This document shows, piece after piece, positions 1-64,000 of a stretch of 64,000 bases of DNA. The DNA comes from Flavisolibacter longurius (lineage in GTDB: Bacteria > Bacteroidota > Bacteroidia > Chitinophagales > Chitinophagaceae). Below the pieces are notes generated by a model. It was not told the DNA's origin, did no database searches, and worked only from the letters and a program-made list of their open reading frames with translations. The position numbers and the translations under genes were made by a program. Location of the stretch: contig JACJGO010000007.1 in the NCBI GenBank assembly GCA_014163555.1, positions 124,001 to 188,000 of the forward strand. Direction: 5' to 3'. Position 1 is the stretch's first letter. Every line of letters starts with the position of its first letter.

Positions 1-90
1 GAAAACGCAAGACAGCATATCCGGTCCTTCTGTTTTGAAAAGGTAGCAGAAGCCATTGAAGAACAAATGCAGGAAATAGCAGCAAAATAA
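1..90 (+). CDS. C-terminal end of an upstream protein (partial)
   Basis: Frame 1 is open from the window edge and ends with a TAA at 88-90, giving the last 29 residues, rich in Glu, Gln and Ala and probably helical. The Wzy-like gene starts 3 bases later, so the two are likely co-transcribed. Its position in a polysaccharide locus and the helical tail would fit a glycosyltransferase, but the fragment is too short to recognise and that is a guess from context. Confidence 0.6.
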   Translation, partial: ENARQHIRSFCFEKVAEAIEEQMQEIAAK

Positions 91-93
91 GGC

Positions 94-1497
94 ATGCGTT
101 ATGTGATTCTCACCATCATCTGTTTGGGCTTGTATGCTGTTGTTGGCCTGGGCTTTCTCAGCAGCCTGGCCATCGCCCTTTGGATCTGGTTCCTGCAGGA
201 ACTGTTTGAGAATTCCAATGACAGTATCGCCTTTAAGGAATTTATCCTGACACTCTATGGGATGAACTACCTGTTTTCACCCGCCTTTTCCTACCTGAAC
301 GATGTTAGCAGTGTGTACCGGATGAAGATCCCGGAAGAGGACTATTTTCTCCTGGCCATCCCTTCCATGCTCCTGTTGCGGGCCGGGATGAATCTAATTA
401 AAACGCCGATCTTTCAATTTCATTTTCGCACGGTGCAGTTGCAGTCGGTACTGAACCAAAATGTACTGGTTACCTGGCTCTACGCCGGAACGGTGATCCG
501 CTTTTTTAATTCCTATATCCCGGGCGATCTGTCCTTCTTTTTTTACCTCCTGAGCAGCGTACGGTTTGTAGCCGCCTACGGGCTTTTTGTGATGGATGCC
601 CGGCGGTACAAATGGCACCTCGTGGCGATCCTTTTCCTGGAGCTCCTGATGGCCCTTCAACAGGGGATGTTCCACGATTTTGCCATGTGGCTGATCTTTT
701 TCGGCATTTTCTGGGTTTACATCAAAAAACCTTCCCGCAACCTGAAGCTGGCGCTGGGGGTGGGTGCTGCCTTTCTTTTTTTCATGATCCAGGTGGCCAA
801 ATCCGAATTCCGTTCCAGCCTGGGTACCAATCAGGAGGCCTCGGGGTTGGCTCTTTTTCAGAATGCGGTGGAAAAAAACATGCAAAGCGAAGAGGGTCTG
901 TTCAGCAGCGCCAATACCCAGGGTTCCATGACAAGAGCCAACCAGGCCTGGATCTTTGCCAGTACGGTCAATTATATGGATCATTTCGGTGACCGGCAGG
1001 GGGTGGCCCTTCTGGGCGAATATGCCAAGGCCGCCTTTCTGCCCCGGTTTGTGGCGCCTGATAAAATGAAGGCCGGTGACAAAACAATCTTTAACCGTTT
1101 TTCGGGGCACCGGGTAAATTCCGGGACTTCGATGGGCCTGGGCTTTTTTGCCGACGGGTACATTGCCTACGGGCCCATGGGTACCTATGCCTTTGCCTTT
1201 CTCCTGGGGCTGATCTTTGCCGGCGTGTTCAAGCTGGTGGAAGGCTGGTCCCGCATCTCGCCTTTTTTTATCCTGCTGATGTTTCCCATCCTCCACTACG
1301 CCGTGCGGCCGGATTGTGAAACGCAGACGGTGATGGGACATATTGTCAAAGGCATATTTGTGTTTGGCTGCCTGATGTGGTATTACAGTGTCTATTTTGC
1401 CAAAGTAGTTGACCAGATTGCAAAAGACCAGGCGCTGACCGATGTTTGGAAAAGGAGGCTGGCCGCAGCCCAAAAACGAAAAACCGGCGTACAGTGA
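94..1497 (+). CDS. Wzy-like polysaccharide polymerase (multi-pass membrane protein)
   Basis: A 467-residue inner-membrane protein with about ten hydrophobic segments and a longer soluble loop at roughly residues 230-335. The layout fits O-antigen/exopolysaccharide polymerases, which join lipid-linked repeat units at the outer face of the inner membrane. This family diverges quickly, so the call rests on topology and neighbours rather than on a catalytic motif. It starts 3 bases after the previous stop and ends in a GTGA overlap with the next glycosyltransferase, so it is part of an operon with GT4, exosortase and carbamoyltransferase. From memory, Wzy-like proteins of this kind accompany the XrtY exosortase of Bacteroidota; not verified here. 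Confidence 0.7.
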   Translation: MRYVILTIICLGLYAVVGLGFLSSLAIALWIWFLQELFENSNDSIAFKEFILTLYGMNYLFSPAFSYLNDVSSVYRMKIPEEDYFLLAIPSMLLLRAGMNLIKTPIFQFHFRTVQLQSVLNQNVLVTWLYAGTVIRFFNSYIPGDLSFFFYLLSSVRFVAAYGLFVMDARRYKWHLVAILFLELLMALQQGMFHDFAMWLIFFGIFWVYIKKPSRNLKLALGVGAAFLFFMIQVAKSEFRSSLGTNQEASGLALFQNAVEKNMQSEEGLFSSANTQGSMTRANQAWIFASTVNYMDHFGDRQGVALLGEYAKAAFLPRFVAPDKMKAGDKTIFNRFSGHRVNSGTSMGLGFFADGYIAYGPMGTYAFAFLLGLIFAGVFKLVEGWSRISPFFILLMFPILHYAVRPDCETQTVMGHIVKGIFVFGCLMWYYSVYFAKVVDQIAKDQALTDVWKRRLAAAQKRKTGVQ

Positions 1498-2618
1498 CCC
1501 TCACCATTTATATCGACTGGTTCCTGCCCGCCTACAAGGCCGGCGGCCCGGTGCAAACGGTGGCCAACCTGGTGGCCCGGCCCTTGCCCGGCTGGCAATA
1601 CCGGATCATCACCTCCAACCGGGAATGGGATGGTACGGTCATCAATGTCATGGCCAATCAGTGGCTTTCCTACAATCCCTGGACAAAGGTCTATTATGCC
1701 TCCCGCGGGACTTCCGCGAAGCAGTTGGGAGAGGAATCTGCGATACTTTATCTCAACGGCATCTACTCCTGGTCCTATGTGCTGAAACCCCTCCTGTTTT
1801 CAAAAGCAGGAAAAAAGATCCTGGCGCCCCGGGGCATGCTGCTGGAAGGCGCCCTCTCACAGAAGGCCTGGAAAAAAAGGCTTTATTTACAGCTTTGGAA
1901 ATGGGCAGGTCTGCACCGCAGGGTGGCCTTTCATGCCACGGACGGGGCAGAGGAAGCCGCCATCAAAAAGGTTTTTGGGGCGGGGGTAAAAGTGTACCAG
2001 GTGCCGAACCTGCCAAAAATTATCGCTCCCCAACCCTTGTTCCCAAAACAAAGGGGCGCCCTGGTGCTCCTCACCATTGCGCTGGTTTCGCCCATGAAAA
2101 ACATTCTGCCGGTTCTGAAAGCCCTGGCCAACCTGGAGCAGGCGATAACCTATCACATTTATGGTCCCGTTATCGATCCCGCTTACTGGCAGCAATGCCG
2201 GAAACAGATCCACCGGCTGCCGGCCAATATAGAGGTGGTTTACGGGGGCGAGCTGGATCCCATAAAGGTGACAGAAACCCTGCAAAAAGCGCATGTGTTC
2301 ATCCTGCCCAGCAGGAGCGAAAACTTTGGCCATGCCCTCTACGAGGCCCTCAGTGCCGGCCGGCCGGTCATCACCAGCCATACCACGCCCTGGAACGGGT
2401 TAAAGGAGGCCGGCGCCGGTATCAATCTTGATCCAGGGGAGGGGAAGGCCATCCGGGAAGTTGTTCGCCATTTTGCCGGGATGAACGGCGACGAACTGCA
2501 GGCCTGGAGTACCGGCGCCCGGCACTATGCGGAAAAACGCCTGGACCAGGAGGCCATCCGGGAACAGTACTGCCGGATGTTTTCACCCCCCTGGAGGGAG
2601 AGCAGCACTAGCCGATAA
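1494..2618 (+). CDS. GT4-family glycosyltransferase
   Basis: 374 residues from a GTG at 1494 that overlaps the upstream stop codon as GTGA. An in-frame TTG at 1446 would add 16 basic residues but would overlap the polymerase by 52 bases; the GTG puts the first beta-strand (TLTIYIDWFLPAYKAGG) at the N-terminus as expected for a GT-B fold. The C-terminal half has the retaining GT4 signature, an E-x7-E in SENFGHALYEALSAGRP, which binds the nucleotide sugar. It probably adds one sugar of the surface-polymer repeat unit at the cytosolic membrane face. Donor and acceptor cannot be read from sequence. Confidence 0.85.
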   Translation: MTLTIYIDWFLPAYKAGGPVQTVANLVARPLPGWQYRIITSNREWDGTVINVMANQWLSYNPWTKVYYASRGTSAKQLGEESAILYLNGIYSWSYVLKPLLFSKAGKKILAPRGMLLEGALSQKAWKKRLYLQLWKWAGLHRRVAFHATDGAEEAAIKKVFGAGVKVYQVPNLPKIIAPQPLFPKQRGALVLLTIALVSPMKNILPVLKALANLEQAITYHIYGPVIDPAYWQQCRKQIHRLPANIEVVYGGELDPIKVTETLQKAHVFILPSRSENFGHALYEALSAGRPVITSHTTPWNGLKEAGAGINLDPGEGKAIREVVRHFAGMNGDELQAWSTGARHYAEKRLDQEAIREQYCRMFSPPWRESSTSR

Positions 2619-2628
2619 AAATTCTTCG

Positions 2629-2666
2629 TGTTTCTCGCTGCCTTTGTGTTTTCGTGGTTCAAAAAA
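2629..2666 (+). repeat. Single arm of an intergenic 'TGTGTT...CGTGGTTC' repeat
   Basis: The stretch before the exosortase start (CTTTGTGTTTTCGTGGTTC and flanks) matches the right arm of the element at 34997-35067 (CTGTGTCTCCGTGGTTC). The exosortase reading frame runs through it, which explains the odd hydrophobic N-terminal extension and supports the later ATG at 2700. Confidence 0.5.
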
Positions 2667-2699
2667 AATTACTTTCTCTGTTTCATCGCAATTATTAAA

Positions 2700-3335
2700 A
2701 TGCAACAATACAAACCGATCCTGCTTTACCTGGTAAAATTCCTCGGCCTTTTTGCTGCTCTTTTCTATGGTACAGAGGCCATTATCGGGCTTTCATCCCC
2801 CGGGAATTTTCACAGTACCTTTGTGCAGCAGCACCTGGACTTTATCACTCCGTTCCGGGTATTCTTGCTGGGCAGGGCACAGGACCTGCTATCCCTGTTC
2901 GGCTACCAGACGCGTTTGCACGGGAGCCAGGTACTGGCCTTTAACGGCGGCGCCAGTGTCCTGATGGGGTATGACTGCATTGGCTACGGGGTCCTGAGCT
3001 TCTGGATCGCCTTTGTATTTGCCAACCGGGGCGGCTGGAAAAAAAAGGCGGCCTGGATGGCGGGCGGTTGCCTGGCCCTGGTTAGCGTGAACATTGGCCG
3101 GGCAGCCCTGGTGCTGCTGGCGGCACAGAAAAACTGGGCCATGCCCCTGGGCTGGGACCATCATACCTGGTTCAATATCGTTTCTTATATTCTTATTTTC
3201 GGCATGATCTGGGGCTACGACCGGGCCCAGAAAAAAAAGCAGGGGCCCGGTACCGGGGAGCGCCTCGGCTCCGGAACACACACCCTGTTGAAACCTACGG
3301 CCGAAGACCAATTGTCAATTGGCAACAGGCAATAG
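2700..3335 (+). CDS. Exosortase/archaeosortase family transpeptidase
   Basis: 211 residues, multi-pass membrane protein. It carries the three conserved exosortase residues in order: Cys93 in YDCIGYG, Arg134 in VNIGRAALV and His154/155 in WDHHTWFN. Exosortases cleave and re-attach proteins with a C-terminal sorting tripartite signal and are usually encoded in exopolysaccharide loci, as here. The ATG at 2700 is preferred because the upstream frame consists of repeat sequence (2629-2666). The C-terminal 30 residues after the Lys run are low complexity and contain a 15-base palindrome (3308-3322). The subfamily may be XrtY (neighbours fit, from memory). No substrate with a recognisable sorting signal was seen in the window. 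Confidence 0.85.
   Translation: MQQYKPILLYLVKFLGLFAALFYGTEAIIGLSSPGNFHSTFVQQHLDFITPFRVFLLGRAQDLLSLFGYQTRLHGSQVLAFNGGASVLMGYDCIGYGVLSFWIAFVFANRGGWKKKAAWMAGGCLALVSVNIGRAALVLLAAQKNWAMPLGWDHHTWFNIVSYILIFGMIWGYDRAQKKKQGPGTGERLGSGTHTLLKPTAEDQLSIGNRQ
3308..3322. repeat. 15-base odd palindrome at the end of the exosortase gene
   Basis: CCAATTG-T-CAATTGG, a perfect 7-base inverted repeat around one base, inside the last codons of the exosortase gene. It could form a small hairpin at the mRNA end, but no T-run follows, so a terminator role is weak. Confidence 0.4.
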
Positions 3336-3445
3336 GCAAGCAGGAAAAGCTGTCCTGCCAACCATTTCAACGGAAGGCATACAACAAAACGAATTGGAAA
3401 GAACAACCCTAAACCCTTAACTCCAAACTCCTAACGCCGAACCCT

Positions 3446-5209
3446 ATGGTGATCCTTGGTATCAACGCCTATCATGCTGACGCATCTGCCGCCATTTTTG
3501 TGGACGGTCGGATGGTTGCCGCCAGCGAAGAAGAACGCTTCCGGCGGGTAAAACACTGGGCGGGCTTTCCTTCCCGGGCCATCAAGTTTTGCCTGGAAGA
3601 AGCCGGGCTCTCTCTTGAACAGGTGGACCAGGTTGCGATCGGACGCGATCCCCGCGCAAAAATCTGGAAAAAGCTCTTTTTCCTTGCCGCCCACCCGGGG
3701 GGCAGCTGGACCGCTGTAAAAGGGCGGCTGGCCAATGCGAAGAAAGTTGGGTCCATTGAGAGCGAGCTTTCCTCACTTTCCGGCCTGCCGGCCAAAACCA
3801 TCGCGCCGAAAATTGTGAACGTAGAGCACCACCGGAGCCACCTGGCTTCCGCCTTCTTTGCGTCTCCGTTTGAAGAAGCGGCCTGCGTATCCATCGACGG
3901 CTCGGGCGACTTTACCACCACCATGATTGCCGTGGGCAAGGGAAACAGGATCGAGATTATAGACTCGGTCGATTTTCCGCATTCCATGGGGATCTTTTAT
4001 TCGGCCTTCACCCAGCTCCTGGGCTTTCCGCATTACGGCGACGAATACAAAGTAATGGGGATGGCCCCCTATGGCGAACCCAAATATGTTCACCTGCTGG
4101 AAGAGGTGGTCAGGCTGCGGTCCGATGGTCTATTCCGCCTGAATCTGGACTATTTCCGCCCCGCCACCAAGGGGATTATTTCCTACGGAGAGGACAATAT
4201 CCCCGTGGTAGCACCCCTCTACAGCAACCGGATGATCGAGACATTCGGCCAGCCCCGTAAAAAAGAAGAACCGCTGGAGAACTACCACAAAGACTTGGCC
4301 GCCTCCGTGCAGCGCATGACCGAAAAAGCGATCTTCCATATCCTGAACCACCTGCAAAAACGCACCGGCCTGCAAAACCTTTGCCTTGCCGGCGGGGTGG
4401 CACAAAACTCCGTGGCAAATGGCAAGATCACCCGTAACACGCCATTCACGAACGTTTACATTCCATCAGCCGGCCACGATGCGGGTATTTCAATGGGTTC
4501 GGCGCTGTTTGTACAGCACCAGGTAGGGAACCTGCCAAGACAAACTGCGATCCGCTCCGCCTATACCGGCACCCATTTCACCAACGAAGAGATCAAGGGC
4601 CTCCTGCAGGAAAAGGGGATTGCCTATACCGAACTGGCGGACGAACCCCTGTTTGAAAAAATTTCAGGCTGTTTGGAAGCCGGCGGCGTGGTGGGCTGGT
4701 TCAACGGCCGGGCCGAATTTGGCCCACGTGCCTTGGGGGGCCGCTCCATTCTGGCCGATCCCCGCAGGCCCGATGCCAAAGAGATCCTGAATAGCAAAAT
4801 CAAGCGGCGGGAGAGCTTCCGGCCTTTTGCGCCTTCCATCCTGAAGGAACACGTGGCCGACTATTTTGAGCTGACCGAAGAAGTGCCCTTTATGGAAAAA
4901 GTATTTCCCATAAAAAAAGAGAAAAGGGCCGAGGTGCCGGCCGTCACCCATGTGGATGGATCGGGGCGGCTGCAAACGGTGGACAAAGCGATTTCGCCAC
5001 GCTATTACAATCTGATCCACACCTTCTATCAAAACACCGGTGTACCCATTCTACTTAATACCTCATTCAATGAAAATGAGCCCATTGTCAACTCTCCTGC
5101 GGAAGCCCTCGCCTGTTACCTACGGACAGATATGGACATGTTGGTCATGGAAAATATACTTCTCGAACGGAAACTGGGGACGAAAAAACTAAGGGTTTCT
5201 ACCAGCTGA
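3446..5209 (+). CDS. Carbamoyltransferase (NodU/CmcH family)
   Basis: 587 residues, the usual length of the two-domain NodU/CmcH/TobZ enzymes. The N-terminal kinase-like (YrdC/Kae1-fold) part starts MVILGINAYHADASA and has the metal-binding histidines in EHHRSHLASAF near residue 128. The C-terminal part has LNTSFNENEPIV and the ATP-binding loop around GRAEFGPRALGGRSILAD. Family members transfer carbamoyl from carbamoyl phosphate via carbamoyl-AMP to a hydroxyl of a sugar or antibiotic. In this locus the likely target is a sugar of the exopolysaccharide. It follows the exosortase by 110 bases and ends at a clear terminator (5248-5268), closing the operon. Confidence 0.92.
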   Translation: MVILGINAYHADASAAIFVDGRMVAASEEERFRRVKHWAGFPSRAIKFCLEEAGLSLEQVDQVAIGRDPRAKIWKKLFFLAAHPGGSWTAVKGRLANAKKVGSIESELSSLSGLPAKTIAPKIVNVEHHRSHLASAFFASPFEEAACVSIDGSGDFTTTMIAVGKGNRIEIIDSVDFPHSMGIFYSAFTQLLGFPHYGDEYKVMGMAPYGEPKYVHLLEEVVRLRSDGLFRLNLDYFRPATKGIISYGEDNIPVVAPLYSNRMIETFGQPRKKEEPLENYHKDLAASVQRMTEKAIFHILNHLQKRTGLQNLCLAGGVAQNSVANGKITRNTPFTNVYIPSAGHDAGISMGSALFVQHQVGNLPRQTAIRSAYTGTHFTNEEIKGLLQEKGIAYTELADEPLFEKISGCLEAGGVVGWFNGRAEFGPRALGGRSILADPRRPDAKEILNSKIKRRESFRPFAPSILKEHVADYFELTEEVPFMEKVFPIKKEKRAEVPAVTHVDGSGRLQTVDKAISPRYYNLIHTFYQNTGVPILLNTSFNENEPIVNSPAEALACYLRTDMDMLVMENILLERKLGTKKLRVSTS

Positions 5210-5247
5210 AACCAAAGGGAAATCCATAGGAGGCGAAAGTTTACGTT

Positions 5248-5268
5248 CCCGTATTTTTACGGGTTTTT
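5248..5268 (+). terminator. Rho-independent terminator after carbamoyltransferase
   Basis: Stem CCCGTA / TACGGG with a TTTT loop, followed directly by TTTTT. It lies 38 bases after the carbamoyltransferase stop and separates it from the GT2 gene. Confidence 0.75.
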
Positions 5269-5360
5269 GGTTAAATAATTTCTTTTTTTAGCGAGAATGA
5301 TTACTTTAACCGCCGAAACGAAAATCACCACCAAAATTTTAACCCACTAACTGCCACCAT

Positions 5361-6185
5361 ATGAAAGTTAGTCTCATCACCGTAACCTGCAATTCCGAAA
5401 AATACCTGGCAAACTGCATCGAATCGGTACGGTTCCAGGACTATCCCAACATAGAATACATTGTCATCGACGGCGCTTCTACTGATAGCACCGTTTCCAT
5501 CATCCGTGGGGCCGGTGGTGTCATCGATAAATGGATTTCCGAAAAAGATGGGGGCATGTACGATGCCATCAACAAGGGCATGCGCATGGCCACCGGAGAC
5601 ATCATAGGGATTCTGAACAGCGATGATATGCTGGCCACCAAGCAAACGATCACCAATATTGTGGCTTGTTTTAGCCAAAAAGGGGTCGACTCGGTCTTTG
5701 GCGACTTGGTCTATGTCGATGAAGAGGATACTTCCCGCATTTACCGGTACTGGAAAGGGGCAGCCTACAACCGCAAGGCCTTCCATTTTGGTTGGATGCC
5801 GGCCCATCCCACCTTTTATATCCGGAGAGAACTGGTGGAAGCCTTAGGGGGCTACGAAACCCACTTTTTCTCGGCGGCTGATTTTGAATTCATGACGCGC
5901 TATCTTTACAAACACAGGATAAGTGCCGCCTACCTGCCGGAGCTGATCGTCAAAATGCGCAAGGGTGGCATGAGCAACTGTGGCTGGCACCGCCGCCTGC
6001 GGGCCAACCGCCGCGATTACCTGGCCCTGAAGCGCAATGGCGTACCTTTTCCCTTATTCGCATCCGTCATAAAACCCCTGCGCAAACTTCCGCAGTTTAT
6101 AAGCTTCTTCAACCGGAATAAGGAAGCAAAGGCAAAGGAACGGCAGAAAGAGTTGGTTCCGGTTTTTAGCGAACTAAGGGCCTAG
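5361..6185 (+). CDS. GT2-family glycosyltransferase (WcaE-like)
   Basis: 274 residues with a GT-A fold. The N-terminus MKVSLITVTCNSEKYL is the classic first strand and nucleotide-binding loop; VIDGASTDST and the metal-binding acidic motif in GILNSDDMLA (about residue 92) follow. The C-terminal WMPAHPTFYIRRELVE stretch is typical of the WcaE/colanic-acid type subgroup. It inverts configuration and probably adds a sugar to the lipid-linked repeat unit at the cytosolic membrane face. It has its own terminator (6247-6268) and a terminator upstream, so it is likely a single transcription unit next to the polymerase operon. Confidence 0.9.
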   Translation: MKVSLITVTCNSEKYLANCIESVRFQDYPNIEYIVIDGASTDSTVSIIRGAGGVIDKWISEKDGGMYDAINKGMRMATGDIIGILNSDDMLATKQTITNIVACFSQKGVDSVFGDLVYVDEEDTSRIYRYWKGAAYNRKAFHFGWMPAHPTFYIRRELVEALGGYETHFFSAADFEFMTRYLYKHRISAAYLPELIVKMRKGGMSNCGWHRRLRANRRDYLALKRNGVPFPLFASVIKPLRKLPQFISFFNRNKEAKAKERQKELVPVFSELRA

Positions 6186-6246
6186 GTTTGATTCTGGAAA
6201 AAATGAGAAACCTGGGATAATTTTTTAATCAAGGACAATACTTGGT

Positions 6247-6268
6247 AACCTGCTTCGGCAGGTTTTTT
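6247..6268 (+). terminator. UUCG-tetraloop terminator after GT2 gene
   Basis: Perfect 7-base stem AACCTGC / GCAGGTT closed by a TTCG loop and followed by TTTT. Placed 61 bases after the GT2 stop. No further gene is visible before the convergent methyltransferase stop at 6458. Confidence 0.85.
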
Positions 6269-6457
6269 ATGTTCCGGTCGCAACAAATCCAACAACCCTC
6301 TTTTCGGGTAGTTGACAACGATGTAAGCTTTTTCTTTACAACAAAAGCAACGCTGAAAGGAAAGAAATCTGATGAGCGAACATCCCTTCGGCAGGAGCGG
6401 GGTGACAATACTTTCAAAGGGGCATATGGACAGCAGCAGGAGGCCCTCCGGTCGCCG

Positions 6458-7147
6458 TCAGAGACAAATTTTTTCGTAGACAAAGAAATCGGTAAGGACG
6501 GCTTGCGGGGAGGGACTTTCCACCGGCGCCGGGGGGCGAATGTGATCGATTAGCCGAAAGCTGCTGGCATGTTGCTCTACCCATTCGGTGAAAATCCTGT
6601 TCCGCACATGGGCAGCTTTTAAGGCATAATGATTATCCCCCGTATTGCTCGAATAAATGACAACATAGCGGTTGGAAGCGGCAAATAACGTTTGCATATA
6701 CCCGTGGTAAACAGTATCCTCCACCAGGTGGTAGATCACATCCAGGCTAAGAACCAGATCAGCTTTTTCATGGGCGTAGGAAGAAGCCAGCGCAAAGCGT
6801 TTAGAAGCATCGGTTGCATAGGCCTCTTGGCAACGGGACAACACGGTTTCGCTGACATCAAAACCAAGGTAATTGGGAAAATCTAAATATTGCAATTGGT
6901 TGCCGTCTCCGCAGCCAAATTCAATAACGGATTTTATTCCCTGCGTGTGCACAAAGCGGTTAAGAAAGGCGGCCTTGTATTCGGCAGCCAGGTGGTAAGA
7001 GCCTGCACCCGAATCACCGCCTCGCCTGTACCGGTCTTCCCAGTAGGCCGCCGAACCCTTAAATTTCCGGTGCACAAAATACCGGCTGTAAAAGGAGAGG
7101 GCCAGCTTGCCCAGGAAAGGAATTTTTTTGATCGTTTCCTTCAACAT
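6458..7147 (-). CDS. SAM-dependent methyltransferase (class I)
   Basis: 229 residues. Motif I is VIEFGCGDGNQLQYL at about residue 85, followed by acidic GFDVSETVL and the motif IV region ADLVLSLDVIYHLVED, as in class I Rossmann methyltransferases. The N-terminal 40 residues (basic, with KFKGSAAYWEDRY) resemble methyltransferases found in polysaccharide clusters, so methylation of a sugar is plausible but unproven. It is convergent with the GT2 gene and separated from the next gene by a long non-coding gap. Confidence 0.8.
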   Translation of the reverse strand: MLKETIKKIPFLGKLALSFYSRYFVHRKFKGSAAYWEDRYRRGGDSGAGSYHLAAEYKAAFLNRFVHTQGIKSVIEFGCGDGNQLQYLDFPNYLGFDVSETVLSRCQEAYATDASKRFALASSYAHEKADLVLSLDVIYHLVEDTVYHGYMQTLFAASNRYVVIYSSNTGDNHYALKAAHVRNRIFTEWVEQHASSFRLIDHIRPPAPVESPSPQAVLTDFFVYEKICL

Positions 7148-7259
7148 GAATCGTCAAGATAAGCAAATATCAGTTGGAGGGTTAGTCGGTAACGATGCAG
7201 GCCTCTCGTTGTTTTGCAATTGAGTAGAGGAAACCATTCCCCCATACCGGCTACGTTCA

Positions 7260-7284
7260 GGCCATACATCTGGTTCGTATGGCC
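7260..7284. repeat. Inverted repeat GGCCATAC / GTATGGCC
   Basis: Perfect 8-base stem with a 9-base loop and no T-run on either side. Possibly a protein-binding site or RNA hairpin in the intergenic region; function unknown. Confidence 0.45.
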
Positions 7285-7680
7285 GGTGCGTCAGACCGCT
7301 CGTCCTCCCTCAGTACAATCTAGGAATAGTATCGCAATTTGTAGGAAAGCAGGAGCCAGGAACACTGTCGTCGGCTCGAAACAGTGGCTACAGGCGAGCC
7401 CGTTGTATCTAAAATACTAACCTTTTTATTCGCAAGCATGGCTGATAATTGCAGGATGTAAGCGCTACTTTACATGTTTACGGTTATGTCCAAATGGCAT
7501 CTGCAGCCAGCAAAAACAACCGCCAAAAAGAAAAAAGGATGGTAACGCCAACGGTTGCAACAACGATAGGAAGCATGCCGGCAGGAAACAAAGGATCCTG
7601 TGGCCGCCGAGAAAATAAAAGTTTCAGGAAAGGGTCTCAGAAAACAAACAATTCCTTAACGGTCGATGGCTGCAGTTTTG

Positions 7681-7689
7681 TACCCTTGC
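7681..7689 (+). promoter_or_regulatory. Putative -7 box for beta-helix protein
   Basis: TACCCTTGC matches the Bacteroidota -7 pattern TAnnTTTGC with one mismatch. Transcription would start near 7692, 21 bases before the ATG at 7713, which supports that start. Confidence 0.4.
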
Positions 7690-7712
7690 ACTCACCCATC
7701 AAAAAGCTACGT

Positions 7713-9932
7713 ATGCAAGGAATGCTTTCTGCGCTTTTCCTGGTGCTGTTAATGGTTGCCGGCAACGGCTATGCCCAGGAGGCACCCACGGGGCCGCGGC
7801 AGGACCAGGGAAAGCCGGTCCGCCTCACACCCGTTTCCCCCACCGCTTCGTCCATCCAGGTACAGGCCATGCTTGACAGGGGGCAGGATATTTATTTCGG
7901 TCGCGGCACCTACACGATAGGAACCTTGCGGATAAAAGGGGGAAAAAGCGGCCTGCTTTGGGGAGCCGGACGGCTGACCACCGTTCTCCAGGGTTCTATC
8001 ATTATCGAAGGCACCCCTTCGCTAACGATAGGCAACTTTAGTTTAGTCAATACACAGGCACCAAAGGGTTCTTCTCTGATTGACATAATAGGAAATGTCC
8101 GGACCGATATAACGTTAATGAATACCCTTATTTCGGGAAACAGGGAATCAGTGGGCATTCGTATAAAAGCGCCGGGCAACATTCTTATCCAGGGCTGCAA
8201 TCCGAAATGGGCCGACATTGGCATCAGCATCGAACACCCAAAGGCAACGGTGGCCATATTTGGCGGCAACCTGCAATACAACCGCATCCACATCCAACAG
8301 CAAAAAGGCCACCTCGATGCAAGGGCTTTCGGCATCCAGGGCACCAGGGGCGACGCCGATGTCGTGATACAAACACCCTCACCGTTGAATTATCATATTC
8401 TGGAAGGGATTCGTTCGGAAGGAAGCAACGGGGGCAATCCGGAGGAAGTGTTCTTGCAGGTACCCCGCACAAAGGCTGCCGTGAACGTGCTGCTGCGGGC
8501 AAATACCTTGGGAAGCATGGTACGGTATGCAGACTACAATGCCAATGGAAAGCTGGTCCTCCTCGAAAACGTAAATTACCCCGGCCCCGAAGACAAACAG
8601 TCACTAGGGGTGAAAACGGGAAGTTTTGGAAACGCCCGGGTGCTGAGTTACGGAAACAAATATGGCTTGAGCTATGATACTGCACCCGGGCCTTTCGCGG
8701 TGAGTGCTTCAACAACCGTGCAATCCATGGGTGACCTTTGGATGCTTCCGAATCAAACCGACTATTCCAAACGGTTCAATGAGCCGATTACGGCAGCAGC
8801 CTTGGAAAATGCCGGGAAAAAGAGTCCGCCAAATGTTTTGTTTAGGAACAATGTGGTAGGGGAAAGGTTGCCGGAAGGGGCCCGCTATAGGGTGGCCACC
8901 CTGCCCCGCTTAGCCAACCTGGCGGAACTCATGCCAAGCGTAACGGATTATGGTGCCATTCCGGGAGACGGAAAGGATGACAGGGAAGCCATTCAAAAGG
9001 CAATGGCAGCAGCTGAAAAGGAGGGCATTGCGGGAGCATTATATTTTCCCACGGGAATCTATGAATTAGCAGAGCCGCTGTTCCTGGATCATTTTGCCGG
9101 TGGTGGGTTCTGGGGCGACGGCGCAGAAAAGACAGTCCTGGTAAGCACCTCGGGAAAGGGGGTGCTGCTGTCGGATGGTGCGGGTTATGCCTTGTTTGCA
9201 GACATCGGTTTTGCGAACAGGAAGGGAGCCGAATCCAAAACCGCCGATTTTGACTGGAGAACGGATTTGTCGCCGGCGAAAAAACAGGGAGGACGGGGAG
9301 CTGCCTTGCAGGCCAATATGTTTTACCGTTGCCGCTTTGAGAATGGGAGCGTAGGCATGGCGGTTGGAAAAAACAGGATGGGCGACGGCTTTATGATGAT
9401 AGATTGTTGGTTCAGGAACCACCGGACAGTAAGGGGAGAAGGAGCAGCCTATCTCTCGGAAGGTTTTAATGCCCTCACCAATCCCCTGGTACATTGTTCA
9501 TTTGAAAACAGTGATCATGCCGTGATCAATGCAAAAGGCAGTTTTAATTTTTATGGCAACCGCTTGGCCAACATACAAAAGGCGGCGTTGAAATTGATGA
9601 CAGTGGTCGGGGATGGATTTGCCATTGTCAACAATACAATGGATGCCTCGCCTGTACCCTTTCTCTCCACGGGACACAGCTCTTCCAGGGCACACATACT
9701 AATGGATGGTGTACGGGTAGAGGCGGCTCCGCGGAAGGTTCCGGCTTCATCCTATGCCCTGGGGGGCTCGGTTTTGATCCTGAATACCTCGTTTCCCAAC
9801 CGTACGGTCACCAATGGTGGTGGGATCGGTGACAACTCGTTGATCATTTTAAATACGGAGGCCGCGGAGGTTTCGGTAAGTGGCCGGGCGCATGGGTATT
9901 TTGAGGGGAAAGGGGAAAAGACGAAAAGGTGA
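7713..9932 (+). CDS. Secreted right-handed beta-helix protein (pectate-lyase-3 like)
   Basis: 739 residues from the ATG at 7713, chosen because it begins a clean signal peptide (MQGMLSALFLVLLMVAGNGYAQ). Around residues 405-470 is the signature of pectate_lyase_3/GH28-like proteins: TDYGAIPGDGKDDREAIQKA and then ALYFPTGIYELAEPL. The first 350 residues also read as beta-helix coils (repeated short strands ending in G or N). Such proteins bind or cleave polysaccharides outside the cytoplasm. No lyase catalytic residues can be assigned by eye. No T9SS C-terminal domain is visible, so it may stay periplasmic or on the surface. The polysaccharide locus just upstream makes a role in polymer turnover possible, but this is context only. 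Confidence 0.75.
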   Translation: MQGMLSALFLVLLMVAGNGYAQEAPTGPRQDQGKPVRLTPVSPTASSIQVQAMLDRGQDIYFGRGTYTIGTLRIKGGKSGLLWGAGRLTTVLQGSIIIEGTPSLTIGNFSLVNTQAPKGSSLIDIIGNVRTDITLMNTLISGNRESVGIRIKAPGNILIQGCNPKWADIGISIEHPKATVAIFGGNLQYNRIHIQQQKGHLDARAFGIQGTRGDADVVIQTPSPLNYHILEGIRSEGSNGGNPEEVFLQVPRTKAAVNVLLRANTLGSMVRYADYNANGKLVLLENVNYPGPEDKQSLGVKTGSFGNARVLSYGNKYGLSYDTAPGPFAVSASTTVQSMGDLWMLPNQTDYSKRFNEPITAAALENAGKKSPPNVLFRNNVVGERLPEGARYRVATLPRLANLAELMPSVTDYGAIPGDGKDDREAIQKAMAAAEKEGIAGALYFPTGIYELAEPLFLDHFAGGGFWGDGAEKTVLVSTSGKGVLLSDGAGYALFADIGFANRKGAESKTADFDWRTDLSPAKKQGGRGAALQANMFYRCRFENGSVGMAVGKNRMGDGFMMIDCWFRNHRTVRGEGAAYLSEGFNALTNPLVHCSFENSDHAVINAKGSFNFYGNRLANIQKAALKLMTVVGDGFAIVNNTMDASPVPFLSTGHSSSRAHILMDGVRVEAAPRKVPASSYALGGSVLILNTSFPNRTVTNGGGIGDNSLIILNTEAAEVSVSGRAHGYFEGKGEKTKR

Positions 9933-10432
9933 CGGGATTGCGGGAGAGAGTGCAGAGAAGCCGCTGTCGTTAGCAGCTCGAATAGAGGGGTACCTTGCGC
10001 CGGTCGAAGGAAGCCGGTTTTTTACAATAGGAAACCGATTCAACTCGCAATACGCCAATAACCATCAAATCAAACCATACTGCCAGGTGAACTATCTAAT
10101 CATGCCATGCATTCAGCATACAATTGCCCACGAAAAACAACGGCAAATTGTGAACTGTAAACGTTGTAGAGGAAAATGTAGGGCAGATGGTAATGGAATA
10201 CGAATAGCTAGTAAAGGGGAGGAAAGGAAATGACCAGTTAACCGCCGGCTCGGGCGCCCGGCAGAAAGATAACCTGCCAAGCAGCAAGAATAAAACAGCA
10301 CAGAGCAGGGCCAGCTAATCTCACGGGGAAAGGATGATAACCGGGATAGCAAAAAAAGCGAACAGGGTGCTGCGATGGACAAATGGTGGTCATTACAGCA
10401 ACAGCAGGAAGGGCGCAGAACCATTCCGGGTT
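9933..10432. other. Intergenic stretch without recognisable gene
   Basis: 500 bases between convergent genes. Short open frames exist on both strands but have no signal peptide, no start-site context and odd composition. No strong terminator hairpin was found. Confidence 0.5.
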
Positions 10433-12094
10433 TTAGCGTACAGTCCGGGAAACCGTAAGACAGATTTCCCTTTCCCCGCTTTCTGGATGGGTTCGTAGCC
10501 ATAAGCTCAGGTCCATATTGGCCTCCGGGAGCTGGTAGTTGATTTTGTAGTTGAGTTCCGCAAAGACTTCATAGCGCTTGTAAGGGATCGACAGGCGTTC
10601 CAGGGTCGACTCAATATCATTTAATTTCGACCGGAACGCCGCCAGTTCTTCATCCCCCCGGGCTCTTTGCCGGGTAAAGCGGTTTCCTTCTTTCGCTTTG
10701 GCGTTGAAAGTGCTGGTATAAATAATCCCTCCTCTCTCATTGACGACGACCTGGCTGCTATTCGCCTGCGGCAGTTCGAACTGGCTGTGAAAGACAGTTT
10801 CTTTCCCGTTGTTGATCCCGGGGCCCTGGATGATTTTGTCCGGGTCCGACCGCAGGGCTTCCACAATGACCCCAAGGGCCGCAGCAAACCCTGGCGGGAA
10901 CCGGTTGGCAGGTGAATCAAAGCCAAAAGCAAAACTTCTTTTTTCCGGGTCCGCTGCATCACAGGGAACACTGTCCCGGTGCATGGCGATCAGTTGCCGT
11001 TCATCGGGAGGAAAAACAACCTCGTTATCATCGGCATTCAATTCCCCCAGCAGTTCACCTTTGACTTCTACCGTTTTTTTCGGTTCCAACAGGATGGAAT
11101 GAAACCGGCTGTCGGAGGTTTTGTAATAGGGCTCGTTCCAGCTTGTATTGTTGTTGGTGCCGGTGGCATGAACACATTTGACAAAAAAGCTGAGCTTGAC
11201 GGTATCGTTGGAGTTGTTGTAATACGAGAGACGGTAAGAGGCAACCGGGTGGCCCTCCCGGAATTTATAACTGATCTTCTGTTTGACCAGCTCAATGTTT
11301 TTACTGTATTTGGTGCAGGCATTAACGATCAGCCGCGCATAATCCTTGCTCCAGTCCATCACATCGTCCTGCTCTTTTTTATGCAGGTCGTAGTAAAGAA
11401 ACCTGACTTTGTTCGTATGGAGAATGTTGTCGGGATTGTAGGGAATGGTCTCCAGTTTCGAAAGCCGGAAGCCGGCCATAAACGCCGTAATGCGTTGCAC
11501 TTTTTTCGGGTGCGCTGCCGTCAGGGTAGCCTGGTTCACGTCTGTCTGGATCAGCCGGGAGAGATAGTTGGCGATCACCGATTCGTCTTTTTCATCTTCC
11601 CAGAAAAACCGGCCAAAATAGTAGCCGGCCAGTATATCGGCCTGGCATTCATAGATGCGTTTTTGTTCAAAGGAAAGCTGGTTGAAGGCATCGGCCGAAT
11701 AAAAGGCAAACTGTTTTTGATGGGCAACTTCGTGACAAAGCACAAGGGGTAAAATAACGTGGAGCGCTGTACTGTTATCAAATTTTTCGAAAATGTTCTT
11801 GATTTCAAAAGGGTTGATAATTAAACCGAAGGAAGGGTGGGAGAGGATAGGACCTTCTTTGGATTGATAGACAGCAAACGGCAGGTCGGTTTTCTTTTTC
11901 AGGAAAGAAATCATTTGCAGTAGCTCCCTGTTAAACGGGTTGGCACTGTCAAAGGTGGAAAGTTTCAGCTTTTGGGACAAGGATGCAAATTCGCTGTCCG
12001 GTCCCGGGTGACTGGCTGGGTAGACCTGCGAAAAAATCGTTTTCGGAAGGAAGCATAAAAGCAACAAAACCGTCCTGATAAATTTTATTTGCAT
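10433..12094 (-). CDS. Secreted zinc metallopeptidase-like protein (HExxH)
   Basis: 553 residues with a signal peptide (MQIKFIRTVLLLLCFLPKTIFSQ). The zinc site HEVAHQKQF is at residues 121-129 inside a hydrophobic helix, and Glu149 in YECQADILAGYY, 28 residues on, fits the third ligand of a gluzincin, like M48-type or similar 'ExxxD' peptidases. The remaining 380 residues match no family I recognise; they are mixed alpha/beta and probably substrate-binding or structural. Transcribed alone, opposite to its neighbours. Active-site residues are intact, so it should be a working peptidase of the periplasm or cell surface. Substrate unknown. Confidence 0.65.
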   Translation of the reverse strand: MQIKFIRTVLLLLCFLPKTIFSQVYPASHPGPDSEFASLSQKLKLSTFDSANPFNRELLQMISFLKKKTDLPFAVYQSKEGPILSHPSFGLIINPFEIKNIFEKFDNSTALHVILPLVLCHEVAHQKQFAFYSADAFNQLSFEQKRIYECQADILAGYYFGRFFWEDEKDESVIANYLSRLIQTDVNQATLTAAHPKKVQRITAFMAGFRLSKLETIPYNPDNILHTNKVRFLYYDLHKKEQDDVMDWSKDYARLIVNACTKYSKNIELVKQKISYKFREGHPVASYRLSYYNNSNDTVKLSFFVKCVHATGTNNNTSWNEPYYKTSDSRFHSILLEPKKTVEVKGELLGELNADDNEVVFPPDERQLIAMHRDSVPCDAADPEKRSFAFGFDSPANRFPPGFAAALGVIVEALRSDPDKIIQGPGINNGKETVFHSQFELPQANSSQVVVNERGGIIYTSTFNAKAKEGNRFTRQRARGDEELAAFRSKLNDIESTLERLSIPYKRYEVFAELNYKINYQLPEANMDLSLWLRTHPESGEREICLTVSRTVR

Positions 12095-12791
12095 TTCAGT
12101 GCTTGGATTAGGGTAAACCGAACACAGGACTGGATTCTACAAACAATCGGTACAAAGCGTTTTGCGGGTGCTATGCCTCTGCAGGTGCAAGAAGCATTCC
12201 ACCGAAACCGGGTCGGGTGTCAACCAAGTTTTGGTGGGGAAACTTTGTTGACAAAAACAGCTTGTTGATTCCTTGTAATCGGAGGCTTTTCAGGAATTGG
12301 TTTGAAACGGGGCCGTGCTCATTTCCGGCCTCGCAATGTTTTTTACGAGCAGCTTTTCGAGTAGGACAATAGAGTAGGCTTGTGAGATTCAGTGGTAAAT
12401 GTACAGCATTTTTGAGAATTCAATCATGGCGCCAACAGTCCTTGGGAAGGAACGCGAAGGCAACAGGTGAAAACTGCAGGAGCGGGCCCGCTTGGGTGAG
12501 GGTTGTTTGTAGAGTGGACTTACCGTGTTGGGTTAAACCAGCCCCTTGCAAAACCGTTGTATTCTTCCCATCAGGAAAAGGAGGCTTCGCCAGGAAACGA
12601 CGCCGCCACGGGAACAAGGCCGGTTGGCAGGAAGCACTCGTGTAGCCGCCAACGGAGGGTTAATCCCGGAACCCCTATCTTTAACGCATCACGGTAAACT
12701 TTACAGCCGCTGTTCGGCGGGCCCGGTAGGCCCCGGGCGGTTGCAGCGGCAGTGGGTAGGTGTCGATCCGGTCATTCGAAAAAAGGGAAAA
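12095..12791. other. Gene-free interval before small outer-membrane protein
   Basis: About 700 bases between divergent genes. Open frames here have no homology I recognise and no signal peptides. It seems to be non-coding or decayed sequence; no repeat or strong hairpin was noticed. Confidence 0.5.
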
Positions 12792-13337
12792 GTGTCAGGA
12801 AAGGGTAGCGTTCTGTTTTTGGTAATTTGGTTCGTCCTGATGGTTGGCGCAGGCCAAACCGCCTGCGCATCGGATACAACCCGCCATTCCCTGAAAAGCC
12901 ACATCCTTTATGCGACCTTTGGTGGAAAGGAAAATTTTGGATCCCTGAATTATGCCCATATATTTTCGTCGGGAAAAAAACTGGTTTGGGCTTTCAGCAT
13001 CGGCCTGCAGCCTTTTCACCTGGACCGGGAGTTATCGATTCCGCTTTCCATTTGTGCGTTTACACAAGGTCGCCTCCATCACCTGGAAGTAGACCTCACC
13101 GCAACCTTTTTCATGGACAAATTTCATCCAAACAATGCCATCCGGCAGGAAGACTTTAATAAACAGCTCTATATCACCCCTTTTCTTTGCTATCGCCTGC
13201 AGGGAAGGCGTGGCCTGGTAGTGAAAACGGGGGTTGGTCCCCAGCTTTTGCTGGATCCCCCCTCGAAAAATGTGCTGGATGTCAGTGCCCGGGTACTCCG
13301 ACCTTCGTTCTTTGGGAGCCTCGGTTTCAGTTTTTAG
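12792..13337 (+). CDS. Small outer-membrane beta-barrel-like protein, hypothetical
   Basis: 181 residues if started at the GTG at 12792, which directly begins a signal peptide (SGKGSVLFLVIWFVLMVGAGQTACASD). The frame is open further up to 12546, but those residues look random. The mature part alternates polar and aromatic residues in short strands and ends in an aromatic (SLGFSF), as outer-membrane barrels do. No family recognised. Weak start context and a gene-poor neighbourhood make it uncertain whether it is expressed. Confidence 0.5.
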   Translation: MSGKGSVLFLVIWFVLMVGAGQTACASDTTRHSLKSHILYATFGGKENFGSLNYAHIFSSGKKLVWAFSIGLQPFHLDRELSIPLSICAFTQGRLHHLEVDLTATFFMDKFHPNNAIRQEDFNKQLYITPFLCYRLQGRRGLVVKTGVGPQLLLDPPSKNVLDVSARVLRPSFFGSLGFSF

Positions 13338-13839
13338 ACGGTCCCGGTTTTTCACCCGACAAAGACCGCTTGCGCGGCTTCTATTTTTTCCATCCGGATG
13401 AGCAGTGGCAGGCGGCACGAGAACGGGTTTTTCCTGCGTTCCGCTTCTGATAGAATCTTTGGCCAGGAACAGGGCTGGCGAACATAGGGAAAGGTAAAGC
13501 AAGGCGCTTTCTTTCCTTCAATTTAGAATTGTCTCCTTTTTGGCCTGGATCACGTTCGCATTGGAGCGTGGTGTTTTGTGCGAACCGCGAAGGGTATGTG
13601 CCGCACAGGAACTGGTGAAGGCTACCAGCGAATGCAACCGCTTTTGGGATGGCATTCGTAAACGCGGCATTCTAACCCTTTCGCCTAACCTGGAAAAGCA
13701 ACGGTCCGGCCAGCGGAAAACGAAAAGGCGGTGCCAGAAGGTTGGGTGGGTTTCTTTACCGGAGCACCGTCAAACGAGGGAGCGAATCGCATTCGCAATC
13801 CGGTAAACAGTCCGGTGCCGCCGTTTTGGTAAAAGAAAT
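13338..13839. other. Gene-poor interval with clustered small hairpins
   Basis: 500 bases without a credible gene. It holds three small inverted repeats built from related words: GTTCGCA/TGCGAAC (13554-13560, 13579-13585), CGAATGC/GCATTCG (13629-13635, 13652-13658) and GCGAAT/ATTCGC (13782-13796). Confidence 0.45.
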
Positions 13840-14370
13840 TCATTCGAATAGTTTCCGGATCGCCGCGTCCAGCTTGGTTTTGCTCAGCTCCTCTTCATAA
13901 AATTGCCGGTAGCCCTTGCCCCGGTTCAGGAAGAGGGAGGCGGGTATGGCGCCGGACCAGGACGAATCCACTGCGGGTACAAAAAGGTCGGCATTGGCTT
14001 CATCGAGAAAAACCACAGGAGCAGTTAGCTTGCGCCGGGCAACAAAATGCTGCACCGCTTTTGGATAGGATTCTTTCAGGTCGAGGCTGACCAGAACCAG
14101 GCGTAGGCCCTGGGCCCGGTACCGGGTGGCAGCATCCTGGAAATGGGGCAGTTCGGCAATACAGGGTTTGCAGAAGGTTGCCCAGAAATTGATAATCGTA
14201 GGCCCGGAGGCAGTGTCCATCGCCGTTTTTAAGTCTTCCAGATTCCAGACGGGGATAGCCTGGGCATCAGACCGGGCCGTGGTCACCACCAGGGCCGCCA
14301 GCAACACCAGGTTGCAGGCTGTCTTCCGTAGAAAGACCCCACTGTTTTTGTAAGCTGCTGTATTCTTCAT
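13840..14370 (-). CDS. TlpA/ResA-like thioredoxin-fold protein
   Basis: 176 residues with a signal peptide up to about residue 37 (LVLLAALVVTTARSDAQ). The redox motif is WATFCKPC with Cys67 and Cys70, followed by the ELPHFQ helix, as in TlpA-like disulfide reductases of the periplasm. A cis-Pro region (GAIPASLFLNRG) is present near residue 140. It probably reduces or exchanges disulfides in exported proteins. Its start lies inside the upstream trmH gene: the two frames overlap by 104 bases, so translation is likely coupled. Confidence 0.85.
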   Translation of the reverse strand: MKNTAAYKNSGVFLRKTACNLVLLAALVVTTARSDAQAIPVWNLEDLKTAMDTASGPTIINFWATFCKPCIAELPHFQDAATRYRAQGLRLVLVSLDLKESYPKAVQHFVARRKLTAPVVFLDEANADLFVPAVDSSWSGAIPASLFLNRGKGYRQFYEEELSKTKLDAAIRKLFE

Positions 14371-14908
14371 GACTTAGTTTTTGATTGGTATACTGACCGG
14401 CAGCCGCTTTTTGCCGGTAAGCTTCGTACAAGCTAACGGCACAGGCCACACTGATATTCAGCGACCGGATCATCCCTACCTGCGGGATGATAAAATTGCC
14501 ATCGGCCATTGCCCGCAGTTCATCGCTTACACCGGCATGTTCGTTGCCAAACACCAGGGCCAGGCTGCCGGTAATGTCAAGGTTGTATAAACTTACCGCA
14601 TCCGAGGACAAATGCGTTGTTAAAACCGTACGGTACTTTTGCCGCAAGGCGGCCATACATTCTTCCACCGCGTCGTACTGGTGCACAGTAAGCCACTTGG
14701 CGGCACTGCTGCTGCTGCGGCTTCCCCATTTTTTATGGCGGGGAATTTTGGTGGTCAGCACATAGATCTCCTGGATGCCAACCGCATCGCAACTGCGCAT
14801 GACGGCGGAAATATTGTGGGGGTCAAAAACATTTTCAAGAACAACGGTGAGGTCATTCTGCCGGTGGGAGAGCACCGATTGGATCCGTTGCTGGCGTTCG
14901 GGTGTCAT
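14267..14908 (-). CDS. trmH: tRNA/rRNA 2'-O-methyltransferase, TrmH (SpoU) family
   Basis: 213 residues. SpoU motif 1 is LENVFDPHNISAVMRSCDAVG (residues about 24-44), motif 2 LALVFGNEHAGVS, motif 3 IPQVGMIRSLNISVA; the last forms the trefoil-knot SAM site. The layout is that of tRNA (guanosine-18-2'-O)-methyltransferase. The last about 20 residues (after KQWG) are Gly- and Pro-rich and are read over the signal-peptide codons of the next gene, so the tail may have been gained by loss of an earlier stop. A TATCTTTC box at 14913-14920 would place the mRNA start one base before the ATG. Confidence 0.85.
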   Translation of the reverse strand: MTPERQQRIQSVLSHRQNDLTVVLENVFDPHNISAVMRSCDAVGIQEIYVLTTKIPRHKKWGSRSSSSAAKWLTVHQYDAVEECMAALRQKYRTVLTTHLSSDAVSLYNLDITGSLALVFGNEHAGVSDELRAMADGNFIIPQVGMIRSLNISVACAVSLYEAYRQKAAAGQYTNQKLSHEEYSSLQKQWGLSTEDSLQPGVAGGPGGDHGPV

Positions 14909-14912
14909 GGGG

Positions 14913-14920
14913 GAAAGATA
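14913..14920 (-). promoter_or_regulatory. Putative -7 box of trmH, nearly leaderless
   Basis: On the minus strand TATCTTTC ends 5 bases before the trmH ATG. With the usual spacing the transcript would begin one base before the start codon. Confidence 0.4.
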
Positions 14921-14934
14921 AGAAGGGATGGTGA

Positions 14935-14976
14935 GTGATGAATGATGAATGATGAATGATGAGTGATGAGTGATGA
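14935..14976. repeat. Six tandem copies of a 7-base unit
   Basis: Units GTGATGA, ATGATGA (three times), GTGATGA (twice), directly upstream of trmH. Only the first base of the unit varies. Such short repeats can change copy number by slippage. Confidence 0.8.
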
Positions 14977-15099
14977 GTGGTATGTTAGTAAATAGATTGC
15001 TTGAGGGGGGAGGGGAATGAGGGGAGGGCGGTGATGAAAAATGAGGGGAAAGATTTTGGAGGTTATATGGGAATGATCCTTACATTTGCAACCCCGTTT

Positions 15100-15173
15100 C
15101 GGGTGGTGGCGCAGCCCGGTAGCGCACTTGTATGGGGTGCAAGGGGTCGCTGGTTCGAATCCAGTCCACCCGA
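15100..15173 (+). tRNA. tRNA-Pro (GGG anticodon)
   Basis: 74 bases fold into a full cloverleaf: acceptor CGGGTGG / CCACCCG, D-arm GCGC...GCGC, anticodon stem CTTGT / GCAAG with loop ATGGGGT (anticodon GGG at 15134-15136), T-arm GCTGG-TTCGAAT-CCAGT, discriminator A. No CCA is encoded. It reads CCC and CCU codons. A terminator follows at once. Confidence 0.95.
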
Positions 15174-15180
15174 CGTTTTG

Positions 15181-15208
15181 AAAGGCAGCAGTTTTGCTGC
15201 CTTTTTTT
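15181..15208 (+). terminator. Terminator of tRNA-Pro(GGG)
   Basis: Stem GGCAGCA / TGCTGCC with loop GTTT, followed by seven Ts; 8 bases after the tRNA end. Confidence 0.85.
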
Positions 15209-15452
15209 ATACCGCTTGATTTCCTATCCTTTTATTGTCAGGGTAACAAAATTGACCCGGCAAGGCCTGCCATCAAACGGGGGTCGACGGGAGCATTTCA
15301 TCCCCTTTTTTGCCTGCTTTAGAAGCAAAGGAAGTCAGTTTCGGTGACGGAACCTGTTGTTTTCGAATGCGCTGGTTGGCAGTGAATGATTTCATACGTT
15401 TTTAATACCGATATAATGATAAACCCTTATTGCTTTTGCCGCCCACGGCGAA

Positions 15453-15461
15453 CATCTTTGC
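15453..15461 (+). promoter_or_regulatory. Putative promoter of the T9SS pseudogene
   Basis: -7 box CATCTTTGC (one mismatch to TAnnTTTGC) with a TTG-rich -33 region around 15430-15438. The transcript would start near 15464, 17 bases before the ATG. Confidence 0.4.
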
Positions 15462-15480
15462 GGCTGAATCAATCTCAACG

Positions 15481-16502
15481 ATGAAAAAATTTTACGCCAG
15501 CCTTCTTTAGTTTTTCTTATGCGGCATCAGCTCAGTTTTCCGGTGCATATGCGCCGGCCAACTGGACCACAGTCGTTTCGGCCGGAAGCAATGGTACTGT
15601 GAACACAACCGGGGCTCCGGCTCCGATCACGATCACGGGTAGCAATGATCCCAGTAACCCACTTACAACAACACCCGTCACAACAGATTTTACGATCGTA
15701 GCCCCTACATCAGGCATCTGGAGGTATACCTGGACCTACCACTCAAATGACCAGGATGGCGACCCACAATACGATCCTGCCGGAATCCTGATTAATGGCG
15801 TTTTTTACACAACTCACAAATAATCTGGTTGGAGTTGATCAGACTGGAACATTTACCGCACCCTCTGTCACGGCCGGCACCACTATAGGCTTTCGGGTCA
15901 GTGCAACGGATAATAATTCCTCAGGTAATGCCACTTTCACCATTTCGGATTTCAAAGCACCGGGATCGGTGATGCCTGTGACACTGGTGAGCTTTACAGC
16001 CAGGCCGCAGGCGCAGTCTGTATTGCTTCAGTGGAAAACGGTAGATGAGAGCAAGCTGTCCGGTTATACAGTGGAACGTTCTACCGACGGAATTCATTTT
16101 GGTGCGATCGCAAAGGTTTCGGCCCGCAATACACCCAACCCGCAAACCTATGAGGCTTCCGATTCCAGTCCTTTACCTGGAACCAGTTATTATCGTCTCC
16201 GTATCAACGAACTGTATGGCGGGGATAGATTTTCGACAATTGTTTCCGTAAAGCGGGAAGGGAACGTCCGGCTGCAGGTTTATCCCAACCCGGTTAAAGA
16301 CAGGCTAACGGTAACCGTTACCTCAGACAGGGCAGGGGCCAAAAGGCTGGAACTGACCGACGTTGGCGGAAGAGTCATTCATTCAAAACTATACAGCGTG
16401 CAGGAAGGGCAGCAAACGCTTACGGTTGATTACCTGCCACAGGCAAGAGTGGTTTATTACCTGCGCCTAGAGAATACGGTAATTCCCTTTGTTAAGGAAT
16501 AA
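15481..16502 (+). pseudogene. Secreted T9SS type A protein broken by two +1 homopolymer frameshifts
   Basis: The ATG at 15481 is followed by A6 (15484-15489) and reads only 9 codons. Removing one A restores a signal peptide (MKNFTPAFFSFSYAASAQ) that continues in the next frame. A second shift lies at T6 (15801-15806): removing one T joins ILINGVF to TQLTNNLVGVDQTG. The repaired protein has 339 residues: signal peptide, a beta-rich domain to about residue 160, a fibronectin-III-like part (MPVTLVSFTARPQAQSVLLQ), and a T9SS type A C-terminal domain from VYPNPVKDRL. Other long homopolymers in the window, such as T9 in the DUF6089 gene, leave their frames intact, so the shifts are probably real rather than read errors. 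Confidence 0.8.
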
Positions 16503-16517
16503 ACGATTCTAAAAGCA

Positions 16518-16566
16518 ATCCCCTGTTCTGCCCGCTTCTTACGGGTTGGAGCAGGGGATTTGTTTT
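16518..16566 (+). terminator. Terminator after the T9SS pseudogene
   Basis: Outer stem AATCCCCTG / CAGGGGATT with an inner CCCG / CGGG stem, followed by a TTGTTTT tract. It starts 16 bases after the stop codon. Confidence 0.75.
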
Positions 16567-16742
16567 ACCTGAATGGTGCTGCATAAAATAAGCACATGAC
16601 ATAAAACCTTCCAGTCAAACGAGGTTTAATTATGTCATTTGCATCTTGTTGAATTTTATATGTGTAAAGAAAAAGATACGGCAGAAACCTGGTTGTCCAG
16701 ACGTATTTCCGGATATGCTTTTTTATATATTTGCTACGCATA

Positions 16743-16816
16743 CGGGATGTAGCGCAGCCCGGTAGCGCACTACGTTCGGGACGTAGGGGTCGCTGGTTCG
16801 AATCCAGTCATCCCGA
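16743..16816 (+). tRNA. tRNA-Pro (CGG anticodon)
   Basis: 74-base cloverleaf: acceptor CGGGATG / CATCCCG, anticodon stem CTACG / CGTAG with loop TTCGGGA (anticodon CGG at 16777-16779), T-arm GCTGG-TTCGAAT-CCAGT, discriminator A. It reads CCG codons. It shares the D-arm and T-arm half with the tRNA-Pro at 15100. Confidence 0.95.
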
Positions 16817-16843
16817 CCTATTAAATCTTACAAAAAACAATCT

Positions 16844-16873
16844 TCCCCGCAAGTCAAACCTGTGGGGATTTTT
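16844..16873 (+). terminator. Terminator of tRNA-Pro(CGG)
   Basis: Stem TCCCCGCA / TGTGGGGA (one G-T pair), 9-base loop, followed by TTTTT. Confidence 0.8.
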
Positions 16874-16987
16874 GATTCAGGGCCTTTCTCCCGCATGAAA
16901 CGTTCAAAGGGTAAAGAGCTCTTTTCAGTCCCTCCTTTTTCACTTTGACAGAAACAAGATGATCGTGCAACACCGATGCAGTTTTTA

Positions 16988-17021
16988 ATTTGAACCGTCT
17001 GCATCCCCCGGTTATTTTTGC
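16988..17021 (+). promoter_or_regulatory. Strong Bacteroidota-type promoter of the small Cys-rich gene
   Basis: TTTG at 16988-16991 (-33 box) and an exact TATTTTTGC at 17013-17021 (-7 box), 21 bases apart. The transcript should begin at about 17024, one base before the GTG at 17025. Confidence 0.55.
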
Positions 17022-17024
17022 CCT

Positions 17025-17333
17025 GTGAAAGCCCTGTTTGCTCTCCTGCTGCTTTTGATCGTTACCGCTGCAACCGTTACACCATGTTGCGTGTATGAGG
17101 ATTGCGGGGAGGAAGGGTTCACCCTAACAAAAACTAACAAAAGCGAAGAGGATAGAGAGGGCACCTGTTCACCTTTTTTCTCCTGTGCTTCGTGTTCCGG
17201 ATTTGTACGGACCACCAAACCGGTGCAACCAGCGGCAATGCTGCCGGCAGAAACTGTTTACTTCGAAGCGATAGCGGTGCATAAACCGCAGGCGGTATAT
17301 TTTTCTTTCTGGCAACCGCCCCGAGCTGCCTGA
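17025..17333 (+). CDS. Small Cys-rich secreted protein (DUF6660-like)
   Basis: 102 residues from a GTG, with a signal peptide (MKALFALLLLLIVTAATVT) and a mature part that has CCVYEDC near the start and CSPFFSCASC in the middle. This arrangement matches, as I recall it, the DUF6660 family of Bacteroidota, small exported proteins found before metal-linked TonB receptors; not verified. The eight or so cysteines suggest metal binding or disulfides. It is followed after 52 bases by a TonB receptor and probably shares its transcript. No function is established. Confidence 0.6.
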   Translation: MKALFALLLLLIVTAATVTPCCVYEDCGEEGFTLTKTNKSEEDREGTCSPFFSCASCSGFVRTTKPVQPAAMLPAETVYFEAIAVHKPQAVYFSFWQPPRAA

Positions 17334-17385
17334 GACTATCAGCAAATAACAAACATCACGATTTTACATCCGCAAAAACAAAGAA

Positions 17386-19542
17386 ATGAGATACCTGTTA
17401 ACAGGGCTTCTCCTGTGCACTGCATGTATCACCGCACAGGCGCAACACAGCCTCCGCATCTCCATTAAAAACGATGAAAACGACCCACTCCCGGGGGCTT
17501 CAGTCAGTTGGGTAGAGGGACAAAAAGCAACTTTAGCCGACAGTTCAGGTACCGCTACTTTAGCTGGCATACCTGGTGGCAAGCAAACCTTTGCCATCAC
17601 CCACGTTGGTTATACTGAAAAAAAACTGGAGCTTAGTTTCCCCTTAGCTTCCGATACGATCCTTTCTGTTATCCTGGAAGAAGGAGAAGAAGAGGAGGAA
17701 GAAGAGGTGGTGATCCGTGCCACCCGAACCAGTCGCACCATCGCCAATACACCTACCCGCATTGAGGTAATTTCCGGCGAAGAGCTAGCCGAAAAAGCAA
17801 ACATGAAACCCGGCGACATCCGCATGCTGCTCACCGAAAGTACCGGTATTCAAACCCAGCAAACTTCGGCCACTTCCTACAATGCCAGTATTCGCATCCA
17901 GGGCCTTGACGGACGGTACACCCAATTGCTAAGGGATGGTTATCCCCTGTATGCCGGCTTTTCCGGCGGCCTGGGGATCCTGCAGATTGCGCCCTTGGAT
18001 CTTCGGCAGGTAGAGGTCATCAAAGGATCGGCATCCACACTCTATGGTGGAGGAGCCATCGCCGGCCTGGTAAACCTGGTTTCCAAAACGCCGGGAGAAG
18101 AAAGGGAGGTTCGTTTCCTGGCAAACGGTACCTCTGCAGGTGGTCTGGACCTCAGTGGGTTTTACAGCGAACGTTTCCGAAAAACCGGCGCCACCCTTTA
18201 CGCAGCCCGCAACAGCACGGCCGCTTACGATCCGGCGGCTATCGGGCTGACTGCCATTCCGAAAGCGGAACGCTATACCCTCCATCCCCGCTTTTTTCTT
18301 TATGGAAAGAACACAACCGCCGATCTTGGCGTGAGCTATATTACTGAAAACAGAACGGGGGGAAATGTGGCTTATATCCGGGGCGAAGGCACCGGCTATT
18401 ATGAAAAAAACAACACGGACCGGGTGACCACGCAGCTTGGGATCGCCCACAAAATGGGCGGGAATATAACCCTGCAGTTCAAGAACAGCTTTAGCCTGTT
18501 TGACCGGCATATTGCCGTTCCTTCTTACCTTTTCGATGCCCGTCAACTGTCGTCTTTTTCGGAGCTCACCTGGAACCTCCAGGGTGAAAAATCGGACTGG
18601 GTGGTGGGAGCAAATTTTATCACTGATGACCTGAAACAGGACCGGGCAACTACAGGGCCGTTGCTGGATTATCATTATACTACAGTGGGTGTGTTTTTGC
18701 AGAATGTCTGGTCGCCTACAACGAAAATTACTTTGGAGAGCGGCCTGCGGGGTGACTATGTCAGCCAGTATGGTTTTGAACTGCTGCCGCGGTTATCCGC
18801 CCTGTTCCGGCTGTCGCCGCAGCTTACCACCCGTATTGGTGGTGGCAAAGGGTATAAAACCCCCACGGTATTTACGGAAGAATCGGAACGTATCCAGTTT
18901 CAGAACCTGTTTCCCATTGATGAAAACCGGACGGAAAATGAGCGGTCGGTAGGAGGGAACTGGGACATCAACTACCGGACTCACTTAGGGCCGGTAGCTT
19001 TCAGCCTGAATCACCTTTTTTTCTATACCCGTTTGAACAGGCCCCTGGTGGTGGTGGGTGCTCCCGGTGGCAAACTGGCCTACCAGAATGCGGACGGACA
19101 TATCGATACAAAGGGAATGGAAACCAACCTCCGGTTTTTGTACGGAGCGTTCAAGCTGTTTATCGGATACACCTACACCGATGCCAACACGCATTACAAC
19201 AGCATTGTTACCGGGCTGCCCCTGACAGCCCGTCACCGCCTGAACAATGTTTTGATGTATGAGATCGAGGACAAGCTCAAACTGGGCCTGGAGGGTTATT
19301 ATTTCAGCCGGCAGCGCCTCAACGATGGAAGCGCCGGCAAACCGTATTGGATCACCGGCTTTATGGCGGAAAAGGTCTGGGAGCGGTTTTCGGTCTATAT
19401 CAATTTTGAAAATTTCACCAACACCCGGCAAACGCGGTTTGATACCATCTACACCGGCACTATCGATAATCCCGTCTTTCGCGACATCTACGCACCAGTG
19501 GAAGGATTTGTGGTGAATGGCGGCATTAAAATCAGGTTATGA
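17386..19542 (+). CDS. TonB-dependent outer-membrane receptor
   Basis: 718 residues. Signal peptide to about residue 20 (CITAQAQ), then a carboxypeptidase-regulatory-like domain (residues 24-95), an acidic run of Glu (about 97-107), the plug (about 118-235, with GLDGRYTQLLRDGYPLY and QVEVIKGSASTLYGGGAIAG), and a 22-strand barrel ending in GGIKIRL. It should take up a small ligand across the outer membrane with TonB energy. The plug resembles CirA/FepA-like siderophore or metal receptors; the ligand is unknown. Neighbours are a Cys-rich exported protein upstream and an ICMT-like membrane protein overlapping by ATGA downstream, as often seen in metal-related loci. Confidence 0.92.
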   Translation: MRYLLTGLLLCTACITAQAQHSLRISIKNDENDPLPGASVSWVEGQKATLADSSGTATLAGIPGGKQTFAITHVGYTEKKLELSFPLASDTILSVILEEGEEEEEEEVVIRATRTSRTIANTPTRIEVISGEELAEKANMKPGDIRMLLTESTGIQTQQTSATSYNASIRIQGLDGRYTQLLRDGYPLYAGFSGGLGILQIAPLDLRQVEVIKGSASTLYGGGAIAGLVNLVSKTPGEEREVRFLANGTSAGGLDLSGFYSERFRKTGATLYAARNSTAAYDPAAIGLTAIPKAERYTLHPRFFLYGKNTTADLGVSYITENRTGGNVAYIRGEGTGYYEKNNTDRVTTQLGIAHKMGGNITLQFKNSFSLFDRHIAVPSYLFDARQLSSFSELTWNLQGEKSDWVVGANFITDDLKQDRATTGPLLDYHYTTVGVFLQNVWSPTTKITLESGLRGDYVSQYGFELLPRLSALFRLSPQLTTRIGGGKGYKTPTVFTEESERIQFQNLFPIDENRTENERSVGGNWDINYRTHLGPVAFSLNHLFFYTRLNRPLVVVGAPGGKLAYQNADGHIDTKGMETNLRFLYGAFKLFIGYTYTDANTHYNSIVTGLPLTARHRLNNVLMYEIEDKLKLGLEGYYFSRQRLNDGSAGKPYWITGFMAEKVWERFSVYINFENFTNTRQTRFDTIYTGTIDNPVFRDIYAPVEGFVVNGGIKIRL

Positions 19543-20144
19543 GCAACGAAACATTGAAATGGTACCTCCCGGTCTTCCTGCTGGTGTACCTATTTATTAC
19601 GTTTGTGCTTCCCAGTTACCGGGTATACAAACAAACAGGGATCAATCCTTTCACCTTTGGCAAAAGCGACAGTGCCCACGATTACATTGGCCGGTTGATG
19701 AAGGCAGTAACAGGACTGCTGGTGGCAGTTGTGCTCCTGTTTTCCTGCTGGGAGGATGGGTATCGCTATACCGCACCGGTGGTTTTTCTGGAGAAAACAC
19801 CGGTGCGTGTGGCAGGCATTGTGTTGCTGCAGCTTTCCCTGGTTTGGATCATCATACCACAATATCAGATGCAGCAGTCCTGGCGGATCGGCATCGATGC
19901 GAACAACCCTACAAAGCTGGTTACCAGCGGCCTGTTTCGCTTTTCCCGCAACCCGGTTTTCCTGGGCATGTTGAGCAGTCTGCTGGGCATGTTCCTGGTG
20001 ATACCCAACGCACTGACACTGGCTATCTTTTTCGTGAGCTATTGTTTGCTCCAGATCCAGATCCGGCTGGAAGAAGCCTTCCTCGGCAGCCAGCACGGTG
20101 CGGTCTACCAGGCGTATCGTAAAAGGGTTCCCCGTTTTTTGTAA
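19539..20144 (+). CDS. Isoprenylcysteine carboxyl-methyltransferase (ICMT)-like membrane protein
   Basis: 201 residues with about five membrane segments. The C-terminal half has the PEMT/ICMT pattern: LVTSGLFRFSRNPVFLG (a cofactor-side RNPxFLG motif) and EEAFLG...YQAYRKRVPRFL. Bacterial members are membrane methyltransferases of unknown or varied substrate, often near metal-efflux or receptor genes. The ATG overlaps the receptor stop as ATGA, so the two are translationally coupled. Confidence 0.8.
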   Translation: MSNETLKWYLPVFLLVYLFITFVLPSYRVYKQTGINPFTFGKSDSAHDYIGRLMKAVTGLLVAVVLLFSCWEDGYRYTAPVVFLEKTPVRVAGIVLLQLSLVWIIIPQYQMQQSWRIGIDANNPTKLVTSGLFRFSRNPVFLGMLSSLLGMFLVIPNALTLAIFFVSYCLLQIQIRLEEAFLGSQHGAVYQAYRKRVPRFL

Positions 20145-20248
20145 AGAGAGCAAATGGTGAAATGGGTGTGGGTTGTTAGTAAGATGAATGAGGAGTGTTG
20201 CATCAAACAAATAAATCCGAAAAAAAATTTGGTGGCAATCTTGTATAT

Positions 20249-20264
20249 ATCGTAATATTGCGAT
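20249..20264. promoter_or_regulatory. ArsR operator 1 (before arsR)
   Basis: ATCGTAATATTGCGAT, a 16-base palindrome with one mismatch, 12 bases before the arsR ATG and over the presumed -7 box (TAATATTGC). Nearly identical to operator 2, which points to ArsR autoregulation by blocking RNA polymerase. Confidence 0.75.
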
Positions 20265-20276
20265 GAAATAAATCGT

Positions 20277-20606
20277 ATGGGCACTACCAAGACAGAAAAC
20301 TTCACGGCAAAGCAAAACGGGCTGGCTGCCCTGTTGAAGGCGATGGCCCACCCGGCCCGCATAGCTATCCTTCAGCACCTGATCAAGGCCAATGCCTGTA
20401 TCTGCGGCGACCTGGTGGAAGAACTGGGGCTGGCCCAGTCAACCATCTCCCAGCATTTGAAAGAACTGAAGAGTGCTGGTATCATCCAGGGAACGGTGGA
20501 AGGAACCAGTGTTTGTTATTGCATCAATCCCAAGGTCTGGAACCGTTTTAAAACAGATCTCAACCTGTTGTTTGATGCCTATAAGGGCGGCACCGGTTGC
20601 TGTTAG
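20277..20606 (+). CDS. arsR: ArsR/SmtB-family metalloregulator
   Basis: 109 residues, typical length. Winged helix-turn-helix with the DNA-recognition helix in LAQSTISQHLKELKSAGI (residues 52-69). Cys41 and Cys43 in ACICGDLVEEL lie in the alpha-3 region where ArsR proteins bind As(III); further cysteines sit at 80, 82, 108 and 109. Arsenite binding would release it from the two palindromes flanking its gene and induce arsR-arsM-arsN2-arsC. Known of family: repressor; seen here: motif and operators; inferred: As(III) as ligand from the operon content. Confidence 0.9.
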   Translation: MGTTKTENFTAKQNGLAALLKAMAHPARIAILQHLIKANACICGDLVEELGLAQSTISQHLKELKSAGIIQGTVEGTSVCYCINPKVWNRFKTDLNLLFDAYKGGTGCC

Positions 20607-20625
20607 CTTTTTTTTACGCGTAATC

Positions 20626-20641
20626 ATCGCAATATTGCGAT
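20626..20641. promoter_or_regulatory. ArsR operator 2 (before arsM)
   Basis: ATCGCAATATTGCGAT, a perfect 16-base palindrome, 20 bases before the arsM ATG and after a T8 run at the end of arsR. Suggests a second, separately controlled promoter for arsM onward. Confidence 0.8.
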
Positions 20642-20661
20642 AAACAATAAAATCAACGAAA

Positions 20662-21504
20662 ATGCAAACGCAAGAGACACTCAAGGAAATGGTAAGAGAA
20701 AAATATGCACTGATTGCTGTGCAGGACAAAGACACCAACCAGGCTTCCTGCTGCGGGGCCGGCTCCTGTTCAACGGAAGTGTACAACATCATGGCTGATG
20801 ACTACAGAGCCATGGAAGGCTATAACCCAGATGCTGACCTGGGTCTTGGCTGCGGTCTTCCCACGCAGGCCGCCCAGATCAAAACAGGCGACACGGTTAT
20901 TGACCTGGGTTCCGGTGCCGGGAACGACTGCTTTGTGGCCCGCCACGAAGTGGGCGAAACCGGGAAAGTGATCGGGATTGATTTCACGCCTCAGATGATT
21001 GAGAAAGCCAGGGCCAATGCCGAAAAACTGGGCTTCAACAATGTTGAATTCCGCCTTGGCGATATTGAAAAAATGCCCGTAACGGCAGATCGGGCTGATG
21101 TGGTTGTCAGCAACTGCGTGCTGAACCTGGTGCCAAACAAGGCCGGCGTGTTCAAAGAGATTTTCCGCGTTCTGAAACCGGGTGGTCATTTTTCCATTTC
21201 CGATATTGTGCTGGAAGGTGAACTGCCGGAGAGCATCCGGACGGCTGCCGAAATGTATGCCGGTTGTGTATCGGGTGCCATTCAAAAAAGCGAATACCTG
21301 GACCTGATAGCAGCAAACGGGTTTACAAATATTACAGTACAAAAAGACAAAGCCATCACCCTCCCGGATGATATCCTGCGCAATTATCTTCGTGAAGAAG
21401 AAAGGGAAGCCTTCCGGTCCACAGGTGCCGGCATTCGTTCCATCACCGTTTATGCGGAGAAACCTTCCAAAAGCGCCTGTTGCGATACGAACTGTTGTCA
21501 ATAA
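20662..21504 (+). CDS. arsM: Arsenite S-adenosylmethionine methyltransferase
   Basis: 280 residues, cytosolic. SAM motif DLGSGAGND at 81-89. The three cysteines known to bind As(III) in ArsM are in place: Cys64 in LGCGLP, Cys152 in SNCVLN and Cys202 in AGCVSG. Extra cysteine clusters lie at the N-terminus (CCGAGSC, 30-36) and at the C-terminus (ACCDTNCC, 272-279). It methylates arsenite stepwise to mono- and dimethyl and volatile forms. It is the main disposal route in this operon because no arsenite pump is seen. Confidence 0.95.
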   Translation: MQTQETLKEMVREKYALIAVQDKDTNQASCCGAGSCSTEVYNIMADDYRAMEGYNPDADLGLGCGLPTQAAQIKTGDTVIDLGSGAGNDCFVARHEVGETGKVIGIDFTPQMIEKARANAEKLGFNNVEFRLGDIEKMPVTADRADVVVSNCVLNLVPNKAGVFKEIFRVLKPGGHFSISDIVLEGELPESIRTAAEMYAGCVSGAIQKSEYLDLIAANGFTNITVQKDKAITLPDDILRNYLREEEREAFRSTGAGIRSITVYAEKPSKSACCDTNCCQ

Positions 21505-21521
21505 ACGCAAAACAAATCAAC

Positions 21522-21977
21522 ATGTCCAGCACAAAAACGACGCTTATCACAGCGGTATTGCCTGAGGATGGTAAACAGGTGGTCAGTCTACTGGCCAATG
21601 AAGGCTTACCAACCGCGGATCTGCCGGAAGGACTGCCGCATTTTTTGGTTGCCACCGATGGACCGGCCGTGATCGGGGCCGTTGGGCTGGAGGTCTACGG
21701 TAACGACGGGCTTCTGCGCTCCATGGCCGTGAGCCCGGCGTACCGCAGCCTGGGAATTGCCGCCCGGCTGCTGGAAGCCCTGGAAGCCGAGGCCAGGCAA
21801 AACGGTGTTACCAGCCTGTACCTGCTGACCGAAACCGCGGCGGATTATTTTCAGCGCAAAGGGTTTGTTGTCATCAGCCGTGACGAAACACCGGATGCGA
21901 TCCAATCGTCATCGGAGTTCAGCAGCGTCTGCCCGGTAAGTGCCACGCTGATGCGAAAAAACCTGTCAGCAACCTAA
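21522..21977 (+). CDS. arsN2: GNAT acetyltransferase, ArsN2-like
   Basis: 151 residues from the ATG at 21522, 17 bases after arsM. GNAT motif A reads LLRSMAVSPAYRSLGIAARLL at about 65-85 and binds acetyl-CoA, followed by the SLYLLTETAADYFQRKGF strand-helix. GNAT proteins next to ars genes (ArsN1/ArsN2) are reported or proposed to acetylate amino-group-bearing arsenicals such as arsinothricin. The ArsN2 label rests on context and general resemblance; the substrate is inferred. Confidence 0.75.
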   Translation: MSSTKTTLITAVLPEDGKQVVSLLANEGLPTADLPEGLPHFLVATDGPAVIGAVGLEVYGNDGLLRSMAVSPAYRSLGIAARLLEALEAEARQNGVTSLYLLTETAADYFQRKGFVVISRDETPDAIQSSSEFSSVCPVSATLMRKNLSAT

Positions 21978-22012
21978 CTGTATTTATCCTAATCAACAGA
22001 AATAACGAATAC

Positions 22013-22426
22013 ATGAAACGCATCCTTGTTCTTTGTACTGGCAACAGTTGCCGCAGCCAGATGGCAGAAGGCTATCTCCGGCATTTTGCCGGAGAACGGG
22101 CGGAGGTTTACAGTGCCGGTGTGGAAACCCATGGTCTGAACCCAGGTGCCGTGGCAACCATGAAAGAAGATGGCATTGATATTTCGGGCCACACGTCCAA
22201 TAACGTGAACGAATACACGGGAATCGAGTTTGACTTTGTCATTACAGTATGTGACCATGCGAAAGAGCGTTGCCCGGTTTTTCCTTCCAGGGCCAAACAA
22301 TTCCATTACAACTTTCCCGATCCTGCAAAAGCCACCGGGACAGAACCGCAAATCAGGCAAGCGTTTCGGCAGACAAGAGATATGATCAAAGAATACTGCC
22401 GCAAATTTGTGGCAGACAATCTATGA
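22013..22426 (+). CDS. arsC: Arsenate reductase, thioredoxin-coupled
   Basis: 137 residues with the low-molecular-weight phosphatase fold. P-loop CTGNSCRS starts at Cys8; Cys80 and Cys87 in VCDHAKERC match the relay cysteines of the Bacillus/Staphylococcus type ArsC, with the same spacing. It reduces arsenate to arsenite with electrons from thioredoxin. It is the last gene of the ars operon, 35 bases after arsN2; its arsenite product is the ArsM substrate. Confidence 0.93.
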   Translation: MKRILVLCTGNSCRSQMAEGYLRHFAGERAEVYSAGVETHGLNPGAVATMKEDGIDISGHTSNNVNEYTGIEFDFVITVCDHAKERCPVFPSRAKQFHYNFPDPAKATGTEPQIRQAFRQTRDMIKEYCRKFVADNL

Positions 22427-22763
22427 TTTGATGCTGAATGACTCAATCGCTTTCAGCAAGAAATCAGTACATGCATCTTTTTAAAATACAGGCCCTGACC
22501 CTGCTGCAGTTTCGTATGGTGTGGTTTAGAAAAAGGTTGTGTTTTTTGCAGATTCGATGTACGGCAAAAGGAGTTGTTCCCGAGAAGCGTTCCTGCTATT
22601 TGGTTGTAAAGCCCCTCTTTTTATTCCCCGAAAGATTATCCCTTCCTATAAAAGAAAAATTTTCCTCAACCTTTTTTATGGCTGCGTTGTTATTTATCGT
22701 CCGTCTGCTATAGCTGACCTGCCCTTGAAGACAACCATTTCATAACCCTTTAAACAAATTCCC
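22427..22763. other. Intergenic, nothing recognised
   Basis: 337 bases after arsC. Small open frames here look random. No terminator with a clean stem and T-run was found, and no acr3 or arsB fragment is visible. Confidence 0.5.
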
Positions 22764-23747
22764 ATGCGGAAGTTTTTACTGGCGGCTATAACGTTGCCTG
22801 CCCTCTTTTTGTTTTCCTGTCAAAAAGAATCCAACCAACTCCGGGAAGAAACAGCCTCCGGAGATGGTATTGTTGCCCTGCTCAATGCAAAGTCGGTGGA
22901 AATGCGAAATCCGGCGACATCTTCTATAAACGACAGGCCGCGGCAGGCGAGTTTTCAACTCCTGTCATATGCCATTGCAAAAGCCGGGCTAGCAAATGAA
23001 CTGAACAACCCGAAATTTGCTTACACTTTATTTGCCCCCACCGATGAAGCCTTTGCGGCACAGGGTTTGGGTACCCGGCAGGCCATCAATGCGGTTCCCG
23101 TGGAAGACCTGAAGGCCATCCTGCTTTACCATGTTTATGTTTATGGCAGTAAGGTGCTGGCGGCGCAGGTACCCACTACGTACACGGAACTTACCATGTT
23201 GAGCAAGCAGAAAGCTTACATCATCCGTCGCGGTTCCGACGTTTATATCAACGGAACTCCTGTAGTGGCAGCGGATATCATGGAAAAGAGCGGCGTCATT
23301 CATGCGATCGACCGGTTGCTGATGCCACCCAAAGGAAATATCGTTGACGTGGCGGCCGCCAATCCCAATTTCAGCTTCCTGGTTGCTGCCGTGCAGCGGG
23401 CAGGCCTTGTCAGTGCATTATCCGGTGCAGGTCCGCTGACCGTTTTTGCGCCAACCAACCAGGCATTTATTGCTGCCGGTTTTCCAACCATCGCTGCCAT
23501 TGAAGCCGCACCACCTGCCGCTTTGATTCCTATATTGACCTACCATGTAACCGGGGGAAGAACGTTTTCCTCTGACCTTATGAACGGTCAGGTACTGACC
23601 ATGCTTTCGGGTGGAACCACTACTGTTTTGTTGACGAATGGTCCGCAAATCGATGGGGCCAATTCGGCACCTTCCAATATTATCCAACCGGATGTACTGG
23701 CCACCAATGGTGTGATCCATACCATCGACAGGGTATTGCTACCTTAA
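22764..23747 (+). CDS. Lipoprotein with two fasciclin (FAS1) domains
   Basis: 327 residues. Lipobox LFLFSC with Cys19 predicts lipidation. Two FAS1 domains follow, about 45-185 and 190-327. Each shows the H1 box (TLFAPTDEAFAAQG; TVFAPTNQAFIAAG), the YH motif (LLYHVYVYG; LTYHVTGG) and the H2 box (GVIHAIDRLLMP; GVIHTIDRVLLP). FAS1 proteins mediate cell-surface adhesion and matrix contacts. Monocistronic, with a perfect terminator behind it. Confidence 0.92.
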   Translation: MRKFLLAAITLPALFLFSCQKESNQLREETASGDGIVALLNAKSVEMRNPATSSINDRPRQASFQLLSYAIAKAGLANELNNPKFAYTLFAPTDEAFAAQGLGTRQAINAVPVEDLKAILLYHVYVYGSKVLAAQVPTTYTELTMLSKQKAYIIRRGSDVYINGTPVVAADIMEKSGVIHAIDRLLMPPKGNIVDVAAANPNFSFLVAAVQRAGLVSALSGAGPLTVFAPTNQAFIAAGFPTIAAIEAAPPAALIPILTYHVTGGRTFSSDLMNGQVLTMLSGGTTTVLLTNGPQIDGANSAPSNIIQPDVLATNGVIHTIDRVLLP

Positions 23748-23761
23748 TTTAAATTCGCGGT

Positions 23762-23806
23762 AACAAAGAAGCCCCTTTCTTTAATGGGGCTTCTTTGTTC
23801 GTTTTT
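23762..23806 (+). terminator. Terminator after fasciclin gene
   Basis: Perfect 14-base stem (AACAAAGAAGCCCC and its complement) with a 10-base loop, then CGTTTTT. Confidence 0.9.
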
Positions 23807-23995
23807 AGCCCTTGTCTATAAAAGGTTTAATTCATGTATTTCAGTTCATCATCCGGAAGGATACGGATGTTAGCCTTCTTACTGCAACCAGGCTGTGTTT
23901 TACAACATTGAACGTTGTTATTTATTTATGTTTGAAGAATAATAGCAGCAAGGTTTGTATTCTTCCACCTGCCTATTTTTCATACCTGCCTTTCC

Positions 23996-25078
23996 TTACA
24001 CTTCAATAATCTGCGCTTCCTGCCCGATGGTTTGCAGGCCATCCCGCAGCCGTTTGCAGTTGGTGTCTGTAATAAAAATCTGTGTCTGCTCATCGTTGCA
24101 AACATGGGCAAGCAGGTTCGTAATGCGTTCTTCATCCAGCTTTTCAAAAACATCGTCGAGCAGGAGGAGAGGAGAGAATCCTTTTTCCCGTTTGAGGATG
24201 TCCATTTCTGCCAGCTTCAGCGCAAACAATAAGCTTTTCCGTTGACCCTGGGAGGCAATGGCCCGGAAGGTTTGGTCGCCCATTTTAAAAACCAGGTCAT
24301 CGCGGTGAACGCCAGCACTGGTGCGCAGCACCACCCGGTCTTTTTGCCTTGTTATTCGCAGCAGCTCTGCCAGATGAGCGTTGTGCATTTCGGAATCATA
24401 CACGAGGGCAATGGATTCATTCTGCCCACTGATTTCCTTGTACCGCCGCGTGGCCAGTGGCAAAAAATCGGCAAGGAAGGCAGCCCGCTTTTGAAAAACG
24501 AGATCGCCTTCTTTTGCCAGTTGACTGTCCAGCACATCCAGTACCGAAAGGTCACGTTCATAGCCATCCTGCAGGGAACGCAGGAAAGAATTACGCTGCT
24601 GTAAAATTTTTGTGTAATGAATCAGGGCCTGCAGGTAAACCGGGTCGAGCTGCGATAATATAGTATCCACAAAGCGGCGCCTTTCCTCGCTGCCCCCGAT
24701 GATCAGTTCCACATCATCCGGAGCAATAACCACACAGGGATAGCGGCCGATGTGTTTGGAAAAACGACTGTAGGCTTCATCGTTCAGCAGGAATTCTTTT
24801 TTGCCGGTTTCCCGCAGAATGCAAACGGCTTTTTCGGCATGCCCATTTAGTTGCAGATGTCCTTCAATGCGGAAGCCCTGGCTCCCGTGTTTTACATTGG
24901 CAGCATCGGTACGGCTGAAATAACTTTTGGTAAAACAGAGGTAATGGATCGCATCCAGCAGGTTGGTTTTGCCGGCACCGTTGCGTCCGCAAATGCCCAC
25001 AATCCGGTTCGTAAACTTGTGCAGTGCAAAATCGTAGTTCTTAAACTGGAAGATTGATATGGATTGTAAAGAGAGAAT
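23996..25078 (-). CDS. recF: RecF, DNA repair and replication-gap ATPase, probable AUU start
   Basis: 360 residues if begun at ATT 25078. Walker A is GRNGAGKT, the ABC-like signature region SQGQRKSLLFALKLAE and Walker B PLLLLDDVFEKLD, so it is a complete RecF that loads RecA at ssDNA gaps with RecO and RecR. The only usual start in frame is a GTG at 25000, but this would cut off the conserved first strands SISIFQFKNYDFALHKF, which are encoded just upstream. The family start pattern MLxLQxISxFQFKNY (from memory) aligns with the codon ATT at 25078-25076. No ATG, GTG or TTG exists between it and the upstream stop. An inverted-repeat cassette begins at about 25081. Confidence 0.85.
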   Translation of the reverse strand: MLSLQSISIFQFKNYDFALHKFTNRIVGICGRNGAGKTNLLDAIHYLCFTKSYFSRTDAANVKHGSQGFRIEGHLQLNGHAEKAVCILRETGKKEFLLNDEAYSRFSKHIGRYPCVVIAPDDVELIIGGSEERRRFVDTILSQLDPVYLQALIHYTKILQQRNSFLRSLQDGYERDLSVLDVLDSQLAKEGDLVFQKRAAFLADFLPLATRRYKEISGQNESIALVYDSEMHNAHLAELLRITRQKDRVVLRTSAGVHRDDLVFKMGDQTFRAIASQGQRKSLLFALKLAEMDILKREKGFSPLLLLDDVFEKLDEERITNLLAHVCNDEQTQIFITDTNCKRLRDGLQTIGQEAQIIEV

Positions 25079-25080
25079 GA

Positions 25081-25111
25081 TAATTAGTTATTAAGTTATT
25101 TAGTTATTGGG
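25081..25111. repeat. Left AT-rich arm of four-helix-bundle cassette
   Basis: AT-rich arm containing TTATTAAGTTA (25088-25098). The complement TAACTTAATAA occurs in the right arm, and the same pair recurs at 62937-62996. Confidence 0.6.
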
Positions 25112-25496
25112 CAGGCCTTTGGCTTTTTAAGTCGTTTTGTCTTTGTAAGAATTGAATGTAACCATTCAGGAGTTTGATCGCAAAATCAACTTTAGAACGA
25201 CCAATTGTGAATTCACCTTCTGAAATAAAATTTTCTTCCTTCATCGTGATCATGTCATCAATTATTTCAAAAAGCGAGCCTCTTGAAATCCTGCAAAACT
25301 GAATGTTTTCCTGAAAATGATACCGGCCAAATCCTTCTGCTATGTTTCGTGTTGTACTCCTGGCTGCCCTGGAAATATTATCCTTTAGATCAAATTCCCT
25401 CGCCGGCAATTTAGAGACAGAAATCCGAACCCATTTCACCACCTCTCTACAGGCCTTCCAACATTCAAGCTGCTCAAAAGATGTAAACGAACTCAT
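25104..25496 (-). CDS. Four-helix-bundle protein (S23/IVP family)
   Basis: 130 residues. The family pattern is clear: SFEQLECWKACREVVKWV, then LKDNISRAARSTTRNIAEGFGR (about residues 37-58), and a long last helix. Relatives are encoded in 23S rRNA intervening sequences and as lone genes in Bacteroidota; one relative (bAvd) is the accessory protein of diversity-generating retroelements. No reverse transcriptase or rRNA is near. The gene sits between inverted AT-rich arms and between recF and osmC, which suggests a small mobile cassette. Function unknown. Confidence 0.9.
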   Translation of the reverse strand: MSSFTSFEQLECWKACREVVKWVRISVSKLPAREFDLKDNISRAARSTTRNIAEGFGRYHFQENIQFCRISRGSLFEIIDDMITMKEENFISEGEFTIGRSKVDFAIKLLNGYIQFLQRQNDLKSQRPAQ

Positions 25497-25502
25497 ATTT
25501 CC

Positions 25503-25540
25503 TATTAACTTAATAATTCAATAACCTAATAACTCCTCAA
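25503..25540. repeat. Right AT-rich arm of four-helix-bundle cassette
   Basis: Carries TAACTTAATAA at 25506-25516, the exact complement of the left arm word, followed by further TAATAACT-type words. Confidence 0.6.
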
Positions 25541-25954
25541 TCACCCCCACTCACCCCAATCCACCTTCACCTCTATATCCGGGTGGATGCTTTGGGCCAC
25601 GGGGCAGGTATTGCCTGTGTTTATCAGTACCTGTTTTGATTTTTCATCCAGAGAGCGAAGGGCTTCGGGAAAGTGAAAGAATAGGTTTATGCCACCCACC
25701 CGGCGAGGGTCTGCTTTCATGATCTTCTCCACTTCTATATTGACACCGTTGAGGTCAAATCCCATGGTCCGGGCCTTAATGCCCATCACGGTGATCATAC
25801 AGGTAGCCAACGATGTTGCCATCAGGTCGGTAGGAGAAAACCGTTCGCCCTTTCCGTTGTTATCAACAGGGGCGTCGGTTTCAAAATTGTTGCCGGAGCG
25901 CAGGTGGGTACAGGTTGTTCGCAGGTCGCCTTCATAAACCACGGTAGATGTCAT
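25541..25954 (-). CDS. OsmC/Ohr-family peroxide-detoxifying protein
   Basis: 137 residues from the ATG at 25954 (a longer frame from 25984 only adds a basic, unlikely extension). OsmC fold with the two redox cysteines in LATCMITVMG and NTCPVAQSIH. Such proteins reduce organic hydroperoxides with thiol partners. Cytosolic. Single gene, divergent from the outer-membrane protein at 26000 by only 45 bases. Confidence 0.9.
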   Translation of the reverse strand: MTSTVVYEGDLRTTCTHLRSGNNFETDAPVDNNGKGERFSPTDLMATSLATCMITVMGIKARTMGFDLNGVNIEVEKIMKADPRRVGGINLFFHFPEALRSLDEKSKQVLINTGNTCPVAQSIHPDIEVKVDWGEWG

Positions 25955-25999
25955 ACTTTTTTGCCTAAATTTACGTTTGAACAATATATCTCTATCTAC

Positions 26000-26806
26000 G
26001 TGAAAAAATTTATAGGATTTAGTCTTTTAATGGTAATGGCCTTTGGAGTGTATGCGCAGGACAGTACAGCCACCACACCTACCCGTACGGAACGAAAACA
26101 GAATGAACGAAACCGCAGGTCGGCCATCAGCCGCCAGCAGGAAGAAGGGGTGCTTTCCTTTACAAAACATACCGCGTTTGGTGCACAGATCCGAACCAAC
26201 GGTTACGGCGTATTCCTGGAACTGGGTCGCAGCCGATCGCCCCGCTTTACCAATTTATACCTGCTCGAAATCACCGAAATCAAACATCCGAAAGAAGAAA
26301 GGGTTTCCAATGCCAATGCCTTTTTCTCCAATTCATTTATTTACGGTAAGATCAATAATTTTTACCAGGCAAAACTGGGCTTTGGGCAGCAATATGTTTT
26401 CGGACAAAAAGGCAATAAAAACGGCGTAGCCGTACTGGCCATCGTACACGCCGGTCTTTCACTGGGCTTTTTAAAACCTTACTATATCCAGGTGCAAGAG
26501 CAGTCAACCGGAGCACAGGACATTAAGTACGACTCCAACGACAGCCTGAGTTTTCTGGATTTGAGCAAGATCATAGGCGGCTCGGGTTTTAGCAAAGGGT
26601 GGAGCGAACTAAAGATGAAACCCGGCGCATTTGTTAAAACCTCGTTGCGTTTTGACTTTGGTCGCTTTAATGAAACGATACAGGCCCTGGAAATTGGTAT
26701 GAGCCTGGATGCTTATGCGTCGAAGATCCCCCAGATGGTTTTCAACGAACCCAAAAGACTGTTCTTTCAAGGGCATGTTGCCCTTGTGTTCGGGCACCGG
26801 AAATGA
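26000..26806 (+). CDS. Outer-membrane beta-barrel-like protein, hypothetical
   Basis: 268 residues from a GTG at 26000 that begins a signal peptide ([19 protein letters not shown]). Frame is open to 25904 but that part overlaps the osmC start. After a basic, Gln- and Arg-rich linker (about 25-50) come alternating strands with aromatic ends and a C-terminal VALVFGHRK. No family recognised. It lies 85 bases before lipA and may be co-transcribed, but a large hairpin sits between them. Confidence 0.65.
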
Positions 26807-26816
26807 TGTAAGTTTG

Positions 26817-26870
26817 CAGTTCACCGTTTGCTGTTTTCCGTTGTTTTTTCCAACGGTAAATGGTGAACTG
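26817..26870. repeat. Nested hairpin between outer-membrane protein and lipA
   Basis: Outer arms CAGTTCACC (26817-26825) and GGTGAACTG (26862-26870) with an inner stem CCGTTG / CAACGG around a T6 loop. It ends 21 bases before the lipA ATG. Either an attenuator/terminator or an mRNA 5' structure. Confidence 0.55.
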
Positions 26871-26891
26871 AAAACGGTAAACTTTCTTTTC

Positions 26892-27812
26892 ATGATTGAA
26901 CTTCCTGTTGTTGCAAACGAACAAAAACGAACAAAGCCCGACTGGTTGCGTGTAAAACTTCCCATTGGCGAAAGCTACAAGCAGGTACGTAACCTGGTGG
27001 ATACCCATAAACTGCATACCATCTGCGAAAGCGGAAACTGTCCTAATATGGGTGAATGCTGGGGTGCCGGCACCGCCACTTTTATGATCCTGGGCAATGT
27101 GTGCACCCGCAGCTGCGGATTTTGCGCCGTGGCCACCGGCCGCCCGGATGCCGTTGATTGGGATGAGCCGCAACGGGTGGCAGAGGCTATTCACCTGATG
27201 AAGGTGAAACATGCGGTTATTACCTCTGTTGACCGCGACGAACTGAAAGATGGCGGCTCCATTATCTGGTACAATACCATCAAGGCTGTAAAAGCACTCA
27301 ATCCCGATACCACGCTGGAAACCCTGATCCCGGATTTCAAAGGGCAGCAGGAAAATATTCAGCGAATCATTGAGGCGGCACCTGAAGTGGTTTCGCACAA
27401 CATTGAAACCGTTGAGCGGCTAACGCGGCAGGTACGCATCCAGGCCAAATACTGGCGCAGCATGGATGTGATTGCAACACTCAAAAAAGGTGGCATGCGT
27501 ACCAAAAGCGGGATCATGCTGGGCCTGGGCGAAGCTAAAGAAGAAGTGGTGCAGACCCTAAAAGACCTGGCCAGCGCCGGTTGCGATGTGGTCACCATCG
27601 GCCAGTACCTGCAGCCCACCAAACGGCACCTGCCCGTGCACCGGTTTGTGCATCCGAATGAATTTGCCGAATACCGCGAAGTCGGTTACAGCCTAGGGAT
27701 TGATTACGTGGAAAGTGGCCCCCTTGTCCGTTCTTCCTATCACAGTGAACGGCATGTGGTGCCGGGACAGGGAAGGCAGCATTGGGAACAACAAAAAGCT
27801 GCCATGGTATAA
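26892..27812 (+). CDS. lipA: Lipoyl synthase
   Basis: 306 residues from the ATG at 26892. Auxiliary cluster cysteines Cys45, Cys50 and Cys56 ([12 protein letters not shown]) and radical-SAM cysteines Cys71, Cys75 and Cys78 (CTRSCGFC) are all present, and the C-terminal RSSY serine that binds the auxiliary cluster is there ([10 protein letters not shown]). It inserts two sulfurs into octanoyl groups of pyruvate and 2-oxoglutarate dehydrogenase E2 proteins. The octanoyltransferase LipB is not in the window. A terminator follows at 27851. Confidence 0.97.
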
Positions 27813-27850
27813 ATTTGTTGGGCTGATAAAAATTTGGAAATAGGATTAGG

Positions 27851-27885
27851 AAGGCCTGCTGTTAAATCAGCGGGCCTTTTCTTTT
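27851..27885 (+). terminator. Terminator after lipA
   Basis: Stem AAGGCCTGCTG / CAGCGGGCCTT (one T-G pair), loop TTAAAT, followed by TTCTTTTCTT. Confidence 0.85.
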
Positions 27886-27899
27886 CTTATATTTAACCG

Positions 27900-29804
27900 G
27901 TGAATGCCCGATTTTTCCGAAAACTGCTGACGATCGTTTTACTGCTTTCTCTCCAAACGGGATATGGGCAATACATCCTGAACGGTTCAGCTCAAAAAGT
28001 TTCCTGTAACTGTTATACATTGACGGATGAACGCATCAACCAAAGCGGAAGCGTCTGGAACAGTAATAAGATCGATCTTTCACAGTCGTTTGATTTCTGG
28101 TTTACTGTTTTCCTTGGTTGCCGAGATGCCGTTGGCGCCGATGGTATTGTATTTATTTTGCAACCGGTGAGTACGAGCGTAGGAACAACGGGAGCGGGTA
28201 TGGGCTTTGAGGGGGTTTCGCCTTCGGTAGGTATAGCACTGGATACCTGGCAGAACCTGAACCAGAACGATCCGGATTTTGATCATATCAGTATGCAACT
28301 CAATGGAAGCATCAATCATGCAGGGGATCTGGCAGGTCCTGTGGCGGCTTCCATCGCTTCCAATAATATTGAAGACTGCCAATGGCACAAACTCCGGATT
28401 AAGTGGAATGCGGTGACAAAAACTCTTACTGCTTATTTTGACAATGTGTTGCGCCTGGAAAAAACCATAGACCTGGTAAGCACAGTCTTTAACAATGATC
28501 CGGCTGTGTATTGGGGTTTTAGCGGAGGTACGGGTGCTTCCGTAAACCTGCAGCAATTTTGTACCGCACTCAACCCGATCGTGAGCACGTCCACAGCCGT
28601 GAACAGCGTATGCGAAAGAGCGCCATTGCAGTTCCTTGATGCCTCTGAATCTTTTGCCACGATCACAAATTATAACTGGAGCTTTGGCGACGGATCGTTC
28701 AGCACGGAAAAGGAACCGCAACACACATATGCAACCAGCGGCACGTACCCGGTCACGCTGCAGATCAGGGGACAGGACGGCTGCGAAAAGGATTCAACAT
28801 TTACCGTGACTGTCGGTTCGGAACCCAAAGGTAATCTTACGGTGATGGATACCTGTAACGGGTTTCCTCCCCGCATGGCATTAACAGAAAACAACACAGC
28901 CGTTTCTTACCAATGGGCGCTAAACGGTTCTGTTTTTTCATCCGAAAAAGTTCCGCAGTTGCCCTCGCCACCGGCCGGGAACCAAACACTTTCTGTGATC
29001 ATGACCTCGGATTTTGCCTGCGGTGCGCCGGTAACCATTTCCGATAATTTTTTGATCAAGCCGGCGCCGGAGGTTTGGGCCCAGGTGGAAGACGGCTGTA
29101 GAGGCGAAACTCTTTTCTTTCGCGGTACGCAAACCGACAATGCAACGACCATTGACCGCTGGCACTGGAATTTTGGCGATGGAGTAATCGAAACAGGACA
29201 GAATCCTTCCCACGCTTATACCTCTGCCGGACAATTTGAGGTTTCGTTATGGGCGGCCGGTACCAATGGTTGTCTTTCGCAGGCACATGTGTTACCGGTT
29301 AAAGTTGGTGACGCTTTTGCTTTTGCCGGCAGGGATACGGCCGTGATCCATGGCCTGCCCTTTCAGTTGCAGGGTAGTGGGCCGGGGTCGTTTTCATGGA
29401 CGCCATCAACCGAGCTTTCTGATCCTACCATAGCCAATCCTGTGGCAACCCTTCAGCGTGACCAGCAATACATTTTAACCACCGTTTCACCGGAAGGTTG
29501 TACTGCAACGGACACGGTGATGATCAAAACTTTCGTGGGCCCGGCAGTGTATGTTCCATCGGCATTTACGCCGAACGGCGATGGCAAAAATGAAACCCTG
29601 CGGCCGGTTTATGTAGGGATAAAAGAACTCAAGCAGTTTGCCATCTTCAACCGGTGGGGACAACGGATTTTCAGCACCCACGAAATGGGCCGCGGATGGC
29701 AGGGAAAAGATGGCCTTCCCGGTACCTATGTATGGGTAGTGGAAGCCGTGGATGCTTCCGGGAAATCCATTGTGAAAAAAGGCACGGTGATCCTTATACG
29801 TTAA
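27900..29804 (+). CDS. T9SS type B surface protein with L-type lectin and PKD domains
   Basis: 634 residues from a GTG. Signal peptide to about residue 23, then an L-type lectin-like domain (about 25-225: DGIVFILQPVST, SVGIALDTWQN, VYWGFSGGTGASVNLQQF). Two PKD domains show the marks YNWSFGDG and WHWNFGDG (about 260-310 and 420-470). The C-terminal 85 residues are the gliding-motility-associated (CHU_C) sorting domain with FTPNGDGKNE, so it should leave by T9SS and be anchored or released at the surface. It probably binds sugars in adhesion or gliding. Transcribed alone between two terminators. Confidence 0.9.
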   Translation: MNARFFRKLLTIVLLLSLQTGYGQYILNGSAQKVSCNCYTLTDERINQSGSVWNSNKIDLSQSFDFWFTVFLGCRDAVGADGIVFILQPVSTSVGTTGAGMGFEGVSPSVGIALDTWQNLNQNDPDFDHISMQLNGSINHAGDLAGPVAASIASNNIEDCQWHKLRIKWNAVTKTLTAYFDNVLRLEKTIDLVSTVFNNDPAVYWGFSGGTGASVNLQQFCTALNPIVSTSTAVNSVCERAPLQFLDASESFATITNYNWSFGDGSFSTEKEPQHTYATSGTYPVTLQIRGQDGCEKDSTFTVTVGSEPKGNLTVMDTCNGFPPRMALTENNTAVSYQWALNGSVFSSEKVPQLPSPPAGNQTLSVIMTSDFACGAPVTISDNFLIKPAPEVWAQVEDGCRGETLFFRGTQTDNATTIDRWHWNFGDGVIETGQNPSHAYTSAGQFEVSLWAAGTNGCLSQAHVLPVKVGDAFAFAGRDTAVIHGLPFQLQGSGPGSFSWTPSTELSDPTIANPVATLQRDQQYILTTVSPEGCTATDTVMIKTFVGPAVYVPSAFTPNGDGKNETLRPVYVGIKELKQFAIFNRWGQRIFSTHEMGRGWQGKDGLPGTYVWVVEAVDASGKSIVKKGTVILIR

Positions 29805-29896
29805 TTTTCTTTTGGAAAGTTTCGCTGTATCGAAAATTGATCTTTTTTGAAAATCACGCGACGGTTGTTTCCGCTTTCGGCATTAATTTCCCCGCC

Positions 29897-30871
29897 ATGA
29901 AATCTTTCCTGCTTTCCTTGCTTTTCTTTGTTTCCTGTTTTTCTCATGCGCAATTGCAGTGGCAGAACGTCGATACCCTCTACGGCCCATTGCCCGGTTC
30001 CCTGCACGTATTTAGAACAAAGGATCTTGTTGATACGGCGCCGTTTAAAGCCTTTTATGTGATTGCAGATCTAAAAGACAAAGACCTGGACTTTACCACC
30101 GATACGACGCTGGATCGCAGGCTTACACCTTCGCAGTTTTTTGACCGGAATAAGACACCCCTGGTGGTGGTGAACGGAACCTTTTTTTCGTTCCAAACCA
30201 ACCGCAACCTGAATGCAGTCGTTAAAAATGGCAAACTTGTATCCGGAAATGTACACACGGGACCGGGCCGGGGTAAGGATACACTAACCTACCGGCACCC
30301 TTTCACCGGTGCCATCGGCATTCATAAAAAACGAAGGGCTGATGTTGCCTGGTTGCTGACAGATCCGGCACAGAAAAACGTTTATGCCAGCCAGTGGCCG
30401 CTGCCGGCGTTGAAAGATTCGGTTGCGACACATACGACCGATTATTTTCTGGATGCGACCAGTTTGGTAAATCATGGGCCTGGAAAGCCATCTTTTGCCA
30501 AATGGAAGATGGAAACAGCCATAGGCGGCGGTCCTGTTCTGCTGCAGCGTGGTGCCATCCGGATCACCAATAATGAAGAACTGAAGTTTACTGGGAAAGC
30601 CATTTACGACAAACATCCCCGTACCGCGATGGGATACACGGCCGATAACAAACTTATTATCATGGTCATTGAAGGCCGTACGAAAGAATCAAAAGGCGCA
30701 ACGCTGGTAGAAACTGCGCAACTACTTAAAGACCTTGGCTGCGTGGAAGCCCTCAATCTGGATGGCGGTGGCAGCAGTTGTTTACTGGTCAATGGAAAAG
30801 AAACGATCCGGCCTTCAGACCCGTCTGGCCAGCGACCCGTTCCAGCCGTATTTCTCATAAAAAAGCGTTAG
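29897..30871 (+). CDS. Secreted phosphodiester glycosidase (NAGPA/DUF2233) family protein
   Basis: 324 residues from the ATG at 29897 with signal peptide (MKSFLLSLLFFVSCFSHAQ). Catalytic-domain marks: LVVVNGTFFSFQTNRNLNAVV, MGYTADNKLIIMVIEGR, and ALNLDGGGSSCLLVNG at the C-terminus. Family members cleave GlcNAc-1-phosphodiester bonds (human uncovering enzyme, bacterial cell-wall or exopolysaccharide enzymes). It likely acts in the periplasm on cell-wall or polysaccharide phosphodiesters. The stop codon lies inside a perfect terminator hairpin. Confidence 0.85.
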   Translation: MKSFLLSLLFFVSCFSHAQLQWQNVDTLYGPLPGSLHVFRTKDLVDTAPFKAFYVIADLKDKDLDFTTDTTLDRRLTPSQFFDRNKTPLVVVNGTFFSFQTNRNLNAVVKNGKLVSGNVHTGPGRGKDTLTYRHPFTGAIGIHKKRRADVAWLLTDPAQKNVYASQWPLPALKDSVATHTTDYFLDATSLVNHGPGKPSFAKWKMETAIGGGPVLLQRGAIRITNNEELKFTGKAIYDKHPRTAMGYTADNKLIIMVIEGRTKESKGATLVETAQLLKDLGCVEALNLDGGGSSCLLVNGKETIRPSDPSGQRPVPAVFLIKKR

Positions 30872-30888
30872 CACTTGTGCTAACGCTT
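30856..30888. terminator. Bidirectional terminator overlapping a stop codon
   Basis: Stem AAGCGTTAGCAC / GTGCTAACGCTT (12 base pairs, perfect) with loop TT. On the minus strand it is followed by a T-run, so it ends the ROK transcript; on the plus strand it contains the TAG of the phosphodiester glycosidase. Confidence 0.8.
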
Positions 30889-30912
30889 CAAATATTTTAC
30901 GCGATAAAAGAC

Positions 30913-31887
30913 CTAGTCGCGAAGATCCCACACCAGGGCACTGGCTCCCAGGATAGCAGCATCAGCTTCCTTTAATTCGCTAAAAACCAGCCTTACTTTG
31001 TTCTGAAAAATCGGGAGGAGGTTTTTCTCCATGTGTTCGCGGGTAGGAACCATAATCAGGTCGCCTGCCTTTATCACACCACCAAACAAAATGATCGCTT
31101 CCGGGGAGGAGAACATGACAAAATTGGCCAGGGCCTCGCCCAGCACCTGCCCGGTAAACCGGTACACTTCCTGTGCAATCTTATCGCCGTTGACCGCACA
31201 GTCAAATACAATCTTTGACGTCAGGTCATCGTGCGCATACTTCCGAAGCGTACTTTCTTGCGTACTGCCCTGTAACAGTTCAATAGCTGTCAGCACAATG
31301 CCAGTTGCAGAACAGTAAGCTTCCAGGGATCCGGGTATTTCTGTGGACCAGTGTGGCCGTCCACCGGGACGGATCACCGTATGTCCAAGCTCTCCTGCAA
31401 AACCGTCGTGACCAAGGATCAGTTGCCCGTTGGCGACAATGCCGCTGCCTACTCCGGTGCCCAGCGTGATCATGATAAAGTCCCGCATGCCCCGGGCTGC
31501 GCCATAATTCATTTCCCCAATCGCAGCCGCATTGGCGTCGTTGGTTAGAGCAGCCGGCAGTCCAAACTTTTGTGTAACCAGTTTAGCCAGTGGAACGATA
31601 CCTTTCCAGGCGAGGTTGGGTGCATAATCGATGGTTCCCGTGTAGTAGTTCCCGTTAGGAGCGCCAATCCCGATACCTTTTACCGTGCCATCGGACCGGT
31701 GCTGGGTAATGATCGGTTCCAGCACCTCGTACAAGGCATCAATAAAGGCTTCCGGATCCTCATGCACATCCGTACGGATATCACCTTTCTCCAGAATCTC
31801 GCCGCGGTGGTTCACCAGTCCGTATTTGGTATTGGTGCCGCCAATATCTATCCCAATCGCAAGTTCGTTTGATACATCTATCATCAT
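30913..31887 (-). CDS. ROK-family sugar kinase (probable glucokinase), zinc site lost
   Basis: 324 residues from the ATG at 31887. ATP site GIDIGGTNTKYG near the N-terminus, catalytic region ALTNDANAAAIGE and phosphate loop TLGTGVGSG. The zinc-site His in GELGH is kept, but the usual CxCGxxGCxE is replaced by PHWSTEIPGSLE, so this is a Cys-free ROK. It follows the sugar transporter after 7 bases in the same operon, so it should phosphorylate the imported hexose. Whether it acts on glucose or another sugar is inferred. Confidence 0.88.
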   Translation of the reverse strand: MMIDVSNELAIGIDIGGTNTKYGLVNHRGEILEKGDIRTDVHEDPEAFIDALYEVLEPIITQHRSDGTVKGIGIGAPNGNYYTGTIDYAPNLAWKGIVPLAKLVTQKFGLPAALTNDANAAAIGEMNYGAARGMRDFIMITLGTGVGSGIVANGQLILGHDGFAGELGHTVIRPGGRPHWSTEIPGSLEAYCSATGIVLTAIELLQGSTQESTLRKYAHDDLTSKIVFDCAVNGDKIAQEVYRFTGQVLGEALANFVMFSSPEAIILFGGVIKAGDLIMVPTREHMEKNLLPIFQNKVRLVFSELKEADAAILGASALVWDLRD

Positions 31888-31894
31888 AATAAGT

Positions 31895-33397
31895 TTAATG
31901 TGCAGCAGTAGTTGCTTCGTCAAAATCTACACCCTGTGCTTTTAATATCGACTGTGCTCTCACGGCATAAAAAGCAAGATAGAGAAAACACAAAACACCA
32001 ACGACATATGAAAACTGGATGCCGGTTACGTTGTCGGCAATAAAACCTTGCAGGAGGCTGATAAAGCCGCCGCCCATGATCATCATGATCAGGAAGGCAG
32101 AGCCCTGGTTGGTATGACGGCCCAAACCAGAGATGGCCAGGGTAAAAATGCAGGGCCATAAGGTAGAACAAAACAGTCCGACACTGATAAAAGCATATAC
32201 ACTGACCATGCCATCAGCAAGCATTCCAATGATCAGGGCAGTAATTCCGAAAATGGAAAACAGCAGGAGCTGGCGGGCAGGGTTGCCGCGGCTTAACAGG
32301 TCGCCAATGATCAGAACAACGATCACGGCAGCATATAAATAGAACGGCGTTACATCATGATCGGCGATACGCATCACTAAGAGAAATACGCCAAACGCCA
32401 GGTAAGGCATTACAAACCGTAATATCGACTGCGCCTGCTTGCTGATGTTAAAGGCACCGACGGAAGATGTCCAGCGACCGATCATCAGGCTGGCCCAGAA
32501 AAGCGATACATAAGGCGCAATGCTTTCGGTAGGGAAAGGTTGTCCATCGGCTGTTTGCAGGTGTTGCTTCATAAACTCGGGAAGGTTGGCTGCCGTGGCC
32601 ACTTCCACACCCACATAAACAAAAATGCCGATCATGCCCAACCATAACTGGCCATAATCGGTTGCATTTTTACGGTAACCCGGCAGGTTAAATTTGCTGG
32701 TTACATCGGTTGGCGTAGCCACCTTGCTCACTTCCTTATCCAATTCAGTTCCTGGAATGTCATCCTGAATTTTATTGGGAACCGAAGAAAATTTAAAGAT
32801 GATGGCTACCACAATAAACAGGGCACCCAGGATCAGGTAAGGTGTTTTTACCGCACTGATGTTGGCATCGCTGCCGCCGGCCGCCACGCTGCCAAAGATG
32901 GCAATGCTCACAAGAATAGGCCCAATGGTTGTCCCAAAATTATTGACACCACCGGCCATGCTTAACCGTTGTGAACCGGTTTTGGGATCACCCATCACGA
33001 TGGCCAGCGGGTTGGCTGCTGTTTGCTGCAACGAAAATCCAAGACCAACAATAAAGAGCCCGGTGATCATTAAGCCAAACGAAGCGTTGTTGGCTGCAGG
33101 ATAAAAAAGCAGGGTACCCAGCGCCGAAATAACAAGGCCCAGTGCGATCCCGTTTTTATACCCGATTCGGTTTAGAATATCACCACCACTTGCCTTGCTG
33201 ATGAAATAATAAATAAGGGAACCAACCGTGTACGCTACATAAAAGGCAAATGCAATCATTTGTGACTGCGTTTGCGAGAGATTGAGTTCTTCTTTAAAAA
33301 CAGGAATCAGGATATCGTTGCTGGCCGCGACAAATCCCCAGAAAAAAAACACCATGACCAAAACGCCGAATTGCGACCATTTTGTTTGTTGATTCAT
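31895..33397 (-). CDS. Sugar:H+ symporter, FHS family (GlcP/FucP-like)
   Basis: 500 residues from the ATG at 33397, twelve hydrophobic segments, with a long central loop around residues 215-260. The N-terminal MVFFFWGFVAASNDILIPVFK and the NPLAIVMGDPKTGSQRL loop are typical of the FHS/FucP subgroup of the major facilitator superfamily. It is the first gene of a two-gene operon with the ROK kinase, so import then phosphorylation of a hexose is likely. Divergent from glgA by 110 bases, which may be a shared control region. Confidence 0.9.
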   Translation of the reverse strand: MNQQTKWSQFGVLVMVFFFWGFVAASNDILIPVFKEELNLSQTQSQMIAFAFYVAYTVGSLIYYFISKASGGDILNRIGYKNGIALGLVISALGTLLFYPAANNASFGLMITGLFIVGLGFSLQQTAANPLAIVMGDPKTGSQRLSMAGGVNNFGTTIGPILVSIAIFGSVAAGGSDANISAVKTPYLILGALFIVVAIIFKFSSVPNKIQDDIPGTELDKEVSKVATPTDVTSKFNLPGYRKNATDYGQLWLGMIGIFVYVGVEVATAANLPEFMKQHLQTADGQPFPTESIAPYVSLFWASLMIGRWTSSVGAFNISKQAQSILRFVMPYLAFGVFLLVMRIADHDVTPFYLYAAVIVVLIIGDLLSRGNPARQLLLFSIFGITALIIGMLADGMVSVYAFISVGLFCSTLWPCIFTLAISGLGRHTNQGSAFLIMMIMGGGFISLLQGFIADNVTGIQFSYVVGVLCFLYLAFYAVRAQSILKAQGVDFDEATTAAH

Positions 33398-33507
33398 ACA
33401 GTTGGTAATTAGATGATTTTGAGGGGCTGAAAATAATAAGTTTCCAATAAAGAAACATTTTGCAGGAAAAGATTTATCTCTAACTTTCAGCAAGGATGGA
33501 ATTTGTT

Positions 33508-34926
33508 ATGGAGATTATTCATGTATCTGCGGAATGTTATCCTGTGGCAAAAGCAGGAGGATTGGGTGATGTGGTTGGCGCCTTGCCGAAATACCAAAAT
33601 GCGGCCGGTCATAACGCAAAGGTTGTGATGCCCATGTACCGCACTAAGTTTTTACAGAACAATGATTGGGATGTGGTTCACGAAGGTCACCAGAATCTGG
33701 GTGATTACCATTTTAATTATGCTGTTATCAAAGAGCGGAGCAACAAACTTGGCTTTGAATTATACCTGCTTGACATTTACGGCTTGCTTGACCGGGAAAA
33801 AATCTATGGCTATGATGACGACACTGAACGGTTTATAGCCTTTCAGATTGCGGTTTGCGACTGGATGGCCTCATGGAGCCATCAGCCTGATGTTGTTCAT
33901 TGTCATGATCATCATACCGGGCTTATACCGTTCATGCTGAAATATTGTTTTGCATTTCAAATCCTGGCTGGTGTACCAACTGTTTTCACCATTCATAACG
34001 GTCAATATCAGGGGCAATTCGCCTGGAACCGTAATTACCTGATACCGGCCTACGACAGCTACAAATGGGGTATGCTGGATTGGAACGACAACATTAACCC
34101 TCTGGCCTCTGCGGTACGTTGTGCCTGGAAGGTAACCACGGTCAGTCCAAGTTACCTGGAAGAAATGCGTTACGAAGCGGCCGGTCTGGAGAGTTTGATG
34201 AATTATGAAAGGGGCAAGTGTGTTGGTATTTTAAATGGTATCGATGCCGATGTCTGGAATCCTTCCACCGACACATTTATCGTACGCAATTATGACGATC
34301 ATGATGTGAAAGAAGGAAAAAAGAAAAATAAAAAAGAGCTCTGCAACACCTTTGGTTTGGACCCGGAAAAACCATTGATCACCTTTATCGGAAGGCTGGT
34401 GGGAGAAAAAGCGGCCGATGTGTTGCCGGATGCAATCCGCAGTTCCATCTATCATCATCATGGCAATGCCAGTTTTTTAATCCTCGGATCAGGAGATCCG
34501 GATGTGGAAAATCGGTTACAGGATGTGCAGCAGCAATTAAGCGGATTCGTGAGTACCTATATTGGTTATAACGAGAGCCTCAGTCACCTGATGTATGCTG
34601 GTGCAGATTTTTTACTGATGCCCAGTCGGGTGGAGCCCTGTGGCCTCAACCAGATGTATGCCTTGCGGTATGGTACAGTACCCATGGTGCGCACCACAGG
34701 TGGGTTGAAAGATACTGTGAGGGATTTTGGTGACTGGCAGGGATTTGGTATTCGTTTTAACCATGCCGATGCAGTCGATGTGGCGTATAGTGTAGGAAGG
34801 GCCATTGACCTCTACTATAACAAACGTGACCTGTTTACCTGGATGCGGAGCTATATGATGCACATTGATCATTCCTGGGAATCGTCGGCGGAAGAATATT
34901 TGCAGTTGTATGCATCGTTGAAGTAG
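33508..34926 (+). CDS. glgA: Glycogen synthase
   Basis: 472 residues from the ATG at 33508; another in-frame ATG at 33496 adds four residues. GT5 family. The ADP-glucose binding KxGGL motif is AKAGGLGDVVGALP right at the N-terminus, and the C-terminal PSRVEPCGLNQMYALRYGTVPMV holds the second nucleotide-binding loop with its conserved Glu. It elongates alpha-1,4-glucan chains from ADP-glucose. With glgC downstream it forms the glycogen-synthesis core; branching enzyme is not in the window. Confidence 0.92.
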   Translation: MEIIHVSAECYPVAKAGGLGDVVGALPKYQNAAGHNAKVVMPMYRTKFLQNNDWDVVHEGHQNLGDYHFNYAVIKERSNKLGFELYLLDIYGLLDREKIYGYDDDTERFIAFQIAVCDWMASWSHQPDVVHCHDHHTGLIPFMLKYCFAFQILAGVPTVFTIHNGQYQGQFAWNRNYLIPAYDSYKWGMLDWNDNINPLASAVRCAWKVTTVSPSYLEEMRYEAAGLESLMNYERGKCVGILNGIDADVWNPSTDTFIVRNYDDHDVKEGKKKNKKELCNTFGLDPEKPLITFIGRLVGEKAADVLPDAIRSSIYHHHGNASFLILGSGDPDVENRLQDVQQQLSGFVSTYIGYNESLSHLMYAGADFLLMPSRVEPCGLNQMYALRYGTVPMVRTTGGLKDTVRDFGDWQGFGIRFNHADAVDVAYSVGRAIDLYYNKRDLFTWMRSYMMHIDHSWESSAEEYLQLYASLK

Positions 34927-35225
34927 AAGTTAGGAATCAACTTTTGAAGATAAAAAAGGATCGTTCTTTATTTATTCTGAAGGAGCCACGTGTTTTCTGA
35001 ACCACATCGTCACAGAGAACACGGAGGAACACAGTGTCGCTCTGGGTTCCTGTGTCTCCGTGGTTCATTAAAGCTGAGTAGAATTACAGAACGTACACAT
35101 GTGCGACGCAACAGACGATCAATCAACTTGCTGTCGCTGGTAACATAACAAAAAAATCTTAGTGGAAACCTTCAGCAAGAAGGAAGAAAGGAATAATTTT
35201 AAAATCAATAAACCAGAACAGGATC
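34927..35225. other. Gap between glgA and glgC holding a repeat element
   Basis: 299 bases with no gene. The only structure is the inverted-repeat element at 34997-35067. No clear promoter box for glgC was assigned. Confidence 0.5.
34997..35067. repeat. Palindromic intergenic element (GAACCACGGAGACACAG family)
   Basis: The left part holds TGAACCACA and GAACACGGAGGAACACAG, and the right arm CTGTGTCTCCGTGGTTCA is its inverted copy with a few mismatches. A single similar arm occurs at 2629-2666. Likely a REP/MITE-like non-coding element. Confidence 0.65.
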
Positions 35226-36500
35226 ATGAGCAAACAAATGTTGTCCGTTATTTTAGGCGGGGGGGCAGGCACGAGATTACAACCATTGACCACGAGTCGA
35301 AGCAAACCGGCTGTGCCCATTGCCGGAAAATACAGGCTGGTGGATATTCCCATTTCAAACTGTCTGAACTCCGGGATTACCCGCATGTTTGTACTGACCA
35401 TGTACAATTCGGCTTCACTGAACCGGCATATCAAAAACACGTATCATTTCAGTGCCTTCAGTTCCGCTTTTGTCGACATCCTGGCGGCTGAACAAACTCC
35501 CGATAACCCGGCCTGGTACCAGGGTACGGCCGATGCGGTGCGGCAGGGCCTGCGGCACATTGCACCCTTCGACAGCGATTATGTGCTGATCCTTTCCGGT
35601 GACCAGCTTTACCAGATCGACTTCCAGGAAATGCTGTTCAGCCACAAGGAAAGCGGTGCTGAAATCACGGTTGCTACCATCCCGGTTACCGCCAAAGAAG
35701 CCTCCGAATTTGGCATCCTGAAAACGGAAAACAACATGATCAGTTCCTTTATCGAAAAACCAAAATCAGGACTGGAAGACTGGGTCAGTGATACCGGAGA
35801 TGAAATGCGCAGCCTGGGCAAGGAATACCTGGCCTCCATGGGGATTTATATCTTCAACCGGCAGTTACTTTTTGATATGTTGCTGGATGAATTTAAATAT
35901 GCCACTGATTTTGGGAAAGAAATTATTCCCCAATCGATCGGCAAATACAAGGTGGCCAGCTACCAGTATGAGGGCTATTGGGAAGATATCGGGAACATCC
36001 CGGCTTTTTACCATGCCAACCTTGCGCTGACAAAAGATATCCCCGAGTTCAATCTTTTCGACAATACAAAAACCATCTACACCCGTGCCCGCATGCTGCC
36101 ACCGGCCAAGATCAGTGGCACCTTTCTGGAGCATGCCATCATCGCAGACGGTTGTATTGTGAATGCAAAGCATATTGAAAATTCGGTGATCGGTATCCGG
36201 TCCCGTGTGGGAAGAGAATCGACTATCATCAGCTCCTATGTGATGGGTAGCGATTATTATGAAACCATCCACGATATTTTGGAAATCCAGGAACAGGGCA
36301 TCCCGCAACTCGGAATCGGTAACCGTTGTCATGTACAAAATGTTATCCTGGACAAAAACGTTCGCATGGGAGATGATGTGCGGATCATCGGCGGTCCACA
36401 CCTGGCCGATGAAGATGCCACCCTTTACACCATCAAAGAAGGCATTATCGTGGTGAAAAAAGGCGCTATCCTTCCCAACGGATTTACCCTCGGCGCCTAG
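35226..36500 (+). CDS. glgC: Glucose-1-phosphate adenylyltransferase (ADP-glucose pyrophosphorylase)
   Basis: 424 residues. Nucleotidyl-transfer motif ILGGGAGTRLQPLTTSRSKP, sugar-nucleotide loop PAVPIAGKYRLVDIPISNC, the WYQGTADAVRQ substrate site and the left-handed beta-helix C-terminus (IADGCIV, GIRSRVG, VILDKNVRMG). It makes ADP-glucose from glucose-1-phosphate and ATP and supplies GlgA. Activity in the family is set by glycolytic effectors. The GC-rich stem behind the stop codon ends the transcript. Confidence 0.95.
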   Translation: MSKQMLSVILGGGAGTRLQPLTTSRSKPAVPIAGKYRLVDIPISNCLNSGITRMFVLTMYNSASLNRHIKNTYHFSAFSSAFVDILAAEQTPDNPAWYQGTADAVRQGLRHIAPFDSDYVLILSGDQLYQIDFQEMLFSHKESGAEITVATIPVTAKEASEFGILKTENNMISSFIEKPKSGLEDWVSDTGDEMRSLGKEYLASMGIYIFNRQLLFDMLLDEFKYATDFGKEIIPQSIGKYKVASYQYEGYWEDIGNIPAFYHANLALTKDIPEFNLFDNTKTIYTRARMLPPAKISGTFLEHAIIADGCIVNAKHIENSVIGIRSRVGRESTIISSYVMGSDYYETIHDILEIQEQGIPQLGIGNRCHVQNVILDKNVRMGDDVRIIGGPHLADEDATLYTIKEGIIVVKKGAILPNGFTLGA

Positions 36501-36524
36501 TTTTCAACAAAGCCATTCACATAG

Positions 36525-36565
36525 AAGAAGGAAGTGTGTAATTGATACACATTTCCTTCTTATCT
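36525..36565 (+). terminator. Terminator after glgC that overlaps the next promoter
   Basis: 16-base stem AAGAAGGAAGTGTGTA / TACACATTTCCTTCTT (one G-T pair), loop ATTGA. The tail continues as TATCTTTCGG (36561-36570), which is itself the -7 box of the following transporter gene. Confidence 0.75.
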
Positions 36566-36569
36566 TTCG
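36561..36569 (+). promoter_or_regulatory. Putative -7 box of SUT-like transporter
   Basis: TATCTTTCG, close to TAnnTTTG, 25 bases before the ATG at 36594. Confidence 0.45.
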
Positions 36570-36593
36570 GCAATCAAACTCGAATGATTGCTT

Positions 36594-37997
36594 ATGGCTA
36601 CAGGAATGCCTTCCTCCGCACAACCGCTACTCCGGCGCAAACGGTTATCCTTTTCAGAATTATGGAATATGAGCTTTGGGTTCTTTGGAATCCAGTTTGG
36701 CTTTGCCCTGCAGAACGCCAACGTAAGCCGTATTTTCCAAACCCTGGGCGCTGAACTCGACAACATTGCCATTCTCTGGATTGCCGCGCCGGTGACCGGG
36801 CTTCTCGTTCAACCGATCATCGGCTACCTCAGCGACCGCACCTGGCATCCGCGGTGGGGGCGCAGGCGGCCTTTCTTTTTTATCGGTGCTGTCCTTGCCT
36901 CTATCGCTCTTATCCTGATGCCGAATTCGTCGGTACTTTGGATTGCCGCCATTTTATTGTGGGTGCTGGATGCCTCCATTAATATCTCGATGGAGCCTTT
37001 CCGGGCTTTTGTGGGTGATAAGTTGCCCAGCACCCAACGCACTACTGGATTTGCGTTTCAAACTTTTTTTATTGGGCTGGGCGCCGTTATCGCTTCCCTG
37101 CTGCCATACATGTTTACCAACTGGTTTGGTATCAGCAACACCGCTCCGGAAGGTATTATTCCGCCTTCGGTTAAATATTCCTTTTATATTGGTGCCTTTG
37201 TTTTCCTGGCGGCCGTTCTGTGGACAGTTTTTACCTCGGAAGAATACCCGCCGCAGGACATGAAACAATGGGAAGAAGAAAAGCGCCGGAGCAAAGGGCT
37301 GATGAACGGGTTTAAAGAAATTGTGCAGGGAATCGGCTCTATGCCCAAAACCATGGTGCAGTTGGCCTTGGTGCAATTTTTTACCTGGCTGGCCTTTTTC
37401 TCCATGTGGATTTATACCACACCCGGTGTGGCGCAAAACGCTTACGGCACAACCGATACCACCGCGAAAGCTTACCAGGATGCAGGAGATTGGGTAGGCG
37501 TTATGTTTATGGTGTACAACAGTGTTTCCGCGCTGGCTGCTTTTGTATTACCAATTATCGCTTCCAAAACAAGTCGCCGTATGACGCACCTGTTTTGCCT
37601 TGTGATTGGCGGTTTTGGTTTGATTGGGATTTACCTTATCAAATCACCCACGTTATTGCTTCTTCCCATGATCGCCATTGGCCTGGCCTGGGCATCAACT
37701 CTCACTATGCCGTACGCCATTTTAGCCGGTTCGCTGCCGCTGCGTAAAATGGGTTTTTACATGGGCGTATTCAACTTTTTTATCGTGATCCCACAGATTG
37801 TGGCTGCGGCCATTCTTGGGTTTTTCGTTAACAAAGTTTTTAATAACCAGAGCATCTATGCTCTTGTGGTGGGTGGTGTGTCTATGATAATTGCCGGGTT
37901 CTTAAATTTCATCGTGAATGAAAATACAAAAGAATCGGCTGAAGAGATTGTAGATGAATTAATGCTTACTGAAAAAACTCCGACTTCATACTCATGA
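36594..37997 (+). CDS. MFS sugar transporter of the SUT/SLC45-like type
   Basis: 467 residues, twelve hydrophobic segments. Signature WHPRWGRRRPFFFIGAVLAS in the loop after segment 2 is the RxGRRRPF motif of plant sucrose carriers and related SLC45/maltose carriers. The start is ATG 36594, just after the -7 box; a TTG at 36588 is less likely. It overlaps the GH13 gene by ATGA, so it likely imports maltose or maltodextrins set free by that enzyme. Confidence 0.85.
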   Translation: MATGMPSSAQPLLRRKRLSFSELWNMSFGFFGIQFGFALQNANVSRIFQTLGAELDNIAILWIAAPVTGLLVQPIIGYLSDRTWHPRWGRRRPFFFIGAVLASIALILMPNSSVLWIAAILLWVLDASINISMEPFRAFVGDKLPSTQRTTGFAFQTFFIGLGAVIASLLPYMFTNWFGISNTAPEGIIPPSVKYSFYIGAFVFLAAVLWTVFTSEEYPPQDMKQWEEEKRRSKGLMNGFKEIVQGIGSMPKTMVQLALVQFFTWLAFFSMWIYTTPGVAQNAYGTTDTTAKAYQDAGDWVGVMFMVYNSVSALAAFVLPIIASKTSRRMTHLFCLVIGGFGLIGIYLIKSPTLLLLPMIAIGLAWASTLTMPYAILAGSLPLRKMGFYMGVFNFFIVIPQIVAAAILGFFVNKVFNNQSIYALVVGGVSMIIAGFLNFIVNENTKESAEEIVDELMLTEKTPTSYS

Positions 37998-39853
37998 GAA
38001 AATTGACATTATTCCTTGCTGCCTTCCTGATAACGGTGGCTGCTACTGCACAAGAATATGCCATGTATCCCACCCATTGGTGGACCGGCATGAAAAATCC
38101 ATCCCTTCAACTCATGCTTCGCGGCAATAACATTGCGCAACAATTCCCGCAATTCAAATTACCGGCAACAGGCGTCAGGGTAGCAGAGGGTGTTCAGTTA
38201 AAAGTGGTTCACCGCGTCAGCAATCCAAATTATATTTTTCTGGATTTACAAATTGCCCCCAATGCAAAACCGGGTGTAAAGGCGCTGAAACTGCCATCGG
38301 GTAATACCGTTCGCTACGAATTAAAAGCCCGTAGTCGCGAAAACGGCAAAACCCGCATCAGAGGTGTTGATGCCACTGATTTTATCTACCTCATTATGCC
38401 GGATCGTTTCAGCAACGGCGATCCTTCAAATGATAAAATTCCAGGTATGCGTGACCAGTCGCTGAACCGCGATACCATTTTTGAGCGGCATGGCGGCGAC
38501 CTGAAAGGCGTGCAAAACAAATTGCCTTACCTGCAGGACCTGGGTGTAACCGCCATCTGGTTAAATCCTGTGATTGAAAACGACATGCCGAACAGAACGG
38601 AGCATGGCTATGCTTTCACCGATCATTACCGCATTGACAGAAGACTGGGAGGTGAAAAAGCCTATCATGATCTTGTAAATGCGATTCATGATCGGGGCAT
38701 GAAGATCATCCAGGATGCCGTATATAATCATGTTGGGCTGGAGCATTTTCTTTTCCGCGATCAACCCGACAGCACCTGGTTTCACCGCTGGCCGAAGTAC
38801 ACGCAAACTACATACAAGGAGCAAACCCTGTTTGATCCGTATGCTGCCGGTGCTGATAAAAAGCTGATGAGTGATGGCTGGTTTGTGCCTTCCATGCCTG
38901 ATGTCAATCACAACAATCCTCTGTTTGCGAATTTCCTTATTCAGCATGCCATCTGGTCAACAGAGGAGTTTGGATTGGATGGCTGGCGCATCGATACCTA
39001 TGCCTATAACGATTTACCTTTTATGAATCGCTGCAACAAGGCATTGCTGGACGAATACCCGCAAATCCATCTCTTTGGTGAAACCTGGGTGCATGGTGTC
39101 ATTAACCAGGCCTATTTTGCGGAGAATACACTAAATGTTCCTTTCAAAAGCAACCTGCCGGCTGTTACGGATTTTCAAACGCACCTCTATGGTATTTTGC
39201 CTGCGCTGAAAGAAAACTTTGGCTGGACGGAAGGCGTGAACAAACTGTACACCACTTTGGCGCAGGACCTGGTTTACAAGTACCCGATGAAGAACGTGAA
39301 CTTTCTTGACAACCACGATAAAACCAGATTCTTTTCAGAAATCGGGGAGGACTTTGAAAAATATAAAATCGGCGTTGGCTGGTTATTGACGGCGAGAGGA
39401 ATCCCGCAATTGTATTATGGTACCGAAATTCTTATGAAAGGTGTAGCAAATCCGGATGGCTGGGTGCGGCTGGGTTTTCCTGGTGGCTGGACTGGCGATA
39501 AGGAAAACAAGTTTGAAAAAAGTGGTCGTACGGCCAGAGAAGATTCCGCGTATACCTGGCTTCGTACCATTGCCAGTTACCGCAAGCGGACACCTGCGCT
39601 GCAAACGGGTAAATTTATGCAGTTTGTGCCGGAGGATGGCGTTTATACCTACTTCCGTTACAACAATACCCAATCGGTGATGGTGGTTATGAATACAGCG
39701 GATAGTGAGAAGGCTATCAACCCGGATCGATTTGCCGAGCGGACAAAAGGATTCCGATCAGCGAAAAATATTGTAACCGGCAATACCACGAATCTTACCG
39801 GCCAATGGAAAATCCCCGGTAAAACTATTTGGATACTGGAGTTAGGTAAATAG
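37994..39853 (+). CDS. GH13 amylase/cyclomaltodextrinase-like glycoside hydrolase, exported
   Basis: 619 residues with signal peptide (KLTLFLAAFLITVAATA). An N-terminal Ig-like cyclomaltodextrinase-N domain (about 25-110), then the TIM barrel: IYLIMPDRFSNGDPSND, the region II nucleophile Asp in WRIDTYAY (about residue 332), region III Glu in LFGETWVHG (about 362) and region IV FLDNHDKTRF (about 440). It should hydrolyse alpha-glucans to maltodextrins in the periplasm. Translation is coupled to the SUT-like transporter upstream; a terminator follows. Confidence 0.93.
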   Translation: MRKLTLFLAAFLITVAATAQEYAMYPTHWWTGMKNPSLQLMLRGNNIAQQFPQFKLPATGVRVAEGVQLKVVHRVSNPNYIFLDLQIAPNAKPGVKALKLPSGNTVRYELKARSRENGKTRIRGVDATDFIYLIMPDRFSNGDPSNDKIPGMRDQSLNRDTIFERHGGDLKGVQNKLPYLQDLGVTAIWLNPVIENDMPNRTEHGYAFTDHYRIDRRLGGEKAYHDLVNAIHDRGMKIIQDAVYNHVGLEHFLFRDQPDSTWFHRWPKYTQTTYKEQTLFDPYAAGADKKLMSDGWFVPSMPDVNHNNPLFANFLIQHAIWSTEEFGLDGWRIDTYAYNDLPFMNRCNKALLDEYPQIHLFGETWVHGVINQAYFAENTLNVPFKSNLPAVTDFQTHLYGILPALKENFGWTEGVNKLYTTLAQDLVYKYPMKNVNFLDNHDKTRFFSEIGEDFEKYKIGVGWLLTARGIPQLYYGTEILMKGVANPDGWVRLGFPGGWTGDKENKFEKSGRTAREDSAYTWLRTIASYRKRTPALQTGKFMQFVPEDGVYTYFRYNNTQSVMVVMNTADSEKAINPDRFAERTKGFRSAKNIVTGNTTNLTGQWKIPGKTIWILELGK

Positions 39854-39920
39854 TAAGTAGTAAATAGCAAGTAGCGAGCAGAGAATAATAAGGCTGATTC
39901 GCGATAAATTTAATTTCTTG

Positions 39921-39957
39921 AAAAATGCTTTCGGGTAAGGCCGGAAGCATTTTTTAT
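39921..39957 (+). terminator. Terminator after GH13 gene
   Basis: Stem AATGCTTTCGG / CCGGAAGCATT (one G-T pair), flanked by A5 before and T7 after. Confidence 0.85.
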
Positions 39958-40047
39958 GGGTATGATCTGAAGCCTAAAGTCTAAAACAAAGCAGATGCTT
40001 GCTGTTATCATCACCAATTCAGTTTTCCCGCTTATATTGCTCTTTTT

Positions 40048-40449
40048 ATGAAAAGGCGAAATGTCACCGTTCCTCTTTTTCTGCTCCTGCTTTTATTCCT
40101 TGTCTTCCTTATCAGGCGGTGGAATGAGCCAAAGCAAAAAGAAGCCTTTGAGCGTGACCCGCCACAACTCCAATTTTCCGACAGGGCTGAATGCCAGATG
40201 AAGTGCCGGGGAATCAGCAAAATGGATATAGAAGTAATCATGAAGAAAGGTGTGATTAATTTTAACCGTTCCAACCGTCGCAGCAGTCCTTGCCCAAGGT
40301 TTGCCTTACAGGGCCGTACAGATGTTGGAAAAAGCCTGGTGGTGTTTTTTGCGCAATGCACGGATGAAACTACAGTCGTTGGCTGCTTTACACCAAAAGA
40401 TTCTACCCGTTGTCATTGCCCCGTCACCGAAAACAAAGGAGGCCGTTGA
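40048..40449 (+). CDS. DUF4258 protein with N-terminal membrane anchor
   Basis: 133 residues. One hydrophobic segment (LFLLLLLFLVFLI, about 9-21), then the DUF4258 pattern: RAECQMKCRGISKMDIEVIMKKG, GRTDVGKSLVVFFAQC and a TVVGCFTP strand. DUF4258 domains are related to RelE-like folds, but no toxin activity is implied for anchored forms. It overlaps plsC by one base (TGATG), so the two are co-translated. Function unknown. Confidence 0.75.
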   Translation: MKRRNVTVPLFLLLLLFLVFLIRRWNEPKQKEAFERDPPQLQFSDRAECQMKCRGISKMDIEVIMKKGVINFNRSNRRSSPCPRFALQGRTDVGKSLVVFFAQCTDETTVVGCFTPKDSTRCHCPVTENKGGR

Positions 40450-41213
40450 TGCGCAACCTCCTGCAGCCACTGCGAATGGTTTACGTGGTTTATGCCTTTA
40501 CACTTTTCGTGTTGTTGATGTTGCTGGTGTTTGTTTGGTCTTTGTTTGCTTCACTTTTTGGAAGGATCAAAGGCGGCAACCTGGTGTACAAAGGCTGCAC
40601 TGCCTGGGCCGACATCTGGTTTTTTCTCATCTTTATCCACCACCGAAACATTTATCTTCAAAAGCCAAGAAAAGCCCAATCTTATATTTTTGTTGCCAAC
40701 CATATTTCTTACCTGGATGCGGCTGTCTTACCAAAAATTTTCCGTATGCCTGTACGCCCACTGGGTAAGGTTGAAATGACAAAGATTCCCATCTTTGGAA
40801 CGATCTATAAAAATGCGATTGTTACGGTGGATCGCAGTCATCCGGGCAACCGGGCTAAAAGTGTGCAAGTGCTGAAATCAATCCTGCGCAAAGGCATATC
40901 AGTGCTCGTTTTCCCCGAAGGCACGTTCAATGAAACCGGCAAAGCGCTGAAGGATTTTTATGATGGGGCCTTTCGCATTGCTATTGAAACCGGTACACCT
41001 GTCAAGCCGGTGCTGATTCTTGATATGTATGATCGCATGCAGACGCAGTCGGTTTTTTCACTGAATCCCGGCAGGAGCCGGGCGGTATTTCTGCCGGAAA
41101 TCAGTACAGAAGGACTGACCCTCAAAGACGTGGCCACGCTGAAAGAAAATGTTTACCGGCTGATGGAAAAAGAATTGATTGCCTACAGGGCTTCGTGGAT
41201 AAAAGAACCGTAG
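40449..41213 (+). CDS. 1-acyl-glycerol-3-phosphate acyltransferase (PlsC family)
   Basis: 254 residues from the ATG at 40449. HX4D catalytic motif NHISYLDAAV at about residue 90 and the glycerol-phosphate-binding motif VFPEGTFNETG at about 152. One membrane helix at the N-terminus. It adds an acyl chain to lysophosphatidic acid or a similar lipid. Translationally coupled to the DUF4258 gene. Confidence 0.9.
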   Translation: MRNLLQPLRMVYVVYAFTLFVLLMLLVFVWSLFASLFGRIKGGNLVYKGCTAWADIWFFLIFIHHRNIYLQKPRKAQSYIFVANHISYLDAAVLPKIFRMPVRPLGKVEMTKIPIFGTIYKNAIVTVDRSHPGNRAKSVQVLKSILRKGISVLVFPEGTFNETGKALKDFYDGAFRIAIETGTPVKPVLILDMYDRMQTQSVFSLNPGRSRAVFLPEISTEGLTLKDVATLKENVYRLMEKELIAYRASWIKEP

Positions 41214-41314
41214 TATTTTGCCGCCAAATTGTTTTTGCCCGATGCGATGGAATGTACAGTGCCGGAACGGATTTTCTCAATCACTAGTCCCGCAGGGGAA
41301 TCAGGGGGCAGCGC

Positions 41315-43756
41315 ATGTTTGCTGAAGTCATTATACCCCTGTCGTTGCCGAAAAACTATACCTGGCATATTCCGGATGATATGCTGGCGGCGATCCGTGT
41401 AGGTTGCCGTGTGGAAGTAAACCTGGGCAAGAACAAAAAATACGCTGGTGTTGTAAAGCGTATCCACAACGAAGAGCCCCTAAGTTTTGAGGCGAAAGAT
41501 ATCCTGAATGTGCTGGACCCCGAACCGGTGATCCATCCGTTTCAGTTGCAGCTTTGGGAGTGGATGGCCCGCTATTACATGTGTACGGAAGGTGATGTGA
41601 TGGCGGCGGCCCTGCCTTCGCATTTCAAACTATCCAGCGAAACAATTCTCATCTACAACGAAGAATTCGGTGATGATTTTTCTTCGCTGGATAATGAAGA
41701 ATTTCTGGTAGCGGAAGCACTCCAGATGAAACACGAGCTTCGCCTGACGGAAGTGCAACAGATCCTCGATGTACCGCATGTGTATCCGATTGTCAATAAA
41801 CTGATCGGCAAAAAAGTTTGTTATGTATGGGAATCGCTGAAGCAAGCTTACACGGCCAAAAAAGAAACCTTTGTCCTGCTTTCTAATGAGTACCACGATG
41901 AAGACAAACTCTCAGAACTACTGAACAACTGGGGCCGTGCACCCAAGCAGATGGAATTGCTGCTGGCTTACCTGCACCTGATGAAAACGCAGGGCGAAGT
42001 AACCAAATCTGAACTGCTGAAAAAAGCCTCTGCTACTGACGCACAGGTAAAAGGGCTTATTGAAAAAGACATTCTGCGACTGGAAAAACGCAGCGTCGAC
42101 CGCATACAGTATGCACCCAAGGACGTCACCATCGATTTTACACTTTCGGCTGCACAACAGGAAGCGTTTGAAAAGGTGCAGCAATGTTTTACCACGAAGC
42201 AGGTGACCCTCTTGCATGGTGTAACCTCCAGTGGGAAAACGCATGTGTATGTAAAACTGATCGAGCAGGCCATACGCAAAGGACAACAGGTATTGTACAT
42301 GCTGCCTGAGATTGCCCTAACGTCGCAGATCATACGTCGTTTGCAAAAACATTTTGGCGGCTATATCGGTATCTATCATTCCAAGTTCAGCCAGAACGAA
42401 AGAGTGGAGATCTGGAACAAAGTGAAAAACGGGGAGATGAAGATTGTACTGGGAGCCCGGAGTTCACTTTTTCTGCCCTATCATAATCTTGGTCTTATTA
42501 TCTGCGATGAGGAACACGATCCTTCATACAAACAACAGGAACCGGCACCCCGTTATCATGGCCGTGATGCTGCCATCTATATGGCTTCTATTACCGGCAG
42601 CAAAGTGTTGCTCGGAAGCGCTACGCCTTGCCTGGAAACTTATCACAACGCCAAAACAGAAAAATACGGGCTTGTAGATTTGGCCGAACGCTTTGGAGAA
42701 GTTAAGCTGCCCACCATTGAATTTATCGACAACCGCACCATTGCCCACAAGCCGGGTGAAAAAGTTATGCTGTCGCCCCCGTTGCTGGATGAAATCAGGG
42801 CTACCGTGGCAAGAGGAAAACAGGTGATCCTTTTTCAAAACCGCCGCGGCTATTCGCCCTACCAGTTGTGCACCGTATGCGGGTGGATTGCCGAATGCCG
42901 CAACTGCGATGTATCACTCACGTATCACAAACAATCCAATAAGCTGAAGTGTCATTACTGCGGTAATATTTATCCGCCGGTAAACACCTGCGCTGCCTGT
43001 GGCAGTGATAAAATGGTGCAACGCAGCTTTGGCACTGAAAAAATTGAAGAAGTTTTGGAGACAGACCTGGAAGGTGTGAAGGTTAGCAGGATGGATTTTG
43101 ATTCGGTGAAAAACAAAAATGCACACGATGTATTGATCCAGCAATTTGAACAGAAAAAGATCGATGTGCTGGTGGGCACGCAGATGGTGGTAAAAGGATT
43201 GGATTTTGACAACGTTGATCTGGTTGGAATTCTGGATGCGGACGGGCTGTTGCATTTTGCCGATTTCCGGGTTCACGAACGGGCTTTCCAGTTGATGGAG
43301 CAGGTGAGTGGCCGGGCTGGACGAAGGGCCGGCACAGGCAAGGTGCTCATTCAAACGACGAATCCTGCGCACCCGGTACTGCAGCATGTGGCCCGTCATG
43401 ATTACGTGGGTATGTACAATGAAGAAATTGAAAAGCGAAAGCAGTTTGCGTACCCACCTTTCTCAAGAATAATAAACCTGCATTTCAAGCACAAGGAGCG
43501 GGACGTGGTGTTTGACGCGGCCCACACATTTGCCAAACGGATGGATTTTTTGTACCGCCACTATATCGTAGGACCGGCCGAGCCAGTCGTTAACCGGGTT
43601 CGCGGCATGTTCCTTATGGAAATGCTTTTAAAGCTTCCCCGCGATGCGCAGTTGATTGCCAAATGCAAGGATGACATCATGAAAGAATGCGCTGCCCTTC
43701 ACCAGTTTAAACAGTTTAAAAAAGTTGTGGTGCTGCCGGATGTAGATGCTCAGTAA
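41315..43756 (+). CDS. priA: Primosomal protein N', replication-restart helicase
   Basis: 813 residues, slightly longer than E. coli PriA. Fork-binding domain at residues 1-110, Walker A HGVTSSGKTHVY at about 303, Walker B with DEEH (IICDEEHDPSY, about 398), and the zinc-binding insertion with cysteine pairs CTVCG, CRNC, CHYC and CAAC at about 517-560. It reloads the replisome at stalled forks by 3'-5' unwinding. Convergent with the epimerase gene. Confidence 0.96.
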   Translation: MFAEVIIPLSLPKNYTWHIPDDMLAAIRVGCRVEVNLGKNKKYAGVVKRIHNEEPLSFEAKDILNVLDPEPVIHPFQLQLWEWMARYYMCTEGDVMAAALPSHFKLSSETILIYNEEFGDDFSSLDNEEFLVAEALQMKHELRLTEVQQILDVPHVYPIVNKLIGKKVCYVWESLKQAYTAKKETFVLLSNEYHDEDKLSELLNNWGRAPKQMELLLAYLHLMKTQGEVTKSELLKKASATDAQVKGLIEKDILRLEKRSVDRIQYAPKDVTIDFTLSAAQQEAFEKVQQCFTTKQVTLLHGVTSSGKTHVYVKLIEQAIRKGQQVLYMLPEIALTSQIIRRLQKHFGGYIGIYHSKFSQNERVEIWNKVKNGEMKIVLGARSSLFLPYHNLGLIICDEEHDPSYKQQEPAPRYHGRDAAIYMASITGSKVLLGSATPCLETYHNAKTEKYGLVDLAERFGEVKLPTIEFIDNRTIAHKPGEKVMLSPPLLDEIRATVARGKQVILFQNRRGYSPYQLCTVCGWIAECRNCDVSLTYHKQSNKLKCHYCGNIYPPVNTCAACGSDKMVQRSFGTEKIEEVLETDLEGVKVSRMDFDSVKNKNAHDVLIQQFEQKKIDVLVGTQMVVKGLDFDNVDLVGILDADGLLHFADFRVHERAFQLMEQVSGRAGRRAGTGKVLIQTTNPAHPVLQHVARHDYVGMYNEEIEKRKQFAYPPFSRIINLHFKHKERDVVFDAAHTFAKRMDFLYRHYIVGPAEPVVNRVRGMFLMEMLLKLPRDAQLIAKCKDDIMKECAALHQFKQFKKVVVLPDVDAQ

Positions 43757-43796
43757 GTTCAATTAGCAATGAGCAATAAGCAATTGATAATTGCGG

Positions 43797-44456
43797 CTAT
43801 GGTTTCATGCGGTTGTATTCATAGAGGTAGGTGCCTTCGTCATGTTGTTCGGATGCCCTGATCATTGCTGCGGCCACATCACTGGCATGGATCGGTTTGT
43901 ATTTGCGCCAGCTACCGGCAAGTAAAAATGAAAAAATGGGCATGATCACCTGCCCGATCTTTTCAGCGGGACGGCTTTCTTTCCGGGCTCCCAACAGCAT
44001 AGACGGCCGGAAAATGGCGATCATCTTTACCGGAAGCAGTTTGATATCATCTTCCACTTCTCCTTTCAGCTTTAAATAAAAATTATTGCTCTTGCTGTTG
44101 GCCCCAACCGATGAAACCAGCAGGAATTTCTGGCATCCGGTTTCGGCACAAAAACGGGCTGCCTGCAACGGAATTTCATAATCCACTTTACGGTAGGCAT
44201 CCTTGTCGCCCTTTACTTTTTTCTGCGTGGTACCGACAGCACAAAACACAACATCACTGCCATCAATCGCCAGCTTGAACGATTCCGGATCTGCAAAATT
44301 TACCAGCTTTACTTCTACTTTCGATTGCCTGAATTGTACGGGCCTTCGCACCAGCACACGAATGGTTTCGATAGCATTGTTTTGCTGGAGCTGTTCCACC
44401 AAATGTTCGCCTATTAATCCTGTTGCTCCTATCACAGTTGCTGTTATTCCGGGCAT
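43797..44456 (-). CDS. Atypical SDR / NAD(P)-binding Rossmann protein
   Basis: 219 residues. Nucleotide-binding GATGLIGEHLVEQL at residues 9-22, then VFCAVGTTQKK and VSSVGANSKSNNFYLKLKGEVE, whose Y-x3-K resembles the SDR site. It is like HTATIP2/TIP30 and NmrA-like proteins. Substrate unknown. Divergent from murB with only 22 bases between start codons. Confidence 0.82.
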   Translation of the reverse strand: MPGITATVIGATGLIGEHLVEQLQQNNAIETIRVLVRRPVQFRQSKVEVKLVNFADPESFKLAIDGSDVVFCAVGTTQKKVKGDKDAYRKVDYEIPLQAARFCAETGCQKFLLVSSVGANSKSNNFYLKLKGEVEDDIKLLPVKMIAIFRPSMLLGARKESRPAEKIGQVIMPIFSFLLAGSWRKYKPIHASDVAAAMIRASEQHDEGTYLYEYNRMKP

Positions 44457-44465
44457 AGTATTTTG

Positions 44466-44474
44466 TATTATTGC
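44466..44474 (+). promoter_or_regulatory. Putative -7 box of murB, nearly leaderless
   Basis: TATTATTGC, one mismatch to TAnnTTTGC. Expected transcript start is about 2 bases before the murB ATG. Confidence 0.4.
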
Positions 44475-44478
44475 GCCT

Positions 44479-45495
44479 ATGCAAATTCGGGAAAATATTT
44501 CGCTTCGTCCCTATAATACATTTGGCATTGACGCTACCGCCCGGTACCTGGCTTCGTTTCAAACCCCGGTAGATCTAGAAGAAATTGTGGCGTCTTCCCA
44601 ATACCGGCAGCATTCCCGTTTTATTTTGGGCGGCGGCAGCAATATCCTTCTTACCAAAAATGTGGATGGCCTGGTAATGAAAAACGAGATCGGTGGAATC
44701 GAGATTGAGAAAGAAGATGATGACCACATTTTTGTAAAAGCCGGTGGGGGTGTCAACTGGCACCAACTGGTTATGTATTGTGTGGAGAATGGTTTTGCCG
44801 GCGCCGAAAACCTTTCGCTTATTCCCGGCAATGTAGGTGCATCGCCTATGCAAAATATTGGTGCCTATGGTGTGGAGATCAAAGATATTTTTCACCAGCT
44901 GGAAGCCTTTCACCTGGAAGAAAAAACGGTGCAGCCGTTCTCTTTGCAGGATTGTGAATTCGGTTACCGGGAAAGTGTTTTTAAGCGGAAATACAAAGGG
45001 CAGTTTGTCATTACTTCCGTTACGTATCGACTGAACAAAAAGCCCTTTTTTCATACCAGTTATGGTGCCATTCAGCAGGAGCTTGAAAAAATGGGGGTTG
45101 AGGAACTAAGCATCAAAGCCATCTCTGATGCCGTGATCCGCATCCGGTCATCAAAGCTTCCCGATCCGAAGCAGGTAGGCAATGCCGGTAGTTTTTTTAA
45201 AAACCCGGCGGTTGAAAAAGGACTGTTTGCTACCATACAGCAGTCATTCCCCGATGCCCCTGCTTTTCCTCTTGATGATGATCATGTGAAAGTGCCGGCT
45301 GGCTGGTTAATTGAACAATGCGGGTGGAAGGGATTCCGCAGAGGCGATGCCGGTTGTTATCCCAAACAGGCCCTGGTGCTGGTAAACTATGGCAAGGCTA
45401 GCGGCGAAGAAATTTATGACCTGAGCGAAGAGGTTTTTCAGTCGGTGAAAACCAGGTTTGGCATTGAACTGGAACGGGAGGTCAATGTTATATAA
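44479..45495 (+). CDS. murB: UDP-N-acetylenolpyruvoylglucosamine reductase
   Basis: 338 residues from the ATG at 44479; longer frame upstream overlaps the epimerase and looks random. FAD-binding ILGGGSNILLT and IPGNVGASPMQNIGAYGVE, catalytic Ser in AGSFFKNP, and the Tyr of YRESVFK. It is the long type I form. It makes UDP-MurNAc, the second committed step of peptidoglycan synthesis. Confidence 0.96.
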   Translation: MQIRENISLRPYNTFGIDATARYLASFQTPVDLEEIVASSQYRQHSRFILGGGSNILLTKNVDGLVMKNEIGGIEIEKEDDDHIFVKAGGGVNWHQLVMYCVENGFAGAENLSLIPGNVGASPMQNIGAYGVEIKDIFHQLEAFHLEEKTVQPFSLQDCEFGYRESVFKRKYKGQFVITSVTYRLNKKPFFHTSYGAIQQELEKMGVEELSIKAISDAVIRIRSSKLPDPKQVGNAGSFFKNPAVEKGLFATIQQSFPDAPAFPLDDDHVKVPAGWLIEQCGWKGFRRGDAGCYPKQALVLVNYGKASGEEIYDLSEEVFQSVKTRFGIELEREVNVI

Positions 45496-45558
45496 GTCGT
45501 TTTATCCGTCCCAATAACCGTCGTTCACAATACTTTCCCGGTACAATGATTTTGCTTC

Positions 45559-45566
45559 TATATTTG
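45559..45566 (+). promoter_or_regulatory. -7 box for the outer-membrane protein at 45602
   Basis: TATATTTG, an exact TAnnTTTG, 36 bases before the ATG. Confidence 0.45.
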
Positions 45567-45601
45567 AAAAAAATCTACTGTCTACCAAAATCAACACTGC
45601 T

Positions 45602-46468
45602 ATGAAAATGAAGTTCGTGCTTTTCCTTTTCCTGCTTTTCGGCCTCACCCTTTCCTCTTCAGGCGTTCATGCCCAGGTGAATAAAAATATTATTCTTGAC
45701 ACCTCTGTCACTTACCTGATTAAACTAACGGATAAATCAGAATTAGTAGGGCACTACGTGGAAAGAACCTCCGATTATCTTGTGTTCCGGACGCCGGCCG
45801 TATCCCGGTTGCAGATTGCTTTTGACCAAATTGTTTCCATTCAGGAACTCAGCGCTTCCAACATAAAAGGAAACGTGTATTGGTCTCCCAATCCAAGGCC
45901 TACCAATTATTTCTTCTGGCCTTCAGCCATTAACCTGAAAAAAGGAGAAGGGTATTTTCAGAACAACATGCTTTTCTTAAATTCCGTTCATTATGGCGTT
46001 ACGGATAATATCTCTATTGGTGGCGGTCTTGAATTTATTTCACTGTTCTCCGGGACGCCTGTCTTGTTTTTTACACCAAAAGTGACCTTCCCCGCAGGCA
46101 AAAACTTTCATGCCGGTGCCGGCGTATTGCTGGTAACCATTCCAGATGAAGGCAGTGGCGGTTTTTTGTATGGCTCCGCCACGGCTGGTTCCATTGAGCA
46201 CAATGTTTCCGGAAGCCTTGGATTTGGGTTTGCCGGCGGCGAATTTGCTTCCACGCCCCTCATCAACATCAGCGGAATGACCCGTGTATCAAGAAAGCTG
46301 ATGCTAATGTCGGAAAACTGGATATTACCCCTTTCTGATGAAACGTTTACAGCGTTTTCCGCCGGCGTCAGGATTTTGGGCGATAAGATCGCAGCCGATG
46401 TAGGCTTAGTTTACAGCCCGGATGCTGGCGTACCCTTTCCCATTGCAGGTTTTTCTGTAAAGTTTTAA
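45602..46468 (+). CDS. Outer-membrane beta-barrel-like protein, hypothetical
   Basis: 288 residues. Signal peptide (LFLFLLFGLTLSSSGVHAQ), a short strand-rich N-terminal region that resembles an Sm-like fold (LIKLTDKSELVGHYVERTSD), and then about twelve amphipathic strands ending in PFPIAGFSVKF, the C-terminal Phe favoured by the Bam machinery. No family recognised. Confidence 0.7.
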   Translation: MKMKFVLFLFLLFGLTLSSSGVHAQVNKNIILDTSVTYLIKLTDKSELVGHYVERTSDYLVFRTPAVSRLQIAFDQIVSIQELSASNIKGNVYWSPNPRPTNYFFWPSAINLKKGEGYFQNNMLFLNSVHYGVTDNISIGGGLEFISLFSGTPVLFFTPKVTFPAGKNFHAGAGVLLVTIPDEGSGGFLYGSATAGSIEHNVSGSLGFGFAGGEFASTPLINISGMTRVSRKLMLMSENWILPLSDETFTAFSAGVRILGDKIAADVGLVYSPDAGVPFPIAGFSVKF

Positions 46469-46473
46469 TGGAA

Positions 46474-46505
46474 CCTGCATCCCACATGAACACTATTGAT
46501 GCAGG
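46474..46505. repeat. Inverted repeat CCTGCATC / GATGCAGG
   Basis: Perfect 8-base arms with a 16-base loop, just after the stop of the 45602 gene. No strong T-run, so terminator function is doubtful. Confidence 0.45.
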
Positions 46506-46699
46506 CAGAAGTTATTATTTCCAGAAGCAATGTATTCGATTTACAATCGATATAATTGAAGGCTTATTTACTTTACGGCAAGTTTAGGATTCGTGCAATA
46601 GGCTTTTACAAGTTACATGCGATTGAAACTTAGTTTTAAAGTTGACGTTTTTTGGTTATGTTTAGAACTTAGTAAATCAAATAACCTCAACTTCTGTTT

Positions 46700-47212
46700 A
46701 TGAAAAAGATCCTGTACGTTATAATTGTATGGATTGCATTTTACTTTCCCGCCGTTTCACAGGAAAATAGTGAGGTGTTACCGGCTTCCCATGGCAAAAA
46801 TGTATTTCTTGAATTAGGAGGAAACGGTGGCCTTATCTCAGCAAACTATGATATGCGGTTTTCCAGAACCGGGAAAGGCCTTGGCTTTCGGGTTGGTATC
46901 GGATATGTTCCTCCTGTACCCCTTCTTTTCGTATCGACTCCATCCATAAAAACCTTCCCGGTAGGCTTAAATTACCTTGCTGGAAAGGGGCCACATTATT
47001 TTGAAGGAGGGATTGGTGTAACCGTAGCCAGTGCTGAAACAGATTATTTTGGTGATGAGGAAAACATGACGGGGTTTGCATTTGTTCCAAACATAGCGTA
47101 TCGCTATCAGCCGTTAACCAGGCGATTTACAGGAAGAGTATCCATATCACCATTTATTGGCAGTGGAGGTGTTATGTTCTGGGCAGGCTTAAGTGGTGGT
47201 TTTCGGTTATGA
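46700..47212 (+). CDS. Outer-membrane protein, paralogue 1 of a tandem pair
   Basis: 170 residues with signal peptide (MKKILYVIIVWIAFYFPAVSQ). Mature part: LGGNGGLISANYDMRFS, FPVGLNYLAGKG, IAYRYQPLTRRFTGRVSISP, GLSGGFRL. The protein at 47452 has the same blocks in the same order, so they arose by duplication. Small eight-strand-type barrel, outer membrane. No known family assigned. Confidence 0.7.
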   Translation: MKKILYVIIVWIAFYFPAVSQENSEVLPASHGKNVFLELGGNGGLISANYDMRFSRTGKGLGFRVGIGYVPPVPLLFVSTPSIKTFPVGLNYLAGKGPHYFEGGIGVTVASAETDYFGDEENMTGFAFVPNIAYRYQPLTRRFTGRVSISPFIGSGGVMFWAGLSGGFRL

Positions 47213-47451
47213 AAATGTTTTGTTGAGCAGGCATCCTTTGTTACTATGATTTGATAGGTGGAAAACTGATGGTAAGGATTGTTGTTTGTTGCCTTCGGAG
47301 AAAATGACATAGCAAGCAGTTACCTGTTCAGTTTTGTTGCAGTGGAATTAGCCCTTCAATTTACGGCATGTCGTTCCAGGAACGAAAAATAAACTTAGCG
47401 CTGCCCGTTTGGATGCACCTTCCCATTCTTCTTTAAACATCTTATCAGGTT

Positions 47452-47988
47452 ATGAAATCACGGTTCCTAATTCGAGTCGGAATGCGAAAAATCGTCCTGT
47501 TCATCCTGTTTCACCTTCTCACAGAAAATGCGTTTTCGCAACCTGCAAGGGAGGCAACCATGTCATCCTCAGCCAGTGCTCAAAATATCTATGCAGAAAT
47601 TTTTGGCAATGGGCTGATGCTTTCCCTGAATTATGACTTCCGTTTTGCGCAACAACAAAATGGCTGGGGCATGCGCCTTGGCGCTGGGTATTTCGACGGC
47701 GGAACAGGCAACGGCGTTTTATCGGTTCCTGTAGCCGTGAACTATCTGGCGGGGAAAAGCAGCAGTTATCTGGAACTGAGTATGGGCGCCACTTTTGCCA
47801 CCTTCGACGATGATTACCGAAGCTTTTATTTTTATTACCCCAAAAAATTATTGCTGGTTCCGGGTATAGTATACCGGTACCAGCCCTTCGCAAAGGGCTT
47901 TACCGGAAGGCTTGCTTTTTCCCCGCTTATTTCTACCAATGGAAAGGCGATTCCATTTGGCGGATTGAGTGTTGGCTTCAAATGGTAA
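47452..47988 (+). CDS. Outer-membrane protein, paralogue 2 of a tandem pair
   Basis: 178 residues from ATG 47452; a start at the ATG 47482 (MRKIVLFILFHLLTENAFSQ) would give a cleaner signal peptide. Blocks SLNYDFRFA, VPVAVNYLAGKS, IVYRYQPFAKGFTGRLAFSP and GLSVGFKW align with the 46700 protein in order. Convergent with the MoxR gene, whose stop follows directly. Confidence 0.7.
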   Translation: MKSRFLIRVGMRKIVLFILFHLLTENAFSQPAREATMSSSASAQNIYAEIFGNGLMLSLNYDFRFAQQQNGWGMRLGAGYFDGGTGNGVLSVPVAVNYLAGKSSSYLELSMGATFATFDDDYRSFYFYYPKKLLLVPGIVYRYQPFAKGFTGRLAFSPLISTNGKAIPFGGLSVGFKW

Positions 47989-49524
47989 TCAGCGAAAATC
48001 ATCTTCTTCTTCAAATTCATCGTAGTTGGTAGAGGATTGTATGTTCAACATACTTCCCATCAGGTCTTTAAACTCCACGGATGTTTCCATGATCTTTTTG
48101 CTGATCAGTGAATAGGAAGAAAGGCCGTGCAACACAAATTCCATCAGCAGTGCCGCTTCTTTTTCGTTGGCATGAGAGAACGTTTTTTTCACCAGGGCAT
48201 GCAAGCCGTCTACCTGTGACAGTTGTGCCATTTTTTCTTTATCGCTGGTGCCAAAGAAAATGTTCAAGTGATTGCCTTTGTCGAACCAACTAATGATGGA
48301 ACGATAGGGATTGTCAACCGGCTGGGGTGTTTCGCCTTTGCGTAGTGAGCGTTTTTTTAATGTGTCCGGGTTGGGAAAATATTGAACGAACTGGCTGCGA
48401 ATGGATTTGTCCAACAGGTTCATCGCTACCTGGTAGGGACCTTCCTGTTCGCCTTCGTAAACCAGTTCTATTTTACCGGTGATGGATGGAATAATACCAA
48501 TGAGATCACTGATCCAAACCTGCGTTGCTTTTTCTTTGTTCAAGATGGCTCTTCGTTCCGCTGCGCTAACCGCATTTTCAAATGCCGATATTGTTAACCG
48601 GGCACTGACACCGCTTTTCTTGTCAACAAACTCACTGCCACGGGCTTCAAACGCCACTTGCTCAATCAGGCGTTTCACCAGGTCAGAAACTACTACTAAA
48701 TCCTTTTGGCTTTCTTCAATGTCTGCTTCCTGTTCGGTAATGGCTAGAGCGTTTTCTAATGATTTGGGATAGTGCGTTAAGATCTGGCTTTGGATACGAT
48801 CCTTTAATGGCGTTACAATCGATCCGCGGTTGGTATAATCTTCCGGGTTGGCCGTAAAGACAAATAAAATATCAAGCGGCAACCGCAATTTAAAACCGCG
48901 GATTTGCACATCACCCTCTTCCAAAATATTAAACAGCGCCACCTGGATTCTTGCCTGCAAATCCGGAAGTTCATTGATCACAAAAATGCTTCGGTTGCTT
49001 TTTGGAATAATTCCGTAATGAATTACCCGTTCGTCGGCAAAGCTCAGGCGAAGATTGGCTGCCTTAATGGGATCGATGTCGCCGATCAGATCGGCAACAC
49101 TTACATCCGGCGTGGCCAGTTTTTCGCCGTACCGCTGGCTGCGGTGCAACCATTCGATGGGGGTAGCATCGCCTTTTTCATGAATCAGGTCTTTGGAATA
49201 TTTTGAGATTGGTTTCAGGGGATCGTCGTTGATCTCACTGCCGGAAATCACGGGAATGTATTCATCCAGCAATTCTGTCATTTGCCGTGCCATGCGGGTT
49301 TTGGCCTGTCCGCGTAAACCCAGGAAAAGAATATTGTGTTTGCTCAGGAGTGCCCTTTCCACATCGGGTATCACCGTTTCTTCATACCCGATAATACCGG
49401 TGAAGGTTTCTTCTTTCCCTTTTAATTTTTTAATAAGATTCTGCCTGATTTCGTCTTTAATGCTTTTGGGTTGATAACCTGCTTCTTTTAACTCACCAAG
49501 GGTGTTGATATGTTTTCTATCCAT
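47989..49524 (-). CDS. MoxR/ChlI-type AAA ATPase
   Basis: 511 residues. Walker A GLRGQAKTRMA (about 70-80), Walker B FVINELPDLQ, sensor region LFVFTANPEDYTNRG and a trailing helical lid. The layout is that of Mg-chelatase-like MoxR ATPases, which remodel or load partners. It lies 40 bases after a VWA protein in the same operon, the usual MoxR-VWA pair. Acidic C-terminus (EFEEEDDF). Target unknown. Confidence 0.88.
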   Translation of the reverse strand: MDRKHINTLGELKEAGYQPKSIKDEIRQNLIKKLKGKEETFTGIIGYEETVIPDVERALLSKHNILFLGLRGQAKTRMARQMTELLDEYIPVISGSEINDDPLKPISKYSKDLIHEKGDATPIEWLHRSQRYGEKLATPDVSVADLIGDIDPIKAANLRLSFADERVIHYGIIPKSNRSIFVINELPDLQARIQVALFNILEEGDVQIRGFKLRLPLDILFVFTANPEDYTNRGSIVTPLKDRIQSQILTHYPKSLENALAITEQEADIEESQKDLVVVSDLVKRLIEQVAFEARGSEFVDKKSGVSARLTISAFENAVSAAERRAILNKEKATQVWISDLIGIIPSITGKIELVYEGEQEGPYQVAMNLLDKSIRSQFVQYFPNPDTLKKRSLRKGETPQPVDNPYRSIISWFDKGNHLNIFFGTSDKEKMAQLSQVDGLHALVKKTFSHANEKEAALLMEFVLHGLSSYSLISKKIMETSVEFKDLMGSMLNIQSSTNYDEFEEEDDFR

Positions 49525-49564
49525 TTTCTGTAAGTCTGTCTAAAAATTTAAATGTAGCGTTAGA

Positions 49565-50662
49565 TCAATATACCGTTTTCCGTTTGCCGCTTTCGAAGTC
49601 TCTAAAGATGAATGCACCCAGCCTGTCCAGCGAAGCGAAATAGGCTTTTCCGTTATTGGTTTCGGTAAACTCCTGTACAAATCGCTGCAGGTAAGGATCG
49701 GTGGCGATCATAAAGGTTGTAATCGGGATCTTCAATTTTTTGCATTGTGCGGCCAGGTTGATACAACGGCTAGTTACTTTTCTGTCCAACCCAAAACTGT
49801 TCTTGTAGTACCGTTTTCCGATTTTCAAACAGGTCGGCTTTCCATCGGTGATCATGAAGATTTGTTTGTTGGGATTTTTTCGTCGCCGCAAAATATCCAT
49901 GGCCAGTTCCAGCCCAGCAACGGTATTGGTATGATAAGGCCCCACCTGCAAATACGGAAGATCTTTTATTTCAACAGGCCAGGCATCGTTGCCAAAAACA
50001 ACAATGTCCAGCGTGTCTTTGGGATACTTTGTGGTAATAAGTTCACTCAACGCCATGGCCACTTTCTTGGCCGGTGTGATGCGATCCTCACCATACAAGA
50101 TCATCGAGTGAGAGATATCGATCATCAGTACCGTTGAGGTCTGCGATTTGAAATCCGTTTCGCGGATCTGCAGGTCGTCTTCCTGCATGGTGAAGGAATC
50201 CAGCCCGTGGTTGATTTGCGCATTGCGGATCGATTCGGTAAAGTCGATCTGCTCCAGCATATCACCAAATTGGAAGGGACGTGTATCCGGACTGACCTCA
50301 TCGCCCAAACCCGGTTTAAAGGTTTGGTGATCGCCGGTCTTTGTTTTTTTCAGCTTGCCGAAAATTTCTTCGAGGCTGCGTTTGCGAATGCCCTGCTCTG
50401 TTTTGGGTGTGATCTTGATTTCGCCGTTTTGTCCGTCTTCGGTGATGTAGCCTTTTTCTTTCAGGTCCTCGATAAAATCACCCATTCCGTATTCATCGTC
50501 GGTTAGCTCGTATTTTTTATCCAGCTCGTTCAGCCATTGCAAGGCTTCCGTTACATCGCCATTGGTATAGGTAAGGAGCTGGGTGAAAAGATCCAGCAGC
50601 TGGTCAAATTTTGATTTGCCACTTTGCCGCGGATCGTATTTGGAAAAATGAAAACCAATCAT
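49565..50662 (-). CDS. VWA-domain protein, partner of the MoxR ATPase
   Basis: 365 residues. The C-terminal VWA domain has an intact MIDAS: DISHSM (DxSxS), the mid Thr region and FMITDGKPTC. The N-terminal 150 residues (helical, MGDFIEDLKEKGYI) are typical of CoxE/YehP-like partners. First gene of the operon, MoxR second. Soluble, with no signal peptide or membrane helix. Such pairs mature enzymes or act on surface complexes in other species. Confidence 0.88.
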   Translation of the reverse strand: MIGFHFSKYDPRQSGKSKFDQLLDLFTQLLTYTNGDVTEALQWLNELDKKYELTDDEYGMGDFIEDLKEKGYITEDGQNGEIKITPKTEQGIRKRSLEEIFGKLKKTKTGDHQTFKPGLGDEVSPDTRPFQFGDMLEQIDFTESIRNAQINHGLDSFTMQEDDLQIRETDFKSQTSTVLMIDISHSMILYGEDRITPAKKVAMALSELITTKYPKDTLDIVVFGNDAWPVEIKDLPYLQVGPYHTNTVAGLELAMDILRRRKNPNKQIFMITDGKPTCLKIGKRYYKNSFGLDRKVTSRCINLAAQCKKLKIPITTFMIATDPYLQRFVQEFTETNNGKAYFASLDRLGAFIFRDFESGKRKTVY

Positions 50663-50798
50663 TTCTTAGAATTTAGATGACAGATGATGGATGGTAGATG
50701 ACAGGTAGGCAAACCGTCATTCGTCAACTAACATCCATCATCTGCTCCACACAATCTACAATAATTATGCACTGTTTGTTCAATGCGCTGTTAAACAA

Positions 50799-50825
50799 AA
50801 AACCTCTCATCAGGTGAGAGGTTTT
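50799..50825 (-). terminator. Terminator of the DUF2723 gene
   Basis: Stem AAAACCTCTCA / TGAGAGGTTTT with loop TCAGG; on the minus strand followed by further Ts. It lies 6 bases after the DUF2723 stop. Confidence 0.85.
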
Positions 50826-50830
50826 GGTTT

Positions 50831-53800
50831 TTATTGTCCGGAAGTATCTCTTCCGGAGGTGTCGGCGGCATTGGCTCCGACAGGTAGTTCCTGTACCGGT
50901 GGCGTTTTGCCTTCGTACATCTGCTCAAATTGTTTGATGATCTCCAGGAACTGCTGTGCATCCTGTTCTTCACCGGCCAATTGGTAATAATAATCCTCCT
51001 TGTTGGCCCGCAGGTACTGGTAGTATTTTACCTGGTCGCTCAGGTCTTTCTGCAACGCTGCTTTTACCTTTGCCGCAAGGTCGGTGTGACCGGCTTTGTA
51101 AGCCGCTTCCAGGTACAGCAGTCCCACGCGGTTGTGATTATTCTGATTTTGGACAGAAGATGTCATGGCATAAGGGAAGGCCTTTGGATTCATCAGGCTT
51201 TCCGCTTTCTGCAACACATTCACGGCTTCGGGACGCTGTCCTTTTTCCGCCAGGGCAGCTGCCTGGTCGGCATAAATGGAGCGGATGTTCAATAAATGTC
51301 GACGGTTTTCTTCGTCAAAATACACACCCGGATTATCCGCATTTCCGGCACGGAAAACATTCATCAACAGCTTTTGTGTTGTGTCCACCTCAATATTGCG
51401 ACGGCGCTGGTTGTTATCGATGGTGGGTACCAATTGGTAAACCAATCCCTGCTGCCGCAGGTAGGAACTGAATCCAAGGCTTCCATCCGGAGATGTAAAA
51501 CAGATGGGACGTTTCCAGGCGTTGGCAGCAATGATGTTTAGCATGATCAACTGGTCAAGCGTATAAAAGTTTTTACCTGAGGGCAGGTTGAAAACCAACT
51601 GGCTTTGTACACTGTCGGTTGCGGTAACCACGCCGTTTGCCCGGGCTGTGGCCACATCAACCGGTACACTTACGGTACTAACGGCCGGGAAGTTTCCGAT
51701 TCTGGGGCCGCGACCGATGGCATTTTTCATGATGTCCAGAAGGTCATACACACCTTCTCTTGGTGTCTGGCGATCTTCGGTGGTGATGTACGCCAAACCA
51801 CGTACCTGGTCTTCTGTCCAGATGACATCGATTGGTGCACTTTCATTCACCCGGTTGCGCAACTGGTTTACGTACCAGTCGATACCCAGCAGGCTGGTAT
51901 TCACAATGCGGATATCCGGACGAACGCCTTCCACTTCCTGTGCATACCACAACGGGTAGGTATCGTTATCGCCATACGTAAACAGAATGGCATTGGGTGG
52001 ACAACTGTTCAGGTAATTTTTAGCCAGGTCCGGTGCCAGCAGTTTTTGGCTGCGATCGTGATCATCCCATTCCTGCGCTGCCATTAAGATGGGTACGAGA
52101 AGCGTAATGCCAGAAGCAGCAATTCCTGCGGTGCGCCAGCTTGCCTTTCCGATAGTTCGAACAGCAAGGGTGATGAGCAGTGAAACGCCGGCAAAAAGGA
52201 TGGCGCCAATCAGGGCGGCTGTCAGTTTACCTGTATTGAAGTTTGCCGCATCACTGAGGATCATGACCAGGAAGGTTGCCAGTGAACCATACACCAGTGT
52301 ATTAACCAGGGTAGCCTTGTCTTCCAGTTCGCGGGCCAGTCGAACAAATCCCACAACGGCCAAACCAATCCAGATGGCAAAAGCGTAGTACGAACCGGCA
52401 AAGGCATAGTCCCGTTCGCGGGGCTGGGCGCCAGCCTGGTTCAGGTACAACACAATGGCCACACCTGTAAAGAAAAACAGCAGGAAGGTAACAATCCAGT
52501 CTTTCCGGTCTTTAAAGAAATGGAAGATGCAACCGAAGACTCCCAGCAGGAAGGGGAGCAGGAATAATTTATTGTTGGCTTTATTGTCCCGCAGGCTTTC
52601 CGGCATCATGGACTGATCGCCCAGGCGTAATTGATCGATAAAGGAGATACCAGTTATCCAGTTGCCGTCCCGCACATTGCCAAGTCCCTGCAGGTCGTTC
52701 TGGCGGCCGGAGAAATTCCACATAAAATACCGCCAGTACATATGGCCCAACTGGTAGGTAAAGAACCATTCCAGGTTGTTGCCAAAGGTGGGAATCTGTA
52801 CAGCAATCGGCTGGCCTTGTTGCACACCCTGGCCGCGTTGTACACGAGCTGCATAGCCGCTTGGGATATTATACGTGTATTGACTTTGCTGCCCGGTGGG
52901 ACTGATCTCCACTACCTGAACAGTTCCATCTGTAACGCCTGTAACATAGCTGTTGGCACGGGCCGTGTACACCGGAAGATTCAGCCACTGAATGTAAAAA
53001 TTGGCCCGATTGGGATCATTGCCTTCCCAGATCCTGGGAAATAACTGGATGTCTTTGCTGTCGTACTCAATCTCCGGTGACGGCGCATCATACGCGATGT
53101 ATTTGCTTTTACCAGTTTCAGGATCTTTTCCTTTTGAATACAGTGTTCTTGTTTCGCCGCGGCTACCCTGCGCCAGGAAGTGTGGTCCTAATAAAATTGG
53201 CTGCGAACCGTACTGCTCTCGTCCCAGGTAATAAACAAGATTCATGGGGTTATCAACGTTGTTCATATCCACCGCAGGGTTTGCGTTGGAACGTTCCATC
53301 GTTGTGATATAGGAAGAATACCCCAGCATGATGAAGATAAAAGACCAGATGCCGAGGCGCATCAGGTGAAGATTTTTCCGGTTGGCATACCGCAGCCCAA
53401 TCCACGTGAGCACACCCAGCAGAATAAAGAAAAACGCAAAGCCGGTAAAAAAGGGAAGGTTCAATGTGTTTACGAAAAAACGGTCAAAGTTTCCAGCCAC
53501 CTTTACAGACCACTGAATGACGACCACCTGTACAAGGCCGGTGATCAAACAGCCAATTACAAAGGCCCAGATGGCGCCCCAACGGGTATACGGGTAGCGG
53601 CGAAAATAATAGATCATGACAATCGCCGGGATGGTCAAAAGTCCCAGCAGGTGAATGCCGATAGAAAGTCCCATGGTAAAAAACAGGAAAACAATCCAGC
53701 GGTCGGCACGGGCTCTCAGCACCGGGTCGTTACCGGCAGCTTCGTCGGCCCGTTCCCATTTCAGGATAGCCCAAAAGGCGAGTGCCGTAAACAGGGAGGA

Positions 53801-54247
53801 GAAGGCATATACTTCCGCTTCTACGGCGCTGTACCAGAAAGAATCGGTGAAGGTAAACGCAATGGCACCAACCACACCGGCACCGATGATGGTCAGAAGC
53901 TGGCCACCTACCGGCTCTTCGCGAAAACCTACGGTTAGCTTACGGGCAAAATGTGTAATGGTCCAGAAAAGAAACAACACGGTAAAACCACTTACCAGTG
54001 CATTCATGATGTTCACCGCTTTGGCCGCTGTAGCGCCGTCGTTACCAAACAACAGGATAAAGAATCGGCCAATGAGAACAAACAACGGTGCTCCGGGAGG
54101 GTGGGGCATTTGCACTTTGTAAGCAGCGGCGGTAAATTCACCGGTATCCCAGAATGAGCCACTTTTTTCTGCTGTTAATATATAAACAAGCGATGCAATG
54201 GCGCAGACGATCCAGCCGGTAATGTTGTTGACTTTTCTGAAGTTCAT
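50831..54247 (-). CDS. DUF2723 membrane protein (GT117-like, protein O-mannosyltransferase type)
   Basis: 1138 residues from the ATG at 54247. N-terminal GT-C type core with many membrane segments and the motif WDTGEFTAAAYKVQMPHPPGAP at about residues 32-53, the mark of DUF2723. The middle is soluble (about 330-560), then more membrane segments, then a soluble region with PDIRIVNTSLLG. The C-terminal 200 residues are helical and TPR-like. In Bacteroidota such proteins are proposed to glycosylate exported proteins from lipid-linked sugars. A -7 box sits at 54295-54303, downstream of the first ATG at 54298, which supports the start chosen. Confidence 0.88.
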   Translation of the reverse strand: MNFRKVNNITGWIVCAIASLVYILTAEKSGSFWDTGEFTAAAYKVQMPHPPGAPLFVLIGRFFILLFGNDGATAAKAVNIMNALVSGFTVLFLFWTITHFARKLTVGFREEPVGGQLLTIIGAGVVGAIAFTFTDSFWYSAVEAEVYAFSSLFTALAFWAILKWERADEAAGNDPVLRARADRWIVFLFFTMGLSIGIHLLGLLTIPAIVMIYYFRRYPYTRWGAIWAFVIGCLITGLVQVVVIQWSVKVAGNFDRFFVNTLNLPFFTGFAFFFILLGVLTWIGLRYANRKNLHLMRLGIWSFIFIMLGYSSYITTMERSNANPAVDMNNVDNPMNLVYYLGREQYGSQPILLGPHFLAQGSRGETRTLYSKGKDPETGKSKYIAYDAPSPEIEYDSKDIQLFPRIWEGNDPNRANFYIQWLNLPVYTARANSYVTGVTDGTVQVVEISPTGQQSQYTYNIPSGYAARVQRGQGVQQGQPIAVQIPTFGNNLEWFFTYQLGHMYWRYFMWNFSGRQNDLQGLGNVRDGNWITGISFIDQLRLGDQSMMPESLRDNKANNKLFLLPFLLGVFGCIFHFFKDRKDWIVTFLLFFFTGVAIVLYLNQAGAQPRERDYAFAGSYYAFAIWIGLAVVGFVRLARELEDKATLVNTLVYGSLATFLVMILSDAANFNTGKLTAALIGAILFAGVSLLITLAVRTIGKASWRTAGIAASGITLLVPILMAAQEWDDHDRSQKLLAPDLAKNYLNSCPPNAILFTYGDNDTYPLWYAQEVEGVRPDIRIVNTSLLGIDWYVNQLRNRVNESAPIDVIWTEDQVRGLAYITTEDRQTPREGVYDLLDIMKNAIGRGPRIGNFPAVSTVSVPVDVATARANGVVTATDSVQSQLVFNLPSGKNFYTLDQLIMLNIIAANAWKRPICFTSPDGSLGFSSYLRQQGLVYQLVPTIDNNQRRRNIEVDTTQKLLMNVFRAGNADNPGVYFDEENRRHLLNIRSIYADQAAALAEKGQRPEAVNVLQKAESLMNPKAFPYAMTSSVQNQNNHNRVGLLYLEAAYKAGHTDLAAKVKAALQKDLSDQVKYYQYLRANKEDYYYQLAGEEQDAQQFLEIIKQFEQMYEGKTPPVQELPVGANAADTSGRDTSGQ

Positions 54248-54294
54248 AAAGGTGGTAAAATCGTTTAATAGCAACCCTGTTTGCAGGAAGCCGT

Positions 54295-54303
54295 GCAAAA
54301 ATA
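54295..54303 (-). promoter_or_regulatory. -7 box of the DUF2723 gene
   Basis: Minus-strand TATTTTTGC, an exact TAnnTTTGC. Transcript start near 54292, giving a leader of about 45 bases. Confidence 0.5.
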
Positions 54304-54524
54304 GGGAAGCGCCTAAATTAACGGGAAAAGAATAAGGGAATTGTTAAAGAGGATGTGTGTCTGAAGTTAGGGGTTTAGGGTTGGAATCCTGTTGTTTTAT
54401 ATTCCTGCTGCGATGGAAGATTATTGTAAATCGAACTGCAGATGTAAGATATATAGGAAGACTCATGTACAATCAAGATAACCCCAAACCCCAAACCCCA
54501 AATCCCAAACTCCTAACTCCCGCT

Positions 54525-54532
54525 TATCTTTG
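54525..54532 (+). promoter_or_regulatory. -7 box of gcdH, nearly leaderless
   Basis: TATCTTTG, exact TAnnTTTG, ending 5 bases before the ATG at 54538. The transcript would begin about 2 bases before the start codon. Confidence 0.5.
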
Positions 54533-54537
54533 TCTCT

Positions 54538-55716
54538 ATGGCAACAGACCTGTTTCAATCACCGGATTATTTTTGGATAGACGAACTACTGACAGACGAA
54601 CAAAAGCTGATTCGCGAAACCGTACGGAACTATGTCAAAAAAGAAATCTCGCCCATCATTGAGGACTATGCACAACGGGCCGAATTTCCGGAACAGATCG
54701 TAAAGCAGTTGGGTGACCTGGGTTGTTATGGTCCAACTATACCGGCTGAATATGGCGGCGGCGGTCTTGATTATATCAGCTATGGCCTGATGATGCAGGA
54801 ATTGGAACGGGGTGACAGCGGTGTACGTTCCACCGCATCGGTCCAAGGCTCGCTGGTCATGTTTCCCATTTATCAATACGGAAGCGAAGAGCAACGTAAA
54901 AAATACCTGCCCAAACTGGCCAGTGGCGAATGGCTGGGTTGTTTTGGTCTGACAGAGCCTGACCACGGCAGCAATCCTGCCGGCATGCTTACCAACATAA
55001 AAGAAGATGGCGATCATGTGATCCTGAATGGCAGTAAAATGTGGATTTCGAATGCACCGTTTGCGCAGGTTGCGGTTGTGTGGGCCCGCGACTGGAACGG
55101 TGATATTCGCGGACTGATCGTGGAAAGAGGAATGGAAGGTTTCAGCACACCCACCACGCATGGCAAGTGGAGCCTACGTGCCAGCGCCACCGGCGAACTG
55201 GTGTTTGATAACGTACGGGTTCCCAAAGAAAATATTCTTCCCAACGTAAAAGGTCTGAAAGGGCCGCTGGGCTGTTTGACAAAAGCCCGATACGGCATTT
55301 CATGGGGTGCCCTTGGTGCCGCCATGGATTGCTATGATACAGCGCTTCGTTACAGCAAAGAGCGCATGCAGTTTGATAAACCGATCGGTGCGTTTCAACT
55401 TCAGCAAAAAAAGCTGGCCGAGATGGTTACCGAAATTACCAAGGCCCAGTTGCTGGTATGGCGGTTAGGCTCCCTGATGAATGAAGGCCGGGCCACCCCG
55501 CAGCAGGTTTCGATGGCCAAACGAAACTCCTGCGAAATTGCCACCAACATTGCCCGCGACGCCAGGCAAATGCTGGGCGGTATGGGTATCACGGGTGAAT
55601 ACAGCATCATGCGTCACATGATGAACCTCGAAAGTGTGATCACCTATGAAGGCACACACGATATTCACTTACTCATCACCGGTATGGACGTTACAGGGTT
55701 AAATGCTTTTAAGTAA
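54538..55716 (+). CDS. gcdH: Glutaryl-CoA dehydrogenase-like acyl-CoA dehydrogenase
   Basis: 392 residues. FAD-binding motifs CFGLTEPDHGSNPAGM and MWISNAPFA, the GCDH region RYGISWGALGAAMDCYDTALRY, and the catalytic Glu in ITYEGTHDIH (about 370). It oxidises and decarboxylates glutaryl-CoA to crotonyl-CoA in lysine and tryptophan breakdown, passing electrons to ETF. A different acyl-CoA substrate cannot be excluded. Confidence 0.9.
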   Translation: MATDLFQSPDYFWIDELLTDEQKLIRETVRNYVKKEISPIIEDYAQRAEFPEQIVKQLGDLGCYGPTIPAEYGGGGLDYISYGLMMQELERGDSGVRSTASVQGSLVMFPIYQYGSEEQRKKYLPKLASGEWLGCFGLTEPDHGSNPAGMLTNIKEDGDHVILNGSKMWISNAPFAQVAVVWARDWNGDIRGLIVERGMEGFSTPTTHGKWSLRASATGELVFDNVRVPKENILPNVKGLKGPLGCLTKARYGISWGALGAAMDCYDTALRYSKERMQFDKPIGAFQLQQKKLAEMVTEITKAQLLVWRLGSLMNEGRATPQQVSMAKRNSCEIATNIARDARQMLGGMGITGEYSIMRHMMNLESVITYEGTHDIHLLITGMDVTGLNAFK

Positions 55717-55719
55717 TGC

Positions 55720-55728
55720 TATCTTTGC
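55720..55728 (+). promoter_or_regulatory. -7 box of the small membrane protein gene
   Basis: TATCTTTGC, exact match, 20 bases before the ATG at 55748 and 4 bases after the gcdH stop. Confidence 0.5.
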
Positions 55729-55747
55729 GCCAATACATTTCGGCGAT

Positions 55748-55963
55748 ATGTCAAAATGGAAAGCATTTGCGGTGTTTTTTACCCTGGTTTTTTTCAGCAG
55801 TTTACGTGGTACCTTATTCGTGATTTTGTCCGATGCTGAACTGCTGCAAACCAACAGGGTTATTTGGATGATTCTTTCCATCGCGGTTAACCTTGTATTG
55901 CTGTATTTTGCTTTCCGTTTCTGGCAAAAAGCCTTCAGCGCTGATAAAAAAAGACAGGACTAA
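55748..55963 (+). CDS. Small two-helix membrane protein, hypothetical
   Basis: 71 residues from the ATG at 55748, chosen because a -7 box lies at 55720 and the longer frame from 55703 would begin upstream of it. Two hydrophobic segments (FAVFFTLVFFSSL and IWMILSIAVNLVLLYFAF), then a basic C-terminus. No family recognised. The epimerase start is 11 bases downstream, so it may be cotranscribed. Confidence 0.6.
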   Translation: MSKWKAFAVFFTLVFFSSLRGTLFVILSDAELLQTNRVIWMILSIAVNLVLLYFAFRFWQKAFSADKKRQD

Positions 55964-55974
55964 ATCATAAAACG

Positions 55975-57003
55975 TTGAAAGTTTCTTACCGCACTTACAA
56001 CCTGGCGTTTCGTTATCCCTTTACCATTTCAAAAGGAACCAAAACCCATCAGCCCACTTTTATTGTTGAACTGGAACACCTGGGGCATACCGGCTTTGGC
56101 GAAGCGCCGGCTATCACGTATTACAATATTCCGGTAGAAAAAATGGTGGAAGACCTGGAGCGAAAAAAACTCTTCACCGAAAAATTTGCCTTTACCGAAC
56201 CGGAGCGCTACTGGCATTATCTGCATCATCTTTTCCCGAACAACCCCTTTCTGGTTTGTGCGCTGGATATTGCCGGCTGGGATCTTTTTGGCCAGATCTA
56301 TGGTCAGCCCCTGCACCAATTGTGGCCAAAAGGAAGCAACACTAATACCATCACGGATTACACCATCGGCATCGATAGCATTGACAAAATGATAGCGAAG
56401 ATGGTGGAAAAACCCTGGCCCGTTTACAAGATCAAGCTCGGAACCGATCGCGATATTGAAATCATTGAATCGCTTCGTAAGCACACCAATGCGGTCTTCC
56501 GCATTGATGCCAATGCCGCCTGGAAAGCAGAAGATGCGTTGGTGAAAATTGATGCATTCAAAAGCCTTGGTGTCGAGTTTATCGAACAGCCGCTGGCCAA
56601 GGATGACTGGCAAGGTATGAAGTGGCTTTTCCAAAAATCACCCTTGCCACTTTATGCCGATGAAAGCTGTGTAGCCGAAACGGATGTGGAGAAATGTTAC
56701 GGCCACTTTCATGGCATCAATATCAAACTCACCAAATGCAGCGGCTTAACTCCAGCGCTGCGCATGATTGAAAAAGCAAGGAGTTTGGGCATGGGTGTGA
56801 TGGTGGGCAGTATGAATGAATCCTCGATCGGTTCGGCCGCTATTGCACATTTGCAATCGCAGATCGACTACCTGGATGCAGACGGTCCTTTATTGCTGAA
56901 AGAAGATGTGGCAACTGGCTTAACCTTTCGCGATGACGGCAAAGTGATCACCTCCGCAGAACCCGGTTTGGGCATACAGTTTACAGACTTGTACGAAAAA
57001 TAA
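55975..57003 (+). CDS. Dipeptide epimerase (L-Ala-D/L-Glu epimerase type), enolase superfamily
   Basis: 342 residues from a TTG. Muconate-lactonizing-like barrel with catalytic Lys in VYKIKLGTD, metal ligands in RIDANAAW, IEQPLAKDD and ADESC, and the second Lys in INIKLTKCSG. SMNESSIG at about 275 is typical of dipeptide epimerases. They convert L-Ala-L-Glu and related dipeptides, in part from peptidoglycan recycling. Substrate range cannot be read from sequence. Confidence 0.88.
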   Translation: MKVSYRTYNLAFRYPFTISKGTKTHQPTFIVELEHLGHTGFGEAPAITYYNIPVEKMVEDLERKKLFTEKFAFTEPERYWHYLHHLFPNNPFLVCALDIAGWDLFGQIYGQPLHQLWPKGSNTNTITDYTIGIDSIDKMIAKMVEKPWPVYKIKLGTDRDIEIIESLRKHTNAVFRIDANAAWKAEDALVKIDAFKSLGVEFIEQPLAKDDWQGMKWLFQKSPLPLYADESCVAETDVEKCYGHFHGINIKLTKCSGLTPALRMIEKARSLGMGVMVGSMNESSIGSAAIAHLQSQIDYLDADGPLLLKEDVATGLTFRDDGKVITSAEPGLGIQFTDLYEK

Positions 57004-57073
57004 AAACGGTTTCCTTTCGTTGATGAAGGATTGTACAGGGATGCAAACAAAATTGCATGCATCAGTTCGGCCT

Positions 57074-57081
57074 TAAATTTG
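57074..57081 (+). promoter_or_regulatory. -7 box of the DUF6089 gene
   Basis: TAAATTTG, exact TAnnTTTG, 24 bases before the ATG at 57105. Confidence 0.5.
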
Positions 57082-57104
57082 TTAAGTAGAGCAAAACCGT
57101 CTTC

Positions 57105-57974
57105 ATGAAAAAATCCCTTTTCCTTACGGTTCTTTTTTTTTCACAGCTATGTATGGCGCAACGGTTTCATCTGGGTGTGTATGCCGGTGGCAGCAATTAC
57201 CTGGGTGAGTTAAATGATAAGCTGTACAAAAATACCAAGCTGGCGGCGGGTGTATCCCTGAACTACGAACTATCCGACAGGGTTATGCTGCGGGGCGGTT
57301 TGACTCTGGCAAAGGTAGAAGGGGCAGACCGTTACAGCGGTTCTGAAACCATCAAACAAATCCGTAATCTCAGCTTTCAATCTAACATTACCGAATTTTC
57401 GCTGCTGGGCGAACTAACAGCCTTCAATCTTTACAACATCCGGTGGTCGCCCTATGCATTTGCCGGCATCGCCGTTTATCATTTCAATCCTTTTATTACC
57501 GATTCGGGGCAAAAGGTTTTTCTGCAACCCCTGGGTACAGAAGGGCAGGGGCTGTCGCAATATCCAGACCGCAAGCCGTATGCGTTAACGCAGTTTTCGA
57601 TTCCCTTTGGTGGTGGCATCAAGTATAACATCAGCGATAATGTTCGCATTGGTCTGGAACTGGGTATGCGACGTCTGTTTACCGATTACCTGGATGACGT
57701 GAGCAAATCTTATGCGGATGAAAGCCTGCTGCTTGCAGCCCGGGGACCTGATGCGGTGAAATATGCTTACCGTGGCGATGAAGTTCCCGGCGAAACACAA
57801 GGTTACCCGGATGTAGGCTACCCGGCCAAAGATGCACAACGCGGAAATCCCAAAGCCAACGACTGGATGTATTTTACCGGCATTCACCTCACGTTCCGGT
57901 TGGGTGGTGGTTATGGTAAAACCAGTGCCAGCGGCGGCAAGAATGGATATGGCTGTCCAAAAGTGCCGATGTAA
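57105..57974 (+). CDS. DUF6089-family outer-membrane beta-barrel protein
   Basis: 289 residues with signal peptide (MKKSLFLTVLFFSQLCMAQ). RFHLGVYAGGSNYLGELND is the usual N-terminal start of the DUF6089/PorG-like barrel, followed by ISFGGGIKYN-type strands and FTGIHLTFRLGGG. Outer membrane. The gene contains a T9 run inside the signal-peptide codons and the frame stays intact. PorG itself belongs to T9SS, but a T9SS role cannot be assigned here. Confidence 0.85.
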   Translation: MKKSLFLTVLFFSQLCMAQRFHLGVYAGGSNYLGELNDKLYKNTKLAAGVSLNYELSDRVMLRGGLTLAKVEGADRYSGSETIKQIRNLSFQSNITEFSLLGELTAFNLYNIRWSPYAFAGIAVYHFNPFITDSGQKVFLQPLGTEGQGLSQYPDRKPYALTQFSIPFGGGIKYNISDNVRIGLELGMRRLFTDYLDDVSKSYADESLLLAARGPDAVKYAYRGDEVPGETQGYPDVGYPAKDAQRGNPKANDWMYFTGIHLTFRLGGGYGKTSASGGKNGYGCPKVPM

Positions 57975-57999
57975 ACATTTTGCTAACGCTGTGTGTTAC

Positions 58000-58008
58000 T
58001 ACTTTTGC
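58000..58008 (+). promoter_or_regulatory. -7 box of ubiD, short leader
   Basis: TACTTTTGC, exact TAnnTTTGC, 8 bases before the ATG at 58017. Predicted leader of about 6 bases. Confidence 0.5.
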
Positions 58009-58016
58009 AACTACAC

Positions 58017-59948
58017 ATGGCATACAAAAATCAGCAGCAGTTTATTGACCTTCTGGAACGGGAAGGCGAACTGGTACGAATCAAAGAATACGTCAATCCT
58101 CACCTCGAAATTTCGGAGATCACAGACCGCATCAGCAAAATGCCGGGTGGCGGCAAGGCTTTGTTGTTTGAAAACACAGGCTATGCTTACCCAGTGCTGA
58201 TGAATGCCTATGGCAGCGAACGCAGGGTGTGCCTTGCCCTTGGTGTGAATCACCTGGATGATGTGGCCAAACAGATCGAAGCGCTTTTTCACCAATTGTC
58301 TTCGCCCAAAGAAGGCATTGTTGATAAACTCAAGATGCTGCCCATGTTGGGACAGTTTGCTTCCTGGATGCCGAAAGTGCGCAGCGGTCGCGGCGAATGC
58401 CAGGAAGTGGTACTGCAGGGAGCAGATGCCGATATCACAAAACTGCCTGTGATTACCTGCTGGCCAAAAGATGGCGGACCGTTTGTCACCCTGCCGGTGA
58501 TCCACACCAAAGATCCCAATACGGCAGCCCGCAATGTGGGCATGTACCGGATGCAGGTGTTTGGTCCGCAACTAACGGGCATGCACTGGCATAAACACAA
58601 AGTATCGGCAAAGCATTTCAATGAATACAAAAAGCTGGGCAAAAAAATGTCGGTGGCAGTTGCCCTGGGTGGCGATCCGGCTTATGCCTATTCGGCAACA
58701 GCTCCCTTGCCCGAAAATGTGGATGAATACATGCTGGCCGGTTTTCTTCGCAAGAAAAAAGTGGAACTGGTAAAATGCATCACGCAACCCGATATTGAAG
58801 TGCCGACCGATGCTGATTTTGTCATTGAAGGTTACGTGGATCCGTCGGATGAACTCATCTGGGAAGGACCGTTTGGTGATCATACGGGATATTATTCCCT
58901 TCCCGACTGGTACCCGCGTTTTCATATCACCTGCATCACGCACAAAAAGAATCCAGTCTATCCAGCCACCATCGTTGGTATTCCACCGCAGGAAGATGCC
59001 TGGCTAATCAAAGCTTCGGAACGCATTTTCCTGGCGCCAATGAAAATGACCATGGTGCCCGAGATTCTTGATATGGATATGCCGGTGGAAGGCGTGGCGC
59101 ACAATCTTGTGATTGCGCAAATCCGTAAAGATTATGCAGGGCAGGGGCAGAAAGTAATGAATGCCATGTGGGGTGCCGGGCAGATGATGTTCAACAAAAT
59201 TTTGGTGATTGCCGATGAAGGCGTGAAGATCCAGGATTATAAAACGCTGACGAAATATGTGCTAAAAAACATGAACCCCGCCACCGATATTTATATCACG
59301 CAGGGCCCGATGGATGTGCTGGACCACAGTTGCAGCAAGCTGGGTTTTGGCGGCAAAATGTGTATTGACGGAACCGCAAAGTATGATGAGGAAGTCGATG
59401 ATAGTTTGCAGTTGACCGTGCAAAGTTCTGCTTCTGCGATTGCAGATGCGTTGTCGGCATTTGAAGAGATCAAAAAAGTAAACACCTCGCTGCTGGAGGA
59501 TGGAATGCCGATCCTGCTTCTTTCCGTAGAAAAATCCAGGAAGGGGCATGTGCGGGAACTCCACCAAAAAGTTTGCGAACGGGAAGAACTGGAAAGCATC
59601 AAACTGGTACTGTATGTAGAACACACGGTAGATGCCATGGATCTGCCGGTTGCGCTTTGGCGGTTTTGCAACAACCTCGATTCAAAGCGGGATGCAATTC
59701 CGGTTCAGCGTCCTTCAAAACGGGAACCGGAAAAATCGTTCGCCTGCATGGGACTGGATGGAACCATCAAGACAAAAGAGTTTGACAATTTCCAGCGCGA
59801 CTGGCCAAACATCATTGTCATGGATGATGCTACGATAGAAGCTGTCGATGAAAAATGGAGTCGCCTTGGGTTAGGTGAATTCCTCCCTTCTCCCTCGCTC
59901 AAATTCAAAAACCAGATCTACGGCGAAGAAGCCGTGGTAGCAGGGTAA
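58017..59948 (+). CDS. ubiD: UbiD-family prenylated-FMN decarboxylase
   Basis: 643 residues from the ATG at 58017 (a longer ORF adds only repeat-like Leu codons). UbiD marks include the prFMN site WEGPFGDHTGYYSLPDWYP (about 287) and the Glu-Arg-Asp region RNVGMYRMQVFGP. It probably removes a carboxylate from an aromatic or menaquinone precursor and needs prFMN made by UbiX, which is not in the window. It is much longer than E. coli UbiD (497 residues), with an extra C-terminal part (LDSKRDAIP...). Confidence 0.88.
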   Translation: MAYKNQQQFIDLLEREGELVRIKEYVNPHLEISEITDRISKMPGGGKALLFENTGYAYPVLMNAYGSERRVCLALGVNHLDDVAKQIEALFHQLSSPKEGIVDKLKMLPMLGQFASWMPKVRSGRGECQEVVLQGADADITKLPVITCWPKDGGPFVTLPVIHTKDPNTAARNVGMYRMQVFGPQLTGMHWHKHKVSAKHFNEYKKLGKKMSVAVALGGDPAYAYSATAPLPENVDEYMLAGFLRKKKVELVKCITQPDIEVPTDADFVIEGYVDPSDELIWEGPFGDHTGYYSLPDWYPRFHITCITHKKNPVYPATIVGIPPQEDAWLIKASERIFLAPMKMTMVPEILDMDMPVEGVAHNLVIAQIRKDYAGQGQKVMNAMWGAGQMMFNKILVIADEGVKIQDYKTLTKYVLKNMNPATDIYITQGPMDVLDHSCSKLGFGGKMCIDGTAKYDEEVDDSLQLTVQSSASAIADALSAFEEIKKVNTSLLEDGMPILLLSVEKSRKGHVRELHQKVCEREELESIKLVLYVEHTVDAMDLPVALWRFCNNLDSKRDAIPVQRPSKREPEKSFACMGLDGTIKTKEFDNFQRDWPNIIVMDDATIEAVDEKWSRLGLGEFLPSPSLKFKNQIYGEEAVVAG

Positions 59949-59973
59949 AATTTCAAGTTCATTGCTCATAGTT

Positions 59974-60016
59974 AAAAGTTCAAAGTCAGAAAGGTTAGTT
60001 TCGGCTTTGAACTTTT
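59974..60016. terminator. Bidirectional terminator between ubiD and cupin
   Basis: AAAAGTTCAAAG (59974-59985) and its exact complement CTTTGAACTTTT (60005-60016) with a 19-base loop, between two convergent genes. The ends run into A- and T-rich tracts on both sides. Confidence 0.7.
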
Positions 60017-60033
60017 GACTTTATACTTCAGAC

Positions 60034-60357
60034 TTAAAACTTATAATCCTCTCTTTCCGGATGAAAAACATCCAGCAACTGGCAATCGGTGATGGCCCGT
60101 CCTCCATGAATTACATGCGGTGGAATTACCGCCACAATACCGGGCGTCAGTACCCGGGTTTCTCCATCAACAGTTAATTCAAATTCGCCACTGAGTACAT
60201 GGGCTACCTGCTCGTGCAGGTGTGAATGCATTGGCATGTTATGACCGGCTTCCACCGCCCAGTACATAAAGGTCATGGTAACGGTATGAATGGTGCGGCC
60301 GTGGTATCCTTTTATAATCTCTTTGGAAGGAAGTGTATCCGTTTCAATAAATGGCAT
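60034..60357 (-). CDS. Small cupin-domain protein
   Basis: 107 residues from the ATG at 60357. Cupin motif 1 in [23 protein letters not shown] (metal-binding His, His, Glu) and motif 2 in [13 protein letters not shown]. Such small cupins may act as isomerases, sensors or detoxification proteins. Substrate unknown. Confidence 0.85.
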
Positions 60358-60433
60358 AGTACAAAATAAATGGTTTGCCGAAAGCGCCAATGGATTGTGC
60401 CATTTTTTTTACATTTAACATGAATAATAAACC

Positions 60434-60892
60434 ATGCAACAAACCTTTGTTTTTTCTTATGGTAAACTGGTGCTTGAGAACGGAATTTTGTATATCCGTA
60501 AATCAAAGCCGTCCCTCACTGTAAGCCAAACACTAAATGCTTTTTTGCCAGTTATTTTTGCTGCTCGTTTTGTTTTTTACCTTCTGGAAGACCCTTCCCC
60601 AAAAAGAAATGTTGGCGTTGTACTCTTTGGTTGCCTTGTAGTATTACATGTACTCCTCAACAGTGGCGAACTATATAAATTTTTATTCAAACGCAGTTTT
60701 CGTAAGCGGATTCCTTTGCATAAAATAACAGCGACCAGAACCGAAGAGGATCCGAACGAACTGGAGCTTCATCTTTACCTGAAACTGCAATCAGGAAGAG
60801 AACGAAAGATCACGTTTCGAAAACTGGAGAATCAGCACGAAGCATTCGTGCTGGCACTTTCGGAGTATCTTTCCGTTCCTAAAACAGCCTGA
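60434..60892 (+). CDS. Membrane protein with bPH2-like C-terminal part, hypothetical
   Basis: 152 residues. N-terminal strand pair (KLVLENGILYIRKS), two hydrophobic segments (about 38-78), then RIPLHKITATRTEEDPNE and HLYLKLQSGRERKITFRKL, the pattern of a PH-like domain behind two helices. It is followed directly by the ATP-grasp gene. Function unknown. Confidence 0.6.
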   Translation: MQQTFVFSYGKLVLENGILYIRKSKPSLTVSQTLNAFLPVIFAARFVFYLLEDPSPKRNVGVVLFGCLVVLHVLLNSGELYKFLFKRSFRKRIPLHKITATRTEEDPNELELHLYLKLQSGRERKITFRKLENQHEAFVLALSEYLSVPKTA

Positions 60893-61930
60893 TTGAAACC
60901 CAACGTGCATGTTCTGATGACCGGTGCCGGAGCCCCAGGTGCAGCCGGTATCATCAAATGTCTTTTACAGGATGCGTCCATTCGCTTAACCATAGCCGAT
61001 GCGGACGCAAATGCTGTTGGCAAGCATCTGCACCAGCCGTATTTTACCATCCCCAAAGCGGAAGATCCTTCCTTTGCAGACGCGATACTGGACTTGTGTG
61101 TAAAGGAGAAAGTGGACCTCCTCTTGCCGCTTGTAACGAATGAATTGTTCCCGCTTTCCCAACACAAAGGCCGGTTTGAAAACGCAGGCATCCGCGTATT
61201 GGTTTCTTCCTACGATGCGATCCGGATTGCCAACAATAAGGGGGACTGTTTTCGTTTTTTAAACGAGGCGGGTATTCCTGTTCCCCAATTTTTTGTCGCC
61301 AACAATACGGAGGAATTCATTCACGCCGCATTCGAGTTAGGGCATCCGCAAAGGCCATTTTGCTTCAAGCCAACCGTAGCCAACGGAAGCCGCGGTTTCC
61401 GCATTGTGTGGGACAGCATCAACGAAGCAGAACAACTGTTTGACCACAAGCCATACCATACCAGTATTACGTATACGCATGCCGTTAAGATCTTATCCTC
61501 GCAACCCTTTCCGCCGCTTGTGGTAACCGAATATCTTCCGGGTGATGAATACTCGGTGGATTGTGTAGCGGAGCATGGCAATGCCTTATTGGTTGTTCCG
61601 CGTCTCCGGCAAAAAATGATCAATGGCATTAGTGTGCAGGGGCGGTTTGAAAACGACACTGCTATTATCGAATATTGCGCCCAAATCATTAAAGCCATCG
61701 GCCTGCATGGCAATATTGGTATCCAGGTAAAGCGCAATGCAGAAGGAAAACCCTTGTTGCTGGAGATCAATCCCCGTGTGCAAGGAACGATCGTGGCGGC
61801 GCTGGGCGCTGGGGTGAACCTACCGCTGCTAGCCGTACAAAACGAAATGGGGATGCCGCTAACGGAAGAGAGAATGACGGTCAAATGGGGGGTAGCCTTT
61901 TCCCGCTATTGGACAGAAGTTTTTTATTGA
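60893..61930 (+). CDS. ATP-grasp carboxylate-amine ligase-like protein
   Basis: 345 residues from a TTG that follows the upstream TGA without a gap, so translation is likely by termination-reinitiation. N-terminal Rossmann-like domain (LMTGAGAPGAAGIIKCL), then the ATP-grasp fold: FCFKPTVANGSRGFRIV, TEYLPGDEYSVDCVAE, and the Mg-binding LLEINPRVQG. Proteins of this type join an acid to an amine or make cyclic adenylates. The substrate is unknown; capsule-type modification would fit. Confidence 0.85.
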   Translation: MKPNVHVLMTGAGAPGAAGIIKCLLQDASIRLTIADADANAVGKHLHQPYFTIPKAEDPSFADAILDLCVKEKVDLLLPLVTNELFPLSQHKGRFENAGIRVLVSSYDAIRIANNKGDCFRFLNEAGIPVPQFFVANNTEEFIHAAFELGHPQRPFCFKPTVANGSRGFRIVWDSINEAEQLFDHKPYHTSITYTHAVKILSSQPFPPLVVTEYLPGDEYSVDCVAEHGNALLVVPRLRQKMINGISVQGRFENDTAIIEYCAQIIKAIGLHGNIGIQVKRNAEGKPLLLEINPRVQGTIVAALGAGVNLPLLAVQNEMGMPLTEERMTVKWGVAFSRYWTEVFY

Positions 61931-61988
61931 TCCTGTTAAAAAGGGGGCAGTTGCTCCGCTTCTGCGGTTTCTTCAGTATTTTGCCTGT

Positions 61989-62921
61989 ATGAAAAAATGT
62001 TTGTGGTTGACGGCCCTGGTACTCTGTGCCGGCCTGGTGGTAAACGGACAAAAACAAAAATCTTCCGCGAAAGCTTCGCAAAGCAATACCCTGTTGTGGC
62101 GTATCAGCGGCAAAGACCTGCAACGGCCTTCCTATCTTTTTGGTACCATGCACATGTTGTGTGCCGATGATATTGAACTAAGCGACAGCCTGCGGTCGGC
62201 CATCAAAACAGCCGACAATGTGTATCTCGAGCTGGACCTGGAAAACCTGTTTGAAATGATGGGTGCCATGCAGCAAATGGGCATGCGCAACGATACCACA
62301 CTAGCCGATCTGCTGACGAAAGAAGAATACAGCCGCGTCAAAAAACATTTTGAAGAAAAAGGTTCAATGCTTCCTTTTGCTATGCTGGAGAAATACAAGC
62401 CCCTGCTGACAGCCTCCATGCTGGCGGAGCAACAGGTGAGTTCCTGTGATCATGTGATTTCCATGGAGCAACTGATCATGAAGGAAGCCAAACGGAGTCG
62501 GGTTGACATCAAAGGGCTGGAAACGATGAATTTTCAATTGGGCATTTTTGATAAGATCCCTTACCAGCTACAAGCAAAGCAATTGCACAAAATGATTGTG
62601 CAATCGGCCGACACTAAAAACGACAGCAGCATGAAAATGCTCACCGATGCTTACCGCAAACAACAACTGGAAAAGCTGGAAGAAATTACCATGCAGGAAG
62701 ACATGGGCATTCAAAATTTTACCGACCTGCTCCTGTACAGCCGCAACATTGCCTGGGCTGATAAACTGCAAAATCTCATGAAGGATAAAGCCCTGGTGGT
62801 AGCTGTCGGCGCCGGTCATTTACCCGGGAAAAAAGGTGTGATCAACCTGCTGCGCCTGAAAGGCTATAAAGTGGAGCCTGTAAAAAACGAGATGATACGG
62901 AAGATGGTGAAAGAAATATAG
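61989..62921 (+). CDS. TraB/GumN-family exported protein
   Basis: 310 residues with signal peptide (MKKCLWLTALVLCAGLVVNGQ). The family's two conserved Gly-His motifs are present: YLFGTMHM at about residue 52 and VAVGAGHLPGKKG at about 274. It resembles TIKI-type metallopeptidases and may cleave or modify peptides in the periplasm. Convergent with ndk across a hairpin region. Confidence 0.88.
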   Translation: MKKCLWLTALVLCAGLVVNGQKQKSSAKASQSNTLLWRISGKDLQRPSYLFGTMHMLCADDIELSDSLRSAIKTADNVYLELDLENLFEMMGAMQQMGMRNDTTLADLLTKEEYSRVKKHFEEKGSMLPFAMLEKYKPLLTASMLAEQQVSSCDHVISMEQLIMKEAKRSRVDIKGLETMNFQLGIFDKIPYQLQAKQLHKMIVQSADTKNDSSMKMLTDAYRKQQLEKLEEITMQEDMGIQNFTDLLLYSRNIAWADKLQNLMKDKALVVAVGAGHLPGKKGVINLLRLKGYKVEPVKNEMIRKMVKEI

Positions 62922-63001
62922 TTATTGGTTATTGAGTTATTAAGTTATTCAACATATTGCTGTCATTAATAACCCAATAACCCAATAACTTAATAACTGT
63001 T
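62917..63001. repeat. Inverted AT-rich arms without cargo
   Basis: TTATTAAGTTA (62937-62947) and TAACTTAATAA (62986-62996), with the longer arms TTATTGAGTTATTAAGTTA and TAACCCAATAACTTAATAA, separated by about 38 bases. Same word pair as the arms around the four-helix-bundle gene. Also serves as the spacer between two convergent genes and could terminate both. Confidence 0.65.
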
Positions 63002-63002
63002 A

Positions 63003-63419
63003 TTAGAATTGCTCCAGCCCGCTGAAGAAAAAGTCGCCTTCGATCTTTGCGTTTTCGTCGCTGTCGCTGCCATGTACAGCATTTTCGCCAACGGAAGTAG
63101 CAAACATTTTACGAATGGTTCCTTCGTCTGCTTTGGAAGGATCTGTGGCACCAATCAGGGTTCTGAAATCTGCGACGGCATTGTCTTTTTCCAGGATTGC
63201 CGCAATGATAGCACCACTGCTCATGAATTCTGTCAGCTCGCCATAGAAAGGTCTTTCCTTATGCACAGCATAAAACTCGGCGGCTTTTTCTGTGGAAAGT
63301 TTGGTTTGCTTTAAAGCCACCACACGAAAACCTGCTTTAATGATCTTATCCAGGATAGCACCGGCATGACCGTTCCGCATGGCATCGGGTTTTATCATCG
63401 TAAATGTTCTGTTGCTCAT
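63003..63419 (-). CDS. ndk: Nucleoside diphosphate kinase
   Basis: 138 residues. [13 protein letters not shown] at the N-terminus, active-site His116 in NAVHGSDS, and the usual [12 protein letters not shown] loop. It transfers phosphate from ATP to NDPs via phospho-His. A minus-strand TATTTTTGC box (63436-63444) gives a leader of about 14 bases. Confidence 0.96.
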
Positions 63420-63435
63420 GTTTTCAAATTTGGGC

Positions 63436-63444
63436 GCAAAAATA
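63436..63444 (-). promoter_or_regulatory. -7 box of ndk
   Basis: Minus-strand TATTTTTGC, exact TAnnTTTGC, 16 bases before the ATG. Confidence 0.5.
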
Positions 63445-63488
63445 GGGGATTTGCAAAAGGTGATAAAGAAGCCCGGGTTGCGGAATCC

Positions 63489-64000
63489 TTATTTTGTAAA
63501 AAGCTGCCACTGCAGGGTAGCATAATAATTCCGTCCCGCTGCTGTATTGTAAAAGCGTCCGCCAAAACCATTAATATCATTGCCCAGGCTGTACCGCTGG
63601 TCCAGCAGGTTTTCAGCACCGGCTACAATCCGCAGTTTGTGCTTTTCGCCGAAAGGCAAATCATACCCGAGACTTGCGCCCAGCAGGTGAAATTCATTTG
63701 CCCAATCGGCATTGGCATCATTCAGCGGCGTCCGGCTGTTGTAGTAGTAGGTTATGCCGCCCATAAGGCCTTTCCGGGTTGAAAGATCCACGCCGGCAGA
63801 AACGGCATGCGGCGCTACTCCCGGCAGCGAATTGCCCGAAAAATCAACCGTCACCTGCTTGAAGTCTTTGTAGCGAAAATGATGATAAGTGTGATTCAGC
63901 CAAATGGTGGCCTGCCGAATGGCGGGATGATTCTGCCATAGGTTGTATTGCAGGCTTGTCTCCAGGCCTTTTTGCGAAGTTTTCCCGGCATTGATAAAAT
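63489..64000 (-). CDS. TonB-dependent receptor, C-terminal barrel (partial)
   Basis: The frame runs from the window edge with no start inside. It reads barrel strands such as FINAGKTSQKGLETSLQYN, ATIWLNHTYHHFRY and ENLLDQRYSLGNDINGFGG, and ends YYATLQWQLF, the usual aromatic end. It is the last about 170 residues of a TonB-dependent receptor whose plug lies beyond the window. Ligand not readable. Confidence 0.9.
   Translation of the reverse strand, partial: FINAGKTSQKGLETSLQYNLWQNHPAIRQATIWLNHTYHHFRYKDFKQVTVDFSGNSLPGVAPHAVSAGVDLSTRKGLMGGITYYYNSRTPLNDANADWANEFHLLGASLGYDLPFGEKHKLRIVAGAENLLDQRYSLGNDINGFGGRFYNTAAGRNYYATLQWQLFTK

Follow-up and report, generated by a model that had tools for sequence, protein, structure and literature searches.

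S23 four-helix-bundle genes between inverted repeat arrays: a probable general design of small mobile element in many bacterial groups

Proteins of the S23 (23S_rRNA_IVP) four-helix-bundle family are widespread, have two solved structures and no assigned function, and have been linked to the DGR protein Avd. Among the described systems closest to the locus examined here are the intervening sequences (IVSs) of 23S rRNA, termed selfish elements, in which an S23-family ORF lies between complementary ends (PMC4990558). REPINs, in turn, are extragenic pairs of short inverted repeats that form hairpins and are tied to a RAYT gene associated with its own repeat type, often with one conserved gene and many gene-free copies (PMC3116915). 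Intergenic heptamer arrays near stop codons, preferentially of four units, are known from Xanthomonas (GGGAATC; two strains have 70 and 75 convergent pairs) and Nostoc (GGGGA(C/T)T), in a text that names neither S23 nor 'four helix' (PMC4692102). Titles and abstract openings of the open-licence PMC literature yielded no paper linking S23 genes to such arrays.

The locus lies in a 64,000-nucleotide stretch of Flavisolibacter longurius DNA (the window), where an S23 gene is placed between an OsmC-like gene and recF, all three on the minus strand (Table 1). The encoded protein exceeds the curated cut-offs of PF05635 (33.8 bits) and TIGR02436 (24 bits) in profile searches, as expected from the original prediction of an S23/IVP gene bracketed by inverted arms, and PF05635 is the sole family that it matches in a Pfam scan; the Y1 transposase character of RAYT proteins is not found in it. 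The window contains no rRNA gene (an Rfam search gives two tRNAs only), so the S23 element is not inside one. Both arms are short degenerate tandem arrays of the unit GTTATTNN, i.e., GTTATT plus two variable bases, and both are oriented inward. Spacers of 7 bp each separate the upstream arm from the stop codon of the OsmC-like gene and from the start codon of S23; the downstream arm adjoins the start region of recF (a period-8 array is called at 25081-25108), in line with the original placement of this filled copy at the recF edge. In the arm-pair score, the left flank is compared with the reverse complement of the right flank, with permuted partners as control and 28 as threshold. The window gene scores 31 from its domain ends and 25 from its ORF ends, the latter because its stop codon (25104-25106) falls inside the downstream arm. 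Between the arms there is the S23 ORF alone and no encoded recombinase; it is therefore plausible that the element would need help in trans, as had been proposed. The window genome has four PF01797 (Y1) matches and one distant PF00078 (RVT_1) match, the latter on contig C20 and the window on C55, so that the adjacent reverse transcriptase typical of DGR/Avd is not found at this locus.

Table 1. Genes, arms and gene-free arrays of the window (positions from the first letter of the window)
Feature	Position	Strand	Details
S23 / 23S_rRNA_IVP four-helix-bundle gene	25104..25496	-	130 aa; PF05635 74 bits, TIGR02436 65.8 bits
OsmC-like gene	25541-25984	-	Ohr/OsmC models, all under their cut-offs
recF		-	TIGR00611, 295.5 bits
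Upstream arm of S23	25504..25533	-	inward reading GTTATTAG GTTATTGA ATTATTAA GTTAAT; 8-bp units
Downstream arm of S23	25087..25110	+	inward reading GTTATTAA GTTATTTA GTTATTGG
Gene-free hairpin, left arm, GTTATT-type unit of the S23 arms	62921..62949	+	inverted partner score 34
Gene-free hairpin, right arm, GTTATT-type unit	62968..62997	-	18-base loop; few bases from end of convergent gene
Second gene-free hairpin, 7-bp AGTTCAAA-type units	59970..60046	.	array 60005-60046, partner from 59970; partner score 27, loop 19
Third hairpin-like pair, 7-bp GGGGTTT units	54366..54520	.	array 54480-54520, partner from 54366; score 24, loop 97
Single 7-bp array, GCAATNN	43760..43793	.	type of the L005 arms of this genome, likeness by eye

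The word TTATTAAGTTA is present at 25088-25098 (+) and, as its reverse complement, at 25506-25516, and the same inverted pair is found again at 62937-62947 and 62986-62996 around a 38-base spacer, both as the original prediction had placed them. The second pair lies in a gene-free hairpin whose left arm starts at the final base of the upstream gene's TAG stop (62919-62921). Allowing at most one mismatch, TTATTAAGTTA has seven sites in the window against 1.02 expected (at most four in 100 shuffles) and 15 matches in the rest of the genome against seven for the reversed control pattern; contig C43 carries another hairpin of the GTTATT-type unit, besides some single sites. We also note a 51-bp array of GATGAATG/GATGAGTG 7-mers at 14929-14979 of the window, with no inverted partner above background within 1.2 kb.

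In scans covering 0.1-0.46 Mb per genome (1.66 Mb in all), noncoding arrays of period 6-9 occur at 0.3-1.0 per kb of noncoding DNA, and block-shuffled sequence of the window genome gives none in the same scan. An inverted partner within 220 bp accompanies 44 of 134 noncoding arrays, a count of arrays and not of hairpins that includes a few arms of S23 loci. Like REPINs, these are inverted doublets that can form hairpins and are scattered between genes. At G000:C21:382045-382203, gene-free hairpins are nested (ACGTGAA outer, GTTCACAA inner), as if one element had landed in another. A different palindromic intergenic repeat, with CCCCGCGCTAAAGC / GGCTAAAGCC cores and without tandem arrays, is found at several sites of G000:C21 (L135-L154) and G009:C22 (L225-L244) among the matches listed.

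The window assembly has 11 PF05635 matches, 10 of them above the cut-off. A fixed repeat shared by all of them was considered and rejected, because TTATTAAGTTA is missing around the remaining ten. The units found at the other S23 genes include AGCTGTG, GTTCACAA, GGCAATG, ACGTGAA, ATGAAAAT and GGATATTG, with inverted arrays on both sides in most cases; of the expectation that the arms recur around other four-helix genes, the architecture thus survives and the word does not. Seven of the 11 matches score at least 28, three more have weaker arms by eye, and L011, which is under the Pfam cut-off, has no array in its flanks by eye. Each inverted array consists of 6-9 bp units, mostly 7-mers, and the unit is common to both arms of an element and varies among elements.

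The same relation between the two flanks holds beyond this genome, at loci that are mostly top-scoring family matches and not random picks. Own arms average 34.3 in the genus set (37 loci), against 18.5 for permuted partners (largest of 10,000: 24.5), and 29.1 against 18.3 (largest 22.3) in a phylum sample of 30 loci. For the combined Bacteroidota (107 of 109 loci), the means are 33.1 and 18.1 (maximum 20.8 of 10,000), with 74 of the 107 loci scoring at least 28 and 33 falling short. The family itself is present in 90 of 118 sampled genomes of the phylum. Among control ORFs of the window genome, with flanks taken from the ORF ends, four of 380 score at least 28, with S23 genes in the first two places; three of the 380 are S23 genes, and two of the 377 others reach the threshold. 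Across four genomes (1.66 Mb), likewise scored from ORF ends, 14 of 1366 ORFs reach 28, comprising five of the seven S23 ORFs present, one PDDEXK_3 gene (assigned by matching place), two Y1-transposase-like genes and one DDE-transposase-like gene (by reading), and five others. Because transposase-like ORFs are among the 14, the scan also catches genes resembling those of known mobile elements.

For other phyla, the best 80 of 542 relatives from named genomes were taken and 76 loci examined, of which 56 score at least 28 (mean 36.6 against 18.0 permuted). These divide into 17 of 22 in Bacteroidota, with the Kapabacteria locus L300 counted there, 8 of 11 in other FCB groups, and 31 of 43 elsewhere, including Acidobacteria, Chloroflexi, several proteobacterial classes, Bacillota, Patescibacteria and more. 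Gammaproteobacterial genomes contain S23 in 61 of 369 cases, and 24 of 28 examined loci score at least 28, two of the loci (L391 and L392) being identical to L334 and L324 of the 76-locus sample. On these flank comparisons, an S23 gene between inverted arrays is an established architecture in many phyla.

The composition of the arms was analysed for the 200 loci with sufficiently high scores (111 of 132, 64 of 76 and 25 of 28). The best period is 7 in 280 of 363 arms and 8 in 72, and the median aligned arm has 35-39 bases, or about five units. Read inward, the arms have more G than C at 191 of the 200 loci, and the same polarity is found in hairpin arrays (37 vs 4), compared with 167 to 134 in control flanks.

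Whether arms and gene travel together can be read from copies at different sites. Three within-genome paralogue pairs with 81-83% protein identity (L121/L119 in G005, the cleanest, and L258/L252 and L256/L251 in G006) are alike only between the outer arm ends, so that, as in a transposon, terminal inverted repeats bound the unit. These copies are old, about 80% alike, and no recent copy pair was found within the genomes compared. Among 111 elements, arm likeness grows with protein identity (Mantel rho 0.205; best of 500 permutations 0.105), including at non-orthologous sites, where arm similarity is 0.55 for pairs with at least 70% protein identity (n = 16) vs 0.18 below 30%.

Site occupancy changes among relatives. 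At the recF site, where empty sites in relatives were to be sought, S23 is lacking in G015 and G005, which have the OsmC-like gene, recF and array-like remnants, whereas the S23 gene of G009 and of G006 belongs to another subfamily and has 6-bp arms. Over 400 kb compared between G000 and G009, each genome has two S23 genes, and none of the four has a counterpart at the corresponding site of the other genome; among the sites listed, out of 33 flagged, three of the S23-less sites carry gene-free hairpins of a different unit and one does not. Absence at a site may be loss, since L008, which is missing in G009, is present at the same site in G006. Cyanobacterial plasmid elements are inserted between a stop codon and the next start codon. 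Calothrix carries one such S23 element, with heptamer arms, at a site that is empty in Tolypothrix, Aulosira and N. carneum, whose stop and start codons are 3 bp apart there (TAG gag ATG); a second is carried by Nostoc C052 and CCNP1411 but not by C057 p057_A or UHCC 0926. The filled junctions differ from the empty sites by some bases. By eye, there is no clear target-site duplication in the paralogue pairs (about 80% alike), at the G000-G009 sites or at the plasmid junctions.

Two further plasmid loci belong to the same neighbourhood. L385 (Nostoc sp. ATCC 53789 plasmid pNsp_c) has the left junction of the L382 S23 element, with arms that enclose a non-S23 interior, and is an S23-less form at the site of that element. 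L390 (Nostoc sp. C057 plasmid p057_H) has a different insert between AATTCAAA arrays near that site; a 3-bp duplication, TCA, is possible there but ambiguous.

That arm, S23 gene and arm form one mobile unit is well supported by these comparisons of sequence. The first reading of the window, in which a minimal mobile element occurs both filled and empty, was right in outline: paralogue pairs, filled and empty plasmid sites and gene-free hairpins all agree with the two forms, whereas the single repeat family that it assumed gives way to a different unit at most of the other S23 genes.

The Xanthomonas heptamer allows a sharper comparison. The S23 protein XCC0516 of X. campestris is that of structure 2gsc, and the expectation that it would have GGGAATC arms was fixed after PMC4692102 was known, without sight of the XCC0516 DNA and before its relatives were examined. 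The three closest relatives found (86-88% identical) have GGGAAT-type arms, at a site that reads as the accB-accC junction. Among 30 loci, 15 have GGGAAT-type, 13 GGGATT-type and one GTGAAT-type arms; the thirtieth, L454, reaches 28 by a best alignment that is not an array pairing. Both arms therefore carry the same unit variant at related loci. At an apparent accB-accC junction in G522 (L413), the S23 gene is frameshifted and the GGGAATC arms are kept.

Dispersed arrays were also compared with the S23 arms of their own genomes. For 124 such arrays in four genomes, the probability that the own genome's arms give the best match is 0.40 vs 0.25 expected, with arrays that are not independent of one another and with almost no contribution from G005 (own-genome margin 0.406 vs 0.405). 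Among the 18 genomes of the genus, G002 alone is without both PF05635 and PF13366 (PDDEXK_3) matches, and in this one genome a single noncoding array is found in 98.9 kb vs 9.2 expected, with two more falling in ORFs. In a small test of co-switching of dispersed arrays with arms (GGGAATC vs GGGATTC), 100 kb yielded only two arrays, each with the core that the arms did not have, an outcome that counts against coupling as far as it goes. With moderate confidence, dispersed array units resemble the arms of the S23 genes in their own genome; as with RAYT genes, the candidate cognate gene is flanked by its own repeat type.

S23 genes are not the only ones in this setting. PDDEXK_3 (GxxExxY) genes of the genus (L270-L299, 30 loci) are often flanked by inverted arrays with units of 8-9 bp, with an own mean of 41.3 against 19.9 permuted (largest 27.1) over 29 loci, two of which are near-copies of each other in G003. 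At about 50.2-54.4 kb of G009:C22 (start of L225), two genes resembling Y1 (RAYT-type) transposases have matching inverted flanks, GCCGTTGTTGGTGTTGAGGCG; from their sequence, these appear to be a REP/RAYT-like system beside the array elements.

The account that we favour, and consider probable, is that arms and gene form a single element of hairpin-armed mobile DNA resembling REPINs and RAYTs, with S23 as the cognate protein. Such an element would consist of an inward array of about five 7-8 bp units, the S23 gene and the same array inverted. The S23 protein would bind the unit array, perhaps with one protomer per unit, on the G-rich strand of ends that are single-stranded or hairpinned. Both S23 structures, 2gsc and 2rld, have five chains as deposited, which suggests one arm unit per protomer. 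Together with host replication or repair enzymes, S23 would have the hairpin-armed DNA copied into intergenic gaps, for the most part directly behind stop codons, and gene-free hairpins would be its non-autonomous copies, in the relation of REPINs to RAYT genes. The arms would be kept alike by copying at the DNA level (slippage, hairpin-templated repair or joint replacement), and for this reason both would change unit together. The role of S23 in driving this mobility is one that we infer. A wider reading, put forward tentatively, would be a class of hairpin mobile DNA that extends across the bacteria and has S23 proteins as its cognate partners. Each end would hold about five units of 7-8 bp, matched one to one by the protomers of an S23 pentamer, and drifting specificity would give each lineage its own unit; many unexplained heptamer repeats, those of Xanthomonas and Nostoc included, would then be gene-free copies, and PDDEXK_3 genes would mark a sister class with 8-9 bp units.

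The arms could instead be moved by another agent, i.e., a Y1/HUH RAYT, a reverse transcriptase or host replication alone, with S23 as an arm-binding regulator or a passenger; S23 may be a passenger, as it has no known enzyme activity and no observed transposition. The element without a recombinase, the four PF01797 matches and one PF00078 match of the genome, and the PDDEXK_3 genes that share the inverted-array setting (19 of 29 loci scoring at least 28) are all in keeping with such a mover. It is nevertheless rather unlikely in our judgement, given that the arm unit tracks S23 protein identity, that the genome lacking both S23 and PDDEXK_3 (G002) is array-poor, and that the two Y1-like genes, identified by reading, have flanks of another kind that are not tandem arrays.

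An element acting at the RNA level, in the manner of the 23S rRNA IVSs, would have arms that pair in the transcript, where RNase III would excise the S23 message from operon transcripts and RNA pairing would keep the arms alike. The core design is indeed that of the rRNA IVSs (S23 ORF, complementary ends, RNase III; PMC4990558), and S23 elements are often found between neighbour genes on the same strand. Arms maintained by RNA pairing should favour G.U over A.C mismatches on the sense strand, and such a preference is not seen: the 200 loci have 304 of the G.U and 309 of the A.C type, and the named set alone has 62 and 96 (p 0.008, opposite to RNA pairing). Because there is no net bias, RNA pairing is not evident as the keeper of arm likeness and was set back to a rival. 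In addition, the arms are low-complexity arrays of a kind found also singly or as short hairpins away from S23, and we regard the RNA-level reading as improbable. Ordinary intergenic simple repeats, regulatory or quadruplex-forming, in or beside which S23 genes merely land, are more improbable still. Arrays do exist without S23, those of Xanthomonas and Nostoc are described as quadruplex-forming (PMC4692102), and unit number varies, with a right arm that is longer by eye in Nostoc C052 than in CCNP1411. Chance landing does not explain, however, why left and right arms match each other and differ among elements, why paralogue likeness stops at the outer arm ends, why the arms change along with the gene at the recF site, or why such flanks are rare at control ORFs.

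In sum, an S23 gene between mirror-image repeat runs is probably the general design of a tiny mobile element in many bacterial groups. If S23 is the partner of the hairpins, one idea would tie together the intervening sequences of rRNA, dispersed repeats of heptamers and octamers, and many genes annotated 'four helix bundle', and pairs of unit and protein would become testable. The outcome would be a class of mobile element with a small non-enzymatic protein and with ends that shift in sequence yet stay inverted copies of each other.

Compared with REPINs and RAYTs, which the S23 elements resemble in their extragenic inverted pairs, their gene and their gene-free copies, the protein is different, since the RAYT protein is a tyrosine (Y1) transposase (PMC3116915) and S23 is a four-helix bundle without known catalysis; the arms differ as well, being degenerate tandem arrays with a unit that varies by element. 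The IVSs share the S23-family ORF between complementary ends but lie in helices of 23S rRNA and are excised by RNase III (PMC4990558), whereas the elements described here are located between protein genes, with arm likeness that bears no sign of RNA pairing. The Xanthomonas and Nostoc heptamers have the same intergenic position near stop codons, and the Xanthomonas unit GGGAATC is the arm unit of genes close to XCC0516; they have been described as quadruplex-forming repeats (PMC4692102). The BrickBuilt MITE of Porphyromonas gingivalis is likewise an intergenic Bacteroidota element with inverted ends and tandem repeats, but its tandem unit is 23 bp long and lies within the MITE, and its abstract names no S23 gene (PMC4596501). 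Finally, TAACTGA heptamers form intergenic arrays of unexplained origin in Beggiatoaceae, cyanobacteria and Bacteroidetes; these differ in being mostly direct and upstream of start codons, and that paper has neither S23 nor 'four helix' among its words (PMC4679880).
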